Positions 1 to 64,000 of a DNA stretch of 64,000 bases are shown here, piece by piece. The notes under the pieces were generated by a model. That model was not told where the DNA came from. It ran no database searches and saw nothing but the letters and a program-made list of their open reading frames with translations. Source of the DNA: Collinsella sp. BA40 (GTDB lineage Bacteria > Actinomycetota > Coriobacteriia > Coriobacteriales > Coriobacteriaceae); contig NZ_VOWY01000002.1 in NCBI RefSeq assembly GCF_008014645.1, positions 124,001-188,000 on the forward strand, written 5' to 3'. A program made the translations under genes and the position numbers. Position 1 is the first letter of the stretch, and each line of letters begins with the position of its first letter.

Positions 1-1846
<1,846 letters not shown>

Positions 1847-1942
1847 TTACTTCAATCTTTACTATGATACACGCTGTTTCGGGGTGTCACTAAATAACCC
1901 GATTACCCCTACAGCGCGTTGAGAGGCCCGTGGCGGGGCTCT

Positions 1943-2506
1943 TTACTCGCCGCGCGTCTTGCTCCACTCAAAGCTCGCTTTCATTGCCGATTTGAGCGCG
2001 CTGCGCAAAGCGGCGTCCTCGATGGGCGCCACCTCGCGGTCGAGGCGGTCGCTCTCATCCGACGTGAGCGGGATCCGCGGCTGCGGGGTGCGGGGCGGCG
2101 GTGTGGTGTCGATGCGCCCGCGAGGCCCCTGCGGGGTGTCCCCCACCGCCTGATAGCCCGCGCGCGAGGTCTTGAACACGATGGCGTCGACATCGGCGCC
2201 GCGAGCGGCCATGCGAGCGCGGACGATCTCGCGCAGCATCGTCATCTCCTGCGTCCAGGACGGCGAATCCATGTAAACGATCAGCTCGTTGCGCTCGGCG
2301 GCAAAGTGCAGGCCCGTGGCGTGCTTGCCCTCGCGCGTGCCGCCGCACACCGCGTTCCATGCCGAATAGACCGCACGCGTGCGCTCGGCGGCGCGCAGCT
2401 GCTCGCGGCGCTCGGGGCTGGCGTCGTCGAACAGGCGGGCGCGCTCCGCGCCCAGGAATCCCTCGAGGCTCCGCGTCTCGCGCAGCCGGTCATCGCGCTT
2501 CGCCAA
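1943..2506 (-). CDS. DUF721 (DciA-like) protein
   Basis: This 187-residue protein matches DUF721 in its position between recF and gyrB, in its size, and in its core: WNAVCGG, then a hydrophobic stretch leading to LIVYMDSPSWTQEMTMLR. DUF721/DciA proteins help load the replicative helicase DnaB in bacteria without DnaC or DnaI, so I infer a role in replication initiation. The start is a TTG at 2504-2506 that overlaps the end of recF by 17 bp, which suggests translational coupling. The C-terminal third, rich in Pro/Arg and charged residues, is outside the conserved core and shows no domain I recognise. The family call is good; the helicase-loading role is inferred from the family. Confidence 0.8.
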   Translation of the reverse strand: MAKRDDRLRETRSLEGFLGAERARLFDDASPERREQLRAAERTRAVYSAWNAVCGGTREGKHATGLHFAAERNELIVYMDSPSWTQEMTMLREIVRARMAARGADVDAIVFKTSRAGYQAVGDTPQGPRGRIDTTPPPRTPQPRIPLTSDESDRLDREVAPIEDAALRSALKSAMKASFEWSKTRGE

Positions 2507-3617
2507 TATGGACCACCTTCGTTCGAGACAGCAGATCGTCGTTGAAATACCCCAGGTTGGTCGTGGTGATGACCGTCTGGACCTCGCCTTCGATAAACAG
2601 CAGGATCGCCGCGCGACGCTGCTCGTCCAGCTCGCTCATCACGTCGTCGAGGAGCAGCAGCGGTGCGTATCCCAGGATATCGCGCGTCACCGCCACCTCG
2701 GCGATCTTCCACGCAAGCACGAGCGAGCGCTGCTGCCCCTGCGACGCGTACTGGCGCGCGGGCCGCCCATCGATGGTGAAGGCGATCTCGTCGCGATGGG
2801 GGCCCACCAGGGTGAGACCGCGACGGCGCTCGTCGTCGGCGAGCTCGGCCAGGCGGGTGCGGAACAGCTCCTCCACGGCCGCGCGATCGGCGAGGTCGGG
2901 GGTGACGCCGGGGGGATCCAGCGCGCCGGCGGGGACGGAGAAGATAGAGGGCTCGTACGCTATGGCCATGCGCTCGTGCGGGGCGATGCCCTCGTACGCG
3001 CGGGCGGCATGCGAGGCCACGCGGCGCAGGAGCGCGGCGCGATGCTGCATGAGCGCGGCACCGTTGGCCACCAGGGCCTCATCCCACGCCGCCAGGAGCG
3101 ACGGATCGAGCGCGCGCTCTTTCAGCAGGTTGTTGCGCTGCTCCACCACGCGTTCGTACGCCGACACCAACGCCGCGTACCGCGCGTTGAGCTGCACACC
3201 GAAATCGTCCAGCGCTCGGCGGCGCACGCTGGCCGAGCGCTTCACCATGTCAAGGTCGTCGGGGCAGAACAGCACGCTCGGCAGCGCGCCGCGCACGCCG
3301 GATGCGTTCGTCTTCTTGCCGTTGCGCACGAAGGCGCGGCGGCTTCCGCCGAGCTCGCACGCATGCTCGATACGCCGGCCCTCGCCTTCCAGCGTCAGGC
3401 GCACGAGTCCGCGTTCGTCGCCCTCGCGCAGCAGCTCGCGCGGAGCCGGCCGGCGGAACGACTGCCCCGAGGTGAGCAGCTGCAGCGCCTCGACCAGATT
3501 CGTTTTTCCCGCGGCGTTGCGGCCCACCAGGATCGTGATGCCGTCGGCCAGCTCGAGCTCGTAATCCTCGTAGCTTCGATAGCCCCGCGCCGTCAGAGTA
3601 CGTGCATAGATGGCCAT
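2490..3617 (-). CDS. recF: DNA replication/repair protein RecF
   Basis: RecF is an SMC-like ATPase that acts with RecO and RecR to load RecA at gapped DNA. At 375 residues it has normal family length. Seen in the sequence: N-terminal GYRSYEDYELEL, the Walker A motif GRNAAGKTN (about residues 33-41), the ABC signature region YASQGQQRSLVLAWKIAE, and Walker B PLLLLDDVMSELDEQRR near residue 325. The ATG start shares one base with the dnaN stop (TAATG), and the end overlaps the DUF721 start, so dnaN, recF and DUF721 are probably cotranscribed and translationally coupled. Confidence 0.96.
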   Translation of the reverse strand: MAIYARTLTARGYRSYEDYELELADGITILVGRNAAGKTNLVEALQLLTSGQSFRRPAPRELLREGDERGLVRLTLEGEGRRIEHACELGGSRRAFVRNGKKTNASGVRGALPSVLFCPDDLDMVKRSASVRRRALDDFGVQLNARYAALVSAYERVVEQRNNLLKERALDPSLLAAWDEALVANGAALMQHRAALLRRVASHAARAYEGIAPHERMAIAYEPSIFSVPAGALDPPGVTPDLADRAAVEELFRTRLAELADDERRRGLTLVGPHRDEIAFTIDGRPARQYASQGQQRSLVLAWKIAEVAVTRDILGYAPLLLLDDVMSELDEQRRAAILLFIEGEVQTVITTTNLGYFNDDLLSRTKVVHIGEAR

Positions 3618-4720
3618 TAGATACGGACGGGCATGACCAGGTAGAGGTAGTTGATCCTGTCATAGCTCTTAAAGACGCCCGCCTGGTTGTAGGACTGCAG
3701 CTCCAGCGAGATCTCCTTCTCGCGAGCCAGGGCGTTCAGGCAGCCGAAGATGTAATGGTAGTTGAACGCGATCACGCCGGAGTCACCCTGGACGTCCACG
3801 TCAACCGTTTCACGTGCAACATCCTGATCGCTCGAAATGGCGGAAAGGGCCAGCGTGCCGGCATCGGCATCGATCTCAAACTTTACGGCCGAGTTATTCT
3901 GCGCGATAACGGCGACGCGCTTCAAGGCGGCGTTGAACGCGGCCACGTCGATCTTCACCGTAGTGGCGCACGCAGCGGGAAGGAGCGCTTTATAGTTGGG
4001 GAAGACGCCCTCGATGCGGCGCGAGACATACGTGGTGTTACCCGCCTCGAACACAACCTGGGTGTCGGTGGACCCCATGAGGATGGTGCCCTGGCCGCCG
4101 GTGATGGACAGCGCGTCGTTGAACGCCTCCGCCGGAACGTTGAGCTCGAAGGAACCCTCGAGCGAGGAGGTCTCCACCTGCGTGTCGCACACGGCAAGAC
4201 GGTAGGAGTCGGTGGCCACCAGGCGCACGGTATTGTTTTCAACGGTCATGTACACGCCGTTGAGGACCGGACGGTTCTTATCGGTGGACGTGACGCGCCA
4301 CACGCGCGAAACCATATCGGAGAGGACGTTAGCGGGTAGCTCCACCGTGGACTCCAACGCATACGTGGGGAACTCGGGGAAATCGCCGACGTCGAGCGTG
4401 TTGAGCCGGAAGGAGCTCTTCTCGCACCTGATGCTCACCTGGCGCTCCTCCATCTCGAAGGACACCGGTGCATCGGGAAGCGTCTTGGTGATGTTGGAGA
4501 GCATCTTGCACGGAACGACCATGGCCCCCTCGACCTCTACGCGCGCGGCGATGCGGTGGCGGATGGCGATCGTGTAGTTAGAGGTCTGGAATTCGAGAAC
4601 GCCGTCGAATGCTCGGATGAGCACGCCCGAGAGAATGGGGAGCGTCGAAGAGCCGGCTACGCCTTTCATGACAGTAGCGAGCGCCTCGGAGAGTGCCGAC
4701 TGGCTAACGGTAAACCTCAT
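3617..4720 (-). CDS. dnaN: DNA polymerase III sliding clamp (beta subunit)
   Basis: DnaN forms the ring-shaped clamp that tethers DNA polymerase III to its template. The 367-residue length and the three-fold clamp layout are normal. The N-terminus (MRFTVSQSALSEALATVMKG followed by SSTLPILSGVLI) and the C-terminus ending YLVMPVRI are characteristic. The start is preceded by AGAGGAA. It lies downstream of dnaA with a 263-bp gap holding DnaA-box-like sequences. A one-mismatch parS-like sequence lies inside the gene at 3807-3820. Confidence 0.97.
   Translation of the reverse strand: MRFTVSQSALSEALATVMKGVAGSSTLPILSGVLIRAFDGVLEFQTSNYTIAIRHRIAARVEVEGAMVVPCKMLSNITKTLPDAPVSFEMEERQVSIRCEKSSFRLNTLDVGDFPEFPTYALESTVELPANVLSDMVSRVWRVTSTDKNRPVLNGVYMTVENNTVRLVATDSYRLAVCDTQVETSSLEGSFELNVPAEAFNDALSITGGQGTILMGSTDTQVVFEAGNTTYVSRRIEGVFPNYKALLPAACATTVKIDVAAFNAALKRVAVIAQNNSAVKFEIDADAGTLALSAISSDQDVARETVDVDVQGDSGVIAFNYHYIFGCLNALAREKEISLELQSYNQAGVFKSYDRINYLYLVMPVRI
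3807..3820. promoter_or_regulatory. parS-like sequence inside dnaN (one mismatch)
   Basis: The sequence GTTTCACGTGCAAC differs at one base from the palindromic parS core GTTTCACGTGAAAC found six times between 11.7 and 13.2 kb. Coding-sequence parS sites are common in other bacteria. Because it is constrained by dnaN codons it may be chance. Confidence 0.4.
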
Positions 4721-4983
4721 CTTTTATTCCTCTCTATATAGATATATATCTAATAATAGTAATAAGGCGGTGGACGCGGTGGATAGTTTACATATCTGCA
4801 GCTCAGGCGCTATATATCTTCTAGTTGAAGCCTGTGGAAAACCGAAGCGGTTATCAACAGGCGCCCGGTGCGGTGCGGTGTGCCCACAGGTGTCGGCAGC
4901 TCTTCAACATGATATCCAACAACTCCTAACAGGCTTCCCACAGGGCTCGTTCGAAGATTATCCCCATCTGTTTCCACGGTTTG
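4721..4983. other. dnaA-dnaN intergenic region with DnaA-box-like sequences
   Basis: This 263-bp gap has no gene. On the dnaN side it has a very AT-rich stretch (about 4730-4765, TATATAGATATATATCTAAT) that could unwind easily or act as a promoter. The rest carries DnaA-box-like 9-mers: TTTTCCACA on the minus strand (4833-4841), TTATCAACA (4851-4859), CTTCCCACA (4934-4942) and TTATCCCCA (4958-4966). This layout is common for one half of a bipartite actinobacterial or Firmicute origin. Only the first box matches the TTWTNCACA consensus fully. Confidence 0.6.
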
Positions 4984-6795
4984 CTAGGACTTCGTGGCGA
5001 TCTTGGTTTTAAGCTGCTGTAGATCCTCGCAGATGCGGCGGTCTTCCTTCATCTTGCTCTCGACCACCTTGAGGCTGTTGAGGACCGTGGAATGGTCGCG
5101 TCCCCCGAACTCCGCTCCGATAGCCGAGGAGCTGAGCTCGCACAGCGAGTTGGACAGATATACGGCGACGTGTCGGGCGAAAGCGATGTCCTTCGAGCGC
5201 TTGGGGCCGATCAGGTCCTCATGGCTCACGTGGTAGAACTCCTCGACCACGGCTTGGACCGCGTCGATGTGGATGACCTTGTGGACCGTGTCGAAGTACT
5301 CGTCCGCCACCTTCTCGATATCCTCTGCGGACAGCTCCCGCCCCTGCTGCTCGCGTTCATAGGAGACGCTCGCGCAGCGCTCGCAGAAGCTCTCCAGCTC
5401 GCGGATGTTGTTGCCCGAGATCTCGGCCATATGTCGCAGCTGGTCGTCGGTGAGGGTGCCGCCCTGACCGCGTACGGCGTCGAGCAGCGAGGCGTCCACG
5501 TTGGCAAGGTCCGCTTCGGCTTGCACGCGGATGGAGCTCTCGTAGTAGCGCTTCAAGATCGTGTATTTCATCTCGAAACCGGGTTCCGACACCAAGCAGA
5601 GCATGCCGGCGTTGAAGCGGCTGGTGAGGCGCTCGTCCATGCCGAGGTTCTTGGGCGCGCGGTCGGACGCGATCACGACCTTCTTGTTTTCGCGGATGAA
5701 CTCATCCATGAGCGAGAAGAAGTACTCGATGCTGGCCTGTTTGCCGATGATGTTTTGGATATCGTCGATGATCAGGACGTTCGCCTCGTGGTACTCGCGC
5801 AGTATCGAACGGCCCTCGGTCTTCTGCCGAGCGATCTCGTTGATGAAGTCGTCGATATAGGCTTGCGAGTTCGCATATTTCACGCGGATGTGCGGCTTCA
5901 TCTCGGCGAGGTAGTTCTTGATGGCGAGTAGCAGGTGGGTCTTGCCCAGACCCGAGTCGCCGTAGATGAACAGGGAGTTGCACTGGCCCGGCTCGTCGGC
6001 AAATGCGGCGAAGCGCTGGGCGGAATGGTAGGCGTGCTTGTTCTCGTCGCCGTAGACGAAGGTGTCGAAGGTGAATTTCGAGCTCACCGGCGCGGGCGGC
6101 TCCGGAGCCGCGGTGGCAACGGCGCTTGGCGCCGCGGGCATTGCTGCCGCGGGCTGCACCTCTACCTGCTGGCCTCCTGCCGCCGCAGTCTTATTCGCGT
6201 TGAGGATGCGCATGAAGTCGTCGCGCGACATCGTGTTGGTTACGTTGACGCCGCTGGGGTCCTTTTCACGCGCGAGCGGCACGGTGCCGCCTGCGCCCGC
6301 GCCGGGGATGCTGGCGGGGAACGGGTCGGCGCCCGCCGCGGCGCCGATTGCGCCCCCGGCGGCGGAGGTCGGTGCTCCGGCGGCTGGCGGGCTTGCGGGC
6401 GGCATCGAGGGCACCGCGGCCGCGGTCTGCGGTGCGACGGACTCGGGGGCGATGGACTGGGCCGCAACGGCCGGGACCGCGGCGGCAGGAATCGCTGCAG
6501 CCAGGGTCGCTACCGGCTGCGCCGGCGCCACCTGCGGTGCGGGTGCACCGGCGGGCGGCTGGACCATCAGCTCGATGGGCATGAACGCGATTTCCTCGAG
6601 GTAACGCTCGATGATGGGTTTGTTGCGCTCCAGGAACGCCACGGCAAACCGCGTGGGGGCCTCGATGATGAGCGCCGTATCGGTCATGTCGAGGGGGCGC
6701 GACTGCCCCAGCATATTGGTGAGGCGAGCATCTTGGCCGTCGCGTTGGCAGAAGGCTACGGCGTCTGCCAACAGGATTTGCGCTTCGCTTTCCAT
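4984..6795 (-). CDS. dnaA: Chromosomal replication initiator DnaA
   Basis: DnaA binds origin boxes and opens DNA as an ATP-bound filament. The 603-residue protein has domain I (1-77), a long Ala/Pro-rich linker as domain II (about 78-237), the AAA+ domain III (about 238-475) and the DNA-binding domain IV (about 505-600). Walker A reads GDSGLGKTH (279-287), unlike the usual GGVGLGKTH; Walker B is VLIIDDIQ (340-347). The box-recognition signature GGRDHSTVLNS is at 564-574. The start is preceded by AGAGGAAG. It lies 43 bp downstream of the GHKL gene, probably in one operon. The linker is longer than in most DnaA proteins and low in complexity, which accounts for the length. Confidence 0.96.
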   Translation of the reverse strand: MESEAQILLADAVAFCQRDGQDARLTNMLGQSRPLDMTDTALIIEAPTRFAVAFLERNKPIIERYLEEIAFMPIELMVQPPAGAPAPQVAPAQPVATLAAAIPAAAVPAVAAQSIAPESVAPQTAAAVPSMPPASPPAAGAPTSAAGGAIGAAAGADPFPASIPGAGAGGTVPLAREKDPSGVNVTNTMSRDDFMRILNANKTAAAGGQQVEVQPAAAMPAAPSAVATAAPEPPAPVSSKFTFDTFVYGDENKHAYHSAQRFAAFADEPGQCNSLFIYGDSGLGKTHLLLAIKNYLAEMKPHIRVKYANSQAYIDDFINEIARQKTEGRSILREYHEANVLIIDDIQNIIGKQASIEYFFSLMDEFIRENKKVVIASDRAPKNLGMDERLTSRFNAGMLCLVSEPGFEMKYTILKRYYESSIRVQAEADLANVDASLLDAVRGQGGTLTDDQLRHMAEISGNNIRELESFCERCASVSYEREQQGRELSAEDIEKVADEYFDTVHKVIHIDAVQAVVEEFYHVSHEDLIGPKRSKDIAFARHVAVYLSNSLCELSSSAIGAEFGGRDHSTVLNSLKVVESKMKEDRRICEDLQQLKTKIATKS

Positions 6796-6838
6796 GTTCT
6801 TCCTCTTATCGTCCGTCTAATTCACGTCTTGCCGCCTG

Positions 6839-8377
6839 CTAGCCCTGTTGGGATTGCAGGTTCTGAAGCCATACGCGCCCCATTTCGGTGAGCGTCCGCT
6901 TCTGCCCGCGCTTGATCACCAGTCCCGCGCCCGTGAGCGTTTCGAGCTCGCGCGACCAGGTGGGCGCCGATGAGCCGAAGGTACGTTCGAGGTCGGTGGG
7001 GCCGCATGCGTCATGTTGCTCGAGGTATTGCAGAGCGAGCATGCCGCGTTCGGATACGTATGGCTGCGCCGTTGCAGAGGCGGTGCTTGCAGGCAGGGGC
7101 GCCTGTGCCGGATGTTGCCAGGGGTTTGCGGGATATGCCGGCTCGGGCCACCCCGCCTGCTGCGGGTAGGCTCCCGCCGGCTGGTACATTCCCGGTGCGT
7201 AGGCTTGCTGTGCATAAGCTGGCCAGCCACCGTTCATGCCGGGCGCCGGGTATCCGTATCCGCCCCAGAATTGGCTCTGCGCCTGCGGTGCGGCTGGTCC
7301 CGCGTTTTGCACGCCCGCTGCCGCGCCGGGTTGCTGCGGTGGATAGGGGTAGGGATAGGGGTTCTGCTGCATGGGTTGCGTGCCCGGTGCTTGCGGATAT
7401 GCGCCGGGAAGGGGCTGCCCCGGGATGCCCCCGGCGCCCTGCTGGATCGTTGGCTCCGCGGGCTGCATCGGGCTGGGGTAGCTTGCGCCCGCGGCCGCCG
7501 CCTGCGCCTCTTGGGTTTGCACGGCCGGCGCGGGCGCCGCCTGGCCGTAGGGTTGGCCGAATGCGCCCGGTGCGTGTACCGCGGCGGGCATGTATGGTTG
7601 CTGCGGGCTGGCTGCGGTCGCTCCGTACGGCACCGGGGCTTCGGCCGCCGCCGTGCCGTAGGGGGACTGGTTCGTCGGCGCGGAGGCATCGTGCGCCGAC
7701 GCGGCGGCGTGCCCGCTTCGTACGGCCGCCCCGCGGGTTGCAGCCCGCTTGATCTCGCCGACGCGGGCGGGGTCGAGGCTCACGGTTACCACCGTGCCCT
7801 GCCCCAGGTTGTCCTCGATCGATACCGCTCCGCCCGCGTTCTCGAGGTACTGCTGCACCATGGGGAAGCCCGCGCCCGTGCCGCGGATGAAGCGCTTCTT
7901 GTCGCGGTCCGCCGACGTCACGCCAAACTCGAATGCCCGCTCTTTGTCCTCGATTCCGGGGCCCTGGTCGGCAAAGCGAATGGTTGCGCCGTTATCCAGG
8001 ATCGAGATGATGGGCTCGACGAAATGGGCGTGAATGAAGTTTTCCACAATCTCGCGGATGACCATGAGGGAGATGGTGCCTCCCTGTTCTTTCATACACC
8101 GGTAGACCGTATTCGTGATCTCTTCCAAGTAGGTGCGCACGTCTTTGGGCGTGATTACGATCACGCGCGGTGTTGAAAGCATGTCGTCGTAGACGGCGAT
8201 GCGCGTCGCGTAGCTCACCGGCGTTCCTTGGGCATCTTCGGACACCTGGCCGTTTTCCCGTGCAGCCTCGGCAAGCGGTCCTCCCGCGGCGGGCTGGGGA
8301 GGCAGGGCCCCTGCTATATGGTTGTTGTTGGGGGCGGGGTCGCCCGAATCCACAAAGGGATAGAAATCATCCACCAT
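6839..8377 (-). CDS. GHKL ATPase with low-complexity linker and C-terminal winged helix
   Basis: I do not recognise a named gene. Residues about 75-205 form a histidine-kinase/anti-sigma type ATP-binding fold: an N-box (EIVENFIHAHF, about 109-119), DQGPGIED (137-144) and GTGAGFPMV (166-174). No phosphoacceptor His domain or membrane segment is seen. A roughly 235-residue linker rich in Pro, Gln, Ala, Tyr and Gly follows. The last 65 residues (RGMLALQYLEQHD...GLVIKRGQKRTLTEMGRVWL) look like a winged-helix DNA-binding domain. It is the first gene of the leftward dnaA operon and directly borders the putative origin. A regulator of initiation or of dnaA expression is plausible but inferred. The RBS is weak (AACGGGA). 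Confidence 0.75.
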   Translation of the reverse strand: MVDDFYPFVDSGDPAPNNNHIAGALPPQPAAGGPLAEAARENGQVSEDAQGTPVSYATRIAVYDDMLSTPRVIVITPKDVRTYLEEITNTVYRCMKEQGGTISLMVIREIVENFIHAHFVEPIISILDNGATIRFADQGPGIEDKERAFEFGVTSADRDKKRFIRGTGAGFPMVQQYLENAGGAVSIEDNLGQGTVVTVSLDPARVGEIKRAATRGAAVRSGHAAASAHDASAPTNQSPYGTAAAEAPVPYGATAASPQQPYMPAAVHAPGAFGQPYGQAAPAPAVQTQEAQAAAAGASYPSPMQPAEPTIQQGAGGIPGQPLPGAYPQAPGTQPMQQNPYPYPYPPQQPGAAAGVQNAGPAAPQAQSQFWGGYGYPAPGMNGGWPAYAQQAYAPGMYQPAGAYPQQAGWPEPAYPANPWQHPAQAPLPASTASATAQPYVSERGMLALQYLEQHDACGPTDLERTFGSSAPTWSRELETLTGAGLVIKRGQKRTLTEMGRVWLQNLQSQQG

Positions 8378-8718
8378 GGCATCCCGTTCTTTCGTTTCTG
8401 TTTCAACAGAATATCAGCTCAGGCTGAAAGCTTTCGCATCTTTCAACAAGTTTTCCCAATCGGTTGAAAACTGAAGAAAAGTCGCGAAAAGTTATTAACA
8501 ACTTGCCAACAACCTGTGGAAAACTCGGTGAAAGAACGTGAAAGAAATTGTGTAGACGAATGATCTCGTGCACGAACGATGGAAATGCCCAGGGATTTGT
8601 CAATCTTTTCAGCCAGATTCATTGACATTTCCTCCAGCTATTCCCTACAATCTCTAAGCTCACATGTCTATATCTGTGAGTCTGTGAGCAGACGAAATGC
8701 ACCAGGAGGATAGTAACC
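8378..8718. other. oriC: Putative origin region between dnaA operon and rpmH
   Basis: This 341-bp gap separates the leftward dnaA operon from the rightward rpmH operon, a classic oriC position. It carries a full DnaA-box match TTTTCCACA on the minus strand (8515-8523) and TTATTAACA (8492-8500). TTTCAACA/TTTTCAAC-like repeats lie near 8400, 8440 and 8463, and TTTTCCCAA near 8450. The left half is A/T-rich (GAAAAGTTATTAACAACTT). The right half holds the rpmH promoter. Together with 4721-4983 it could form a bipartite origin. No experiment supports this; it rests on position and motifs. Confidence 0.65.
8622..8651 (+). promoter_or_regulatory. Promoter of the rpmH operon
   Basis: A consensus -35 TTGACA (8622-8627) is followed by an 18-nt spacer and a near-consensus -10 TACAAT (8646-8651). 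It lies 67 bp upstream of the rpmH start. It is the best sigma-70 type promoter I saw in the window. Confidence 0.8.
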
Positions 8719-8862
8719 ATGAAGCGTACCTACCAGCCCAATAAGCGCAAGCGCGCCAAGACCCACGGCTTCCGCGCCCGTATGGCCACCAAGGGCGGCC
8801 GTGCCGTACTCGCCCGTCGTCGTGCCAAGGGTCGCAAGCGTCTTACGGTGAGCGACAACTAA
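8719..8862 (+). CDS. rpmH: Ribosomal protein bL34
   Basis: This is a 47-residue, very basic protein beginning [20 protein letters not shown] and containing [20 protein letters not shown], the hallmark of bL34 of the large ribosomal subunit. An AGGAGG RBS precedes the ATG. It is first in an operon with rnpA, yidD, yidC and jag, the order conserved at many bacterial origins. Confidence 0.98.
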
Positions 8863-8877
8863 AGTCACGCAACTCGC

Positions 8878-9204
8878 ATGAGGACACTGAAGTCTCGGCT
8901 GGAGTTCGAGCGTGCGTTCACTCAGGGAAGGCGATATAACCATCCCCTGATTCGAATGGTTATATGTGAAGCAGTCAACGAAGGCGATCCGGGTCGGGTC
9001 GCCTTCGTTGCTGCAAAACGCCTTGGCTGCGCCGTCGTGCGCAACCGTTCCAAGCGCGTGCTGCGTGAGGCGGCGCGCGCACTTCGCTTACCTATCGAGG
9101 GCTACGACATCATTCTGTTTGCAACGCCCAAGACGCGCACATCCCAGCCAGCTGCCATGATCGAAGCACTCGAATCCCTGCTTAAACGCGCGGGGGTAGC
9201 TTAG
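8878..9204 (+). CDS. rnpA: Ribonuclease P protein component
   Basis: RnpA is the protein subunit of RNase P, which with the catalytic RNA removes 5' leaders from tRNA precursors. The 108-residue protein carries the family's RNR motif in [17 protein letters not shown] and starts [19 protein letters not shown]. It begins 15 bp after rpmH and its stop overlaps the GTG start of yidD by one base. Confidence 0.96.
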
Positions 9205-9443
9205 TGCGCGGATTTTCACTTGTTCTCAACGCTCCCAAGCGCGCTGCGATGGGGGCTGTGCGCGCTTACCAGCGCTATATATCGCCGTTGCTGCCAAGCG
9301 CGTGCATCTATTACCCCACCTGTTCACAGTATGCTGTTGAAGCTATTGAGAAATATGGTGTTCTAAAAGGCTGCTGGCTCGCCGCCGGGCGCATCTTGCG
9401 ATGCAATCCCCTGCGAGTTGGCGGTTATGATCCCGTGCCCTAA
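9204..9443 (+). CDS. yidD: Membrane protein insertion efficiency factor YidD
   Basis: YidD is a small peripheral membrane protein that assists YidC-dependent insertion. The 79-residue sequence has the conserved core [20 protein letters not shown] followed by [11 protein letters not shown] and ends [14 protein letters not shown], which is close to the family signature. The start is GTG overlapping the rnpA stop; yidC follows 29 bp later. Confidence 0.95.
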
Positions 9444-9472
9444 CAGGGCGTTTTCGTTCGGAGGATTTCAAC

Positions 9473-10249
9473 ATGTGGGATTGGATCGTTAACATTCTAT
9501 TGGAGATCCTGAAGGTTATTCAGGGTTTCGCGGTCGACTGGGGCCTGTCGATCATCATCCTGGTGATCATCGTGCGCCTGCTTCTTACGCCGCTGCTTCT
9601 CAAGTCGACGAAGGCGACCGCCCGCATGCAGGTGCTGCAGCCCAAGCTGATGGAGCTGCAGGAGCGCTATGCCGATGACCCGCAGCGCCAGGCCGAGGAA
9701 CTGCAGAAGTTCTACAGCGAGAATAAGTTCAACCCGTTCGGCGGCTGCCTGCCGCTGTTCATCCAGATGCCGCTTCTGCTCGCGCTCTTCACGCTCCTGC
9801 GCGACCTGCCGCATTATTTCCCGAACCACGAGGGTTCGTTCGCTTTCTTCGATATCCTGCCTAGCCTTACCACTTCTCCGGCTACCGCTATGGCCGACGG
9901 CTTCACCGCGGCGCTGCCGTACATCATCGCGTTGGTGCTCTTCTCGGTGCTCACGCTTATCCCTCAGCTGTATATGTCCCGTAATCAGACGGGTGCCCAG
10001 GCTCAGAGCATGCGCACCATGGGCGTCGTCATGACCATCATGATGCTGTTCGTCGGTTGGGGGCTGCCCGCCGGTGTTCTGCTGTATTACGATGTTTCTA
10101 CGCTTTGGCAGGTTATCCAGCAGATCTTCGTAACGCAGAAGATCATCGACAAGGCCAAGGCAGAGGAAGAGGAGCGCCTGGCTAACGCGCCCATGGAGGT
10201 CAACGTTGTTCGCCGCGAGCGCAAGCCTCGTCCGCATAAGAAGAACTAA
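9473..10249 (+). CDS. yidC: Membrane protein insertase YidC/Oxa1
   Basis: YidC inserts and folds inner-membrane proteins, alone or with SecYEG. The 258-residue protein is the short Gram-positive form without the large extracytoplasmic domain. After a first hydrophobic segment come LSIIILVIIVRLLLTPLL, with the conserved Arg of the hydrophilic groove, then the cytoplasmic hairpin (KATARMQVLQPKLMELQERY), NPFGGCLPLFIQMPLLLALF and two more membrane segments. The C-terminal tail is basic (RRERKPRPHKKN), as expected for ribosome contact. An AGGA-type RBS precedes the ATG. Confidence 0.96.
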   Translation: MWDWIVNILLEILKVIQGFAVDWGLSIIILVIIVRLLLTPLLLKSTKATARMQVLQPKLMELQERYADDPQRQAEELQKFYSENKFNPFGGCLPLFIQMPLLLALFTLLRDLPHYFPNHEGSFAFFDILPSLTTSPATAMADGFTAALPYIIALVLFSVLTLIPQLYMSRNQTGAQAQSMRTMGVVMTIMMLFVGWGLPAGVLLYYDVSTLWQVIQQIFVTQKIIDKAKAEEEERLANAPMEVNVVRRERKPRPHKKN

Positions 10250-10277
10250 TCAGGTACCTTACTAACTAGGAGGAACC

Positions 10278-10841
10278 ATGTCTGAGCTGATGAACGACGA
10301 GACGGCCGTTACCGAGGAGGCCTCGATTGATTTTGAGGTGCTTGCGGAGCGCTATAAGGCCGGCGAGGCACTTTCCGATGCCGAGCTCGATGCTATCGCC
10401 GATATCGCCGTTTCCATTCTGCGCGCCATTCTTGGACACTTCGATGCCGCCGACTCTCCCATCGATGAGTATGACGGTGATGAGGGCGAGCTGATCCTTG
10501 ACGTTACGGCTCCCGATCTTGCCGTCCTGATCGGTCGCCATGGTCGTACGCTTGAAGCTCTTCAGACCCTTTTCTCTCTGCTTGTGAGCAGGAAGCTCGG
10601 TTTTCGTTATCCGGTTGTTGTTGATGTCGAGGGATATAAGAGTCGCCGCCAGGATAAGGTTGTATCGATGGCGCTGTCTGCTGCCGCTCGTGCTTTGAGT
10701 CAGGGCCGGTCAGTGAAGCTTCCTCCTATGACCGCGTATGAGCGTCGTCTCGTCCATATCGCGCTTCGTGATAACACTGAGGTTGATACGCATTCCGAGG
10801 GTGTTGATCCCGAGCGCAGGGTTGTAATTCAGCCTCGTTAA
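10278..10841 (+). CDS. jag: Jag/KhpB-type KH-R3H RNA-binding protein
   Basis: The 187-residue protein has a central KH-type domain with LIGRHGRTLEALQTLFSLLV and a C-terminal R3H domain (MTAYERRLVHIALRDN) with the R-x-x-x-H core. Jag/KhpB proteins bind RNA and influence cell shape and division in other Gram-positives. The N-terminal 60 residues are acidic and not the usual Jag_N domain. It is last in the rpmH operon, followed by a strong terminator. Codons here already shift toward T/A in third position compared with yidC. Confidence 0.93.
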   Translation: MSELMNDETAVTEEASIDFEVLAERYKAGEALSDAELDAIADIAVSILRAILGHFDAADSPIDEYDGDEGELILDVTAPDLAVLIGRHGRTLEALQTLFSLLVSRKLGFRYPVVVDVEGYKSRRQDKVVSMALSAAARALSQGRSVKLPPMTAYERRLVHIALRDNTEVDTHSEGVDPERRVVIQPR

Positions 10842-10855
10842 GACAGGTTGTTTCC

Positions 10856-10888
10856 AAGGGGATGCTTACTGCATCCCCTTTCTTTTTG
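10856..10888 (+). terminator. Rho-independent terminator after jag
   Basis: The stem AAGGGGATGC pairs with GCATCCCCTT across a TTACT loop, followed by TCTTTTT. It closes the rpmH-jag operon. Confidence 0.9.
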
Positions 10889-10957
10889 TCTCTCCTGACT
10901 GAACTTCGTGTATCGTGGATTTCAGTCAGAGATTTTTGAAAGGAAGTGTTATTGCTC

Positions 10958-11722
10958 ATGCCCGCCGCTCGTACGATCGATCTCCAAGATTTTGAGATTG
11001 GACAGGATAGGTATGATCAGCTGCTCTCCTCCTTGAGCGCCCTTGTCGATGAGTCTGGTTTGTCGATCTCTAGAGATAAACTTGGGTTGTGCTTGGATCA
11101 TCTGCTGTACGTGTGCCAGGTTAATGAATATATCAACCTGACTCGCATTACCGATTTAGATGATGCCATTGTTCTCCATATCCTCGACTCCCTGCTTCTT
11201 GAATCCTATATTCCAGATTCTGTTGAACGAGTTCTCGATATGGGTACCGGTGCAGGCTTTCCAGGTATTCCGCTTGCTGCCACAACTGAGCTTGACTATG
11301 TTCTTCTTGATTCTGTTGGTAAGAAGATCAATGCGGTGAAAGCATTTGCAGAGAAGCTTCAGCTCGGCAATGTGGCTGCTGTCCATAGCAGACTTGAAGA
11401 TTACGCGCTTGAGGAGTCCGGGCGATTTGATTTGGTATGTGCTCGTGCTCTCGCATCTATGCCGGTTCTTGTTGAGTATGCTACACCTTTCTTACGCAAG
11501 GGCTCCTACCTGATGATTAGCAAGGGTAATCCTGAACAGTCCGAGATTGATGCCGGCAATGCAGCTGCAAGCATGTGCGGTCTTGAGCTTGTTTCTCATG
11601 ATGAGTTCGATCTCCCACGCGATCTTGGCCATCGCTCGATCTATCTGTATAAGTCCGTGCGGGCTCCAAAGGTTCAGCTTCCTCGGCCTTCTGGCACTGC
11701 GAAGAGGACTCCTCTCGCATAG
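10958..11722 (+). CDS. rsmG: 16S rRNA (guanine-N7) methyltransferase RsmG
   Basis: RsmG (GidB) methylates G527 of 16S rRNA using SAM. The Rossmann core is visible: VERVLDMGTGAGFPGIPLA (SAM-binding loop), YVLLDSVGKKINAVKAFAEK, and ARALASMPVLVEYATPFL. The upstream EYINLTRITDLDDAIVLHILDSLL is also characteristic. I chose the ATG at 10958; an in-frame TTG at 10952 lies at better spacing from AAAGGAA (10939-10945), and a GTG at 10946 is too close to it. The gene stands alone between two terminators, upstream of the parS tract. Confidence 0.94.
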   Translation: MPAARTIDLQDFEIGQDRYDQLLSSLSALVDESGLSISRDKLGLCLDHLLYVCQVNEYINLTRITDLDDAIVLHILDSLLLESYIPDSVERVLDMGTGAGFPGIPLAATTELDYVLLDSVGKKINAVKAFAEKLQLGNVAAVHSRLEDYALEESGRFDLVCARALASMPVLVEYATPFLRKGSYLMISKGNPEQSEIDAGNAAASMCGLELVSHDEFDLPRDLGHRSIYLYKSVRAPKVQLPRPSGTAKRTPLA

Positions 11723-11730
11723 TCTGCTTA

Positions 11731-11744
11731 GTTTCACGTGAAAC
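11731..11744. promoter_or_regulatory. parS site 1
   Basis: The perfect 14-bp palindrome GTTTCACGTGAAAC matches the parS core bound by ParB. It lies 8 bp after the rsmG stop, before its terminator. Confidence 0.9.
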
Positions 11745-11750
11745 ATTTTC

Positions 11751-11786
11751 ATGCCGGCTGTGGGAACGTCCATAGCCGGCATTTTT
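11751..11786 (+). terminator. Rho-independent terminator after rsmG
   Basis: The arms ATGCCGGCT and AGCCGGCAT, 14 nt apart, are followed by TTTTT. Confidence 0.85.
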
Positions 11787-12378
11787 GTGATTCGAGTTGT
11801 GCGTAATGATGTCTTTCAAGTTAGCGTTGCCGCTCGATAATTTGGAGCGCTTGCTTCAAATTGACATGTCTGCAGTTCCATCGCAAGCATTGCGTCAAAC
11901 TCTGGCTTAAATGCCATTTCGAAATATTAATAACCTGCGGTGTTATGATTATTTCAAACCACAGTGATGTTGCACGGTAGTTTTACTTGAGCTTGTGATT
12001 GTATTTCTAATGACTGCAGACTCCACAGTTGTTGATGTTGAGTCTGCTTAGTGTCGGTCAATATCGGTGGTTATCATTCCAATGGTATTTACTCAATCCA
12101 AGTATCTGTTTTGATCGCAATATGGTTGAATGTGTCTACGTATTCATGGAGGTAGTCGTTTGAGACCTCTGTTCGGAACAGCAGAACTCTATACTGTGTA
12201 TTAGTGTATGTCGATATAGTCGCTACTAATTGCTATTGTTGACTGATTTAGTTAACTTTATCCTTCCTTGTCGAGCTCTTCGGCTACATCGTGTCCGCTG
12301 ATTTCCGATATTCCGGTTATCGTAAGTCTGTAATACAACTGTCCACCATTGCTTGCGCTCTTTGCTTGTACAGCGTAT

Positions 12379-12392
12379 GTTTCACGTGAAAC
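12379..12392. promoter_or_regulatory. parS site 2
   Basis: Perfect GTTTCACGTGAAAC palindrome; the flanking bases (T on the left, C on the right) do not extend it. Confidence 0.9.
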
Positions 12393-12618
12393 CAATTCAA
12401 CGGACATCGTTAGAAACTGCCGAAATGATATAAATTATCGGTTTGCATATAATGATGCATGCAATATCTGTCAAATTCTGCTTGACAACATTAGTCGTAA
12501 GATGAATGGCGCTAATTCGACATGAATATTGTTTCTCAAGTCCCGCCATCCTTACTCCCTGTCTTTGAATGATATGGAATTTGACTCCGGATTTCTAAAC
12601 TCAGCTAACAGTTGATGC

Positions 12619-12654
12619 TGCTAGTAAGTGTTTCACGTGAAACACTTACTAGCA
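12619..12654. repeat. 36-bp perfect palindrome centred on parS site 3
   Basis: From 12619 to 12654 the left arm TGCTAGTAAGTGTTTCAC is exactly complementary to the right arm. The central 16 bp (12629-12644) are a perfect parS, TGTTTCACGTGAAACA. No T-run follows, so it does not look like a terminator. The extra 10 bp of symmetry on each side go beyond what ParB is known to need. Confidence 0.9.
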
Positions 12655-12780
12655 ACGCTGATGTTAGGTCTATATTCGACAATGGTGAGCTTGCTCGGCT
12701 TTCATTTCGGATGGATCACCATCTGACCGATTGTATTAAGTTCCGTCAAATTCTTACGTTGTACAGCTATGAATTGAGTT

Positions 12781-12794
12781 GTTTCACGTGAAAC
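12781..12794. promoter_or_regulatory. parS site 4
   Basis: Perfect core; the flanks extend the palindrome to 18 bp (12779-12796), so the full 16-bp TGTTTCACGTGAAACA consensus is present. Confidence 0.92.
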
Positions 12795-12917
12795 AATGAT
12801 ATTTGAATGACATCTGCTTCTGCATCTCGATGTATGCCACTGATACAACTGGAAGATCCGAAGTGGTCTTGGAATCAATCTGGCAGCTTTGCGTACTTGT
12901 GAGTCACTGCACATAAT

Positions 12918-12931
12918 GTTTCACGTGAAAC
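12918..12931. promoter_or_regulatory. parS site 5
   Basis: Perfect GTTTCACGTGAAAC palindrome in the gene-free tract. Confidence 0.9.
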
Positions 12932-13208
12932 TATGTCTGCTTATTACTTTTTTCAGTAAAACCGGATAAGTTGGCAGTAAAAGTGGCGGCCAGCATCCTA
13001 AGCCGAATATAACTCGTAAGATTGATTTGTAAGTCACCATGGTGATTACTGATACGCTTATTGTTATAAGGCATTTTGAGCAGCACATTATGTGGTTGAC
13101 AGCTACTACGGACCGTTTTCGCTTTCCTCACGTAAGACTATTGCATTTAGCCTGAGATTTGTTGTTGGATGATGATTCATGAGGAAACAGAGTCTAGAAT
13201 GTGAGATA

Positions 13209-13222
13209 GTTTCACGTGAAAC
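13209..13222. promoter_or_regulatory. parS site 6, just upstream of parA
   Basis: Perfect GTTTCACGTGAAAC palindrome 41 bp before the parA start. ParB bound here could also affect parAB expression; this is inferred from position. Confidence 0.9.
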
Positions 13223-13262
13223 AATTCATGTTGAACAGGAAAATACAGGTTAGGAGCGGTGC

Positions 13263-14063
13263 GTGACCTATAAAGACGTAAAGCGATCCAAGGCTGAGAA
13301 GGATACGCGCATAATTGCGATTATCAATCAAAAAGGCGGCGTTGGAAAGTCAACTACTGCGGTAAACCTTGCTGCTGCCCTCGGTGTTCAAAACAAAAAA
13401 GTCCTGATTGTTGATTTTGACCCGCAGGGCAACACGACGAGTGGCTTTGGAATCGATAAAGAGCGGCTTTCGCAGTGTGTCTATGATGCAATTCTGAACG
13501 ATGTTCCTGCGGAGGAAATCATTCAGGATACCCCTTGCAAGCGCGTGTTTGTGGTTCCAGCAACTATTCAGCTTGCTGGTGCAGAAATCGAGCTCGTAAG
13601 CGCCATTGCTCGCGAGACGCGTTTGAAAGATATGATAGATCCAATTCGCGACGAGTTCGATTTCATCTTTATCGATTGTCCTCCTTCGCTTGGACTGCTT
13701 ACGATCAATGCGCTTGCTGCCGCGGATAGTGTGCTCATTCCGATTCAGTGTGAATACTATGCTCTTGAAGGTGTGACAAAGCTCCTTGAATCGATGCGCA
13801 TGGTTAAGGGCAGGATCAATAAATCCTTGGATACGTTCGGAATTCTGCTCACGATGTATGATTCCCGAACTTCTCTCTCGAATCAGGTCGTTGAGGAGGT
13901 TCGCAATTACTTTGGTAACTTGACATTTAAGACTTTGATTCCGCGCTCAGTAAAGATTTCTGAGGCTCCTTCCTATGGTCTTCCGGTTACGAAGTATTCT
14001 CCATCCAATAAGGGTGCGCGAGCATACGTGAGTCTTGCAAGGGAGGTAATCCGTCGTGCCTAG
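13263..14063 (+). CDS. parA: Chromosome partitioning ATPase ParA/Soj
   Basis: ParA binds DNA as an ATP dimer and moves ParB-parS complexes. The 266-residue protein has the deviant Walker A INQKGGVGKSTT (about residues 21-32), FDPQGNTTSG and the Walker B-like FIFIDCPPSLGLLTINAL. The start is GTG preceded by TAGGAG at 5-nt spacing. The start of parB overlaps the end of parA by 8 bp. Third-position T/A is frequent compared with distant genes. Confidence 0.97.
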   Translation: MTYKDVKRSKAEKDTRIIAIINQKGGVGKSTTAVNLAAALGVQNKKVLIVDFDPQGNTTSGFGIDKERLSQCVYDAILNDVPAEEIIQDTPCKRVFVVPATIQLAGAEIELVSAIARETRLKDMIDPIRDEFDFIFIDCPPSLGLLTINALAAADSVLIPIQCEYYALEGVTKLLESMRMVKGRINKSLDTFGILLTMYDSRTSLSNQVVEEVRNYFGNLTFKTLIPRSVKISEAPSYGLPVTKYSPSNKGARAYVSLAREVIRRA

Positions 14064-14928
14064 TCCGAAGAAAAAACCAGCTCTTGGCCGTGGTCTTGGT
14101 TCTTTGATGGGCGAAGCCCAGTCGGAGACTGGCTTTAGCGCTTCAGCGGATCAGAAACTATCTATTGATGAGATTAAACCAAATCCAAATCAGCCTCGTA
14201 CCCACTTCAATGAGACCGAGCTTGAGGAGCTGAGTGAATCAATTCGCGAACATGGGGTGCTTCAGCCCCTGTTGGTTCGTAAAAAGGGTTCCTTCTACGA
14301 GATCATTGCTGGCGAGCGAAGGTATCAGGCATCGCTGATGGCGGGGCTTACTGAGCTTCCGGTGATTATCAAGGATGTTGATGACCAGGCGGTTATGGAG
14401 ATTGCTCTGATTGAGAATCTTCAGCGCTCTGATTTGAATCCAATTGAGGAGGCGCGTGGCTATAAGCAGCTGTTGAAGGCGAGCGGTATGACTCAGGAAG
14501 CTCTGTCGAAGGCTGTGTCAAAGTCTCGCTCGAGCATAACTAATTCGCTCCGTCTTCTTGATCTTCCCGATACAGTTCAGCAATACCTCTATGACGGAAA
14601 GCTTACGGCAGGTCATGCGCGCGCGATTCTGGCCGTCCCGTTCGATGATCAACGGATCAAGCTGGCTGACAAGGTTGTAGCTGAGGGTTTGTCAGTTCGT
14701 GCGACCGAAAACCTTGCTCCATTGTTTTCTGTCGGCGATGTGCCGCGGACGCCACGACCCGTCACACCTCAGTCGTATAAGAAAGCTGCTCGCTACCTGA
14801 GGCAGGTATTCAATACGAATGTGCGTGTGAAATCGACGCGAGGTAAAAATAAGATTGAGATTGAATTCAAGGATGAAGAAGAGCTGAGCAGGATTCTTTC
14901 GCAGGTTATTGAAGGCGATGACGAATGA
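14056..14928 (+). CDS. parB: Chromosome partitioning protein ParB/Spo0J
   Basis: ParB is a CTP-dependent clamp that loads at parS and spreads along DNA. The 290-residue protein shows the N-terminal ParA-stimulating basic/Gly stretch (KKKPALGRGLGSLMG), the CTP-binding motifs IIAGERRYQAS and ENLQRSDLNPIEEA, a helix-turn-helix (QEALSKAVSKSRSSITNSLRLL) and a C-terminal dimerisation segment ending with an acidic tail. The start is GTG, overlapping parA. The cognate sites lie directly upstream. Confidence 0.97.
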   Translation: MPSPKKKPALGRGLGSLMGEAQSETGFSASADQKLSIDEIKPNPNQPRTHFNETELEELSESIREHGVLQPLLVRKKGSFYEIIAGERRYQASLMAGLTELPVIIKDVDDQAVMEIALIENLQRSDLNPIEEARGYKQLLKASGMTQEALSKAVSKSRSSITNSLRLLDLPDTVQQYLYDGKLTAGHARAILAVPFDDQRIKLADKVVAEGLSVRATENLAPLFSVGDVPRTPRPVTPQSYKKAARYLRQVFNTNVRVKSTRGKNKIEIEFKDEEELSRILSQVIEGDDE

Positions 14929-15185
14929 TGCGTACGACAGCAAGAGAGATCGCCGTATTCGCTATAACAGCGTTGGTTGTTGCCGGCGCTGCTGCGGCGA
15001 CCGTCGTGGCATGTGATCAAGAGGTTCGAGATAGTTTGAAATCTCTATTCAGTAAGGCGCGAGGCGAGTCGAAGGCGGCCGCAGATACATTTACCGAGGA
15101 TATGATGTTGAAGAAGGCTCGGCTTAGGAACGATCCTTCGATTAATCAGTCCTGGACTGAAGGCCAGTGGGAAACCATCAGTTAA
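14925..15185 (+). CDS. Small membrane protein coupled to parB
   Basis: I do not recognise this 86-residue protein. Residues about 8-30 (IAVFAITALVVAGAAAATVV) form one membrane segment, followed by a basic/acidic helix-prone region (QEVRDSLKSLFSKARGESKA) and a tail ending SWTEGQWETIS. The start codons ATGATG (14925 and 14928) overlap the parB stop (ATGA), so translation is very likely coupled to parB. Placement suggests a link between segregation and the membrane, but no known family supports that. It may be specific to this bacterial class. Confidence 0.75.
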   Translation: MMRTTAREIAVFAITALVVAGAAAATVVACDQEVRDSLKSLFSKARGESKAAADTFTEDMMLKKARLRNDPSINQSWTEGQWETIS

Positions 15186-15251
15186 TTAGGTACCGAACAA
15201 ATTGCTTGGTGATCGGATTGCTGCGGCGATTGGATGCTATCCCGGACTATG

Positions 15252-15279
15252 AGAAGAGCTGCCAATTGGCAGCTCTTCT
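15252..15279 (+). terminator. Hairpin after the parAB operon
   Basis: A 28-bp perfect palindrome (arms AGAAGAGCTGCCAA and its complement) folds into a strong hairpin. The following bases GTTCTAT are a weak T-tract. Probably the parAB terminator. Confidence 0.65.
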
Positions 15280-15586
15280 GTTCTATACGAGGGTCTAGCC
15301 GTTCAGACGTGTCTCACTGAGTAGTTGCAGGATTCGGAAATGACACAGTGAGATGATGGTTCAGGTCGAGAGGGGCTTGGCTGGATGGTGACAAAGGAGC
15401 CCGAGTAGATGTAAAATGCAACTAAAGGTGAGGCATAACTGAAAGCATGATGGGTTCTTCCTGCCATCGAATGCGGGCGCCTCGCAACGCCGGTTTGAAC
15501 AACGTGGTGTCCCTACCGGCGGTTATGTAGTGTTCCCCTATTCTTTACGCTCGTGATCGGAGCCCTTCCAAAGGCTTCGAGCGAGA

Positions 15587-15613
15587 CAAAAAAAACGGGG
15601 CCCGAAGGCCCCG
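15587..15613 (-). terminator. Rho-independent terminator of rlmN
   Basis: On the minus strand CGGGGCC, a TTCG tetraloop and GGCCCCG are followed by eight T residues. It lies 31 bp beyond the rlmN stop. Confidence 0.95.
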
Positions 15614-15616
15614 AAT

Positions 15617-15630
15617 GTTTCATGTGAAAC
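15617..15630. promoter_or_regulatory. Degenerate parS site
   Basis: GTTTCATGTGAAAC has one change at the central CG of the parS core. It sits between the rlmN stop and its terminator, 2.4 kb from the main cluster. ParB affinity for such variants is usually reduced. Confidence 0.55.
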
Positions 15631-15644
15631 GGTGTCTGCTCGTG

Positions 15645-16712
15645 TTAAGCGTTCGGCAGAATGATCTTCTTTGCGGAGTTGCGCCGCTGCTTGAGCTGGC
15701 CGCATGCGGCGTCGATATCGCCACCCCTAGAGTGGCGCACGGTGGTCTCCACGCCATACATGGTGAGTCGGCGCTGGAGGGTCTCAACCTTTTCCATCGG
15801 CGAGGGCTTGAGGGGGCTGTCAGGGATGTCGTTGAGCTGAATCAGGTTGACGTGGCACAGGGTTCCCGTGCAGAACTCGATAAGAGCTTCCATTTCGGGA
15901 TTGTTGTCGTTTACGCCGTCGATCATAGCGTATTCGTACGTCGGACGACGCCCGGTCTTCTCAACGTACTGCTGAATGGCCTCGTGCAGGCGCGGCAGCG
16001 TGTATTTCTTAACGCCGGGCATCAGCTTGTTGCGGGTGCTCTGAACGGCGGAGTGCAGTGAGATGGCAAGGGTGAACTGTTCGGGAAGCTCGGCAAAACG
16101 CTTGATGCCAGGGATAATTCCGCAGGTAGAAACCGTGAGATGGCGCGCACCAATCTCGAGGCCGCCCGGTGCGTTGAGCATGCGCAAGGCATCGACGACA
16201 TTGTCGAAGTTCATAAAGGGCTCGCCCTGACCCATGAAGACGACGCTGGTCACGCGCTCGCCGAAATCGTGAGCAACGTGCAGGACCTGGTCGACCATCT
16301 CCTGGGCCGTGAGGGAGCACGTGAGGCCCGCAAGACCGGTGGCGCAGAAGGCACAGCCCATGGAGCAGCCCGCCTGAGATGAGATGCACACGGCGAGCTT
16401 GTTGCGAGAGGGCATGCCGACGGTTTCAACGGACGTCCCATCGCTGAACTGGAGGAGATACTTGCGAGAACCGTCCTTGGATACCTGTTTGGCGATCTCA
16501 ACAGGCGTGTTGAAAGAGAATCGCTCGGAGAGCTGCTCGCGGAAAGCCTTCGGGAGGTTCGTCATCTCATCGAAGGAGCATACGTTCTTCTCGAAGATCC
16601 ACTCTTTCAGCTGCTTCGCTCGGAAGGCGGGCTGACCGAGTTCGCTGGTGAGCTCGGAGAGGTCTTCGATGGAGAGCGAGCGAATATCGCGCAGCGGTTT
16701 TGTACGTTCCAT
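15645..16712 (-). CDS. rlmN: Dual-specificity RNA methyltransferase RlmN
   Basis: RlmN is a radical SAM enzyme that makes 2-methyladenosine in 23S rRNA (A2503) and some tRNAs. The 355-residue protein has the CxxxCxxC cluster motif (C116, C120, C123 in AGCSMGCAFCATG), VVFMGQGEPFMNFDNV, STCGIIPGI, LAISLHSAVQSTRNKLMPG and the C-terminal catalytic Cys in RHSRGGDIDAACGQL. The start is followed by MERTKPLRDIRSLSIEDL, a normal RlmN N-terminus. It is divergent from ddl. Confidence 0.97.
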   Translation of the reverse strand: MERTKPLRDIRSLSIEDLSELTSELGQPAFRAKQLKEWIFEKNVCSFDEMTNLPKAFREQLSERFSFNTPVEIAKQVSKDGSRKYLLQFSDGTSVETVGMPSRNKLAVCISSQAGCSMGCAFCATGLAGLTCSLTAQEMVDQVLHVAHDFGERVTSVVFMGQGEPFMNFDNVVDALRMLNAPGGLEIGARHLTVSTCGIIPGIKRFAELPEQFTLAISLHSAVQSTRNKLMPGVKKYTLPRLHEAIQQYVEKTGRRPTYEYAMIDGVNDNNPEMEALIEFCTGTLCHVNLIQLNDIPDSPLKPSPMEKVETLQRRLTMYGVETTVRHSRGGDIDAACGQLKQRRNSAKKIILPNA

Positions 16713-16851
16713 TTGGAGCCTTTCGGAAGGGGGAAACGAGTTGGTTCCTTATACAATAAGGTATCTGTAGCTATAACGGGGCGCACTCGATATCCGTATG
16801 GAAAAAATGCAGGATATCGCCGTCTTTTCGTATGAGATGGAGGACAGAGAG

Positions 16852-17811
16852 ATGGGTTTGGTGGCTAGGGAAGACGCACGTATTGCCGTTCTGGCGGGCG
16901 GCAGCTCGAGTGAACGCGATATCTCGCTTGCATCGGGCGGCAACGTCGTCGCGGCTTTGCAAGAGGCGGGCTTCGGCTATGTCGAGCTCGTCGACCCGGC
17001 ATCTGATGACTTCGTTCACCATCTTGCCGACGGCTCGTTTGACGCCGCGTTCATCGCCATGCACGGCGCCGGAGGTGAGGATGGTAAGATTCAGAGCCTG
17101 CTCGAGTATCTTGGTATCCCCTACACCGGTTCCGACGTCACCGCAAGCGCGTGCGCTGCCGATAAGGACCTTTCCAAGCTTCTGTATGCTCGGGCGGGTA
17201 TCCCCATCGCGCCCGGCGTTACGCTCAAGCAGGGCGATACGATCGACGTGGACGAAATCCTCTCTGTCGTTGGCGAGAAATGTTTCGTGAAACCTGCCGT
17301 GAACGGCTCGAGCTATGGCATTACGTACGTGAAGCGCGCCGAGGATCTGCTTCCCGCAATTGAGTATGCCTTCACGTTCGACACCAAGGTGCTCGTCGAG
17401 CGCAAGGTGGAGGGCGTTGAGATCACGGTGGGCGTGTATGGCGGCAGCAGCGTCGAGGCGCTGCCGATCGTCGAGATCCTGCAGCAGGAAGACGCCGAGT
17501 TCTTTGACCTGCGTGTGAAGTACATCTCCCCCGATAAGATTCATCGTATCCCGGCTCAGATTTCCGAAGCTGATTACGCCCGCGCCCAGGAGCTGGCATG
17601 CCGAGCCCATCGTGCCCTGGGATGCTTCGGCCTGTCGCGCAGCGACTTCATCGTGTCGGCCGACGGTCCGGTGATCCTTGAGACCAATACCATCCCCGGC
17701 ATGACGGATACCTCACTGTTCCCCGATGAGATTCGCCATACGGACCACCTGGTGTTCCCGGAGGTCTGTGCGAGCCTGGTCGAGATGGCCGTCGAGCGAA
17801 GCGAGCAGTAA
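16852..17811 (+). CDS. ddl: D-alanine--D-alanine ligase
   Basis: Ddl joins two D-alanines with ATP for peptidoglycan precursors. Seen: RIAVLAGGSSSERDISLASG at the N-terminus, AMHGAGGEDGKIQSLLEYLG and IPYTGSDVTASA, the ATP-grasp region CFVKPAVNGSSYGI, and LETNTIPGMTDTSLFPDE at the C-terminus. I chose ATG 16852 because GGAGGA lies 7 nt upstream and 319 residues is normal length. An in-frame ATG at 16798 would add 18 residues that do not resemble the family. The stop overlaps the helicase start (TAATG). Confidence 0.95.
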   Translation: MGLVAREDARIAVLAGGSSSERDISLASGGNVVAALQEAGFGYVELVDPASDDFVHHLADGSFDAAFIAMHGAGGEDGKIQSLLEYLGIPYTGSDVTASACAADKDLSKLLYARAGIPIAPGVTLKQGDTIDVDEILSVVGEKCFVKPAVNGSSYGITYVKRAEDLLPAIEYAFTFDTKVLVERKVEGVEITVGVYGGSSVEALPIVEILQQEDAEFFDLRVKYISPDKIHRIPAQISEADYARAQELACRAHRALGCFGLSRSDFIVSADGPVILETNTIPGMTDTSLFPDEIRHTDHLVFPEVCASLVEMAVERSEQ

Positions 17812-20720
17812 TGAGCCTGTCTGCAGCAAGGCTAAGCAAATTCGAGGCCGCGGTGCTTCCCGGCACCCCATCATTCGTGATAGAGGCGTATTCCACGCTC
17901 GAGGAGCGCGCCCGGCATCGTTCGTTCGGCTTGATCGAGGACGATGTCGTCGTGCTCGATACGGAGACCACGGGTCTTTCAGTGCGCGATAACAAGCTGA
18001 TTGAGATCAGCGCCGCCCGCCTGCGTGGTCGGGAGGTGGTCGAACGATTCGATACCTTCGTGAATCCCGGGATGTTGATTCCGCGGGAGATCACGGCGCT
18101 TACGAGTATCACGAACGCAGATGTGGCCGATGCTCCCGCGAGCGTCGAAGCGGTGGCCGCCCTGGCGGAATTCGTCCAGGGCGTGCCCGTTATTGCCCAT
18201 AACGCCGTGTTCGACCGCTCATTTATCGAGGCCGTGAAGGGCGGCGTGCATGTGAGCGATATCTGGATCGATTCGCTCGCCCTGTCGCGCATAGCCTTGC
18301 CGCGCCTGGCGTCGCACAAGCTCTCGACGATGGCCGAGCTGTTCGGATGCGATGCGGTGTCCCACCGTGCTGCGGATGACGTGGATGCGCTGTGCGGCGT
18401 ATGGCGCATCCTGCTGTGTGCACTTGCCGATCTGCCTGCCGGACTTATGCGCCGCCTTGCGGATATGCATCCCGATGTGAGTTGGTCGTACCGGCCGATC
18501 TTTTCGTTTTTAGCCGGAGAGAATCCCGATGCGGTGTTCTCGCTGCCCGCCGCCCGCGCCGACGTGGTGCGTGCGGACACCTCTCCCGAGCGCATCGATG
18601 CAGACGAGCTGCCGGTTCTCCATATGCCGCAGCGTGCTGAAATCGAGGCGTGCTACGCGCCGGGTGGCCTGGTGAACAGGATGTATCCCACATACGAGCC
18701 GCGGCCCGAACAGATCGAGATGGCCGCCGAGGTGCGCGATGCCCTGGCAACATCCACGCATCGGGTGATCGAGGCGGGTACCGGCGTCGGTAAATCCATG
18801 GCATACCTGGTTCCGCTGGCCGAAGCCGCGAAGCGCAACAATATCACCGTGGGTATCGCGACGAAGTCGAACAACCTGGCCGATCAGCTTATGAATCAGG
18901 AGCTGCCGAAGCTCGCGCGCGAGCTCGAGGGCGGCTTGACGTACTGCGCGCTCAAGGGGTTCGATCACTATCCGTGTCTGAGAAAGCTCGAGCGCCTCAC
19001 CCGCGCCCGCGAGATCGTGACGGATCGCGATCCCGCCGATACGCTGACGGCCATCGCGGTGATCTACGCATTTGCATGCCAGTCCCCTTCGGGCGACCTG
19101 GATGCCCTGGGTATTCGCTGGAAGAGCGTGAACCGCGCGGACCTCACCACGGGGTCGCGGGAGTGTGCGCGCAAGCTCTGCCCGTATTTCCCCGACAAAT
19201 GCCTGGTACACGGCGCGCGTCGACGCGCCGCGCGCGCCGATGTCGTGGTGACCAACCACTCGCTGCTGTTTCGCGCCGTGGCGTCCGGAGGCAAGATCTT
19301 GCCGCCTATTCGCCATTGGGTTATCGACGAGGCGCACTCCGTGGAGCGCGAAGCGCGCCGCCAATGGGCGCTGAGCGTTTCGGCTGAAGAAGCTCGGCTG
19401 CTCTTCGAGCGCTTGGGCAACGAGCGCACGGGCGCTTTAGGCGCTTTGGTAAACCAGCTTGCGGGCAGCGATGCCGCAACGTTGTTCATGGGAATCTCTG
19501 CCAAGGCGACGTCTGCCGTCCAGCGCGCGTCGCTGGCCATGGCCGAGTTGTTCGAGGCCGTCCGAGACCTGGCGGGCCGGCAGCGGACGGCGGGCGGATA
19601 TGATAACGCCAACGTGTGGATCGGCCCCGAGATGCGCGATGGCGTGGCCTGGGCCGCATTCGCCGAGGTTGCGCATACGGCTCTGGACGCCCTGGACCAG
19701 GCGCATAAGAACCTGGCATCGCTTGTCGAGACGGTTGGTGCCGAAAAGCCGGAATTCGTGGTGGATGTCGCCGACGGCGCCCGCCGCATGAGGGAAGCGA
19801 TGGACGCACTACGGCTTATCGTGGACGGCACCGATGAGCGCTACGTGTATTCCCTGCAGGTGAACCGCAGGCTGCGGGCAGGCGGCGAGGCCCTTACGGC
19901 CGAGCGCATGGATATCGGCGAGGCGCTTGCGGAGCAGTGGCTCCCCGAGGTTCATAGCGCGATCTTCGCTTCGGCAACCATGACGGTTTCGAAGGACTTC
20001 ACCCATTTCAATCATGCGGTGGGCCTCGACCGGCTGTCCGCGGGCTCGCACAAGACGCTGCGGCTGGATTCGAGTTACGATTTCGACCGCAATATGGCTG
20101 TTGTCGTGGCGGGCGACCTTCCGGATCCGCGCAATCGCGAGGCGTACCTCGACGCCATGGAACGCCTCCTGCTCGACGTTCATCGCGAGATGGGCGGCTC
20201 CACGCTCACCCTGTTCACCAACAGGCGCGACATGGAAGAGCTCTACGCGCGCGTCGAGCCGCAGCTGGCGCGAGATGGCCTTGAGTTGGCCTGCCAGCTC
20301 AAGGGGTCGAGCGCCAAGCAGCTGCGCGATCATTTCATTTCGGAGGAGTCCTCGTCGCTGTTCGCGCTCAAGGCGTTTTGGGAGGGCTTCGATGCGTCGG
20401 GCGACACCCTGCGCTGCGTGGTGATTCCGAAGCTACCGTTTGCAAGCCCCACCGAGCCGCTGGCATGCGAGCGCAATATTCGCGAGGACCGTGCCTGGGC
20501 GCGCTACGCGCTACCCGATGCGGTTCTTGAAGTGCGGCAGGCTGCGGGAAGGCTCATTCGCACCTCGACCGATAGGGGCGTTCTGGTGCTGGCCGATTCC
20601 CGCTTGCTGAGCAAGGGATACGGTAAGAAGTTCCTCGCCTCCCTGCCCACGGGCTATCAGCAGATAGCCGCAGGACAGGTCGGTCGGTACCTCCATATGT
20701 GGCGCTCGTCTCACGAGTGA
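17811..20720 (+). CDS. dinG: DnaQ-type exonuclease fused to DinG-family helicase
   Basis: The 969-residue protein has an N-terminal DEDDh 3'-5' exonuclease domain (VVLDTETTGLS near residue 45, HNAVFDRSF near 127, HRAADDVDAL near 185) and a C-terminal XPD/DinG helicase. The helicase shows EAGTGVGKSMAYLVPL (Walker A), VVVTNHSLLF, VIDEAHSVE (DEAH box) and VRQAAGRLIRTSTDRGVLVLAD. Cysteines in TYCALKGFDHYPCLRK and CARKLCPYFPDKCL may ligate a DinG-type Fe-S cluster. The exonuclease-helicase fusion is common in Firmicutes. It overlaps ddl by one base and overlaps pafC-like convergently by 10 bp. The likely role is unwinding of DNA or R-loop structures in repair. Confidence 0.93.
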   Translation: MSLSAARLSKFEAAVLPGTPSFVIEAYSTLEERARHRSFGLIEDDVVVLDTETTGLSVRDNKLIEISAARLRGREVVERFDTFVNPGMLIPREITALTSITNADVADAPASVEAVAALAEFVQGVPVIAHNAVFDRSFIEAVKGGVHVSDIWIDSLALSRIALPRLASHKLSTMAELFGCDAVSHRAADDVDALCGVWRILLCALADLPAGLMRRLADMHPDVSWSYRPIFSFLAGENPDAVFSLPAARADVVRADTSPERIDADELPVLHMPQRAEIEACYAPGGLVNRMYPTYEPRPEQIEMAAEVRDALATSTHRVIEAGTGVGKSMAYLVPLAEAAKRNNITVGIATKSNNLADQLMNQELPKLARELEGGLTYCALKGFDHYPCLRKLERLTRAREIVTDRDPADTLTAIAVIYAFACQSPSGDLDALGIRWKSVNRADLTTGSRECARKLCPYFPDKCLVHGARRRAARADVVVTNHSLLFRAVASGGKILPPIRHWVIDEAHSVEREARRQWALSVSAEEARLLFERLGNERTGALGALVNQLAGSDAATLFMGISAKATSAVQRASLAMAELFEAVRDLAGRQRTAGGYDNANVWIGPEMRDGVAWAAFAEVAHTALDALDQAHKNLASLVETVGAEKPEFVVDVADGARRMREAMDALRLIVDGTDERYVYSLQVNRRLRAGGEALTAERMDIGEALAEQWLPEVHSAIFASATMTVSKDFTHFNHAVGLDRLSAGSHKTLRLDSSYDFDRNMAVVVAGDLPDPRNREAYLDAMERLLLDVHREMGGSTLTLFTNRRDMEELYARVEPQLARDGLELACQLKGSSAKQLRDHFISEESSSLFALKAFWEGFDASGDTLRCVVIPKLPFASPTEPLACERNIREDRAWARYALPDAVLEVRQAAGRLIRTSTDRGVLVLADSRLLSKGYGKKFLASLPTGYQQIAAGQVGRYLHMWRSSHE

Positions 20721-21649
20721 CGATGCTGACGGGAGAGGCTTCTTGCGTATGCGAGGAGCCTCTCTTTCATGTCGGCGGGGCTTGCGAGCACCGCCGCGCC
20801 GCCGCTGGATAGGATCCGGTCGAAGAGCCAGGTCTCAGATGCCACGGGGACGCGCAGTTCGACGCGTCCGTCGTCGAGCGGAATCCGTTCGAGTCCCTGC
20901 GTCCAGGCGAGTTGAGCGGGAACGAAATCGGTGGCGAGGATGACGGTGGCAACCGCGCCGTTTTTCGCAACGCTTTCGGATGCGGCCTCTTCCCGTATGT
21001 CGTGCGCCTCGGCCGAATCGTCGGTCAGCTCCACCTTGGCGATGCGATCGAGGCGGTACATGCGCTGCGCATCGCGATCGATGTCCCAGGCGATTAGATG
21101 AGCGCTGTCGGCTTCCGTGGAGATGCGAACGGGATCGATCGTGCGCCACGATGCGGCGTCTTCGCGCGCGGAGCGGTACAGGATGCGGCAGCGCACACCG
21201 TCGCCGATCGCTTCGTGCAGGGGCTGATAGTGCCGCCCAAAGACCGGCAGCGATCCCAGGGTGGAATCCTCGAGCTGAAGGCGACCCAGGGGAAGCAGCG
21301 CGTCCGCAGCGCGCTCGCGCACGTCGTCGCTGATGTTCAGGCGTCCGAGCACGTGGGAGAGCACGGTGCTCTCTCCCAGGTCGAGGCGGATGGTTCCCAC
21401 GAGGCCCGCGTTGCCTTCCAGTGCGATTTCACCGTCCTCGCAGGCGATGGCGGCGTGCGCGCCCGAATGGGAATCGGAGAGCGTGGAGACGCAGTCGACC
21501 ACATCGGCGAGCTGTTCGGCGGTGAGGTTCAGGGCGGCTGCGGCCTGCGCGCGGGACACGCGATGGTTCGGTGCGTTTGTGAGCAGCTCGAGCAGGTTGA
21601 TGCCGGCTTCGATAACGAGGTCGCCGGGTGTTTTCTTATGCGCGGTCAT
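20711..21649 (-). CDS. WYL-domain regulator (PafC-like)
   Basis: This roughly 312-residue protein has an N-terminal region that may be a winged helix (NHRVSRAQAAAALNLTAEQLADVVDCV) and a central WYL domain (GDGVRCRILYRSA... WRTIDPVRISTEADSAHLIAWD), then a WCX-like C-terminus (RVELRVPVASETWLFDRILSSGG). PafB/PafC pairs control RecA-independent DNA-damage responses in actinobacteria. Starting at ATG 21649 (AAAGGTGG upstream) it overlaps the upstream WYL gene by 14 bp, so the two are coupled. Assignment as PafC is by order and pairing; the DNA-damage role is inferred. Confidence 0.82.
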   Translation of the reverse strand: MTAHKKTPGDLVIEAGINLLELLTNAPNHRVSRAQAAAALNLTAEQLADVVDCVSTLSDSHSGAHAAIACEDGEIALEGNAGLVGTIRLDLGESTVLSHVLGRLNISDDVRERAADALLPLGRLQLEDSTLGSLPVFGRHYQPLHEAIGDGVRCRILYRSAREDAASWRTIDPVRISTEADSAHLIAWDIDRDAQRMYRLDRIAKVELTDDSAEAHDIREEAASESVAKNGAVATVILATDFVPAQLAWTQGLERIPLDDGRVELRVPVASETWLFDRILSSGGAAVLASPADMKERLLAYARSLSRQHRHS

Positions 21650-22682
21650 GGGCGGCCACCACCTTTGCAATCTGGTTGTTCCATGCTTCGACGAGCCCGC
21701 GGGGCGACAGCGGACGCATGCCCGTGCCGGCGTGCCCCAATGCGAAGGAGGCCGCTGCGGTCAGGTCGCGTGCCGGGATGGTCCAGGTGCGCTCGCCAGC
21801 GCTGCCGGTGCCGAGCGATCCGCGACCATGCGTTATCGCCTCGATTTCGGCTGCGGGAAGACCCTGCGGAAAGGTGAAGGAGGCATCAACGGCCTGGGTG
21901 TCGGCAAGGTCGAAGGGCAGGAACTGGTAGTCGGTCACGTTGAAGTCGTCGGGGATCGCGTAGGCCTTTCCCGGTTTGTTGACGCTGCGCACGCGGTCGA
22001 CGCGGAACGTGCGCGCGGCTTCGCGGCCGTGGTCGAAGCCGACGAAGTACATGCACTCGTCCTGGGCGAAGAACCCCCATATATCAACGGATCGCTTTTT
22101 CGTGGTGGCGCCCTGTGCGTCGGTGTAGGTGAAGACGGCGTTCTTCCGCAACGTGAAGGCGGCCCACAGAGCCTGGAACACAGGATCGCCGCCGGCGGCG
22201 GCGTCCGAAGCGGCTGTGTGTCCCGCGGCCGCTGCGCCCTCGTTGTCGAGCTTCGCGATGATGTGCACGAGCGCGCTGCGATACGGGATGCCGGGTTGCC
22301 CCGCGTAGTCGCGAAGCGCCGCCAGGAGGATATCGGCGTCGTCGGTGGTGAGGATGCCGAGCTCGGCCTGGGTTTGCGTGCGGTCGATAACCCAGGAGCT
22401 CTCCTCGTTCTCCGTCGCGCCCTCAGCTTTGTGCTCGACGACGTGCACGCCGAAACGCGCCAGCTCATCGCGGTCTCGCTTGAATTTGCGTTTGTCCGAA
22501 TCGGGATTTCCCGAGTTATAGCCCAGGTCGGCGTCGAAGATGATGTGGCTGGTGCTGATTGGCGTCTTCGATGCGTTGAGGACGAAGAACAGGTTGAGGA
22601 TGCGCCGGGCCCAGTCGTCGTACCCAACGGCCTCATCCGCGGCTGCATCCCAGCCGGAGTTCGGGTGGCGTGTGCTGTCCAT
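21636..22682 (-). CDS. WYL-domain regulator (PafB-like)
   Basis: The roughly 348-residue protein has an N-terminal helix-turn-helix region (ARRILNLFFVLNASKTPISTSHIIF followed by KRKFKRDRDELARFGVHV, where a regulator of this type contacts DNA) and a WYL domain (KNAVFTYTDAQGATTKKRSVDIWGFF followed by CMYFVGFDHGREAARTFRVDRV). I use ATG 22682, which has AAAGGCGAG upstream; an in-frame ATG at 22766 would add 28 unlikely residues. It is first of a two-gene unit with the PafC-like partner. It is divergent from the M28-like gene. Confidence 0.82.
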   Translation of the reverse strand: MDSTRHPNSGWDAAADEAVGYDDWARRILNLFFVLNASKTPISTSHIIFDADLGYNSGNPDSDKRKFKRDRDELARFGVHVVEHKAEGATENEESSWVIDRTQTQAELGILTTDDADILLAALRDYAGQPGIPYRSALVHIIAKLDNEGAAAAGHTAASDAAAGGDPVFQALWAAFTLRKNAVFTYTDAQGATTKKRSVDIWGFFAQDECMYFVGFDHGREAARTFRVDRVRSVNKPGKAYAIPDDFNVTDYQFLPFDLADTQAVDASFTFPQGLPAAEIEAITHGRGSLGTGSAGERTWTIPARDLTAAASFALGHAGTGMRPLSPRGLVEAWNNQIAKVVAAHDRA

Positions 22683-22964
22683 GTACTCGCCTTTCTTGCG
22701 TGATGGGTGGCCGCATGCATGGCTTGGTTTGTTTTCGCAGGTATAAGGCGCGTTGGACCACGGCATGCATGCGACGCGTGCGTCTGGATTGCATTGTAGT
22801 CGAATCCCGGCCCGCTATGGAATGCGCAGTCGCGATGCTGTTTGGTTCCGTGTCCGCGCGATGTGGTGCACCTGCATATAAGTAAGGGTATACTTTCGAC
22901 TATATATAGGCTTACCGTGGGAGCGGTATGCTTGGACTATACGAATCAATGATGTGGAGCCCAC

Positions 22965-25900
22965 ATGGCGAATACCAGAAAGTACCTCAATCATCTCCTG
23001 CAGAACACGGGGATCACGCCCGCATGCAGTGAGGAGGAGCGCGCTGCCGCCGACATCGTTGCCACTATCTTCAGAGATCACGGATTTCAACCTGAAATCC
23101 AGGAGTTCAGCGCATCTTCTGGCGGCAAGATCGCCCAGGCGGTCTATGGCATCCTGGTCTTTGTCGGCGCCATTCTCATGGGTGTCGGCGGGTCCGTCGG
23201 CTTGGTCGGTTTGGTTCTGACGCTCCTCGGCGCCGTTCTCTATGTGCTCGAGCGTACGGGTCACCCCATGTTGTCGCAGTTCGGCAACGGTGGCCTGAGC
23301 CAAAACGTTATCGCCTACCATCAGGCTTCGGGACCGCTCGCCTCGCCGCGCAACCGCCCCGTCGTCGTGGTCGCCCATTACGACTCGCCGCGCGCGGATT
23401 TTCTCTCCCAGGCACCGTTTGCCAGCTATCGCCCGATCATCGTCAAGCTGCTTCCCTTTGCCATGGTCGTGCCCGCGCTGATCGCCGTGGCGTGCCTCTT
23501 CCCCGTGCCCGTTGCCGCTAAAACCGTGCTGTGGATCATCGGTATCGTGGTCGCGTTGGTACCGATGGTGTATTCGGTATCCATTCTTGCCAACAAGTTC
23601 ATCCTGCCGTATACCTCCGGCTCGGTATGCAACAAGTCTTCCGTTGCCGCAATGCTTGGCGTGATGGATGCCGTCGCCCCGTTCGAGGGCGCCCACGAGT
23701 TCCCCGCGGACAAGCCCTTCCACGAGTTCATGGAAGAGCAGCAGTCCTATGCGCCGGTGGAGGATGAGTTTGGCGATTTCGAGGACGAGGGGCGGATGGA
23801 GCCCGCATACGGCGATATCCAGCCTGGTCAGGAAGTCCCTGCTGCCGCCAACACGGCTGTTGAGCCGGCTGTGGCTCCCGAGCTGATTTCCGATCAACCT
23901 TCTTCGGCCACGTTCGAGCTGTATGATGACGAGCCGCTGTCTGGCGCCACTACCACGATGACGCGCGACGACCTGGTTGCTGCCGGTCTTGCGCCCGTGG
24001 AGGCGCAGGGCGCTGATGCCGACGCGCTTGCCGATGCTCCCTATGTGCACGAATCCGAACCTTCGGTCGCTCGTGGTGTCGAGTCGGAACCGGAGCCCGA
24101 GCCCGAGCCCGAGCCCACGCTGCCGCGCAATGCCGTCGGCAATCTGCGCTATGGCGCCGATATCATTCGAGCGCTTGGCATGGTTGGGGAGGACTGCGCG
24201 TTCTTGTATTCCGCCGATGCGCTGCCCGTGATGCCCGAGCCCGTCCAGCAACCCGTGGGTCCTGCGCCTACTCAGGTCTCCGAACCCGTGCATCGAGAGG
24301 AGTCCCGCGAACAGCAGGCTCCAGCTTTTGAGCCCGCACCCGTCCGGGTCGAGGCATATCACGTGCCCGAGCCCGTTCCCGCGACAGAGCCCGTTCCCGC
24401 GCCCGAGCCGACCTATGTGCCCGAGCCGGTCCGCGCTTCCGAACCCATGGTTCCCGAGCCCGCTGCGGAGGAGCTCGCACAGCCCGAGGCGTCTTTCAGC
24501 CAGCAGGCATACGACGATCCCAGTATGTGGGAGGCTCCGCAGACCTTGCAGGGCGAGGCATTCGAACAGGTAGACGAGATATCAGAGGTTCTTGAGCCCA
24601 CGCCGTTCGACGGCGCGGATTCCTTTGACGACCTTGCCGCGTCCGTCGCCAGCGAAGCCCAGGACATCGTCGATGAGCTTCCGGCTGAAGCCGCGGCCGA
24701 GGATGAGTTCCCCTCGCCGTACCAGCAGGTCGAGGAGGATACGAGCGACTATATCCTCGAGGCCGAGTGGGAGGTTATCGAAGAGGAGCCCGAACCCGAG
24801 CCGGAGCCCGTCGATGCCGAGGTCGAAGGGGATCTTGTTCCCGAAGCTGACACCGAGGACGATGAGCCCGTTGCAGAGGATGCTTCTGTCGAGCAGGCTG
24901 ACGTTGCCGGCACCGTATCGATTGATGCTTCCGAGATGGACGGCGCCACCGCTGTATTCTCTATGGACCAGCTCGAGCACACGGCGGTCTTCGGTTCTTC
25001 GCCGATCGAAGCCGAATCGACCGAGGCTTACGACGAGGAGCTCGTGGAGGATGAGCTTCCGTCCGTCGATGCGACCGAGGTTTTCGAGGCCGTGGCGATC
25101 GAACAGCAGATAGACGATCGTGTCGAAGAGGATGCAAGCGAGGGCTTCGAGGCTGAAGCGGTTGACGAGATGCCCGTCGAACTCGATGACCATGAGCTGT
25201 CCAGCGTCGCCGATGCATCCGATGGGTCTTCGGAGAATGGCTTGCAGTCCGATGAAGCACCCGCTGAGGAGGAATCTCGGATCGCGCTCGATCGCACGAT
25301 GCCCGCTGCGCCGGTAATCGCTTCCGATCAGCCCTCCGCCGAGCCCGCGGCCGCTCCTGGCCAGACGATGGCCGTGCCCGCGGCGGTCGAGTCCCGCTCC
25401 GAGCAGCCCGAAGCGGCTGATGCTGCGACGATGCAGGCCGAAGCGCAGCCGGCTTCCCGTCCACAGCGCGCCCTTAATATTCCATCTATCGAGGCTTCCC
25501 AGCGTCCCGCCCCGCGCCGCATTCCCAGCGTGCCGGGTATCGAGGCCCTGCAGCAGACTTCGAGCCGAGCGCCGCTGTTCGATCTCCCCGACCCCTCGGT
25601 CAAGCCCGCCGATCCCTTTGCTCCCGCTCCCGCTTCCACCACGTCGGCCGCCACGCGCGGTTTCTCGGTTGTTGAAAACACCTCGGCAGGCGCTCAGTTG
25701 TCTTCCAACCAGGAGAGCAAGCCCGAGGAAGCGAAGCAGGCTGAATCCTCGAAGACATCCACCCCGACGGAGAAGCCGCGCCGCGGTCTCGCCCGTTTCT
25801 TCGGTAGGAAGAAGAAGCAGCAGGATGACAGCATGAGCGGTTGGCTCGGCGTCGACGATGATTTCGATGCCAAGCGCAACGGCAACGAGATTGGTTCTTG

Positions 25901-26447
25901 GGACAATTTCGACGACGACAACGGTTGGAAGGGCGGCGCCGCGGGCCCTGAAGGCGTAGGCGAAGACGAGCTGCGCGACGCCATCACGTCCATGGGCGAC
26001 GAGGAGCTCCTCGGCCATGATATCTGGTTCGTCGCCACCGGCGCTTCCGAGTGCGGCAACGCCGGCATCAAGGCCTTCCTCGATACTCATCGCGATAAGC
26101 TTCGCGGCGTGTTCCTCATCAACCTCGAAAGCGTTGGTTCCGGCCAGCTGGCCGTTCTGGCAAGCGAGGGTGAACAGCGTGTCCTCAAGGGGGATAAACG
26201 CATTCTCAAGCTCGTGCAGCGGGTATCCGCCGACTTCCATCATGAATTCGGCGCCGTCGATATGCCCTTCGTGGATACCGATGCGTACGAGGCCATGTCT
26301 CGAAGCCTGCGCTCGCTTACCATCGCCGGCATCGATGGCTCTCATTTCGCATGCTCGCATAGCGAGGAGGACCAGCCGTACAACGTTGACGAGGGCAACG
26401 TAGCCCTGGTATCCGATGTTGTGACCGAAGTCATCCGCCGCTCGTAG
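22965..26447 (+). CDS. Membrane M28-peptidase-like protein split by a long acidic tract
   Basis: The 1160-residue protein has peptidase-family-M28-like halves at both ends. The N-terminal half has one hydrophobic block (about 57-95), VVVVAHYDSPRADF with possible metal ligands H138 and D140, and a second block (about 157-207). The C-terminal half has GHDIWFVATGASECGNAGIKAF, VFLINLESVGSG and DGSHFACSHSEEDQPYNVDE, whose His fits the last ligand. The usual D-N-A-S-G bridging Asp position reads VCNKSS (222 onward), so the metal site looks incomplete. Residues about 247-985 are a low-complexity Glu/Pro/Ala/Val tract with EPEPEP-type repeats, then a basic patch RRGLARFFGRKKKQ. Cellular role unknown. 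Strong C-ending codon use continues through the tract, so it is translated as part of the gene. Confidence 0.75.
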   Translation: MANTRKYLNHLLQNTGITPACSEEERAAADIVATIFRDHGFQPEIQEFSASSGGKIAQAVYGILVFVGAILMGVGGSVGLVGLVLTLLGAVLYVLERTGHPMLSQFGNGGLSQNVIAYHQASGPLASPRNRPVVVVAHYDSPRADFLSQAPFASYRPIIVKLLPFAMVVPALIAVACLFPVPVAAKTVLWIIGIVVALVPMVYSVSILANKFILPYTSGSVCNKSSVAAMLGVMDAVAPFEGAHEFPADKPFHEFMEEQQSYAPVEDEFGDFEDEGRMEPAYGDIQPGQEVPAAANTAVEPAVAPELISDQPSSATFELYDDEPLSGATTTMTRDDLVAAGLAPVEAQGADADALADAPYVHESEPSVARGVESEPEPEPEPEPTLPRNAVGNLRYGADIIRALGMVGEDCAFLYSADALPVMPEPVQQPVGPAPTQVSEPVHREESREQQAPAFEPAPVRVEAYHVPEPVPATEPVPAPEPTYVPEPVRASEPMVPEPAAEELAQPEASFSQQAYDDPSMWEAPQTLQGEAFEQVDEISEVLEPTPFDGADSFDDLAASVASEAQDIVDELPAEAAAEDEFPSPYQQVEEDTSDYILEAEWEVIEEEPEPEPEPVDAEVEGDLVPEADTEDDEPVAEDASVEQADVAGTVSIDASEMDGATAVFSMDQLEHTAVFGSSPIEAESTEAYDEELVEDELPSVDATEVFEAVAIEQQIDDRVEEDASEGFEAEAVDEMPVELDDHELSSVADASDGSSENGLQSDEAPAEEESRIALDRTMPAAPVIASDQPSAEPAAAPGQTMAVPAAVESRSEQPEAADAATMQAEAQPASRPQRALNIPSIEASQRPAPRRIPSVPGIEALQQTSSRAPLFDLPDPSVKPADPFAPAPASTTSAATRGFSVVENTSAGAQLSSNQESKPEEAKQAESSKTSTPTEKPRRGLARFFGRKKKQQDDSMSGWLGVDDDFDAKRNGNEIGSWDNFDDDNGWKGGAAGPEGVGEDELRDAITSMGDEELLGHDIWFVATGASECGNAGIKAFLDTHRDKLRGVFLINLESVGSGQLAVLASEGEQRVLKGDKRILKLVQRVSADFHHEFGAVDMPFVDTDAYEAMSRSLRSLTIAGIDGSHFACSHSEEDQPYNVDEGNVALVSDVVTEVIRRS

Positions 26448-26464
26448 CGGATGGGGAATAGCAT

Positions 26465-26502
26465 GGCATGAAAAAGGACCCGTATGGGTCCTTTTTCATG
26501 CC
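26465..26502. terminator. Bidirectional terminator between M28-like and glutaredoxin genes
   Basis: A long inverted repeat (GGCATGAAAAAGGACCC, GTAT loop, complement) has A5 on the left and T5 on the right arm. It can terminate transcription in both directions, serving two convergent genes. Confidence 0.9.
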
Positions 26503-26521
26503 GGTGGAATAAGCGGCGGTA

Positions 26522-26746
26522 TTAGCGGGTGCGCAGAAACGAAATGATGTCGTCGGATTCATAGAGCGGCGACCCATTGATGAACAGGCAGGGTACCTGG
26601 CGCTTGCCACCAACCTCCACGAGTGTCTTTGCGGCCTCTTTGTCCTCGTTGATGTTCTTGAGCGTGACGCGGACAGACATATCCTTGAGAGCGTTGAGCA
26701 CCTTGATGCAGTAGGGGCAATAGGGGCTGTAGTACAGTTCGAGCAC
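26522..26746 (-). CDS. Glutaredoxin-like protein
   Basis: The 74-residue protein is a small thioredoxin-fold redoxin: LELYYSPYCPYCIKVLNAL has the CPYC active site of dithiol glutaredoxins, followed by the cis-Pro motif KRQVPCLFINGSPLYES with an additional Cys beside the Pro. The start is GTG with AAGGGAG upstream. It probably reduces disulfides; the electron donor is unknown. It is divergent from a small membrane protein gene. Confidence 0.9.
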   Translation of the reverse strand: MLELYYSPYCPYCIKVLNALKDMSVRVTLKNINEDKEAAKTLVEVGGKRQVPCLFINGSPLYESDDIISFLRTR

Positions 26747-26893
26747 GGCGTGCTCCCTTCCAAAACGGTTGATGAGAGAATCACATCAACCGTGTACCCA
26801 ATTTCTGCAAGATGCTCGCATATGTTGGCTTGCCAGCGTAGAATGTCGGGTATTACGTAGACGTATGTGCGGATCTGGTTTATCGGAGGGCTT

Positions 26894-27136
26894 GTGTTTG
26901 CATTCATGAGGCGTCACTGGGCTGCATATCTGATCGGTGCCGCGCTGGCCGTTGCCATGGGCTTCGGTGTCTCTCATTTTCTTGGGGAAAAGTGGTCGAC
27001 TCCAGCTGATGTGCGCGCTGAGCGCGTTGCGGCCGAAAAATCAAACAAGAAGGCTGCTGATCAGCTGGCGGATATGTCCGATGGCGAGCTTTCTTCCTCC
27101 GATCCTTCTGATTCCGCGGACGTGCCCAGCGAATAG
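26894..27136 (+). CDS. Small single-span membrane protein
   Basis: This is an unrecognised protein of about 80 residues. It has one membrane segment (AAYLIGAALAVAMGFGVSHF), then a charged helix (ADVRAERVAAEKSNKKAADQL) and an acidic Ser/Asp tail. I use the GTG at 26894 close behind GGAGGG; ATG 26906 is the alternative, and an upstream GTG at 26867 has no RBS. Its last 76 bp overlap the 3' end of the convergent sortase gene, so one of the two ends might be annotated too long. Confidence 0.6.
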   Translation: MFAFMRRHWAAYLIGAALAVAMGFGVSHFLGEKWSTPADVRAERVAAEKSNKKAADQLADMSDGELSSSDPSDSADVPSE

Positions 27137-27921
27137 CTCTCCTGGGGGCTTACGTATATAACGAGGGTCCGCTCCCTCCCCGCTCGCTGGTTCTTTGTGC
27201 ATGTCACCAAGGTGAGGGCGCTGCGTGCCCTGCTTATAAGCTCGTCGCAATCAGATTCGGCTACAGCGGCGTCCTTCTTGATGGCGTGGAGCCATGTGCG
27301 CAGCTCATCGGCTGTGGCGAAGGAGAACCGCTGAATGGTTTCGTATGCTTTGTCGACGCGACAGGCGAACGCCGGTGTAAAGCTGATCATGCAACGGCCT
27401 TGTTGGAACCAAGTCGCTTCGCCCATTTCGCTGAATACATCCGCTTTGAACGCTCTGGCTAACGAGGTAAACCCCAGTCCCGGTATACCGAGATTGTGTC
27501 CGTAGACCATGAGGTGGCGCGTTTCCGTGCAGCGCGCATCTAAATATGGCGTTCCCGTCCGTTTTGGTTGGCCATCGATGCCATGTCGCAGATACCAGTC
27601 GGGTGGTTGGTTTGGCGAGGGCTGAGCTATCCAGGTTGATATGCCGGCGCTTTCTACGACGAGGTGACCTACGCCAGCCCCTTTGGAGTCGGCTTTGCTA
27701 TCGGTTTGAAGATGTCGTTCTATCGGTTGGAAATGCGATGGCGGGTCGCTGCAAACGGGCACCGCCGAGCTGAGGACCATGAAGCAGGTGAGCGCCGTAT
27801 AGGCGCATAGGATCAGGAGCAGCGGTCGATGGCCGCGCCGGCCGCGCGCATGCACGCCACGGCCGGCGCGGGGAGCCCTTACCGCTTCCGCCTTGTCGCA
27901 AGGGTTACCATGCATAGGCAT
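27061..27921 (-). CDS. Class B-type sortase
   Basis: Sortases cut a C-terminal sorting signal and attach the protein to the cell wall or to another pilin. The 286-residue protein has a membrane anchor (PLLLILCAYTALTCFMVLSS, about 33-52), YLDARCTETRHLMVYGHNLG with catalytic His142, and LTLVTCTKNQRAGRERTLVIYV with Cys241 and the Arg at about 251. These features fit SrtB rather than class A or C. The ATG has GGAGG 6 nt upstream and overlaps the adhesin gene's end by 43 bp, so coupling with the adhesin, its likely substrate, is expected. The acidic C-terminal tail overlaps the convergent gene. Confidence 0.88.
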   Translation of the reverse strand: MPMHGNPCDKAEAVRAPRAGRGVHARGRRGHRPLLLILCAYTALTCFMVLSSAVPVCSDPPSHFQPIERHLQTDSKADSKGAGVGHLVVESAGISTWIAQPSPNQPPDWYLRHGIDGQPKRTGTPYLDARCTETRHLMVYGHNLGIPGLGFTSLARAFKADVFSEMGEATWFQQGRCMISFTPAFACRVDKAYETIQRFSFATADELRTWLHAIKKDAAVAESDCDELISRARSALTLVTCTKNQRAGRERTLVIYVSPQESYSLGTSAESEGSEEESSPSDISAS

Positions 27922-30900
27922 GCGAGGCCTCCAACGATGAGAGCGGGGGTAAGCGGGAAACCTGTGTTTGCCAGTTCCGGTCCCTCGTGCTTGGGCGTCT
28001 GGGTAACGTGATCGCTGTCGTGATCCTCCAGCTGCTCGCCCCCTCCGTTTCTATACAGATGCACGGATGCCTCGTTCTCCAGGTGCGTTCCCTCCTGATA
28101 GGCGTTGGTAAGGCGCATGGTGAGAATCGCGGGTGCATCCGCGCCATCTTCGTCATCTGCGGGAATTGCACCGCAATCGTCATGCCGGTCTTTTATATGG
28201 CTGCGGTTCCATCCGTCCGAGCGCGTGGTGAACCCGTCATCTACGCGTCCATATTCCATGCGGATGGCAACGATTTGCTCCCCTGCTTTCAATTTGAGCG
28301 CATCGACTGCGAGCTCGGTGGGTGCGTCGGCTCGCAATCCCTGGGCCCATAGCGTCCAGCCGTCGTATGATAGCGAGCGCCCGTCGGTTCCAAGTACCTC
28401 AACGACTTCGGGTTGATCGAGCCAAGGGTTGGTATGCCCATCGTCGCGCGTGGCATTAGCGTCGCTGGTAGTAGGGGCTCCTGCGTTTTTGGTTCGATAC
28501 CAAACGTTGACCAGGCCGTCGAAGTCTCCGTGCGCTACGGGCGTCGTAAGGGATTCGAGCGTGGCGAGGCCTGCTTCGGCGGCGGCCAGGCGGTCGTCGA
28601 TCGTAAACTCATCAACCCAGGTATTGCTCGTATTGCGCGCATCGATGCTGTATCGATAACGGCCGTCGGGGGACGCGGTGACCGCTGCCTTGTTGGCGCC
28701 ATCTCCGTTTTCAACGGTATTGGCCGCAATGGGGTCGGCAATCTGCTGTCGCTTGTCGATTTCTCCGGCTATCTCGATGGGTTTGTTATAGAGCGCGACA
28801 TGCTGGATCTCGCCGGTTGGGAGCACCTCGAAGGTGCAGCTCGATTCATAGTCATACGTGCGAGGCGTGAGCCGTTCCACCAGGGTATAGATGCCAACGG
28901 GCATCTTGTCGATGCGGTGTGGGGTATCCCCGCTCACCCAGCTGCACACCTCGTTGCCGTCGCTATCGAGGATGCTCAAGTGGGCTCCGGGCACCTCTTC
29001 TTCCGTCGTTATATCTCGTTTGGAAACCTCCATCTTCGTGTAATCGTTTTTGAAACCGAGGTGATGGTCGGTTTCCCCGTCAACGCGCCCGCGTTCATCG
29101 ACATGGAGGTCGATAACCCGGTCATCCCTGAGGAACCCTGCAGGGGCATCGAGCTCGCAGAGGCGGTAGGAGCCGCGTTCGATATGGTCGAACACGGCGA
29201 CCCCGTGCTCGTCCGTTGTGGCTTCATGCAGCGTGGCACCCGGTTTGAGCAGGATGGGCGCGGCTGCCATAGAGCCGTCCTCGAAGGTGAGATAGCACGG
29301 ACGGTTGGCTGCAACGGTGCATGTACCCACGGGTTCCGAGTTGACCAGCACATCGTAGGTTCCGCTTGGGATACGCTCGATCATGTAGGCGTTCCAATCG
29401 GATGAAAGGACCGCCTCGATGGGCTTTACCAGAGCTTGCGACTGCTCTATCGACCCCGTCAGCCCAAAGAGGCCTCCGCGTACCTGCACGGTATAGGAGT
29501 ATCCCGCCTTACATTCGAGCGGTAGCACGAGGCCGTGCTTATCGTCGCCCTTGTTGGTTATTCGGACTTCATAGTTTCCCGGGGTGATCCAGCTGCCATG
29601 TTGGGCGGAAATATGAGCGCCTTCGTCGTCAACGATGACGGCGGCCGCCCCGCTGGGAAGGTCGAAGAGTATTTCCGCGGTCGTGAGGGATGGCTGAACG
29701 GCAACGGTCAGATCATCGCTGGATGAGCGGAGGGCGAACGAGCTGTCGGGTCCATCCGTCGGCGCGGGCAGCTCGTCCCGTGTGTTCCAAAGACCGTAGG
29801 TCACGCCGCGCAGCGGGTCGTTCGTGCCGGTGACCGTCTTGTCGACCGTTACGCGCGTCGGTTTATCCTGCGTATCGGCATGCTGATGGACAACGGCCGC
29901 ATGTTGGTCCCGATAGCTCAGGATGAAGGGAATGGGGGTATCGTCGAGGGCATGGCCCTGTGGCGGCACGGATTCGATGAACGCATAGTGCGCCATTCCG
30001 GAGCCAAGGGGAAGGTCCTCTATGCTTCCGGTGCCCGTATCGTCGGTGATGACTCGTCCGACAGTCTCGCCTTCACCAGCTTGAACGATCCCGTCGGGTG
30101 AAACCAGCGTCTCAAGGGCCACGACGTCGTATTCGGCGCCGGCCAAGGCCTCGCCCCCATCTGCACAGGTCTTGGTTATGCTTGCGGTTCCTCGGGCCTG
30201 GTTGTCGGCCACCTCGACTACGCATAGGGGTGCGATTTCGCCCTGGTCCGCCGCGATCTCGAAGCGCACGTCCGTTTCGGCGAGGATGTAGGGCGGTTGG
30301 GCGGCGGTTTCGCGGATGTAGTAGACACCGGTGGGAAGGGGTTGTGGCAGCGTGACGCTGCCGGTGGCATCGGTGGTGAAGATGCTTGTCGAGCCGTGCT
30401 CGGGATGCCAGGCCTCTAGTTCGACGGGTTCTTTTTCATTGTTGAGCAGCTGGAACGAGAATCCAGATAGTGCTACGCGCTCCCCGCTCGCGGCGTCGGT
30501 CTTTATAATCTGCACGCGCGACATCAAACGCGTGTTGTTCACGATATAGCGCAGGCACACGCCGTCTGCGAGCTGCTCGGGGGCGATGTCCCAATCGTCC
30601 ACGCGCTCAAAGCCCTCGGGTACGGTCGATGCCACCTCGCGAACGGTATATCCCTTGGGGTCGTATGGTAGAGCCCCGGCAAGATCGTCGGTCTTGTCGC
30701 CCGCGCCGAACCAGTGTCCCCTAGTTGATGCAAAGCCATCGGCGCCCGTCGTGATGGTCCCCATGATGCGCTGCGATGAGCGCGAAACGATCTCGAAGGA
30801 CACACCCTCTGCCGGGGTTTCGAGCTGGGAGCCATTGCCGGCGCCTTCATCGTTGAACTTCGCGATTTCGATATCGAAGGCAACGGGAGCTTCCATGAAA

Positions 30901-32144
30901 TCGTCTGTTGGCTGTAGCTCGACGATACCCAGGTCGTTCATCTGGCCTGGCTGCGCGGTATAGGTATGGACGTTCGGGTCGAGCAGGTATCCTGCCGGTG
31001 CCTTGGTTTCTACAATCTGAAACGTGCCCAGGGGGATATCTTCAACGGTGAGCGATCCGTTGTCGTCGGTTGTGGCGTCCGTGCTCCATCCTGGTGCGGA
31101 GAGGGAGGTGATGCGGTATTCGGCGCCTTGAAAGCTCAGGTTGTTTTGGGGTCCGCCCTGGGTCGCTGCATCTTTCTTTTGAAGGACGAGGCGAGCACGA
31201 CCAGGTTTGTCTTCAAGGGCGACCGATCCGCCATCGTCGCCGGTGGTGAATGGAATCTCTCGAGGGTCGAGTGCGAAGCCCTGGGGAGCCTTGGTTTCCT
31301 TGGCGAAATAGGAGGTGCGAGGTTTTAGCTGAAGCGACGCTGCGCCCTGGGCATCCGTGGTGATGCTGCCGACCTTTTCACGGGTGTCCCGCAGATGGAT
31401 GTCGTAGCAAGCGCCTTCGAGCGCATAGCTGTCGTTGCCGTTCGTGACCTCGGCGCATGCGGATGTCTTGTTGAATCTAACGGTTCGAGATTTCTCGACG
31501 GTAACGATAGATTGATGCTCGAATGCAGGGATGCCGTTCGCATAGGTGGGTGTTTTGTTGAGCCAGAGGCACGAACAGCCTTCCTCGACACCTCCTCCGC
31601 CCGCCTGCTTATAGGCCAGGGCTTCTTGATAAAGACGCCATGCAGCGTCCTTGATGCGTGGATCCTCGATAAGGTTCCACCGTTCCATGTAGGCTTTGTT
31701 GCCGTGATAGGATGAGCCATCGCGGCCTACGTAGGTGAGTACGTCGGCGCGCTGGTCGGCGATGGCAAGCCATACGGCGTGCGCCGTTGCGGCTTCGGAG
31801 CGGCCCGCGTCAAGGCCGTAGACGGAATCGATCACCTCGCCGTCGTAGCCATGCCACAACACGTAATCGAGCTCGGGTATCTTGAGATCGCCGTAGTGCT
31901 CGAGCTTTTGGCCAACAACCGGCTGCCGCAGCCATCCTTGCGCGCAGTACGCAACGTTGCCCGTGCCGGCGCTACCGCGTATGAAATGCATCGAGCCTGT
32001 TGAATATGGATTGTCGACGAGCGAGGTGATCGACAGGATGCCATCGCCGGCCGCGCGTATAGCCTGCGGCATGGTAAAGCCGCCAAGCGCGAGGATCACG
32101 GCGATGAGAAAAAGGGTTGGTAGGGCGAATCGCTTGCGAATCAT
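27879..32144 (-). CDS. Cell-wall-anchored Cna-B-repeat adhesin
   Basis: The 1421-residue surface protein has a signal peptide (to about residue 32), a region resembling a thioester adhesin domain (VAYCAQGWLRQP with its Cys, then ATAHAVWLAIADQ), and a long array of Cna-B/SpaA-type beta domains. Seven E-box-like motifs are visible, for example YFAKETKAPQGF, FQIVETKAPAGY, YYIRETAAQPPY and YRLCELDAPAGF, which suggests about seven domains with internal isopeptide bonds. A different domain (GEIDKRQQIADPIAANTVEN onward) precedes the C-terminal LANTGFPLT sorting signal, hydrophobic segment and ATRRKR tail. The thioester's usual partner Gln is not where expected (TAHAVW instead of TQxAVW). Next to a class B sortase, which probably anchors it. 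The RBS TGGAGGGAG precedes the ATG. Confidence 0.88.
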   Translation of the reverse strand: MIRKRFALPTLFLIAVILALGGFTMPQAIRAAGDGILSITSLVDNPYSTGSMHFIRGSAGTGNVAYCAQGWLRQPVVGQKLEHYGDLKIPELDYVLWHGYDGEVIDSVYGLDAGRSEAATAHAVWLAIADQRADVLTYVGRDGSSYHGNKAYMERWNLIEDPRIKDAAWRLYQEALAYKQAGGGGVEEGCSCLWLNKTPTYANGIPAFEHQSIVTVEKSRTVRFNKTSACAEVTNGNDSYALEGACYDIHLRDTREKVGSITTDAQGAASLQLKPRTSYFAKETKAPQGFALDPREIPFTTGDDGGSVALEDKPGRARLVLQKKDAATQGGPQNNLSFQGAEYRITSLSAPGWSTDATTDDNGSLTVEDIPLGTFQIVETKAPAGYLLDPNVHTYTAQPGQMNDLGIVELQPTDDFMEAPVAFDIEIAKFNDEGAGNGSQLETPAEGVSFEIVSRSSQRIMGTITTGADGFASTRGHWFGAGDKTDDLAGALPYDPKGYTVREVASTVPEGFERVDDWDIAPEQLADGVCLRYIVNNTRLMSRVQIIKTDAASGERVALSGFSFQLLNNEKEPVELEAWHPEHGSTSIFTTDATGSVTLPQPLPTGVYYIRETAAQPPYILAETDVRFEIAADQGEIAPLCVVEVADNQARGTASITKTCADGGEALAGAEYDVVALETLVSPDGIVQAGEGETVGRVITDDTGTGSIEDLPLGSGMAHYAFIESVPPQGHALDDTPIPFILSYRDQHAAVVHQHADTQDKPTRVTVDKTVTGTNDPLRGVTYGLWNTRDELPAPTDGPDSSFALRSSSDDLTVAVQPSLTTAEILFDLPSGAAAVIVDDEGAHISAQHGSWITPGNYEVRITNKGDDKHGLVLPLECKAGYSYTVQVRGGLFGLTGSIEQSQALVKPIEAVLSSDWNAYMIERIPSGTYDVLVNSEPVGTCTVAANRPCYLTFEDGSMAAAPILLKPGATLHEATTDEHGVAVFDHIERGSYRLCELDAPAGFLRDDRVIDLHVDERGRVDGETDHHLGFKNDYTKMEVSKRDITTEEEVPGAHLSILDSDGNEVCSWVSGDTPHRIDKMPVGIYTLVERLTPRTYDYESSCTFEVLPTGEIQHVALYNKPIEIAGEIDKRQQIADPIAANTVENGDGANKAAVTASPDGRYRYSIDARNTSNTWVDEFTIDDRLAAAEAGLATLESLTTPVAHGDFDGLVNVWYRTKNAGAPTTSDANATRDDGHTNPWLDQPEVVEVLGTDGRSLSYDGWTLWAQGLRADAPTELAVDALKLKAGEQIVAIRMEYGRVDDGFTTRSDGWNRSHIKDRHDDCGAIPADDEDGADAPAILTMRLTNAYQEGTHLENEASVHLYRNGGGEQLEDHDSDHVTQTPKHEGPELANTGFPLTPALIVGGLACLCMVTLATRRKR

Positions 32145-32449
32145 ATCTGCTCCCTCCAGTAGCGATGGAAGGGCAGCTTAAACCCGGCGATTCTAAGAAA
32201 AACCGAACGATGCTAACAGCCGCCAAAAACGATTGCGAGCTCGATTCGAACAAGGCTTACATCCGCAGCTCAGGAGCCATGGGAGCGAGCGCTGCGGGGT
32301 ATTCCCCGCACACGTGCGTGGCTGGGAATTCACGAAATGAACCATAAGAGAGACGGGCGCCGGCATGGCACCGCATGGAAAGCAAATGACATCTTGCCGT
32401 GCCTCGACCCGCGGGATATACTCATCAGGTGCACAAGTTGCACCATATC
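32145..32449. other. Gap between adhesin gene and tRNA-Gly
   Basis: No gene was found in these 305 bp. The left part must contain the adhesin promoter (minus strand) and the right part the tRNA promoter. I could not assign -35/-10 boxes with confidence. Confidence 0.5.
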
Positions 32450-32524
32450 GCGGGCATCGCCAAGTGGTAAGGCATCAGCTTCCCAAGCTGACACTCGCGG
32501 GTTCGAGTCCCGTTGCCCGCTCCA
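32450..32524 (+). tRNA. tRNA-Gly (anticodon CCC)
   Basis: The acceptor arms GCGGGCA and TGCCCGC pair, and the 3' end TCCA encodes CCA. The D-arm is TCGCCAAGTGGTAAGGCA. The anticodon stem TCAGC/GCTGA encloses TTCCCAA, giving anticodon CCC for Gly. The T-arm CGGGTTCGAGTCCCG is standard. Length is 75 nt with CCA. Confidence 0.96.
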
Positions 32525-32534
32525 GAAGAGCACC

Positions 32535-32570
32535 GAGCCCGGTACCGTAGCAGGTACCGGGCTCGTTTCA
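32535..32570 (+). terminator. Hairpin after tRNA-Gly
   Basis: GAGCCCGGTACC and its complement flank a GTAGCA loop, followed by GTTTCA. The T-tract is weak but the stem is strong; it lies between tRNA-Gly and the convergent purB gene. Confidence 0.65.
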
Positions 32571-32591
32571 TGCAGATGCCGGGGGCTCGCC

Positions 32592-33941
<1,350 letters not shown>

Positions 33942-34056
33942 GGATGACTCCTTTTTGACGATGCGCGCGGCGGCGCCGGTTCGTGCTGACGACTATTGTA
34001 CCGTGCGCGCCGAGCGGGGCGGGTTTGACACGGTGCACGGCACGGGGGCGCTCCGG

Positions 34057-34650
34057 CTATTCGATCTCGCCCAGCTCCCTCATCTCCTGGTCGACGCGCT
34101 CATCGCGCAGGGAGCAGTTTTCGGTGAGCAGGCAGTTGGCGCACATGTAGTCGCATGGGATGTAGTCGTTCAGCTGCGCGAGCGAGAAGCCCTTCACGCG
34201 CAGGCAGTAGTCGCCGATGAGCGCGCGGACGGCTTCGGTGCCGTAGAGCAGCGTGTAGCGGCGGCTGGAAGGCAGGCCTCCGAGCCGCTCATCGAGCTCC
34301 TCCTTCGTGATGGCGAGGGCCTGCTCGAACGTCATGCCGCGCAGGCGCTCGGCGAGGGCCGCGGCGCACCCGATGGCGGCTAGGCAGCCGTGGCTGCGAA
34401 AGCCCACCTCGACGAACGTCTCGGTATCGGGGTCGATGCGCGCGAACAGCTGCATCTGCACCGTGCCGCGCTTCTCCTTGCCCACGCTGCAAAACGCGTT
34501 GGCGCCTTCGGGGATGCCGAACGCCGCGGTGTCGGCGATGATATCGAGGGTCGCATCGGCGTATTCGGTGATGGGTGCGTCGTTTTCGATCTGGTACATG
34601 TCGGGGGTGCGGAGGAACGGCGTGTCCTCGGTAAGGCGCTGCTTGGCCAT
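34057..34650 (-). CDS. NifU/IscU-like Fe-S scaffold with extra cysteine tail
   Basis: The 197-residue protein resembles the NifU N-terminal/IscU scaffold: VGFRSHGCLAAIGCAAALAERL with GMTFEQALAITKEEL matches the central Cys and following helix. FCSVGKEKRG may hold the first Cys. The usual third Cys region reads YTLLYGTEAVRALIGDYCLR, so its ligand is replaced. Unusually, the C-terminus has DYIPCDYMCANCLLTENCSL, four closely spaced cysteines that could form their own cluster or a zinc site. Function in Fe-S assembly is inferred. It may form a unit with purB. Confidence 0.72.
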   Translation of the reverse strand: MAKQRLTEDTPFLRTPDMYQIENDAPITEYADATLDIIADTAAFGIPEGANAFCSVGKEKRGTVQMQLFARIDPDTETFVEVGFRSHGCLAAIGCAAALAERLRGMTFEQALAITKEELDERLGGLPSSRRYTLLYGTEAVRALIGDYCLRVKGFSLAQLNDYIPCDYMCANCLLTENCSLRDERVDQEMRELGEIE

Positions 34651-34709
34651 GGGGATACCTTTCGCTTGAAGGGGTGATGGTTGGGGCGGGGCGCCCGCCT
34701 ACGGCGGCG

Positions 34710-35465
34710 CTACGGGTTGCGGACCTTCTCTACGCCGTACCACTCGGCAAGCGCTTTGCCCTGCGCATCGCTCAGGTACAGCGTCGAGTAGAAGAATGTC
34801 TCGTTTTCACTGGTGAGGCACGTGTGAATGTCGCTGAATGCCTCTTCTCCCTGAAGCTGCTCGAACAGGTTGCGGGTTTTGTCGGTGGGCCACAGGTAGG
34901 GCGGGTTCATGAACGAGAGGATGGAGACGGGTCGCGGATAGGTGCGCGATTCCGTGCGAACGACATCGATGAACGTGGTGATATCGTCGTTTTCGGCGGT
35001 GAGGAAGAGGGCGTGAGCGAAGCTGTTCGAAAGCAGCGGCTTGGAATACAGGTAGATGGCCTTCTTACCATAAAGCAGCACGATGTCGGAGACATCGGGC
35101 TCGGGCAGGAGCTCGCCTTCATCCGGCTCTCGGCCCGCGAGCTGCACGTCGAGCGGCGCCGGTGCGCTCATCTGGCCGATGGCGGGGCCGTCTTCGGCGT
35201 GCTCGTGTTCCTCGATGTAGCCCACGAGCGTATCTTCGAAGGGGACGCCATCCGGTCCTTCGGGTGCCAGAGCCAGCCGCTTCCAGCGCGCAGGCGTGGT
35301 GAGCTTGCCTTCGTATGAACGTTGGCGCAGGTCGGACAGGGCGCGGTCCATAGCGCGGACGCGCTCGTTGTGGGCGCGGACCGCCTCGAGTTCACCGGTG
35401 GAGAGCTCGGGTGCGGCCTGTTCGTCCGCGGCGGCTTCGACGCGCTGGTCTTCTTCCGGAGTCAT
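34710..35465 (-). CDS. Conserved-looking protein of unknown function
   Basis: I do not recognise this roughly 251-residue soluble protein. From ATG 35465 (GAAAGG upstream) it has an acidic N-terminus (TPEEDQRVEAAADEQAAPEL) with predicted helix, a region VSDIVLLYGKKAIYLYSKPLL, and a C-terminal part SILSFMNPPYLWPTDKTRNLF and TLYLSDAQGKALAEWYGVEKV. No signal peptide, membrane segment or catalytic motif is evident. The upstream in-frame start at 35513 has no RBS. Codon use is typical for the region, so it is a genuine gene. Confidence 0.65.
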   Translation of the reverse strand: MTPEEDQRVEAAADEQAAPELSTGELEAVRAHNERVRAMDRALSDLRQRSYEGKLTTPARWKRLALAPEGPDGVPFEDTLVGYIEEHEHAEDGPAIGQMSAPAPLDVQLAGREPDEGELLPEPDVSDIVLLYGKKAIYLYSKPLLSNSFAHALFLTAENDDITTFIDVVRTESRTYPRPVSILSFMNPPYLWPTDKTRNLFEQLQGEEAFSDIHTCLTSENETFFYSTLYLSDAQGKALAEWYGVEKVRNP

Positions 35466-35611
35466 CGCATACCTTTCACAAAGCCAGGGGGTCGTGTACA
35501 CATATGCAAGCAAGTGTAGTACAAGGTATACTAACCTATCGCTTACAACGGTTTGCCTGGTGACTCCTTGCAGGTCGCTGGCTATACGATGCAGGATGGA
35601 GCGCAGGTTAG

Positions 35612-37156
35612 GTGCAGGGGAAAGACGCAGAACAGCAGATGCCGCCGCTCGGGTTCGAGGCGTACGGCGTGCTCCTCCACTCCGTCCTGGGTTTGGCGTT
35701 CGCCTCGTCCGTCGTGAACCTCTGCGTGCAGGCCGCGCACGCCACCACGGGCACGTCGATGCTGTCCGGATGGATCCTCTTCGCCTCCGCCTTCGTCATG
35801 GGCCTGTTGTTCTTGTCGACGCTGGTAATCAAGCGCTTCACGAAGCGCTCCGTGTCGCTGGGCGTGTTTTTGGCGATTCATCTCGCCGGCTTGTGCTCGC
35901 TGGTCCTCGCCCTCGCTTCATGGGGTCCCGCCGACCCCGATTCCACGCTGGGCTTGGCTCTGGGGACGGGCGTTACGGTGGGTAGCACCTATCTGGAGTT
36001 CTACTGGTTGCGCAAGCTGCGCGGCATCTCGGCGCAGGCGGCGTCGGTCGTGGTGTTCGCGGCCCTTGCGCTTGCCGAGACCATCACCTACATCCTGAGC
36101 TTCTCGGACAACGCGTGGTGGTATCTGGCCGGTACCGCGCTCACCTTCGGTCAGTTCGCCCTGGTGAGGTTGTCGCGCACGATGGACGCGCCGAGCGACT
36201 CGTTTCCCGCGGTCTCGGAGCTCTACTTTGGAACCGATGAGAACCGCTTCTCCAACCGCAGCTTCCTGGCCGTGGCCGCCGCGGGCATCTGGCTCATCTC
36301 CATTCCCATGGGTATGGGCCGCGGCTTTCCCGCGGGCGACCCGGTGTATATGAGCCTGGTTCCGCGCTTCCTCATCCTGGTGTTCGTGTGGATCGTCTCC
36401 CTGCTATGGGTGCGCAACGGCCTGCGCTCGCGCATGCGGGCGCTCACCACTAGCATCTGGGTGGTCATGCAGGTGCTTTTGGCCTTGGGCGCGGTCTTCT
36501 TCGCTATCTGGCCCAAGACGGTTTCCATCGGCGCGTCGTTCGTGATGGCGTCGTCGCTCGTGCTCAACGCGTTCGTGTGGTATCTCACCATCGCGTTCAT
36601 CAGCTTCGGCTGGCGCGATCCGTACTACTACGCTTCCGCCGCGTGGATCGCCATGAACGTGCTCACGGTGTTGGGCATGCGGTTCGACGCGCTGCTCGAC
36701 CGCATGATGCCCGACAACGCGCCGGTCATCATCTCCATCATGAGCTTGTTCGTGCTGGCGTCCGCCCAGCTGGTGTTCACGCGCCTGCTCTCGGCTCCCA
36801 GCGAGGCCGTCGAGGCGAGTCGGGCGCGCGGTCCCATCACCGAGGACGACGTGCGCAAGATTCCATTCATGGGCGTGTTGGCAATCGCGCCGCAGCAGCA
36901 GGCGCCCATGGTGAATCAGAAGCCCGACGTGCACACCGCCACGTCCGTGATGAAGATGGGCCAGCGCTTCGGCCTTACGGGCCGCGAGGTCGAGGTGCTC
37001 ACGCTGTATGCGCTGGGCCATACGCAGGCGCGCGTGAGCGAGGAGCTACAGCTCTCCACCAATACGGTGCACACGCATATCAAGCGCGTATACGAGAAGA
37101 CCGACCTGCATTCCCGTCAGGAGATCTTGGATTACATCTCGGAGTACGGCGGCTAG
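35612..37156 (+). CDS. LuxR-type regulator with multi-pass membrane sensor
   Basis: The 514-residue protein has about 12 hydrophobic segments spread over residues 15-400 and a cytoplasmic C-terminal LuxR/GerE helix-turn-helix (GLTGREVEVLTLYALGHTQARVSEEL and STNTVHTHIKRVYEKTDLHSR, about 450-510). Membrane LuxR regulators of this type are numerous in Coriobacteriia; their ligands are mostly unknown. The start is GTG 35612; ATG 35639 is an alternative. It overlaps the convergent HemW-like gene by four bases (CTAG shared by both stops). The target genes cannot be told from the sequence. Confidence 0.85.
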   Translation: MQGKDAEQQMPPLGFEAYGVLLHSVLGLAFASSVVNLCVQAAHATTGTSMLSGWILFASAFVMGLLFLSTLVIKRFTKRSVSLGVFLAIHLAGLCSLVLALASWGPADPDSTLGLALGTGVTVGSTYLEFYWLRKLRGISAQAASVVVFAALALAETITYILSFSDNAWWYLAGTALTFGQFALVRLSRTMDAPSDSFPAVSELYFGTDENRFSNRSFLAVAAAGIWLISIPMGMGRGFPAGDPVYMSLVPRFLILVFVWIVSLLWVRNGLRSRMRALTTSIWVVMQVLLALGAVFFAIWPKTVSIGASFVMASSLVLNAFVWYLTIAFISFGWRDPYYYASAAWIAMNVLTVLGMRFDALLDRMMPDNAPVIISIMSLFVLASAQLVFTRLLSAPSEAVEASRARGPITEDDVRKIPFMGVLAIAPQQQAPMVNQKPDVHTATSVMKMGQRFGLTGREVEVLTLYALGHTQARVSEELQLSTNTVHTHIKRVYEKTDLHSRQEILDYISEYGG

Positions 37157-38508
37157 GCGCGTCCCGCTTCGTCGGCGGCCCGTGCCGCCGCGATCTGCTG
37201 CGCGGCGGAGTCGTCGAACATCTTTCTCTCGCAGGGCGGTAGCATCGCGCGCAGGCGGTCGCGCTCGGTATTCATGCCGATGAACACCTGTCGCATCATA
37301 GCCAATACCAGGTATCGCCCCTTGCGGGTGAGCGTGAGCTCGTCGGCGTTGTTCGTCGCGAACGCGCCGTTCGCCGCGAGGTAGCCATACTCCATGGGCA
37401 GGTCGTATTGGATGTAGCGGCCGAAATCGCGCTTCCACGCGCGGTTGTCGAGGCGCAGGCCAAACAGCTCGCGGCCCATGCGGTAGCGCTTCTCGTTGGC
37501 GGGTCCCATGTCGATGCGGGCGGTAACGCTCGTCGCGTGTTCCCCGACGCGCCGGCAATAGCCCGCCAGGGAGGAGTCGTTGGCAAAGATCTGGTCTCCT
37601 AGGAAGGAGTACCCGCCGCATCCCGCGGCCACGTATTCGCCGTAATCGACCACGTATTCATCGATCATGGCTTGTTTATCCTGGGCGAATGTATAGACGT
37701 CCGAGGCGTGGAAGCCCGCGCCGCCCGCTGCCGTGTCGGCCGTCATGGCATCGAAGATGGCATGGTAGAGGCGCTGCTCGCGTGCGGGGTCGACCTTGCC
37801 GTGGAAGCACGTCTCCATGAGGCGCTCGCTGCCGGGCGAGGTCATGAGCGGGTAATACGTGATCTGGTTGGCGCCCGTGGTGCGGAAGGTCTCGATGTCC
37901 CGCAAGACCATTTCCTCGGTCTGTCCGGGGAAGTTGAAGATCATATCCACGTTGAAGGTACCGAACATATCGTGCGTATTCTGGATGCGCTCGACGATCT
38001 GCTCGGCGCTGCCGTTTTTTCCATAGCGATCCATGCGCTTGAGCAGCGTGTTGTCGAAGCTCTGCACGCCCACGGAGAGTCGCTGAACCATAGCGGAGAG
38101 GCGCTCGAGCCGCGTGCGGTCCAAGTGCGGAGGATTGGTCTCGCATGACACCTCGCGGATGCTGGGGAACAGCTCTCGCATGTAGTCGATGGTGCGCTCG
38201 AGTTCGTCCATGAGGATGGTGGGCGTGCCGCCGCCTATATAGGCGGCGGGTGGTTGGTAGCCCAGGTCGCGGATCATGGCGAGTTCGCGATGGAGTGCCT
38301 GGAAGTACCTGCGCGCGGCGTCCTCGCGAAGCGGGAAGCGGGTGAAAGAGCAGTAGGGGCACAGCACGTCGCAAAACGGGATGTGGACGTAGAGCAGGTG
38401 CGCGTGGCCGGGGTTCGGCGCGGGAAGCGTGCCGGGGGCGTTTGTGGAGCGGAGCAGCTTGCGGGCACCGGCGCCAACGGTTGCGGAGAGGAGTCGTTCG
38501 GAAAGCAT
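37153..38508 (-). CDS. HemW/HemN-like radical SAM protein
   Basis: The roughly 451-residue protein has YVHIPFCDVLCPYCSF, giving a CxxxCxxC radical SAM motif (C46, C50, C53), then AAYIGGGTPTIL, SCETNPPHL, RLSVGVQSFDNTLLKRMDRYG and FNVDMIFNFPGQTEE, all typical of the coproporphyrinogen oxidase/HemW family. HemW proteins are haem chaperones, true HemN makes protoporphyrinogen. Which applies here cannot be decided. ATG 38508 has GGAGG 4-5 nt upstream; extending the frame to 38874 adds 122 Arg/Pro-rich residues without family resemblance. A haem-related role would fit the nearby cytochrome gene, but that is inference. Confidence 0.82.
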   Translation of the reverse strand: MLSERLLSATVGAGARKLLRSTNAPGTLPAPNPGHAHLLYVHIPFCDVLCPYCSFTRFPLREDAARRYFQALHRELAMIRDLGYQPPAAYIGGGTPTILMDELERTIDYMRELFPSIREVSCETNPPHLDRTRLERLSAMVQRLSVGVQSFDNTLLKRMDRYGKNGSAEQIVERIQNTHDMFGTFNVDMIFNFPGQTEEMVLRDIETFRTTGANQITYYPLMTSPGSERLMETCFHGKVDPAREQRLYHAIFDAMTADTAAGGAGFHASDVYTFAQDKQAMIDEYVVDYGEYVAAGCGGYSFLGDQIFANDSSLAGYCRRVGEHATSVTARIDMGPANEKRYRMGRELFGLRLDNRAWKRDFGRYIQYDLPMEYGYLAANGAFATNNADELTLTRKGRYLVLAMMRQVFIGMNTERDRLRAMLPPCERKMFDDSAAQQIAAARAADEAGRA

Positions 38509-39055
38509 GGGACCTCCGGTTGGGTGACGGCCGCCTCCCTTCTCCCATGCCGTGCGGATGGGCGGGGAGGGGCAGGGCGAAGGGCGCGGCGTCGGCTTGG
38601 GAGCCGATGCGCCCGTGCGTACTGGTGGCCCATTGTGCGCCCCGCGCGGCGTTTCGTCCGTACCAGATGATCCTCTCGCGCCGTCCGAGCCGACGCTTCG
38701 CGCGCGGCGTGCCGTCGAACGGCGCCCGTCCTTATCCGAAGGGTGCGGAAAGGCTGCGGCGTATGGTGTTTTTGCGCGGCGCTCTGCCTTGATAAAGCGT
38801 TTGCTGTTGCTTTGCGCGTGCGTGCTACCAAAAGATAACCGCAGGTAGAGGGGGTACCCTATAACAGGTGACACGATTTTTACCTATCTGGCGCCCGCCG
38901 AACGGATTACCCCGAAAGCAGGTGAGCCCCTTGTGCGTCCGTCATGCACAATACAACCTGATGAGTCCTGTCCATAACGCCTGTGGTACGGATTCAAGGA
39001 TATGGCGCGGGCGTCGTCCCGGACGTTCCGCGTGAAGTAGTAAAGGGAGGGAACT
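38509..39055. other. Divergent regulatory gap before the AOR operon
   Basis: These 547 bp separate the HemW-like gene from the Fe-S/AOR operon. No gene is convincing. The left half is GC-rich, and the right half holds a TACCCTATAAC stretch (near 38855) and an RBS (GGGAGG) just before the Fe-S gene. The length suggests a long leader or regulatory region for the operon; no known riboswitch was recognised. Confidence 0.5.
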
Positions 39056-39778
39056 ATGAAAGAGAACACCGCTTTGGAGCAGGTTGGCTCCGGCGCGGAT
39101 CGCCTCGACTCCTTCTTCACCCGTCGTGGGTTCGTGAAGGTTTCGGGCGCATTCGTGGCGAGCATGGTGGCGCTCGGTCTCCTGCCGGACACCGCTGCTG
39201 CGGCTCCCACGAGCTCGAAGGGAAAGGTCGATTATTACGCGACCCCGTCCCACGTGCTCAAGGTGAACCGCGCCCGCTGCACCGGTTGCCAGCGCTGCGA
39301 GATGAGCTGCACGCTCCTCAACGACGGCGTGTCCCAGCCGGCCGCTGCGCGCATCCATGTGCACGACGGCTACCAGTACGGTAAGGAGCTCGGCTCCGGC
39401 GACGGCATCTTCTATTCGTGCGAGTGGAACGTGCGCGCCTGCCACATGTGCAAGACCGCGCTGTGCCAGACCGCGTGCCCCCAGGGCGCCATCGTCACCG
39501 ATGACAACGGCGTGCGTCGCGTGGACGCCGAGAAGTGCGTCGGCTGCGGCACCTGCGTCGCCGCCTGCCCCTATCACATGCCCGTGGTGAACACCGTTAC
39601 CGGCAAGTCTTCCAAATGCATCGCGTGCGGCCGCTGCGCCGAGCAGTGCCCCAACGGCGCGATCGAGCTCATCGAGTGGGAGGACGTGAGCCACTCCTCC
39701 GGCCCCACCAAGCAGGAGCACCCCTGGCCGCTCGTCTCCGAGCAGCAGGACTTTGTTGCCGGTGGCAAGATCGCTTAA
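39056..39778 (+). CDS. TAT-exported four-cluster ferredoxin-type protein
   Basis: The 240-residue protein has a twin-arginine signal (FFTRRGFVKVSG, R23-R24, followed by a hydrophobic stretch and AAAAP) and four cysteine groups: CTGCQRCEMSC, CHMCKTALCQTACP, CVGCGTCVAACP and CIACGRCAEQCP. This is the HycB/DmsB-like electron-transfer subunit layout with four [4Fe-4S] clusters. It is translated first in an operon with an AOR-family enzyme 15 bp later, so it probably carries that enzyme's electrons. A TAT signal on this subunit is notable, because AOR enzymes and their ferredoxin partners are usually cytoplasmic. Confidence 0.9.
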   Translation: MKENTALEQVGSGADRLDSFFTRRGFVKVSGAFVASMVALGLLPDTAAAAPTSSKGKVDYYATPSHVLKVNRARCTGCQRCEMSCTLLNDGVSQPAAARIHVHDGYQYGKELGSGDGIFYSCEWNVRACHMCKTALCQTACPQGAIVTDDNGVRRVDAEKCVGCGTCVAACPYHMPVVNTVTGKSSKCIACGRCAEQCPNGAIELIEWEDVSHSSGPTKQEHPWPLVSEQQDFVAGGKIA

Positions 39779-39793
39779 GAATAGGAGAAGTAA

Positions 39794-42046
39794 ATGGCTG
39801 AAACCTCTTACGGTTGGGCTGGCTGGATCGCCCGCGTCAACCTTACGAGCGGTGAGATCACCGAAGAGTCCGATGTCGAGATGCAGAAGGACTACATCGG
39901 CGGCATGGGCTTTGCAAACAAGATCATGTACGACGAGGTCCCCGCAGGCGTGAAGTGGATGGACGAGGAGAACAAGGCCGTTCTCGCCGTCGGTCCCCTG
40001 ACCGGTTCCGGCGTGCCGCTGGCCGGTCGCTCCACCTGGTCCACGCTGTCCACCTTCACCAAGGACCACCTGGTTGTCGACTGCCACTGCGGCGGCCAGC
40101 TGGGCGCCACCCTCAAGTATTCCGGCCACGACGGCTTGATCATCGAGGGCAAGTCCGACAAGCCGGTCTACATCCTCATCGAGGACGATAAGATCTCCAT
40201 CGAGGACGCCTCCGCGCTGTGGGGCAAGGGTGCGCGCGAGGTCAACGAGGCCCTGTGCAAGAAGCACGGCCTCGAGTGCTGCGTGGCCACCATCGGCCCC
40301 GCCGGCGAGAACATGCTGCCCTACGCCTGCGTTATGAACAGCCGCTCGCACTCCGCGGGCGCCGGCCTGGGCGCCGTCCTGGGCTCCAAGAAGTGCAAGG
40401 CCGTCGTCGTCAAGGGCACCAAGGCTTGCAACGTGGCCGACCCGCAGATGGTCGCCGACCTGTCCGATTACATGATCGCCCAGGTCCTGGGCTCCAACAA
40501 CAACCATGTCGTGCCGAGCACCCAGCAGTCCTGGGCCGAGTACTACGACAAGGGTTCCCGTTGGACCGCTCGCAAGGGTCTGTACTGGGCGGCTGCCGAG
40601 GGCGGCCCCATCGAGACCGGCGAGCCCAAGCCCTTCGAGCCCAACACCATGGGCTACCGCTGCATGAAGTCCACCAAGGACCTCGGTCCCGCGGCCGAGA
40701 AGTACACCGTGAAGATGGCCGGCTGCCACGGTTGCCCCGTGCGCTGCTATGCCCAGGTGAAGGTGCCGCAGGTCCAGCAGGCCACCGGCTACGAGTCCTC
40801 GGGCAACACCTGCGTCCCCAACTTCCCCTTCACCGCCTACATGCAGCCCATGTGGCAGGTGCCGGGCATCCAGGAGGGCGAGAACAAGACGCTTACCGAT
40901 CTGTCCGTCTTCTATAACCAGCTCATCTCGGTGACCGTGGACGACCTGGGCCTGTGGTGCAACTACGCCCAGCTCTACCGCGACCTGGCTTGGACCTACA
41001 AGGAGGGCCTGCTCGCCCAGCACTGCACCCCCGAGCAGATGGCCGAGTACAACTTCGACGCCATCTTCGCGGGCGACCCCACCTCGTTCATCAAGATCTT
41101 CCTCGACATCGCCTCCAACGACACCGAGAACAAGCCCATCTCCTGGCTTGGCCACGGTCCGTACGTGTGGACCGATGCCGACCACTGGAACCGTCCCGAC
41201 TGGTTCGATAACAAGGCGTCCAAGCTCATCAACTATCGCGGCTGGCCGGTCCACCATTCCATCGAGTGCTTCGCGCAGGTGGGCGGTCTGTACAACATGG
41301 TGTTCAACCGCGACAACATGATCCACTCCGCCGTCAACCTGCAGGGCTGCGGCCTGCCCATCGAGCTTAAGAAGCAGATGGCTGCCGAGATGTTCGGCGG
41401 CGAGGACGCCATGGATCCGGACAAGAACTACACCCCCATCAACGAGCACAAGATCGAGTTCGCCTGGTGGAGCATCGTCACCGACGTTCTGCACGACTCC
41501 CTGTGCCTGTGCAACTGGGTGTGGCCCATGGCCATGGCACCGGCCAAGGAGCGCAGCTACCGCGGCGACCTGGACCTCGAGGCCCAGTTCTACACCGCGG
41601 TCACCGGCCAGAAGGTGACCATCGACGACCTGTACAAGGCCGCCGAGCGCATCATGACCCTCCAGCGCGTCAACACCGTCCGCGGCATGACCGACAAGGA
41701 CGGCAAGATGGGCTGCAACGACATGCGCAACGTGCATGACGTCATCACCGAGTGGGTCTTCACGGAGGATCCCGACATCAAGCCCTTCACCCCGGGCACC
41801 GACAAGATGGAGCGCGAGGACTGGAAGAAGTCCCTCACCATGTTCTACAAGCGCTTCGGTTGGGACGAGAAGCTGGGCTGCCCCACCAAGCAGTGCCTGG
41901 CCGACCTGGGCCTGGAGCAGGAGTCCAAGGACCTCGAGGAGCTTGGCCTGCTGGTCGACGGCGGCGTTTCCTACGACGAGCGCACCCGTAAGTACGACGG
42001 CCTGCTGAAGAAGTACTGCGGCGACAACCCCGCGCTGAGCGCCTAA
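39794..42046 (+). CDS. Aldehyde ferredoxin oxidoreductase family enzyme
   Basis: AOR-family enzymes carry a tungsten (or molybdenum) bis-pyranopterin and one [4Fe-4S] cluster and oxidise aldehydes to acids, or do related reactions. The 750-residue protein has N-terminal TSGEITEESDV...YIGGMGFANKIMYDEV, GPLTGSGVPLAGRSTWST, HCGGQLGATLKYSGHDGLII and IGPAGENMLPYACVMN, as well as the cluster motif AGCHGCPVRCYAQV with a later Cys in SLCLCNWVW. Length is longer than the roughly 600-residue classic AOR. No signal peptide is present. It lies between a TAT Fe-S subunit and an anchored multihaem cytochrome. The substrate is unknown. Confidence 0.9.
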   Translation: MAETSYGWAGWIARVNLTSGEITEESDVEMQKDYIGGMGFANKIMYDEVPAGVKWMDEENKAVLAVGPLTGSGVPLAGRSTWSTLSTFTKDHLVVDCHCGGQLGATLKYSGHDGLIIEGKSDKPVYILIEDDKISIEDASALWGKGAREVNEALCKKHGLECCVATIGPAGENMLPYACVMNSRSHSAGAGLGAVLGSKKCKAVVVKGTKACNVADPQMVADLSDYMIAQVLGSNNNHVVPSTQQSWAEYYDKGSRWTARKGLYWAAAEGGPIETGEPKPFEPNTMGYRCMKSTKDLGPAAEKYTVKMAGCHGCPVRCYAQVKVPQVQQATGYESSGNTCVPNFPFTAYMQPMWQVPGIQEGENKTLTDLSVFYNQLISVTVDDLGLWCNYAQLYRDLAWTYKEGLLAQHCTPEQMAEYNFDAIFAGDPTSFIKIFLDIASNDTENKPISWLGHGPYVWTDADHWNRPDWFDNKASKLINYRGWPVHHSIECFAQVGGLYNMVFNRDNMIHSAVNLQGCGLPIELKKQMAAEMFGGEDAMDPDKNYTPINEHKIEFAWWSIVTDVLHDSLCLCNWVWPMAMAPAKERSYRGDLDLEAQFYTAVTGQKVTIDDLYKAAERIMTLQRVNTVRGMTDKDGKMGCNDMRNVHDVITEWVFTEDPDIKPFTPGTDKMEREDWKKSLTMFYKRFGWDEKLGCPTKQCLADLGLEQESKDLEELGLLVDGGVSYDERTRKYDGLLKKYCGDNPALSA

Positions 42047-42068
42047 GTGGTCTCGAAAGGAGAAAACA

Positions 42069-42749
42069 ATGGCTGACGAGATCAAGGAGAGCACGGAGGC
42101 TACCGAGTCCGCCGCTCCCAAGAAGAAGAAATTCGATTGGAAGGGCAAGCGCCTTCCGATCGTCATCGCTGCCGTGGTCGTTGTGACCGTGCTCGGCGTT
42201 GCCGGCTGGGCCTGGCATGCGACCCCCGAGTTCTGCGATGCCGTGTGCCACAGCACCATGGGCAAGTACTACAAGTCCTACACCCAGGACACCACGTCGC
42301 TCGCCTACAAGCACCGCGGTACGACCAATAACCAGTGCCTGGGCTGCCATGAGGCAACCCTGCCCCAGATGATGCACGAGGTCCAGGTCCAGCTGTCCGG
42401 CGACTATCCGCAGCCGTTCGACAAGGTCACCTTCTCGAACGACTTCTGCCTGCAGAGCGGTTGCCACCTGGGCGCTGGCGTGATGCCGGGCGCGACGGAG
42501 TCCTCTACCAAGGACTTCCCGTTCGACCCGCATAGCGACTACCACGGCGTGCAGCAGTGCAACTCCTGCCACCTCATGCACGACGAGCCCGTCTTCACCT
42601 GCGCTTCCTGCCACCAGGTAGGCGCCTGGGAGGGCGAGGGCGGCATCCCCGAGGGCTGGGTCATGGAAGACCTGGGCAACGGCAAGACCGGTGCCGTTCC
42701 CGAGGGTTGGGCTACCCCCTTCACCTTCGAGGCCTCTTCCGGCAAGTAA
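42069..42749 (+). CDS. Membrane-anchored multihaem cytochrome c, five haem motifs
   Basis: The 226-residue protein has a basic N-terminus, one membrane anchor (LPIVIAAVVVVTVLGVAGWAW, about 29-49) and an exported domain. Haem-binding motifs are FCDAVCH (CX3CH, near residue 56), CLGCH, FCLQSGCH (CX4CH), CNSCH and CASCH, so five haems are possible, two at non-standard spacings. The first motif with downstream Met (CHSTM) resembles NapC/NrfH quinol dehydrogenases. It is last in the AOR operon (22 bp after AOR) and is probably the electron route between the Fe-S/AOR module and the quinone pool or an outer partner. Followed by a strong terminator. Confidence 0.88.
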   Translation: MADEIKESTEATESAAPKKKKFDWKGKRLPIVIAAVVVVTVLGVAGWAWHATPEFCDAVCHSTMGKYYKSYTQDTTSLAYKHRGTTNNQCLGCHEATLPQMMHEVQVQLSGDYPQPFDKVTFSNDFCLQSGCHLGAGVMPGATESSTKDFPFDPHSDYHGVQQCNSCHLMHDEPVFTCASCHQVGAWEGEGGIPEGWVMEDLGNGKTGAVPEGWATPFTFEASSGK

Positions 42750-42791
42750 GGTATCGGGTCCCGATACGGCGCGTACGCGCGATCGAACCAT

Positions 42792-42826
42792 GGACGGTCC
42801 TCCGCAGTGGAGGGCCGTCCTTTTAT
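42792..42826 (+). terminator. Rho-independent terminator of the AOR operon
   Basis: GGACGGTCCTCC, a GCAGT loop and GGAGGGCCGTCC (one weak pair) are followed by TTTTAT. Confidence 0.85.
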
Positions 42827-42942
42827 ATATGGTGCGAACGCGTGCCGGCGGCACGTGTACGCCTTCGTGGAAGATTGATGCCGGGTTGTGCGGACGCGTA
42901 GGCCGCGGGGATAATGGCAGGGACCGAACAAGGAGGTTTTAG

Positions 42943-43203
42943 ATGATCACGTACGATTACAAGCCGCGCGGCGTGTGCGCACGCGCCATCCATGTCGAGC
43001 TTTCCGACGACGGTTCCACGGTGGAGAACGTGTTGTTCGAAGGCGGTTGCAACGGCAACCTCAAGGCCATTTCCAAGCTCGTGCACGGCATGCCCACCGA
43101 CCGCGTGGTTGAGCTGCTGCAGGGTAATACCTGCGGTCCGCGTTTCACATCCTGCGCCGACCAGCTCACCATCGCCCTGCGCGCGGCTGCGGCGGAAGCG
43201 TAG
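42943..43203 (+). CDS. TSCPD-domain protein
   Basis: The 86-residue protein matches the small TSCPD family: GVCARAIHVELSDDGSTVENV, FEGGCNGNLKAISKLVHGM, and NTCGPRFTSCADQLTIAL with the namesake TSC-D motif. The domain is related to the C-terminus of some ribonucleotide reductases, but the role of the stand-alone form is unknown. RBS GGAGG lies 8 nt before the ATG. The next gene starts 5 bp after its stop. Confidence 0.85.
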   Translation: MITYDYKPRGVCARAIHVELSDDGSTVENVLFEGGCNGNLKAISKLVHGMPTDRVVELLQGNTCGPRFTSCADQLTIALRAAAAEA

Positions 43204-43208
43204 CGGCC

Positions 43209-44423
43209 ATGGCGTGGTGCGATCGCGGGCACAAGGGTATAACGCGCCGCGGCTTCGCGTTGGGGGCGGCTGCAGCGGGCACCGCCGCCGCGGTGTTGAG
43301 CGGTTGCGGGTCCGAGGGCAAGAAGGTCAAGCCCACTTCGGGCGAGCCGCAGGTCGTCGAGGACTCCTCGCAGATCATCGACGCGCTCGAGGAGTTCGAG
43401 GGCAAGGACACGGGCCTCAATCCCGTGAAGATATGGAACCTGCCGCTCGGTACGGTGTTGTTCCACAGCGATGGCTCCTGGGCCGCGGCCATGATGGCAC
43501 CCGAGTCCGCCCAGCACGTCAATACGCTGGGCGCGCTTTCGGTGATCGACGGCTCGCTCGTTACGCTCAAGGAGGATCCCACGCTGGGGCGCACGTACGG
43601 CTTCTTCGACGTTCGCTGCGGTTCCGGGGTGTACGCATGGATCGAGATCGACTACGCCACACGTATCTGGGTTCTGCTTGCCCAGCAGTTTAGCGGCGGG
43701 GCGCTGTCGGGTGAGCCGGTCCAGCTCGATACCGGTGACAAGAATTGGGAACCTCCGCTCTTCACCTGCACCGGCCCCACGGTGATATGGCAGAAGATGC
43801 CGCTTGCTTCCGGCGACCGCCGCTCGTCCGATTCGCATTGCTATCGCTGGTCGGTGGGGGATGCGAAGGAAACCGAGGTGTGGAGGTCCACCGGCCGCTT
43901 CGCCACGCCCCCGCGCGTTTCGAATGGGATCCTCACCATCACGCCGCGCGTGCGGAACGAAGAGGGTACATACTACGGCCTTACCGCGGTCGACCTGCAG
44001 AGCCCGAACAACACCAAGCTCGACCAGCTGGTGCTGCCTGCATCCGTGAGGCCCTTTGAAGCGGTGTACACGGGCGAGGTCTTCGCCTTCTCCATCGAGG
44101 CGTCGTACGATTCCGCCGGCAGCCTGGGCAAGATGGGTACGTTCGTGGGGCGCGAGGGCGGTCCGTACGTGTACTTCAGCCGCGAGCCCGCCGCGCAGAT
44201 CGCCTACAGCGGCACGAGGTATCTCGTAAAGACGCAGTCGGCGCATTACATGTTCGACCCCGCCAACCAGCTGCTCGACTCGATCTCGTCGCCCGACCGC
44301 TCGCTGGGCTTCGGCGACTATCCGGCGAGCGAGGGCAGCGTGAGCACCTTCGTGACCTATGCCACCGTGCGCGATGCCAAGGGCATCCCTTCGGGCGTGG
44401 TGGCCCGCACGTTCGAGCTCTAG
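43209..44423 (+). CDS. TAT-exported lipoprotein of unknown function
   Basis: The 404-residue protein starts with a twin-arginine signal (GITRRGFALGAAAAG) and a lipobox VLSGC (C33), so it is probably exported folded and lipid-anchored. The remainder is beta-rich with repeated W/G patterns (YAWIEIDYATRIWVLL, YYGLTAVDLQSPNNTKL, TFVGREGGPYVYFSREP), consistent with a beta-propeller-like or lyase-less solute-binding fold. I recognise no catalytic motif. Start ATG 43209 is 5 bp after the TSCPD stop, so the two are cotranscribed. Confidence 0.75.
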   Translation: MAWCDRGHKGITRRGFALGAAAAGTAAAVLSGCGSEGKKVKPTSGEPQVVEDSSQIIDALEEFEGKDTGLNPVKIWNLPLGTVLFHSDGSWAAAMMAPESAQHVNTLGALSVIDGSLVTLKEDPTLGRTYGFFDVRCGSGVYAWIEIDYATRIWVLLAQQFSGGALSGEPVQLDTGDKNWEPPLFTCTGPTVIWQKMPLASGDRRSSDSHCYRWSVGDAKETEVWRSTGRFATPPRVSNGILTITPRVRNEEGTYYGLTAVDLQSPNNTKLDQLVLPASVRPFEAVYTGEVFAFSIEASYDSAGSLGKMGTFVGREGGPYVYFSREPAAQIAYSGTRYLVKTQSAHYMFDPANQLLDSISSPDRSLGFGDYPASEGSVSTFVTYATVRDAKGIPSGVVARTFEL

Positions 44424-44465
44424 CGAATCCTGCGGTTCCGTGAACGCACGGCGTTTGCGGGACCG

Positions 44466-45095
44466 CTATGCGTTGTGGGCACCGTCGCGGCCCGCCAGGC
44501 GCTCGTTGGCGCGTTCGATGATGAGCTGTTGGACGCCCTCGGCGCATGGCGTCGGCGGTTCGGGGTCGTCGCGGTAGGCCGCCAGCGGTTTTTCGAGCCA
44601 CTGAATGGACAGCCAGCGACCAAACTTGCTTGCGCACGAGCGGTGCTCGCCCACCACGCGATAGCCATGGCGACGGTGGAAGGCGATGGAGCCGGTGTTC
44701 TCGGAGCAGATGCAGGCTTCGCTCGTAACGATGCCGCCAGCGCGCATGATATCTTCCAGGCAGGACAGCAGCTCCGCGCCAACGCCGTGGCCCGTGCAAT
44801 CGTCTGACAGATAAATCGATGTTTCGGCCGACCATTGGTAGGCCGCACGGTGGCCGAACGCGCCGTAGGTGGCAAAGCCGACGATGCGCCGGTCGTCGCT
44901 GTGGACGCCCGCGCCGCCCGCTTCCACCACCAGGTAGGTGGTCGATGCGAGGCCATGGGCGATACGCTGCGCGTAGTCGTCGACGCTGGGGACTGCGAGC
45001 TCGAAGCTCACCGTGGTGTCGCGCACGTAGGGCGCGTAGACGTCGAGAACCTGCGCGGCATCGCCGGGGCGCGCCAGCCGAATGCGAAAAGTCAC
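44466..45095 (-). CDS. GNAT acetyltransferase (phosphinothricin acetyltransferase-like)
   Basis: The 209-residue protein (start GTG 45095 with GGAGG upstream) has the GNAT layout: an N-terminal IRLARPGDAAQVLDVYAPYV, then VSFELAVPSVDDYAQRI, SIYLSDDCTGHGVGAELLSC with the acetyl-CoA-binding GHGVG loop, and SENTGSIAFHRRHGYRVVGE. This matches the PAT/MddA branch. The substrate (amino acid analogue or methionine-type compound) is not determined. An in-frame start at 45134 is less likely. It is divergent from the response regulator gene. Confidence 0.82.
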   Translation of the reverse strand: MTFRIRLARPGDAAQVLDVYAPYVRDTTVSFELAVPSVDDYAQRIAHGLASTTYLVVEAGGAGVHSDDRRIVGFATYGAFGHRAAYQWSAETSIYLSDDCTGHGVGAELLSCLEDIMRAGGIVTSEACICSENTGSIAFHRRHGYRVVGEHRSCASKFGRWLSIQWLEKPLAAYRDDPEPPTPCAEGVQQLIIERANERLAGRDGAHNA

Positions 45096-45214
45096 GGCGA
45101 CCTCCAGGTGAAAGAGAAAAAAGGAGTTGGGCATAATAGGAACCTAAGGGCAGGATAACCGTATTCTGCCTCATGCGGAGCACATTCCAACCGCTGGGGT
45201 TCTCCGTTAGCAAG

Positions 45215-45235
45215 TTTAGCGCCCGCTGCGCTAAA
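45215..45235. promoter_or_regulatory. Inverted repeat upstream of the two-component system
   Basis: TTTAGCGC and GCGCTAAA flank a 5-bp CCGCT spacer, 41 bp before the response regulator start (45276). This is a typical operator layout; autoregulation by the response regulator is possible. Confidence 0.55.
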
Positions 45236-45275
45236 ATGGACAGGTTATGTGATTTATAGATTAGGAGGCCTCGCT

Positions 45276-46007
45276 ATGGCTTCGGACGCAAGAAAAATTC
45301 TGCTCGTTGAAGACGAGAAGGCTATCCGCGATGCCGTTGCGGCCTATCTCGAGCGCGAGGGCTACTATGTCGTGGGCGTAGGCGACGGGCAGTCCGCTGT
45401 CGAGGAATTCGAGAAGCACCAGTTCGACCTTATCGTACTCGACCTCATGCTCCCCAAGCTGTCCGGCGAGCGCGTCTGCCGTGCGATTCGCGACACCTCC
45501 GACGTGCCCATCATCATGCTCACCGCTAAGGGCGAGGTGGAGGACCGCATCATCGGTCTCGAGCTGGGCGCAGACGACTACCTCATCAAGCCGTTCTCGC
45601 CGCGCGAGCTCGTGGCCCGCGTTCGAGCGCTCTTCCGCCGCACGCATCTGGCCGACGAGCCCCAGGTCGAGGTGCTCGACTTCGGCGACCTGGTTATCGA
45701 CATCTCGGGTCACAAGATCTTGGTGGACGGCCACGAGGTCGACCTCACGGCGTCCGAGTTCAAGCTCCTCACCACGCTTGCCCGCCATCCCGGTCGCGTG
45801 TACAACCGTATGGAGCTGGTCGAGAAGGTTCTGGGCTACGACTTCGAGGGCTACGAGCGCACCATCGATAGCCACGTGAAGAACCTGCGCGCCAAGCTCG
45901 GCGACGATCCCAAGCATCCCAAGTGGCTCTACACCGTGCACGGCGTGGGCTACCGCTTCGAGGCCCCTGCGAAGCCGGCTGAAGCTGGCGAGGGTAGCGC
46001 GAAGTAA
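45276..46007 (+). CDS. OmpR-family response regulator
   Basis: The roughly 243-residue protein has a receiver domain (ILLVEDEKAIRDA with the acidic pair, FDLIVLDLMLPKLSG with phosphoacceptor D56, IIMLTAKGE with Thr and Lys) and a winged-helix domain (VDLTASEFKLLTTLARHPGR, YNRMELVEKVLGYDF, RTIDSHVKNLRAKLGDDP, YTVHGVGYRFE). ATG 45276 follows GGAGG at 7-nt spacing. The kinase gene starts within the stop (TAATG). The target genes are unknown. Confidence 0.93.
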   Translation: MASDARKILLVEDEKAIRDAVAAYLEREGYYVVGVGDGQSAVEEFEKHQFDLIVLDLMLPKLSGERVCRAIRDTSDVPIIMLTAKGEVEDRIIGLELGADDYLIKPFSPRELVARVRALFRRTHLADEPQVEVLDFGDLVIDISGHKILVDGHEVDLTASEFKLLTTLARHPGRVYNRMELVEKVLGYDFEGYERTIDSHVKNLRAKLGDDPKHPKWLYTVHGVGYRFEAPAKPAEAGEGSAK

Positions 46008-47602
46008 TGCTCCCCGCTCAGTTCACCATCGGGCAAAAGCATAAGCATACGGACGAGGCGAGTTCACGCGCAAGCTGGAACACGCCTCGTTCCGATTACC
46101 GCACCGTTATGAGCTACGGCATGCGCATGGCGGTTTCTTTTGCCCTTACCTCGTTTATGACCGTGCTTGTTCTGGTGTGCGTGGTAACCGTTGTATGGGG
46201 CGGCGCGTTTTCCGACTACACCAGGGCAAACGTGGTGGAGATCGCCGAGCTCACGGCAAGGAAGCTTGCCGAGGGCTATAACGAGACGGGCTCGTTTTCC
46301 ACGGCGGCGCTGGCGTCGGTGGCCGAGTCCAACCTGCTATCGGACGATATCGGCATGCAGGTAGTGGATGTCGATGGCGATATCCTCTTCGACGATACCT
46401 GGCCGGCGAGCGCCCTTGCCGCGGAGACCGAGAAGGATTCCGCGCCGGGTTCGGGAGCCGGTTCGGCGCCTGCGCCCGCTTCCGAGAAGCGGCGTCCGCA
46501 TAGCCTGGTATCCACCGCGCCCACCGATAAGGAGGGGGCGGTCTCCGAGGAAATCGTGGATGCCGAGGGCAACCGCGTGGGAACCGTGCGCCTATGGGTC
46601 CTGGGTAGCGACGCCTTGCTCACCAAGGCCGATGCTGCCTTTCGCGAGAAGACCTTCCACGCCATGGGCATGGCGTCGTTCATAGCCATCGCCATAGCGC
46701 TGGTCATCGGCTTCTTCGTATCCAGCATGCTTACCAATCCCATCCGCCGCATCACCACTACGGCCAAGCAGATCCGCGACGGCGATCTTTCGGCCCGCAC
46801 GAATATGCGGGGCGACGACGAGATCGACCAGCTGGGCGAGACCTTCGACGAGATGGCCACCTCGCTCGAGAAGGACCTGAAGCACGAGCGCCGCCTCACA
46901 TCGGATGTCGCGCACGAGCTTCGCACGCCGCTGCAGGCCATGCTCGCCACGGTCGAGGCCATGCAGGACGGCATCTATCCCACCGATGCCGAGCACCTCG
47001 AGACGGTGGCGTCCGAGACGCGTCGTCTCTCGCGCCTGGTCCAGCAGATGCTCGATTTGTCGCGTATGGAGAACCGAACGGCACCGCTCAACCTGCGTCC
47101 CGTGGATGTGGCCGCCCTTGTGCGCAACATCGTGAACACGCAGCACCAGCTGTTCCATGCGCGCGACCTGCACCTGCGCTTTGCCGACGAGACGATGGGC
47201 CGCAGCGCCACCATCGAGGTCGATTCGGATATGCTCACGCAGGCCGTCATCAACCTGATGAGCAACGCGATGCGCTATACGCCCGAGGACGGCTGGGTTG
47301 TCGTGAAGGTGCAAAACGACCGTCGGCATCTGCTCATCTCGGTATCGGATACGGGTATCGGCATTGCCAAGGAAGACCTTTCGCGCATTTTCGGCCGGTT
47401 TTGGCGCGCCGACGCCAGCCGTGCGCGCGAGGCGGGCGGTCTTGGCGTGGGCCTGGCGGTGACGAAGCAGATCGTCGAGCGCCATCATGGCTTCATCTCG
47501 GTGGAATCCGAGCTGGGCAAGGGCACCACGTTCACCATCCACCTGCCGCGCGAGCATGCAAGCGATCCTTCTAGCACCGGGTCGCATGCCTTGATCGAGT
47601 AG
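46007..47602 (+). CDS. Membrane histidine kinase
   Basis: The 531-residue sensor kinase has two membrane segments (about 44-66 and 220-245) around a roughly 150-residue extracytoplasmic domain with a Pro/Ser/Ala linker, then HAMP (RRITTTAKQIRDGDLSARTNM), HisKA with H303 in SDVAHELRTPLQAM, and HATPase motifs NLMSNAMRYTPED (N-box), VSDTGIGIAKEDL (G1), FGRFWRADAS and GGLGVGLAVTKQIV (G2). It is translationally coupled to its response regulator. A first segment about 40 residues in gives a long cytoplasmic N-terminus; the ligand is unknown. Confidence 0.93.
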   Translation: MLPAQFTIGQKHKHTDEASSRASWNTPRSDYRTVMSYGMRMAVSFALTSFMTVLVLVCVVTVVWGGAFSDYTRANVVEIAELTARKLAEGYNETGSFSTAALASVAESNLLSDDIGMQVVDVDGDILFDDTWPASALAAETEKDSAPGSGAGSAPAPASEKRRPHSLVSTAPTDKEGAVSEEIVDAEGNRVGTVRLWVLGSDALLTKADAAFREKTFHAMGMASFIAIAIALVIGFFVSSMLTNPIRRITTTAKQIRDGDLSARTNMRGDDEIDQLGETFDEMATSLEKDLKHERRLTSDVAHELRTPLQAMLATVEAMQDGIYPTDAEHLETVASETRRLSRLVQQMLDLSRMENRTAPLNLRPVDVAALVRNIVNTQHQLFHARDLHLRFADETMGRSATIEVDSDMLTQAVINLMSNAMRYTPEDGWVVVKVQNDRRHLLISVSDTGIGIAKEDLSRIFGRFWRADASRAREAGGLGVGLAVTKQIVERHHGFISVESELGKGTTFTIHLPREHASDPSSTGSHALIE

Positions 47603-47668
47603 ACGCTCGGAGGGGCCGGGGCTCGCGCATGCGGTGCGGTTGGCTCCGATAATCCCAGCGTAGACACA

Positions 47669-47710
47669 AGGTACCCATCGTTTGAGAATGATGGGTACCT
47701 GTTTTATTTT
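47669..47710 (+). terminator. Terminator after the two-component system
   Basis: AGGTACCCAT and ATGGGTACCT flank a 12-nt loop, followed by TGTTTTATTTT. Confidence 0.85.
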
Positions 47711-47770
47711 GATACCAACGATGGTAAAGTGACTTTCGCCAAAGAACGCATATGAAGGAGTAGAGGACAC

Positions 47771-48379
47771 GTGAGCACCCGTAGCCCCATGAATAAGCGC
47801 AACCAGGAGCATGCCGGCGTTGGCATGACTCGAAAGTCCGCAGGTTCGGCCAAGCCGGCCCGCGCCGCCGCCGCGTCGGTGCGCGTGGTTCCCGCCAGCT
47901 CGAAGGAGAAGCGCAAGCAGCTCGAGCGCGGCGAGGACCTGTCTAAGCTGACCAAGGAGGAGAAGAAGGCGCGCAAGGCCGAGCTCCGTCGTCAGGAGGA
48001 CCGCGTGTACGCGGCGTCCAACATCCTGATGCGCGAGGACGCCGACTATCCCAAGCGCCGCAAGGTCTTCTGGGGCATCATGATCCTGGGCATCGTGTTC
48101 ATCGCCATCGGCTGGGCCATGCTCATGTTCTTCGGCGATGCCGCGGGCAGCCAATACCAGACGCTCGAGATCATCGCCATCGCACTGGCCTACGTGTGCA
48201 TCATCGGCGGCTTCATCTACGACATGGTGCGCATCCGTCCCATCCGCAACCATGCCCGCGCCACGGCCGAGGGCATGTCGGACGCCAAGATCGACGACGT
48301 GCTCGATCGCGCTTCGAAGAAGGACGCCGAGAAGCGTGCCGCGCGCGATGCCAAAACGCTCGAGCGCAAGAACAAGTAA
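47771..48379 (+). CDS. Small membrane protein with charged coiled regions
   Basis: The 202-residue protein starts at GTG (GAAGGAG upstream). A long charged N-terminus (KEKRKQLERGEDLSKLTKEEKKARKAELRRQE) is followed by two membrane segments (VFWGIMILGIVFIAIGWAMLMFF and LEIIAIALAYVCIIGGFIYDMV) and a basic charged C-terminus (DVLDRASKKDAEKRAARDAK). No family is recognised. It is followed by its own terminator and precedes the aminopeptidase gene. Confidence 0.72.
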   Translation: MSTRSPMNKRNQEHAGVGMTRKSAGSAKPARAAAASVRVVPASSKEKRKQLERGEDLSKLTKEEKKARKAELRRQEDRVYAASNILMREDADYPKRRKVFWGIMILGIVFIAIGWAMLMFFGDAAGSQYQTLEIIAIALAYVCIIGGFIYDMVRIRPIRNHARATAEGMSDAKIDDVLDRASKKDAEKRAARDAKTLERKNK

Positions 48380-48413
48380 GAACGATTTTCCGGGTACAAA
48401 GGGGAATCATAGG

Positions 48414-48455
48414 ACGGGTGCGTCGCGCGGTGGTGCCGCGGACGCACCCGTTTTT
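48414..48455 (+). terminator. Terminator between membrane protein and aminopeptidase
   Basis: ACGGGTGCGTC pairs with GACGCACCCGT across a 16-nt loop, followed by TTTTTC. Confidence 0.8.
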
Positions 48456-48482
48456 CAACGCAAACAGGAAAGGGGGCCCGCT

Positions 48483-49763
48483 ATGAGCGAGCTCAAATAC
48501 AGTCTGGAAGAGGTCCGCGTGGGCATGGAGCGCCTGATGCCCAGCATCGAGCGGTACGCCGAGCTGGTCGTCCGCAAGGGTGTGAACGTGAAGGACGGCC
48601 AGGAGGTCGTGGTGCAGGCCCCGGTTGAGTGCGCTTTGTTCGTGCGCCTGCTGGTGGCGGCAGCGTATCGGGCCGGAGCCGGCCATGTGACGGTGATCTG
48701 GAACGATGACGTGGTGACGCGCCTCACGTACGAGAACGTCGAGACCTCGTGGTTCGAAACGGTTCCCTCCTGGCAGCACGAGCAGTTGGACTCCCTGGCC
48801 GAGCAGGGCGCGTGCTTCATCTTTGTGGAGGGCGCCGACCCCGAGGCGCTCAAGGGGATCGATTCGGCAAAGCCCGCCGCCGCAAGCAAGGCGTGCAACA
48901 CGCAGTGCCGTGCGTTCCGCCATGGCCTGGACTTCAACATCAACCCGTGGTGCATCGCCGGCGCCCCCGTGGCCGCATGGGCGCGCCACGTCTTCCCGGG
49001 AGAGTGCGATGAGGTTGCCGTCTACAAGCTGTGGCAGGCCATCCTCTCGGTGGCGCGCGCGGACGGTCCCGATCCGCAGAGCGCTTGGGAGCTGCATGAT
49101 GCAACCTTCGAGAAGAACCTGCGCCTTATGAACGAGCGCCACTTCGACGCGTTGCGCTACACGGCCTCCAACGGCACCGACATCACGATCGGCCTTACAA
49201 GCAAGCACCTGTGGGCGGGCGGTAAGTGCGAGACGCCCGACGGGCATCCGTTCTTCCCCAACATCCCCACCGAGGAGATCTTCACCTCGCCCGACTGCGA
49301 GCGCGCCGACGGCATCGTGTACTCGGCGCTGCCGCTCATCCGCCACGGTAACAAGATCGACCGTTTCTGGCTGCGTTTCGAGAACGGTAAGGTCGTCGAC
49401 TTCGACGCCGCCATCGGCCGCGATACGCTGGCGAGCATCCTCGATACCGACGAAGGGGGCCGCAGACTGGGCGAGGTGGCGCTCATTTCCAAGAACACCC
49501 CTATCCGCGAAAGCGGTCTGCTGTTCTTCGATACGCTCTACGATGAGAACGCCAGCTGCCACTTGGCGCTGGGCTCGGGTTTCAGCGAGTGCTACGAGGG
49601 CGGGTACGAGATGTCCAACGATGAGCTGCGTGCTGCCGGCATGAATATCTCGGCAACGCACGTGGACTTCATGATTGGCACCGATGACCTTGCGATCACG
49701 GGCATCGATGCCGACGGCAACGAGGAGCCGGTGTTCGTGAACGGTCAGTGGAGCTGGGAGTAA
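48483..49763 (+). CDS. M29-family aminopeptidase
   Basis: The 426-residue protein belongs to the M29 thermophilic aminopeptidase family: VVRKGVNVKDGQEVVVQAP in the N-terminal domain, TDITIGLTSKHLWAGG, FFPNIPTEEIFTSPDCERADG (glutamate metal ligand region), HLALGSGFSECYEGG and ISATHVDFMIGTDDLAITGI (His-x-Asp ligand motif). M29 enzymes are dimeric metallo-aminopeptidases with broad specificity in the cytoplasm. RBS AAAGGGGG precedes the ATG. A longer in-frame start overlapping the previous gene was not used. Confidence 0.93.
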   Translation: MSELKYSLEEVRVGMERLMPSIERYAELVVRKGVNVKDGQEVVVQAPVECALFVRLLVAAAYRAGAGHVTVIWNDDVVTRLTYENVETSWFETVPSWQHEQLDSLAEQGACFIFVEGADPEALKGIDSAKPAAASKACNTQCRAFRHGLDFNINPWCIAGAPVAAWARHVFPGECDEVAVYKLWQAILSVARADGPDPQSAWELHDATFEKNLRLMNERHFDALRYTASNGTDITIGLTSKHLWAGGKCETPDGHPFFPNIPTEEIFTSPDCERADGIVYSALPLIRHGNKIDRFWLRFENGKVVDFDAAIGRDTLASILDTDEGGRRLGEVALISKNTPIRESGLLFFDTLYDENASCHLALGSGFSECYEGGYEMSNDELRAAGMNISATHVDFMIGTDDLAITGIDADGNEEPVFVNGQWSWE

Positions 49764-49819
49764 GGAGTGCCGCGTTCCTGGACCCTTGCTGCGCGTGACC
49801 GTGGTACAATGCCTGCTGC

Positions 49820-49895
49820 GGGCCGTTAGCTCAGCTGGCAGAGCAGGGGACTTTTAATCCCAAGGCCCAGGGTTCGAACCCCTGACGGCCCACCA
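49820..49895 (+). tRNA. tRNA-Lys (anticodon TTT)
   Basis: Acceptor arms GGGCCGT and ACGGCCC pair and the 3' end ACCA encodes CCA. The anticodon loop CTTTTAA gives anticodon TTT for Lys. The D-loop AGCTCAGCTGGCAGAGC and the T-arm GGGTTCGAACCCC are standard. Length is 76 nt. Confidence 0.97.
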
Positions 49896-49902
49896 TCGCA
49901 TG

Positions 49903-49940
49903 AAAACGCGAGGACGCATTCGTCCTCGCGTTTTTGTTTT
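49903..49940 (+). terminator. Terminator after tRNA-Lys
   Basis: AAACGCGAGGACG, a short loop CATT, and CGTCCTCGCGTTT, followed by a T-rich run (TTGTTTT). Confidence 0.9.
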
Positions 49941-50204
49941 TATATGGCGCTGCTCGTTGGGCGGGGCGCGTAGCGGTTTTGGGCGCAGGTGGCCTGCCTC
50001 TTGCTGCACCATCTGGTTGCGCAGCGGCCTTACCTGCCGACAACCTACCGATAACGTAACAAATAAAACGCCTGCGAGGACGCCGGTCCTTCATGGGATG
50101 CGTTGCCGTATCATCAAAAGCATGGGTGCTTGCGCATTCGGCAAAACCGCTGTCGCCTCTGCGGCGGCGATATGACTTTGGGGAATGAAGGGAAGGCAAA
50201 AGCT

Positions 50205-51899
50205 ATGGTAGATGTGCATGAACTGCTTGATACCTGGATCGCTCACGTAACCGACGAGGAACTCCTTGCCGAGCTTCGCGCCATGAAGGAAGCGGGCGAC
50301 GAGGACGCGATCACGGATGCGTTCTTCCAGGACCTTGCGTTCGGTACCGCGGGTCTGCGCGGCACCATCGGCGCCGGCACCAACCGCATGAATATCTACA
50401 CGGTCGGCCGCGCTACCCAGGGCTTCGCTGACTACCTGGTCAAGAACTTCGAGAACCCTACCGTTGCCATCGCTCGCGATAGTCGCAACAAGGGCGAGCT
50501 CTTTGTAAAGACCACCGCCGCCATTCTGGCCGCCAACGGCGTGACCTCCTATGTGTATCCCAAGATCTCTCCGGTGCCCACGCTGTCCTGGGCCACCCGC
50601 TATCTTGAGTGCTCCGGCGGCATCTGCATGACGGCCAGCCACAATCCCGCGCCCTACAACGGCTATAAGGCGTACGGACCGGATGGATGCCAGATCACCA
50701 GCGAGGCTGCTGCCGCTATCTCCGCAGCTATGGAGGCATGTGATCCGTTCGCCGACGTGAAGACCATGGACTTCGATGCCGCAGTGGAGCAGGGTCTGGT
50801 CAAGTGGATCGACGACGAGGTGCTCGACGCTTACTACGACGCGGTCCTCGCGCAGTCCATCAACAACCTTACCGACGAACAGATCGCGGCCGCACCGCTC
50901 AAGCTCGTCTACACGCCGCTCAACGGCACCGGCCTCATTCCGGTTACCACCGTGCTCGCCCGCGCCGGCGTGACCGATGTGACCGTGGTTCCCGAGCAGC
51001 GCGACCCCGATGGCGACTTCCCCACCTGCCCGTATCCCAACCCCGAGATTCGCGAGGCCATGCAGAAGGGCATCGACCTGTGCGATGAGGTGCACCCGGA
51101 CCTGCTGCTGGCTACCGACCCGGATGCCGACCGTGTGGGTGTGGCCTGCGCCGATGGCTATGACTACACGCTGCTCACGGGCAACGAGATGGGCGTTCTG
51201 CTGCTCGACTACATCTGCAAGATGCGCGCCGAGCGCGGCGAGGACCTCTCCAACAAGGTTGCCGTGACCACCATCGTTTCCTCCGCCATGGTGGATGCTT
51301 TGGCCGATGAGTACGGCTTCGAGCTGCGCCGCTGCCTTACGGGCTTCAAGTATATCGGCGATATCATCACGAGCCTGTCCGACGCCGGCGAGGTGGACCG
51401 CTACATGTTCGGCTTCGAGGAGAGCTACGGCTACCTGTCCGGCGACCATGTGCGCGACAAGGATGCCGTCAACGCGTCGCTGCTCATCTGCCAGATGGCC
51501 CAGTATTACAAGCTGCAGGGCAAGAACCTGGTTCAGGCCATGCGCGAGCTGTACGAGAAGCATGGCTTCTACCACAACCGCACCATCTCGCTGAGCTATC
51601 CCGGCGCCGACGGCGCAGCCAAGATGGCTGGCATCATGGCGGGCCTGCGCGAGAACGCCCCGGCCGAGATCGCCGGTTCGAAGGTCGAGGCCGTGGTCGA
51701 CTACGCTACGTGCGTGAACGGCCTGCCCAAGGCCGATGTCATCGAGTTCGACCTCGAGGGCGGCAACAAAGCTATCGTACGCCCCTCTGGCACCGAGCCC
51801 AAGATCAAGCTGTATGTCTTCGCCAAGGGCGAGGATGCCGCTGCCGCCGATGCGTTGCTCGACGCGATCGAGGCTTCCGGGCGCGAGCTGCTGTCGTAA
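50205..51899 (+). CDS. Phosphohexomutase (phosphoglucomutase/phosphomannomutase)
   Basis: The roughly 564-residue protein has the four alpha-phosphohexomutase signatures: GTAGLRGTIGAGTNRMN near the N-terminus, the active phosphoserine loop CMTASHNPAPYNGYK, the metal loop DPDADRVG (in TDPDADRVGVAC), the sugar-recognition loop GFEESYGYLSGD and the phosphate loop RPSGTEPKIK. Length and N-terminal extension fit PgcA-type phosphoglucomutases (glucose 1-/6-phosphate). Start ATG 50205 follows GGGAAGG. The 310-bp gap to tRNA-Lys carries its terminator and presumably the promoter. Confidence 0.94.
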   Translation: MVDVHELLDTWIAHVTDEELLAELRAMKEAGDEDAITDAFFQDLAFGTAGLRGTIGAGTNRMNIYTVGRATQGFADYLVKNFENPTVAIARDSRNKGELFVKTTAAILAANGVTSYVYPKISPVPTLSWATRYLECSGGICMTASHNPAPYNGYKAYGPDGCQITSEAAAAISAAMEACDPFADVKTMDFDAAVEQGLVKWIDDEVLDAYYDAVLAQSINNLTDEQIAAAPLKLVYTPLNGTGLIPVTTVLARAGVTDVTVVPEQRDPDGDFPTCPYPNPEIREAMQKGIDLCDEVHPDLLLATDPDADRVGVACADGYDYTLLTGNEMGVLLLDYICKMRAERGEDLSNKVAVTTIVSSAMVDALADEYGFELRRCLTGFKYIGDIITSLSDAGEVDRYMFGFEESYGYLSGDHVRDKDAVNASLLICQMAQYYKLQGKNLVQAMRELYEKHGFYHNRTISLSYPGADGAAKMAGIMAGLRENAPAEIAGSKVEAVVDYATCVNGLPKADVIEFDLEGGNKAIVRPSGTEPKIKLYVFAKGEDAAAADALLDAIEASGRELLS

Positions 51900-51965
51900 G
51901 GGAGCGCGTCTGATGCCTGCATGCGCGCTCGCGGCGACGGCGCGGTGTTGTAGCGCGTACTGCTA

Positions 51966-52001
51966 TACAGGGTCCACCGAACTGGTGGGCCCTGTATTTT
52001 T
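51966..52001 (+). terminator. Terminator after phosphohexomutase
   Basis: TACAGGGTCCACC and GGTGGGCCCTGTA flank GAACT, followed by TTTTTAT. Confidence 0.88.
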
Positions 52002-52124
52002 ATCCAATTGTTAAGGCTTGATGGAGGATCGGGCCTGAGCGGTAAAAAATCGGTACCGAATGGTTATTGCGGTTTATTTTCCGCATAACCCAGACGCTAC
52101 CCCCTTCCCCCTCACCAAATGATA

Positions 52125-52152
52125 TTGAAATTGTTTACTTATATCTGATACT
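52125..52152 (+). promoter_or_regulatory. Possible pilus operon promoter
   Basis: TTGAAA (52125-52130), a 16-nt spacer and GATACT (52147-52152) sit 54 bp before the minor pilin start. It lies in a short AT-rich island; the remaining roughly 120 bp upstream are T/C-rich with no obvious operator. Confidence 0.45.
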
Positions 52153-52206
52153 GTCATGCGTAAGACAAATGAATCTGGAGAGCTCTAAGCTGTGAGGGGA
52201 TGGCTT

Positions 52207-53682
52207 ATGAAGCACTTGAGAAAGATCGTCGCCGTTGTCGCTGCAACGGTGATCGGCGTCGCGGCGCTTATCGCCGCCCCCGCCCCCGCGCGCGCCGGCG
52301 CGGGCTCGCTATACATCACGTCATCGCATGGTGGCGATGCGGCTGTCTACGATGCGTATCGCATCGCGGATGATGCCGCATTGCCCGATAACGCTCAATT
52401 TAATTGGCCTGGGCTTTCCGGCGTATCGCTCGACGGCTACGAAACGTACCCGGCGTACGACCCCGCATCTCCGAACTCTGCCCGGGATGGCCGCGCGTTG
52501 GTGGAGCGTGTGAGCGCAGACGTATCGGTGGACAACGCCGGCGTCCTCGCCCATGCGCTTGAGGGGTATGTGGTGCCCGGGGCCGCGCCGGTAGCGCGCG
52601 TGAAGGCTGATGGGCCTGCGGTTGCGGTACCTGACGGATGGTATCTGCTCCGGGCACATGGACGCCGCACGCTCTTTGCGTGGGTGGACGGCGGTCCTGT
52701 CGAGCTGGGCGATAAGTCCGATACCCCGGTGGTGGGCAAGCAGGTGAGCTCCGGCGCCGGCTGGGGCCGCTCGGCTGTTGCGGGCTCGGGCCGCGTCGTC
52801 TCCTTCCGCGTCGATGCCGCGCTGCCGCTGTCCATGGAGGCCGCCCGCGCCTATCCGCTCGCCATCGACGACTCCTGGGACGAGGGCCTCGTCCTCGATA
52901 CCGATAGTATCCGCGTGGAGCTGCTGGCCAACGACGAGCCCGCCCGCGACCTGACGGACGCCGTCGAGGTCGAGGTATCCGATCGCTCTATCCGCGTGGG
53001 CTCCGATGATCTGCACGCCCTGGGCGCCGAGCCGGGCAACGCGCTGCGTCTCTCCTACAAGATGACCATCGCTCCCGGCGCCAAGGTCGGCGCCGCCGGC
53101 CTCTCCAACTCGGCCCATGCCGGCTACGAGGCCTGGACGGGCCACTGCCAGACGCCGGCCGCCGCGGCCCGCGTCTTCGCGGCCAACCTCAAGCTCTCCA
53201 AGGTCGACGCCTCCGGCGCCCCGCTCGCGGGCGCCGTCGTCGCGATCCGTCGCGGCGGCGAGTGGTTGCACGCCGACGGTTCCTTCGGCGCCGAGTCCGC
53301 GCGCCTCGAGCTCGCCTCGGGCGAGGACGGCGCGTTCCCCGCGCTGCCCGTGCTCTCGGACGGCTCCTACGAGGTGGTCGAGCTCTCCGCACCTAAGGGC
53401 TACCGCGCTGCCGATCCCGCCATCTTCCAGTTGGGCGTACACGCCGGCGAGGGTGACCTCACGCTTGACGCCTGGGCCTCCAAGCCGCTGCGCGTGGCCG
53501 GCGTGGACGCCGAGAGCGCCACGGCGAGCCTGGAGCTCGTGAACGAGAAGGCCGCCTCCGGCTGGCCCGGCTTCATCCCGCAGACCGGCGATACCGCTTG
53601 GTGGCTCGTTGCCGCCACGCTGGTCGTCGCTGGCGCCGCGGTTCTGGTGGCCGGTGCCCGCCGCAAGTGCCAGAGGGCGTAG
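52207..53682 (+). CDS. Minor (accessory) pilin with IPQTG sorting signal
   Basis: The 491-residue protein has a signal peptide (KHLRKIVAVVAATVIGVAALIAAPAPARA), a first domain with AVYDAYRIADDAALPDNAQF, a central isopeptide-type pilin domain (DKSDTPVVGKQVSSGAG onward) and a Cna-B-like domain (LKLSKVDASGAPLAGAVVAI ... YEVVELSAPKGYRA, E-box). The C-terminus has IPQTGDTAWW, a hydrophobic span and ARRKCQRA. ATG 52207 follows AGGGGA at 6 nt; a GTG at 52192 is less likely. First gene of the pilus operon with the major pilin 100 bp later. Role as base or accessory pilin is inferred from order and size. Confidence 0.85.
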   Translation: MKHLRKIVAVVAATVIGVAALIAAPAPARAGAGSLYITSSHGGDAAVYDAYRIADDAALPDNAQFNWPGLSGVSLDGYETYPAYDPASPNSARDGRALVERVSADVSVDNAGVLAHALEGYVVPGAAPVARVKADGPAVAVPDGWYLLRAHGRRTLFAWVDGGPVELGDKSDTPVVGKQVSSGAGWGRSAVAGSGRVVSFRVDAALPLSMEAARAYPLAIDDSWDEGLVLDTDSIRVELLANDEPARDLTDAVEVEVSDRSIRVGSDDLHALGAEPGNALRLSYKMTIAPGAKVGAAGLSNSAHAGYEAWTGHCQTPAAAARVFAANLKLSKVDASGAPLAGAVVAIRRGGEWLHADGSFGAESARLELASGEDGAFPALPVLSDGSYEVVELSAPKGYRAADPAIFQLGVHAGEGDLTLDAWASKPLRVAGVDAESATASLELVNEKAASGWPGFIPQTGDTAWWLVAATLVVAGAAVLVAGARRKCQRA

Positions 53683-53782
53683 GGGCGTCCTTCTATATAC
53701 GGTGTCAGACGCGGATCGTGCTGTATTCCGCGTGGCATATAAGGTTCGGTACATCACTATCTCGAAAGGGGAGAAATACGTG

Positions 53783-55402
53783 ATGGAGAAGTGCACGATG
53801 AATGGGTTGAAGCGCCGCGCCGCGGTGCTGGCCGTTACCGCCGCTCTGGGCGGTAGCGCGCTGCTGGGTGCCGCTGCACCCATGACCGCTTGGGCTGCCG
53901 GTGCGACCGGTACAGTGACGATCCACCCCGCTGCCGGCAACGAGAAGACGAGCTATCAGGCGTACCGTCTGTTTACCGCCGTGATCAATGACAAGGACAG
54001 CGCTGCTTCCAAGGTTGATTGGGATGCTTCGGTGGATGACGGTAAGAAGGATGCTCTCATCGCCAAGATCAACGAGCTCACCAAGAATGGCTATGACCAG
54101 TGGGTTGCCAACAAGGGCGACAAGAAGCTCGCTCAGAACGTGCTCGAGTACATCAGCGGGCAGATCACTGCTTCCGACAAGGTCGACATCAAGGGCCAGG
54201 GCTCGCTTACCGCTGGCACCTTCGGCATGAAGCTTGCGACTTGGATCGCCAACGAGAGTGGCATTCAGCCCGTTGCCGAGGTCAAGCCCGACGCCGCCTT
54301 CACCAATGAAGAGGGCTACTACCTCTTCGTGACCAAGGCTGCTTCCGGCGCTGTTGCCACGTCCCCCATCTGGTTCCCGCTCGGTGGCCGTGCCAACGAG
54401 GTCTTCGAGAAGGCCAGCGTCCCCACCGTCGACAAGACGATGGGTGGCGCCGAGGCCGGTTCCGGCCAAATCGGCGAGGAGCTGCCGTTCGTCGTTACCG
54501 CCACGCTGCCGGGTAACTACAACTCCTACAGCTCTTACGCCATGACCATCAAGGACACCCCCACCAACCTCGCTATCGTCGAGGGCTCGGTCGTGGTGAA
54601 GTCCGGCGATAAGACGATCACCAACGCCGAGGGCGTTTCCGTGAGCGTGACCGGCACCGGCATGACCGTGAAGATCAACGACCTTAAGAAGGCTGATCCC
54701 ACTGCAACCAATGCTACAAAGGTTGTCGTCGAGTACAAGGCTAAGCTCACGCCCGCAGCCAGCAACAAGCCCGGCGCAAACGCGAACAAGGTCGAGTACG
54801 AGTACTCCAGCAACCCCGGTGTGACCACCGAGACCATCACCACCGCCGATCCCGAGGGCGCTGTGCCCGTGTACACCTTCCTGCTGAACCTCTCCAAGAA
54901 GGACAAACACACGGATGTGAATCTGGATGGTGCAGAGTTCATCATCAGGAACGAGGCTGGTAAGTATTACGACAAGGACGCAAAGACCTGGTCGCTCGAC
55001 GAGGCCGCTGCCAAGGCCAAGCCGCTCACCACGTCCAACGGTACCCTGTCTGTTATGGGCATGGACGAAGGCACCTTCACCCTCACCGAGGTCAAGGCCC
55101 CGGAGAAGTACGAGCTCCCCAGCAATCCCAGCGTCACGATCAAGGTGACTCCCGACTATAACTTCGACGGTACCCTCAAGTCGCTCGCCGTCGAGGCCAA
55201 GGGTGACATCGTGAGTGCCAAGGACGAGGTCGTTGCCGACAAGGCCGAGGGCACGCTGTCCGTCACCGCCGTGAACGACAAGAACGTTGCGCTGGCTATG
55301 ACCGGTGCCGAGGGTGTTGGCATGGCTGGTGCCGGCGTCGTCGCGCTCGGCCTGGTGTGGTACGCCGTGCGCTCGCGCCGCGATCGCGCCAACCAGCAGT
55401 AA
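53783..55402 (+). CDS. Major pilin (SpaA/FimA type) with LAMTG sorting signal
   Basis: The 539-residue protein has a signal peptide (AAVLAVTAALGGSALLGAAAP up to WAAG), a fimbrial domain, the segment SVPTVDKTMGGAEAGSGQ where a pilin motif Lys (DK) used for polymerisation would sit, an isopeptide-forming D2-type domain (LPFVVTATLPGNYNSYSSYA) and a C-terminal domain with the E-box FTLTEVKAPEKYELP. The anchor reads LAMTGAEGVGMAGAGVVALG and ends RSRRDRANQQ, so LAMTG replaces LPxTG. GTG 53780 is an alternative start, 3 nt upstream. Sortase C follows 18 bp later and is its likely polymerase. Confidence 0.88.
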   Translation: MEKCTMNGLKRRAAVLAVTAALGGSALLGAAAPMTAWAAGATGTVTIHPAAGNEKTSYQAYRLFTAVINDKDSAASKVDWDASVDDGKKDALIAKINELTKNGYDQWVANKGDKKLAQNVLEYISGQITASDKVDIKGQGSLTAGTFGMKLATWIANESGIQPVAEVKPDAAFTNEEGYYLFVTKAASGAVATSPIWFPLGGRANEVFEKASVPTVDKTMGGAEAGSGQIGEELPFVVTATLPGNYNSYSSYAMTIKDTPTNLAIVEGSVVVKSGDKTITNAEGVSVSVTGTGMTVKINDLKKADPTATNATKVVVEYKAKLTPAASNKPGANANKVEYEYSSNPGVTTETITTADPEGAVPVYTFLLNLSKKDKHTDVNLDGAEFIIRNEAGKYYDKDAKTWSLDEAAAKAKPLTTSNGTLSVMGMDEGTFTLTEVKAPEKYELPSNPSVTIKVTPDYNFDGTLKSLAVEAKGDIVSAKDEVVADKAEGTLSVTAVNDKNVALAMTGAEGVGMAGAGVVALGLVWYAVRSRRDRANQQ

Positions 55403-55420
55403 CGGAAGCCATCGAGTGCA

Positions 55421-56386
55421 ATGGGGTATCAGGCTCGGCATACGCGGTATGAATCCGGAGCGGCATCGCATGGCGATGGCGTTCGCCGTGATGCGGTGAA
55501 GCGACCCTGCTCGGGTCGCCGCCGGCTGCTGCCGGTATTGGTGATCGTGGTTGGCGTGCTGATGTGCCTGGCCCCCATTGCGACCGATCTGTATTTCCGC
55601 CTTACCACGGAGTCCGAGGTCACTCAGATGACGGATACGGCGGGAACCGTGCCCTCGGAAGAGAAGGAGCGGCTGCTCGCCCAGGCGCGTGCGTACAACG
55701 CGCGCCTGGGCGGCTACGTCGATGAGACCGCTGCGGGTGTTACCGATATCCTGCCCTATGAGGAGCAGCTGTCGCTGAATGGCGAAGAGGCTATGGGCTG
55801 GATCGAGATTCCGCGTGCCAACATCCAGATGAAGGTGTACCACGGCGTTGGCGAGCCCGCGCTCTCCGCGGGCGTCGGCCACCAGCCCGAGACGTCGCTG
55901 CCCGTTGGGGGCGCTCGCTCGCAGTGCTTCCTTACCGGCCATTCCGGTATGCAGCAGCACCGGATCTTCGACGGTATCCGCGCCCTCGAGGCAGGGGACG
56001 TGTTTGCTGTGCATATCCTCGATGAGGTCTTTGCCTATCGCGTGACCTCGTGGGAGATTCTCGATCCGGGTTCGGTTGACGTGACGCCCCAGGACGGCGA
56101 TCGCTGCACGCTGGTTACGTGCACCACCACTCCCGACGCGCTCAATCCCAAGGGGCGTATCGGCGTGAACGACAAGCGCCTGCTGGTATATGGAGAGCGC
56201 TGCGAATATGATCCGGCTGAATTCGAGCAGACGCAGCCGGATGTTTCGGCATATGTAAATGACAACACCAGGCCGGCTCTTGTGGGCGCCTGCCTGATCT
56301 TGGCATTTGCTGCCATGTTGCTTATTGGACGATGGATGCGCAGGACGGGCCGCGGCGGCTCGGCCGATCGCGCAGAGGAACGGTAA
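55421..56386 (+). CDS. Class C pilus sortase
   Basis: The 321-residue protein has membrane segments at both ends (LLPVLVIVVGVLMCLAPIAT and ALVGACLILAFAAMLLIGRW), as class C sortases do. The catalytic triad is visible: His174 in CFLTGHSG, Cys234 in CTLVTCTTTP, and Arg253 in NDKRLLVYGE. Between Cys and Arg is a longer loop than usual (about 18 residues). I did not find the DPF/DPW lid motif that often covers class C active sites. It lies between the major pilin and the giant adhesin, so it probably polymerises the pilus. The N-terminal start has a weak RBS; GTG 55496 is an alternative. Confidence 0.9.
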   Translation: MGYQARHTRYESGAASHGDGVRRDAVKRPCSGRRRLLPVLVIVVGVLMCLAPIATDLYFRLTTESEVTQMTDTAGTVPSEEKERLLAQARAYNARLGGYVDETAAGVTDILPYEEQLSLNGEEAMGWIEIPRANIQMKVYHGVGEPALSAGVGHQPETSLPVGGARSQCFLTGHSGMQQHRIFDGIRALEAGDVFAVHILDEVFAYRVTSWEILDPGSVDVTPQDGDRCTLVTCTTTPDALNPKGRIGVNDKRLLVYGERCEYDPAEFEQTQPDVSAYVNDNTRPALVGACLILAFAAMLLIGRWMRRTGRGGSADRAEER

Positions 56387-56399
56387 GGCGAGGTACCGT

Positions 56400-59300
56400 A
56401 TGAAGAACGAGAAGAAGCAGCTGGAAGCTCCGTGGCGCGTGGCGATTTCGCGCGCGATGGGTGCGGCCAAAGACGGCGCCAAGCGCTATGCTCGGCCCGC
56501 GCTGAGTGGCTTTTTGGCGCTGACCATGGTGATCGGGTCGGTGCCCGCGCCCGCATACGCCGAGATGATGGACGAGGCGGCTCGCTCGATCGCGCTTATG
56601 GCGCAGGACGACGAGGACGCGCCGGCTGCAGCTGAGCGCGCGGATGATAAAGGCGCATCGACGGTTCAGGATACGAGCGAGCAGCCCGGCGCTGACGACC
56701 CGGGCGAGCGAGCCGCCGCAGATGAACCTTCCGTGAGCGCTCCGGCGGCGGACGCTGCTGCCGATGTTGCTGCGGATGAAGCGCCTGCAGCGCTGTTTAG
56801 CGCAAGCGACGACCTTAAAGCCGTTACCGTGGGCGGAGACGCGCTCGCCTCGCGTGCCGCCGCGGTCGACTCGCTCAAGGCCGTCGGTGTTTCGGCAAAG
56901 GACGCCGAAGAGGCTGCCGCCTCTGTAGATGCCGCCATGGATACCTTGCTGGCTCCCGCCGCCGGCAACCGCGCCACCGCGGAGGGTATTGTCTTGGAGT
57001 GGCTGAGCGAGGGCGACGTTCCCAGCGGTGACGCCAGCCAGCTCGTGTTCAAGCCGAGTGATGACGACGCGGTGTCCATGCGTTTGCGCCTCACCTACGC
57101 CATCATGGGCGAGCGCGAGCACCAGCCTGGCGAGGTTACCATCGTGGTGCCCGCGAACATGTTTATCGACCGCGCCGGCAAGCCCGAGGGCGGCATGGCG
57201 CTCGCAGTGCCGGCCGAGCCCGTCGAGACGGCGGGCTGGAATTACCGTCTGGTCATGAACGGCAGCGTTGCCGAGTACCATATCGTGAACACCAAGCGCC
57301 TCAATGCCGCCACGCAGGGCTTTATCGATTTCGAGATCAAGGACGTCGAGCCGATCACGCAGGTTGACATGAAGCCGAGCGCTCCGTTCGGGGTGAAGCT
57401 GCAGGTCGTTGAGTCCGACGGCTCGGAGAGCGCGTTTACCAGCAACGAACTCACCGCGGTGTTCGATACGCATGCCACGTTGAAGTACGCGACCAAGGGC
57501 GCGTCGGATAATCCGTACTACGTTGATGCGGCGGATGAACGCGTGGCCATCGCGCACGCCGCTTTCCCCAAGGCCGAGGGCTTCGTGGTGGTGCCGTGGT
57601 ACTTGAGCGCCCGCATCGATGCGAACCAGCCGTTCGGCCTTACGTTCAACGACCAGCTTGCCGGCACGCTGGAAGGCGTGATCCTGCACGAGAACGCGAC
57701 CGACAATGGACGCGCGGTCGAATTCAACCAGGGTGATGGACTGCTTTCCTTCCAGGTGGGCACCGTGCGACTGGAATCGGCCTATCCTGTGGAGCAGTTC
57801 GAGGAGAACGGCGAGTACGTTTTCAAGAACAAGGTGACCGCCGCGATTCGCGAGTCCGACGAGAGCCAGGACGGCACGCCCAAGCCCGAGCAGACCGATG
57901 ATTACCTCGCCGAGCGGCGCTGGACGTTCCATAAGCCGCAGTTCGTCGATCCCAAGGACCTGTTCGAGCAGGTGCATATCGGTAACGACAACAAGGTGTA
58001 TAGCGGTGACAGCTACATAACCCACGGTCGCGGCTCGGGTTCTCCTTACGGCGATCTTGACGCCTTGGATTATTCCTACGACGGCTACTACGGCCTGTAC
58101 GGCAGGGGCCTCAATGAGCTTCGTGCCGGCCGCGACCTGGAGATCTCCTACACGTTCGGCATGGATGCCCGTGTGCTTCCGTGGACCTACGAGGCTCCTG
58201 GAGGAGCGGTCGAGGGCAACCCGTTGGGCGTGCTGGACAATTATAGTAAGAAACCGGTGACCGTTGCCGTTGAGGAGCAGGAGCTCCGCTTTGGCGATAA
58301 GGCGCTCGTCGCGGGCGAGGATTTCGACTACGCCTCCGTTGCCCTTCCTCGAATGCCGAGGGTATACCGGGCGAAGGCGATCAACCTGAAGCCCGATGGC
58401 ACGGTTGACTTCAGCCAGCGCAAGGACGGTACGGTTTCATACGAGACCGATGATGTTGCCACGCATATTCCGACCGTCGGCATCGAGGTGAAGACCAAGG
58501 GCGACGCCGCTTGGCGTCCCTATGCCGTGGCGAACTGGACCAGCGGCAAGCTGGAAGTGAGCTTCGCCGATGGCGGCACGCAGTCCGATGCCGTGGTGGC
58601 GCTACCAGCGCAGACCGTGGGCGTGCGCTTCGCGAGCACCTCGAAGGCGGCCGCGCTGAGTTTTATGGGCCGCGTGGGCGTTCGCCTGAAGGCCGATGGC
58701 GCCTTGAAGCAGCTGGTTGAAGATGCGTTCGCGAAGAGCGAGAACCCCAGCCTCGAGCTTGAGGCGCTGGCTTCGATGGCCGTGAGCAACGCCGACGGGG
58801 CTTCGGTGTATAGCGATTCCGCATGGGCGACCGATCGCCTTATGGGATTCGTGGACGATATGCGCGCGTCGATGCGCACGGGAGTGAAGCGCTTCACGGC
58901 CGAGGATGTGGACAAGGCGAACAATCGCGTGAAGGTGACCTTCACGGCCCAGGTGCACAAGCGGAGCGTCGTGGAGGATGAGGACATCTACAAAGAGGCG
59001 CTCGAGAGCGGCGAGCTGAGCGCCGAGCGTTCGGGTGTGTGGTACGACCTGCTTCCCGCCGGCATGACGCCGGTGCTTGACTCGGTGAAGCTGCGCTGGG
59101 ATGACAGCATTCGTTCGGTCAACGCGATCGAGGACTTCCGCGGTACGGGTCGTACGCTGCTGGTGGTCGAGGCTGACCTTACGCCTTTCGCTCAGCCATA
59201 TCAGGCCGAATGGGGTCAAACGAAAACGACGTACTACGAAGATGTGCCGCGCATCACGTTCGACGCGTGGTACGGTTCGGGCGATATTGCCGATTTCGGC

Positions 59301-62300
59301 CGCGACTTCCATAACATCGCGATGTATCGCTCGGCTAACGAGGAGATCGGCACTGTTGACGGCTATCGCGGCGAGGCCGACGACCCGCGCGGTACGCAGA
59401 ACAAGGGGACCGCAGGCGCCTTTACGGGCGAGGATGAGTCGGTTCTGGACGCGCTTACCGATATCGACGGGGTACAGCCCGAACACAACAGCATGCTTTA
59501 CGCCGGCGCCAACGGCGAGGTCGATCCGCTGGAGCACGGCAACGTGGGCCTTACCAAAGCGGTTTCGGTGAACGCCGAGGATACCTGGGGCACGGGTAAC
59601 AACGGCGACAAGGCGCGCAACGTATATGGCGGCGGCACGTATACGTACCGTCTCTCCACCACCACGTCGGATACCATGACCATGAAGGGCATCGTGCTGT
59701 ACGACGCGCTTGAGAGCTATAAGCCGGGCGAGGATGCCGATGCCGCCGATAAGGAAGCCCCGCGTTGGCGCGGCACCTTCAAGAGCATCGACGTGTCGCA
59801 AATCGAGCGCCTGGGCGCGAAGCCCGAGGTGTACTACAGCACGGTGCGCTCGCAGGACGGCTGGGGCCCCGAGCTCTCCCAGGGCGACGGCGCCATCGTG
59901 GAGAACATCGATCAGACCGACCTCGGCAACACGGCGGTGTGGACCAAGACCACGCCCGCCGCGCTCAACGCCATGACGCCTGCCGAGCGCGAGCGGATTT
60001 CGGCTATCGCGGTCGATGCGACCAAGAAGGCCGACGGCTCCGAGTTCGTGCTTAAGGGTGGCGCGACGCTTTCCGCGTTCATTCGCATGGAGGGGCCGAG
60101 CATCGAGGAGGCCGATGCGCTCATCGCGTCCGGCGCACGTGCGCTCAACTGCGTCCACATGGCGAGCCAGGAGAAGATCGCTTCCGAGAAAGAATGGTCG
60201 GAGCGCCGCTTCGTGCGCGAGGGCTACACCACGGTGGGCGTCAAGCCGTACATTCTCTCGGTTTCCAAGACGTGGGAAGACGATGGCGACCGCGACGGCA
60301 TCCGTCCTACCGAGGTGGGCATGCAGCTTGTGGCCAACGGCGAGGACGTTGCTGGCCAGCGCGTTATGCTGAACGAGGCGAACAGCTGGACGGCGAGTTT
60401 TAGCACCCTGCCGTATGTGGACGAGCAGGGCAAAACGATTATGTATACCGTGCGCGAGGAGCCCGTGGTCGCGGGCTACCGTGCAAGCGTGGCGTTCGAC
60501 GGCGAGACGTTTGCGGTGACAAACGAGCATGGGCCGGAGCGCACGACGATCTCTGGCCATAAGGTCTGGAGCGGCGACAACGAGGACGTGCGCCCGCGCA
60601 GCATCGAAGTCGAGCTGCTTGCGAACGGCAAGCGTGTCGGCAAGCGCACGGTCCGCGGAAACGATTGGGCGTACTCGTTTGGGGACCTGCCCGTCTACGA
60701 GGGCGGTCGGCCCATCGATTACCAGATTCGCGAGGTGGCGATCGGTAACGATGCCTACATCACGAGCGTCGAGGGCACCGATGTGGTGAATACCTATCAT
60801 CCGTACGGCGACCTGGTGATTTCGAAGAACCTGAAGAACGAGGAGTCGCTCGTGAGCGACCCCGACTTTACGTTCAAGGCGACGTTCGAGCGCGATGGCG
60901 AGCCCGTGTTCGACGAGCTCTCCTACGAGGTGACGGGTCGTGGCATCGATCCCGCCGCGCCCCGCACGGGCACCATCGCTACGGACGGGACCTTTACACT
61001 GAAGGCCGGCCAGACCGCGCGTATCAAGGACGTGCCCGCAGGCGTGTCCTATACGGTGCGCGAGATCGAGCTGCCCGCCGGCTACTCTGCGGTGGGCTCT
61101 TCTACCGCCACCGGAACGATCAGCGCCAATACGGACAACGAGCGAAACTTTGTCAACGAGTACGAGGCGCGCGCGACCGTGCAACTGGGTGCTACCAAGC
61201 GCCTGGTTGGCAAGGCCATGAAGAACCGTGACTTCGTGTTCGAGCTGCGCGACGAGACCGGCGCGCTGGTTCGCACCGCTGCGAGCGGCAGACCCGGCGA
61301 GCCGGTGCGCGATGACGCGGGCAACGTCGTGACCGAAGCGAGCGTTCGCTTCGGTGCGCTGCAGTTCGACGAGAGCGATAGCGGCACGACCTTCGTCTAC
61401 CAGATGACGGAGGCCGATGGAGCCATGCCTGGCATGCAGTACAGCGATGCGGTCTACACCGTGCGCATCACGCCGCACGACCAGGGCGATGGCACCATGA
61501 CGACCGACGTGGTGATCGAGGATGCCGAGGGCGTTGAGCTGACGGCCGATCAGAAGCCGCTGTTCGAGAACGTGTATGTCGCTACGGGCGAGGTGGCCAT
61601 CCAGGCTTTCAAGAAGCTGAAGGGCGGTAACCTTGCCGACGGCCAGTTCGCCTTCGATCTCGATGAGGTTGTAACCGCCGAGGACGGCTCGACGTCGCTT
61701 GTTTCCGTGCAGCGTGGCGTTACGAACAATGCAAAGGGCGCCGTGGCGTTTGCTCCCATCGCGTTTGATCAGACTGCCATCGACTCCACGCATCTCTATG
61801 CGATCCACGAGGTCGATGCCGGCGATACGTCGATTGAGTACGACGTGCATTATGCGCTCGTGCAGGTGAGCGTTGTGGACCAGGGCGACGGTACCCTGGG
61901 CTTCGATATGGCCTTTGACGGTTTGAGCTGCCCGTGCTTCGTGTGCGGCGGCGATGGTTCGCTGGAGGACGGTGCCGCTTGCGCTGCCTGCGACAAGGGC
62001 GAGATCACATCGAACGCCGACGACCTCACCTTTGTGAACAGCTGGCGGCCCGCGGGCCTGGACATTCAGAAGACCTGGGCCGAGGGCTCTGGTGCCACCG
62101 ACCCCAAGCATAAGTTCGAGTTCGAGCTCGAGCTCACCAACGAGCAGGGCGAGCCGGTCGAGGGCCTCGACTTCGAAGGCGCCCAGATCGTGCCCGTTGC
62201 GAATGCGCAGGGCGAGGGCGCCGCTGCCGGCGGCGCGGCCCCCGCGGTCGCCGCGGCCTCTGGCAAGGATGACGCACAGGCCGTCGACGAGCCCGCCAAC

Positions 62301-64000
62301 AATCCCATCAGCGCGTTCGGCACCTGGGCGCTCGACGCCCTGGGCTCGCTGTTTGCTCCGCAGGAGGCCCATGCCGCCGAGCCGCGCGAGATCATTACGG
62401 GCGACGAAGGCGACTGGCACTGGAGCCTCGATACCGAGACGGGCGTGCTTACCATCGGTGGTACGGGCATCAGGCCCTCCAGGTGGTACAACAACGTGAT
62501 CAACGCGGCGAGGAGCGTGGTCTTCGAGCCCGGCTCCGTCGCGGTGACCCTTGGCGGCAGCTACGGAGGCCTTTTCTACAAACTGGGGAATGTCACGTCG
62601 ATTGACTTCACCGGTCTCGATACCTCTCAGGTGACGAGCACGGAGAGCTTGTTCGAGGGTTGCGCCAAGCTTACAACGATCAACTGGGCATCGTTCGACA
62701 CGTCGAACGTCACCAGCATGGTGGAAATGTTCTACCGCTGCAAAGCGCTGAAGACGCTCGACCTTTCGAAGTTCAACACTTCGAAGGTGACTAACATGAA
62801 TCGGATGTTCGCGGACTGCTGGGAGCTTGCCGAACTCGACATCACCGGCTTTGACATGACGAAGGCCGCGAATGTAACAAATATGTTCTATAGCTGTAAG
62901 GCACTTACGGCCATAGACCTGTCGCCGCTTGCATCGATGGCAGCGACGGACGTGACCGGCCTGCTGTCGGGCTGCGCATCGCTGCAGACGGTTGACCTTT
63001 CGCCGCTGAGCGGCATCGCCCTCACGGGCGTGAGGTCGCTCTTCGCCGGCTGCTCGGGTTTGAAGACCATCGATTTGTCACAGCTGAACACCAAGAATGT
63101 TAAGAGCATGGACTCCTTGTTCGCTGGTTGCAAGAGTCTGGAATCGCTCGATCTCTCTCTGCTCGACACCAGTAGCGTGACGATCATGTCTAATATGTTT
63201 GGTGGTTGCACGGGCACGGTGCCCATCGATTTGTCGCCGCTCGACACCAGCAAGGTCGTGGACATGGGCAGCATGTTCTCTCGCGCGAACCTCGACATTT
63301 TCAATGTGTCGGCGCTCGATTTCTCAAGCGTGACCGATGTAGACCGGATGTTTAATGGAGCAACAAAGACTGGCACGTTCGTTCTTAAGATGGACGCCCC
63401 CAAGCTTGTAGAGGGGCGGGAGATGTTCCGAGAGACGAATCTGACCTCGGTGGACCTTACGTTGAACGCAGCATCGCTGGATTCGCTGTGGATGATGTGC
63501 TGTGATTCCCCGAATCTCGAATACGTCAAGCTACAAGGCGATGTGCCGAAACTGAGGACAATCAATCAGCTGTTCAGGGGTTGCCCGAATTTGAAGACTA
63601 TCGATCTATCGCAGTTCCGTGCCACAAGCCTTGTAGACATGGCGAGCATGGCGAGGGGCTGTGGATCGCTGACACAGGTTGATCTGGGCGGTATCACGTC
63701 CGACAAGCTCGAAGATCTTGATATGGCGTTCCAGGGATGTAAGAAACTGGCGTCCATCGATCTTTCTCGTTTCAACACGGTGAGCATGCTGTCGATGGAT
63801 CGAATGTTCCAAGACTGCGCGAGCTTGACCGCGGTCGACTTCTCGCATTCAAGCATGCCCAAGATTTCTAGTTTCGATTACACGTTCTCGGGATGCACGG
63901 CTTTGACCTCCGTTGTGTTCCCCGAGAAGATGGACGGCGGCGGCCGCAAGATCAGTGGTTTCATCGAGACGTTCAAGAACTGCACGAGCTTGAAAGAGAT
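56400..64000 (+). CDS. Giant pilus-tip-like adhesin with BspA leucine-rich repeats, 3' end beyond window
   Basis: The open frame runs from ATG 56400 (GGCGAGG upstream) to the window edge, at least 2533 residues. It has a signal peptide (ALSGFLALTMVIGSVPAPAYA), an Asp/Ala-rich segment, a large N-terminal adhesin region with repeated Tyr-rich patches (YGDLDALDYSYDGYYGLYG), and then Cna-B/isopeptide domains from about residue 1280: ILSVSKTWEDDGD, TISGHKVWSGDNED and LVISKNLKNEESLVSDPDF, with VREIELPAGYSA as an E-box. A Cys-rich motif is at about 1844-1866. A linker with a signal-peptide-like stretch (SLFAPQEAHAAEPREI, about 1984-1999) precedes a BspA-type region: DWHWSLDTETGVLTIGGTG, then repeats of the LDLSxFDTSxVTxMxxMFxxC type. 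The anchoring end lies beyond the window. It probably sits at the pilus tip. Confidence 0.88.
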   Translation, partial: MKNEKKQLEAPWRVAISRAMGAAKDGAKRYARPALSGFLALTMVIGSVPAPAYAEMMDEAARSIALMAQDDEDAPAAAERADDKGASTVQDTSEQPGADDPGERAAADEPSVSAPAADAAADVAADEAPAALFSASDDLKAVTVGGDALASRAAAVDSLKAVGVSAKDAEEAAASVDAAMDTLLAPAAGNRATAEGIVLEWLSEGDVPSGDASQLVFKPSDDDAVSMRLRLTYAIMGEREHQPGEVTIVVPANMFIDRAGKPEGGMALAVPAEPVETAGWNYRLVMNGSVAEYHIVNTKRLNAATQGFIDFEIKDVEPITQVDMKPSAPFGVKLQVVESDGSESAFTSNELTAVFDTHATLKYATKGASDNPYYVDAADERVAIAHAAFPKAEGFVVVPWYLSARIDANQPFGLTFNDQLAGTLEGVILHENATDNGRAVEFNQGDGLLSFQVGTVRLESAYPVEQFEENGEYVFKNKVTAAIRESDESQDGTPKPEQTDDYLAERRWTFHKPQFVDPKDLFEQVHIGNDNKVYSGDSYITHGRGSGSPYGDLDALDYSYDGYYGLYGRGLNELRAGRDLEISYTFGMDARVLPWTYEAPGGAVEGNPLGVLDNYSKKPVTVAVEEQELRFGDKALVAGEDFDYASVALPRMPRVYRAKAINLKPDGTVDFSQRKDGTVSYETDDVATHIPTVGIEVKTKGDAAWRPYAVANWTSGKLEVSFADGGTQSDAVVALPAQTVGVRFASTSKAAALSFMGRVGVRLKADGALKQLVEDAFAKSENPSLELEALASMAVSNADGASVYSDSAWATDRLMGFVDDMRASMRTGVKRFTAEDVDKANNRVKVTFTAQVHKRSVVEDEDIYKEALESGELSAERSGVWYDLLPAGMTPVLDSVKLRWDDSIRSVNAIEDFRGTGRTLLVVEADLTPFAQPYQAEWGQTKTTYYEDVPRITFDAWYGSGDIADFGRDFHNIAMYRSANEEIGTVDGYRGEADDPRGTQNKGTAGAFTGEDESVLDALTDIDGVQPEHNSMLYAGANGEVDPLEHGNVGLTKAVSVNAEDTWGTGNNGDKARNVYGGGTYTYRLSTTTSDTMTMKGIVLYDALESYKPGEDADAADKEAPRWRGTFKSIDVSQIERLGAKPEVYYSTVRSQDGWGPELSQGDGAIVENIDQTDLGNTAVWTKTTPAALNAMTPAERERISAIAVDATKKADGSEFVLKGGATLSAFIRMEGPSIEEADALIASGARALNCVHMASQEKIASEKEWSERRFVREGYTTVGVKPYILSVSKTWEDDGDRDGIRPTEVGMQLVANGEDVAGQRVMLNEANSWTASFSTLPYVDEQGKTIMYTVREEPVVAGYRASVAFDGETFAVTNEHGPERTTISGHKVWSGDNEDVRPRSIEVELLANGKRVGKRTVRGNDWAYSFGDLPVYEGGRPIDYQIREVAIGNDAYITSVEGTDVVNTYHPYGDLVISKNLKNEESLVSDPDFTFKATFERDGEPVFDELSYEVTGRGIDPAAPRTGTIATDGTFTLKAGQTARIKDVPAGVSYTVREIELPAGYSAVGSSTATGTISANTDNERNFVNEYEARATVQLGATKRLVGKAMKNRDFVFELRDETGALVRTAASGRPGEPVRDDAGNVVTEASVRFGALQFDESDSGTTFVYQMTEADGAMPGMQYSDAVYTVRITPHDQGDGTMTTDVVIEDAEGVELTADQKPLFENVYVATGEVAIQAFKKLKGGNLADGQFAFDLDEVVTAEDGSTSLVSVQRGVTNNAKGAVAFAPIAFDQTAIDSTHLYAIHEVDAGDTSIEYDVHYALVQVSVVDQGDGTLGFDMAFDGLSCPCFVCGGDGSLEDGAACAACDKGEITSNADDLTFVNSWRPAGLDIQKTWAEGSGATDPKHKFEFELELTNEQGEPVEGLDFEGAQIVPVANAQGEGAAAGGAAPAVAAASGKDDAQAVDEPANNPISAFGTWALDALGSLFAPQEAHAAEPREIITGDEGDWHWSLDTETGVLTIGGTGIRPSRWYNNVINAARSVVFEPGSVAVTLGGSYGGLFYKLGNVTSIDFTGLDTSQVTSTESLFEGCAKLTTINWASFDTSNVTSMVEMFYRCKALKTLDLSKFNTSKVTNMNRMFADCWELAELDITGFDMTKAANVTNMFYSCKALTAIDLSPLASMAATDVTGLLSGCASLQTVDLSPLSGIALTGVRSLFAGCSGLKTIDLSQLNTKNVKSMDSLFAGCKSLESLDLSLLDTSSVTIMSNMFGGCTGTVPIDLSPLDTSKVVDMGSMFSRANLDIFNVSALDFSSVTDVDRMFNGATKTGTFVLKMDAPKLVEGREMFRETNLTSVDLTLNAASLDSLWMMCCDSPNLEYVKLQGDVPKLRTINQLFRGCPNLKTIDLSQFRATSLVDMASMARGCGSLTQVDLGGITSDKLEDLDMAFQGCKKLASIDLSRFNTVSMLSMDRMFQDCASLTAVDFSHSSMPKISSFDYTFSGCTALTSVVFPEKMDGGGRKISGFIETFKNCTSLKE
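61929..61995 (+). other. Cysteine-rich, zinc-finger-like motif inside the giant adhesin
   Basis: The encoded sequence CPCFVCGGDGSLEDG followed by AACAACDKGE has five cysteines (CxCxxC and CxxC pattern) with GGDG, recalling the zinc-binding CxxCxGxG of DnaJ-type fingers. It is embedded in a pilin-like domain between DMAFDGLS and DDLTFVNSW. Cysteines are otherwise rare before the repeat region. Confidence 0.6.

Follow-up and report, generated by a model that had tools for sequence, protein, structure and literature searches.

In a 64,000-nucleotide stretch of the genome of Collinsella sp. BA40 (hereafter, the window), we identified a three-gene operon whose products probably form a respiratory complex attached to the membrane and facing outside the cytoplasm. 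The complex would have a YdhV-type (Class V, clade 41) AOR-family enzyme as its core and work as a menaquinol-fed reductase. This reading draws on sequence and gene content. The operon is a new wiring of an already proposed class of outside AOR-family enzymes and not a new kind of enzyme, and it is the simplest Class V WOR wiring seen in this analysis. Its features, together with a candidate regulator nearby, are as follows:

35639..37156, + strand: candidate operon regulator, multi-transmembrane LuxR-type, with a C-terminal GerE domain
39056..39778, + strand: Fe-S small subunit (WorS/YdhY-like), 240 aa, with an N-terminal Tat signal and four [4Fe-4S] motifs
39794..42046, + strand: AOR-family catalytic subunit (WorL/YdhV family), 750 aa, without a signal peptide; NF007354
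42069..42749, + strand: pentahaem c-type cytochrome, Cgr1-like and membrane-anchored, 226 aa; PF14537, invariant haem motifs
42792..42820, + strand: terminator-like hairpin, 13 pairs followed by TTTT

Genes of the genome were called with a codon-usage scorer; a list of longest open reading frames had proved misleading in this G+C-rich DNA. The first-pass annotation had described three open reading frames at these positions, encoding a Tat-signal protein with four [4Fe-4S] motifs, a signal-less AOR and a membrane-bound multihaem cytochrome, with gaps of 15 bp (Fe-S/AOR) and 22 bp (AOR/cytochrome), and we confirmed all of these features. A purine-rich, ribosome-binding-like stretch lies upstream of each of the three starts. 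The hairpin downstream of the cytochrome gene likely marks the end of the three-gene transcript, a suggestion to be read against the two terminator-like hairpins found in the region and the 2.6 expected there by chance. The host genome (1.93 Mb, rated 99.99% complete) carries a single AOR gene, and the nearest AOR, from C. tanakaei YIT 12063, is 93% identical.

The catalytic subunit scores 965.9 bits against the NCBIfam YdhV model NF007354 (cut-off 868) and is 51% identical to E. coli YdhV. This places it within the YdhV family and the large subunits of Class V WORs, with the assignment to clade 41 resting on the NCBIfam equivalog cut-off as a stand-in for a WOR family-wide tree. Its first 40 residues contain neither a twin arginine nor a hydrophobic segment. 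C311, C314, C318 and C573 are its likely [4Fe-4S] ligands. A further cysteine, C340, aligns to C336 of YdhV and is conserved without exception in two alignments, one of 14 and one of 19 sequences. In YdhV, this cysteine is an extra metal ligand common only to YdhV and BamB, and the YdhV clade lacks second-shell residues found in aldehyde-oxidizing AOR members (PMC12096430). By correspondence with YdhV, whose literature (PMC12096430) is the source for metal binding, C340 is likely a ligand of the Mo/W site and provides the C336-equivalent cysteine of a Class V WOR. An aldehyde:ferredoxin oxidoreductase in the strict sense has no protein ligand to the metal, and the catalytic subunit departs from that definition in carrying the YdhV-type cysteine. 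Because of this cysteine and the second-shell residues missing from the clade (PMC12096430), we do not assume that the enzyme oxidizes aldehydes. An identity as an ordinary AOR was ruled out by the YdhV-model score and the extra cysteine ligand. A predicted structure of the catalytic subunit has its best matches among structures of AOR, formaldehyde oxidoreductase, WOR5 and BamB (Z scores of 27-33, far above the next matches); since the low-confidence parts of this model (pLDDT 68) fall at the clusters and C340, we used it for the fold only.

The Fe-S protein contains 16 cysteines in four [4Fe-4S] sets (75/78/81/85, 129/132/137/141, 161/164/167/171 and 188/191/194/198). Its N-terminus comprises the Tat motif FFTRRGFVK, a hydrophobic stretch (residues 25-43) and an AxA-type cleavage site in the region of AAAAAP. 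The motif is unchanged in 27 Coriobacteriaceae loci, while its two arginine codons differ synonymously across them (CGT, CGC, AGG, AGA and CGA). Residues 67-212 match the AOR-bound small subunits of solved complexes (8c0z_C, 9mqx_E and 6x6u_B), and in two of these three the match starts at or near the N-terminus (residues 4 and 14); the Tat part thus extends an otherwise standard AOR small subunit at its N-terminus. The protein therefore resembles, by its sequence, the four-cluster small subunit with a Tat signal and/or membrane helix that characterizes Class V WORs. E. coli YdhY, the nearest characterized small subunit, is 40% identical and has TRLEFLRISG in place of the twin arginine. Small subunits of Eggerthellaceae also carry FTRR, followed by a long hydrophobic stretch without an obvious AxA site.

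The third gene supplies the further subunit, at least one of which is expected in a Class V WOR, and lies 22 bp downstream of the AOR gene in all loci. Its product has one hydrophobic segment (residues 29-47) near the N-terminus, preceded by lysines, and five haem motifs in the order CX3CH, CX2CH, CX4CH, CX2CH, CX2CH. Two of the five are thus non-standard, and the spacing of 3, 2, 4, 2 and 2 residues between cysteines is constant in all relatives. The cytochrome matches Pfam PF14537; its score against the Cgr1 model NF051471 (95 bits) is under the cut-off of 340, placing it outside Cgr1 proper. Its single N-terminal helix and multihaem domain would be compatible with a NapC/NrfH-type quinol dehydrogenase, but it has no match to Pfam PF03264. 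Profile searching against the PDB produced nothing beyond a weak match to flavocytochrome c3, and the AlphaFold model (pLDDT 41) was too poor to use.

The first-pass annotation had advised looking for the same three genes in other genomes, and all 27 Coriobacteriaceae loci of sufficient length to be assessed have the order Fe-S, AOR, cytochrome. With gene order and motifs kept throughout these 27 loci, the operon is not a chance arrangement. Across 65 Coriobacteriaceae genomes, the AOR is present in 30, and a close cytochrome (defined by E < 1e-120) is found in exactly these 30, always adjoining the AOR. Moreover, cytochrome c assembly and maturation genes (PF01578) occur in 29 of the 30 AOR-positive genomes and in none of the 35 AOR-negative ones (Fisher p 1e-17, uncorrected); the one AOR-positive genome without them is 81% complete. 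Mapped on a TatC tree, AOR presence requires about seven changes, of which three are forced by branches with firm support, and the assembly genes change along with it. A paired sign test on this tree has too few pairs to reach significance (three independent pairs, p 0.25). TatC, found in 62 of the 65 genomes, is too widespread to discriminate, and co-occurrence with MoaA is weak evidence because six genomes carry MoaA without an AOR or a PF00384 protein.

The genome also encodes the machinery that such a complex would use. TatA and TatC genes are present, ccmC-B-A-F-E form one cluster, and MoaA and MoaC/MobB are found. We found no enzyme of the DMSO-reductase family (PF00384) or the xanthine-oxidase family (PF02738) in this genome, which leaves the AOR as the sole pyranopterin enzyme detected and the one client that we found for MoaA/MoaC. 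No ModA- or TupA-type Mo/W binding protein was recognized in the genome, where the binding proteins seen were two of PstS type. The menaquinone pathway was sampled through two genes only: a UbiE/MenG-family methyltransferase gene, which shares a cluster with tatA and tatC, and a UbiA-family prenyltransferase gene, present once.

These data are consistent with a model in which the two soluble subunits receive the Fe-S clusters and the Mo or W cofactor while still in the cytoplasm. Tat would then export the folded Fe-S/AOR pair on a signal supplied by the Fe-S subunit only. Outside, the pair would dock on the pentahaem cytochrome, anchored by its one helix and supplied with haems by the Ccm system. 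Electrons would pass from menaquinol to the haems, through the four clusters and on to the Mo/W site, which would reduce an external substrate, much as Cgr1/Cgr2 are thought to reduce digoxin. Judged from the sequences, export of the pair is very likely. The reductase direction is the weakest step, though a fairly likely one if the pair is indeed exported. For the model in its most specific form, a minimal three-gene, Tat-exported AOR-fold reductase that is menaquinol-fed via the pentahaem cytochrome and reduces an outside substrate at a cysteine-ligated Mo/W site, we see the chances as about even. Hitchhiker export and electron exchange with the membrane cytochrome had been put forward in the first-pass annotation, and both agree with all the sequence tests that we made (Tat genes, invariant motif, AOR-type small subunit and co-occurrence); action on an aldehyde is doubtful given the YdhV/BamB-type cysteine.

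Aldehyde oxidation is the activity of most characterized AOR-family enzymes, and multihaem cytochromes can work in either direction. The exported complex might accordingly run as a dehydrogenase, oxidizing an external aldehyde or other reduced compound and sending electrons via the cytochrome to the menaquinone pool or another acceptor, which is the direction originally suggested for this operon. We nevertheless regard this as rather unlikely, and favor menaquinol as the electron donor to the Mo/W site, because of the metal-ligand cysteine C340 in a clade without the aldehyde second-shell residues (PMC12096430), because the clade 41 large subunit CsWOR41L had no activity on 46 aldehydes according to the text of PMC13328260, and by analogy with Cgr1/Cgr2, the related Cgr1-type cytochromes of the same order being proposed to feed reductases (PMC5953540).

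Two further readings concern the location of the enzyme. The AOR has no signal of its own, hitchhiker export is not known from the AOR family, and the text of PMC13328260 reports that CsWOR41 L and S failed to purify together. The AOR could then stay in the cytoplasm, with only the Fe-S protein exported or its Tat signal unused, and gene order would reflect co-regulation alone. This is improbable: the Fe-S protein belongs to a group of small subunits that bind an AOR directly, and it carries an invariant Tat signal, and the joint gain and loss of AOR, cytochrome and maturation genes would not be required of an AOR that never contacts the cytochrome. Still less probable is an uncleaved signal that acts as a membrane anchor and tethers the pair on the cytoplasmic face. 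The Eggerthellaceae small subunits, with their long hydrophobic stretch and no obvious AxA site, lend themselves to such a tether, but the Fe-S protein encoded at 39056-39778 has a clear AAAAAP cleavage region, and the haem domain of the cytochrome must be outside to receive its haems. For the exported, menaquinol-fed reductase, the points that we counted against it include a YdhY without the twin arginine, L and S subunits of CsWOR41 that did not co-purify, the lack of a recognized ModA or TupA, and a cytochrome below the Cgr1 cut-off.

If the reductase reading is correct, the enzyme would be the first of the AOR family with a demonstrated role as a terminal respiratory reductase. With a single detectable pyranopterin enzyme and a linked cytochrome and Ccm system, loss of the operon, tatC or ccm, or a change between tungstate and molybdate, should read out on one enzyme. 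The candidate regulator at 35639..37156 offers a route to the substrate. In a simple hydropathy scan, its product shows nine strong hydrophobic segments in addition to the C-terminal GerE domain, and many relatives have a homologue close to the operon. It may be one of the LuxR regulators of Coriobacteriia, which have 10-12 N-terminal helices and a C-terminal LuxR HTH; in E. lenta, such multi-transmembrane regulators respond to substrates of the enzymes they control (PMC9734109). As the operon is common in gut Collinsella and relatives, with C. stercoris, C. intestinalis and C. tanakaei among its cultured carriers, this substrate may matter for gut chemistry.

Several known systems share parts of this arrangement. 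In Eggerthella lenta Cgr1/Cgr2, a membrane-anchored PF14537 cytochrome likewise adjoins a Tat-exported Fe-S reductase with a LuxR regulator nearby, and Cgr1 is proposed to pass electrons from quinones to that reductase (PMC5953540). Cgr2, however, is a flavoenzyme with its own Tat signal, whereas the catalytic subunit here has none. Export of a folded pair on one Tat signal is known from periplasmic hydrogenases and formate dehydrogenases (PMC10924467). The catalytic subunit also shares its fold with the class II benzoyl-CoA reductase BamB (4z3w; Z 31.4, r.m.s.d. 3.2 over 550 residues) and, on the basis of PMC12096430 and not of a direct alignment with C340, the metal-ligand cysteine (BamB Cys322); BamB differs in belonging to a cytoplasmic complex that acts on a CoA thioester.

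E. coli YdhYVWXUT has the same order of small-subunit then large-subunit gene; its YdhV shares 51% identity with the AOR, and its YdhY 40% with the Fe-S protein. It differs in adding YdhW, X, U and T and in having no multihaem cytochrome, and the twin arginine absent from YdhY appears instead in YdhX, which carries SFTRRKFVLG. The E. coli Ydh complex was predicted to be periplasmic in 2014, and contrasted with a cytoplasmic YdhV of Eggerthella (PMC4257093). Our literature search found no experiment on the location of any extracytoplasmic AOR-family enzyme, and the text of PMC13328260 (June 2026) gives no Class V WOR with a known reaction or a measured location.

That text describes Class V WORs as membrane-associated and periplasmic enzymes, confined to clade 41 and carrying the Tat signal on WorS; Collinsella is among the organisms it names. 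The class, which includes CsWOR41 of Cetobacterium somerae, resembles our operon in its YdhV-family large subunit, Tat-signal four-cluster small subunit and at least one further subunit. The idea of an extracytoplasmic AOR-family enzyme, thought to be new when the operon was first noted, is thus not new, as the text of PMC13328260 and the earlier prediction for E. coli Ydh (PMC4257093) precede it. For Coriobacteria, the same text gives a transmembrane subunit and a second pyranopterin subunit. This composition agrees with the loci of Eggerthellaceae, which combine the Fe-S subunit with NrfD, a PF00384 protein and an Fe-S protein, but not with the pentahaem-cytochrome operon described here. Compared with the text of PMC13328260, what is new from this analysis is the wiring through a pentahaem cytochrome and the loss of this wiring together with the Ccm genes.

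The E. coli small subunit YdhY (positions 8855-9478 of the E. coli locus, L038) lacks a twin arginine, reading TRLEFLRISG and then LLGC; its AOR partner has been called periplasmic all the same. A twin arginine is present in YdhX, which is encoded in the same operon as YdhY. Among the Eggerthellaceae (locus L025, positions 1231-5525, and likewise loci L027 and L029), the Fe-S subunit gene is divergent and lies in a cluster that also encodes a member of the DMSO reductase family together with an Fe-S protein and NrfD; one electron path may be common to two pyranopterin enzymes. Our PF00384 matches across the compared genomes (G005-G037) include a protein with one in-frame TGA in many Collinsella-type genomes, which is probably a selenocysteine formate dehydrogenase.

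The genome to which the window belongs encodes MoaA and MoaC, even though we recognised no ModA- or TupA-type binding protein in it (contigs C1 to C30). Its two binding-protein matches are both PstS-type, and one of them carries a Tat-lipoprotein signal of its own.

Three further genes lie around the operon in the window:

43209-44423, + strand, Tat-type lipoprotein (ITRRGFALGAAAAGTAAAVLSGC)
37153-38508, - strand, HemN-like radical SAM protein, scoring above the NF006385 cut-off
35639-37156, + strand, LuxR-type regulator with many hydrophobic segments, identified by a domain match and a hydrophobic-segment scan

The lipoprotein gene, the operon's downstream neighbour, is kept in most Coriobacteriaceae loci, and Pfam and NCBIfam profile searches with its product returned no match. 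The HemN-like gene adjoins the operon in about one-third of Coriobacteriaceae loci; its product could act in haem supply or have an unrelated role. In Eggerthella, reductases are controlled by LuxR-type regulators that the 35639-37156 protein resembles.
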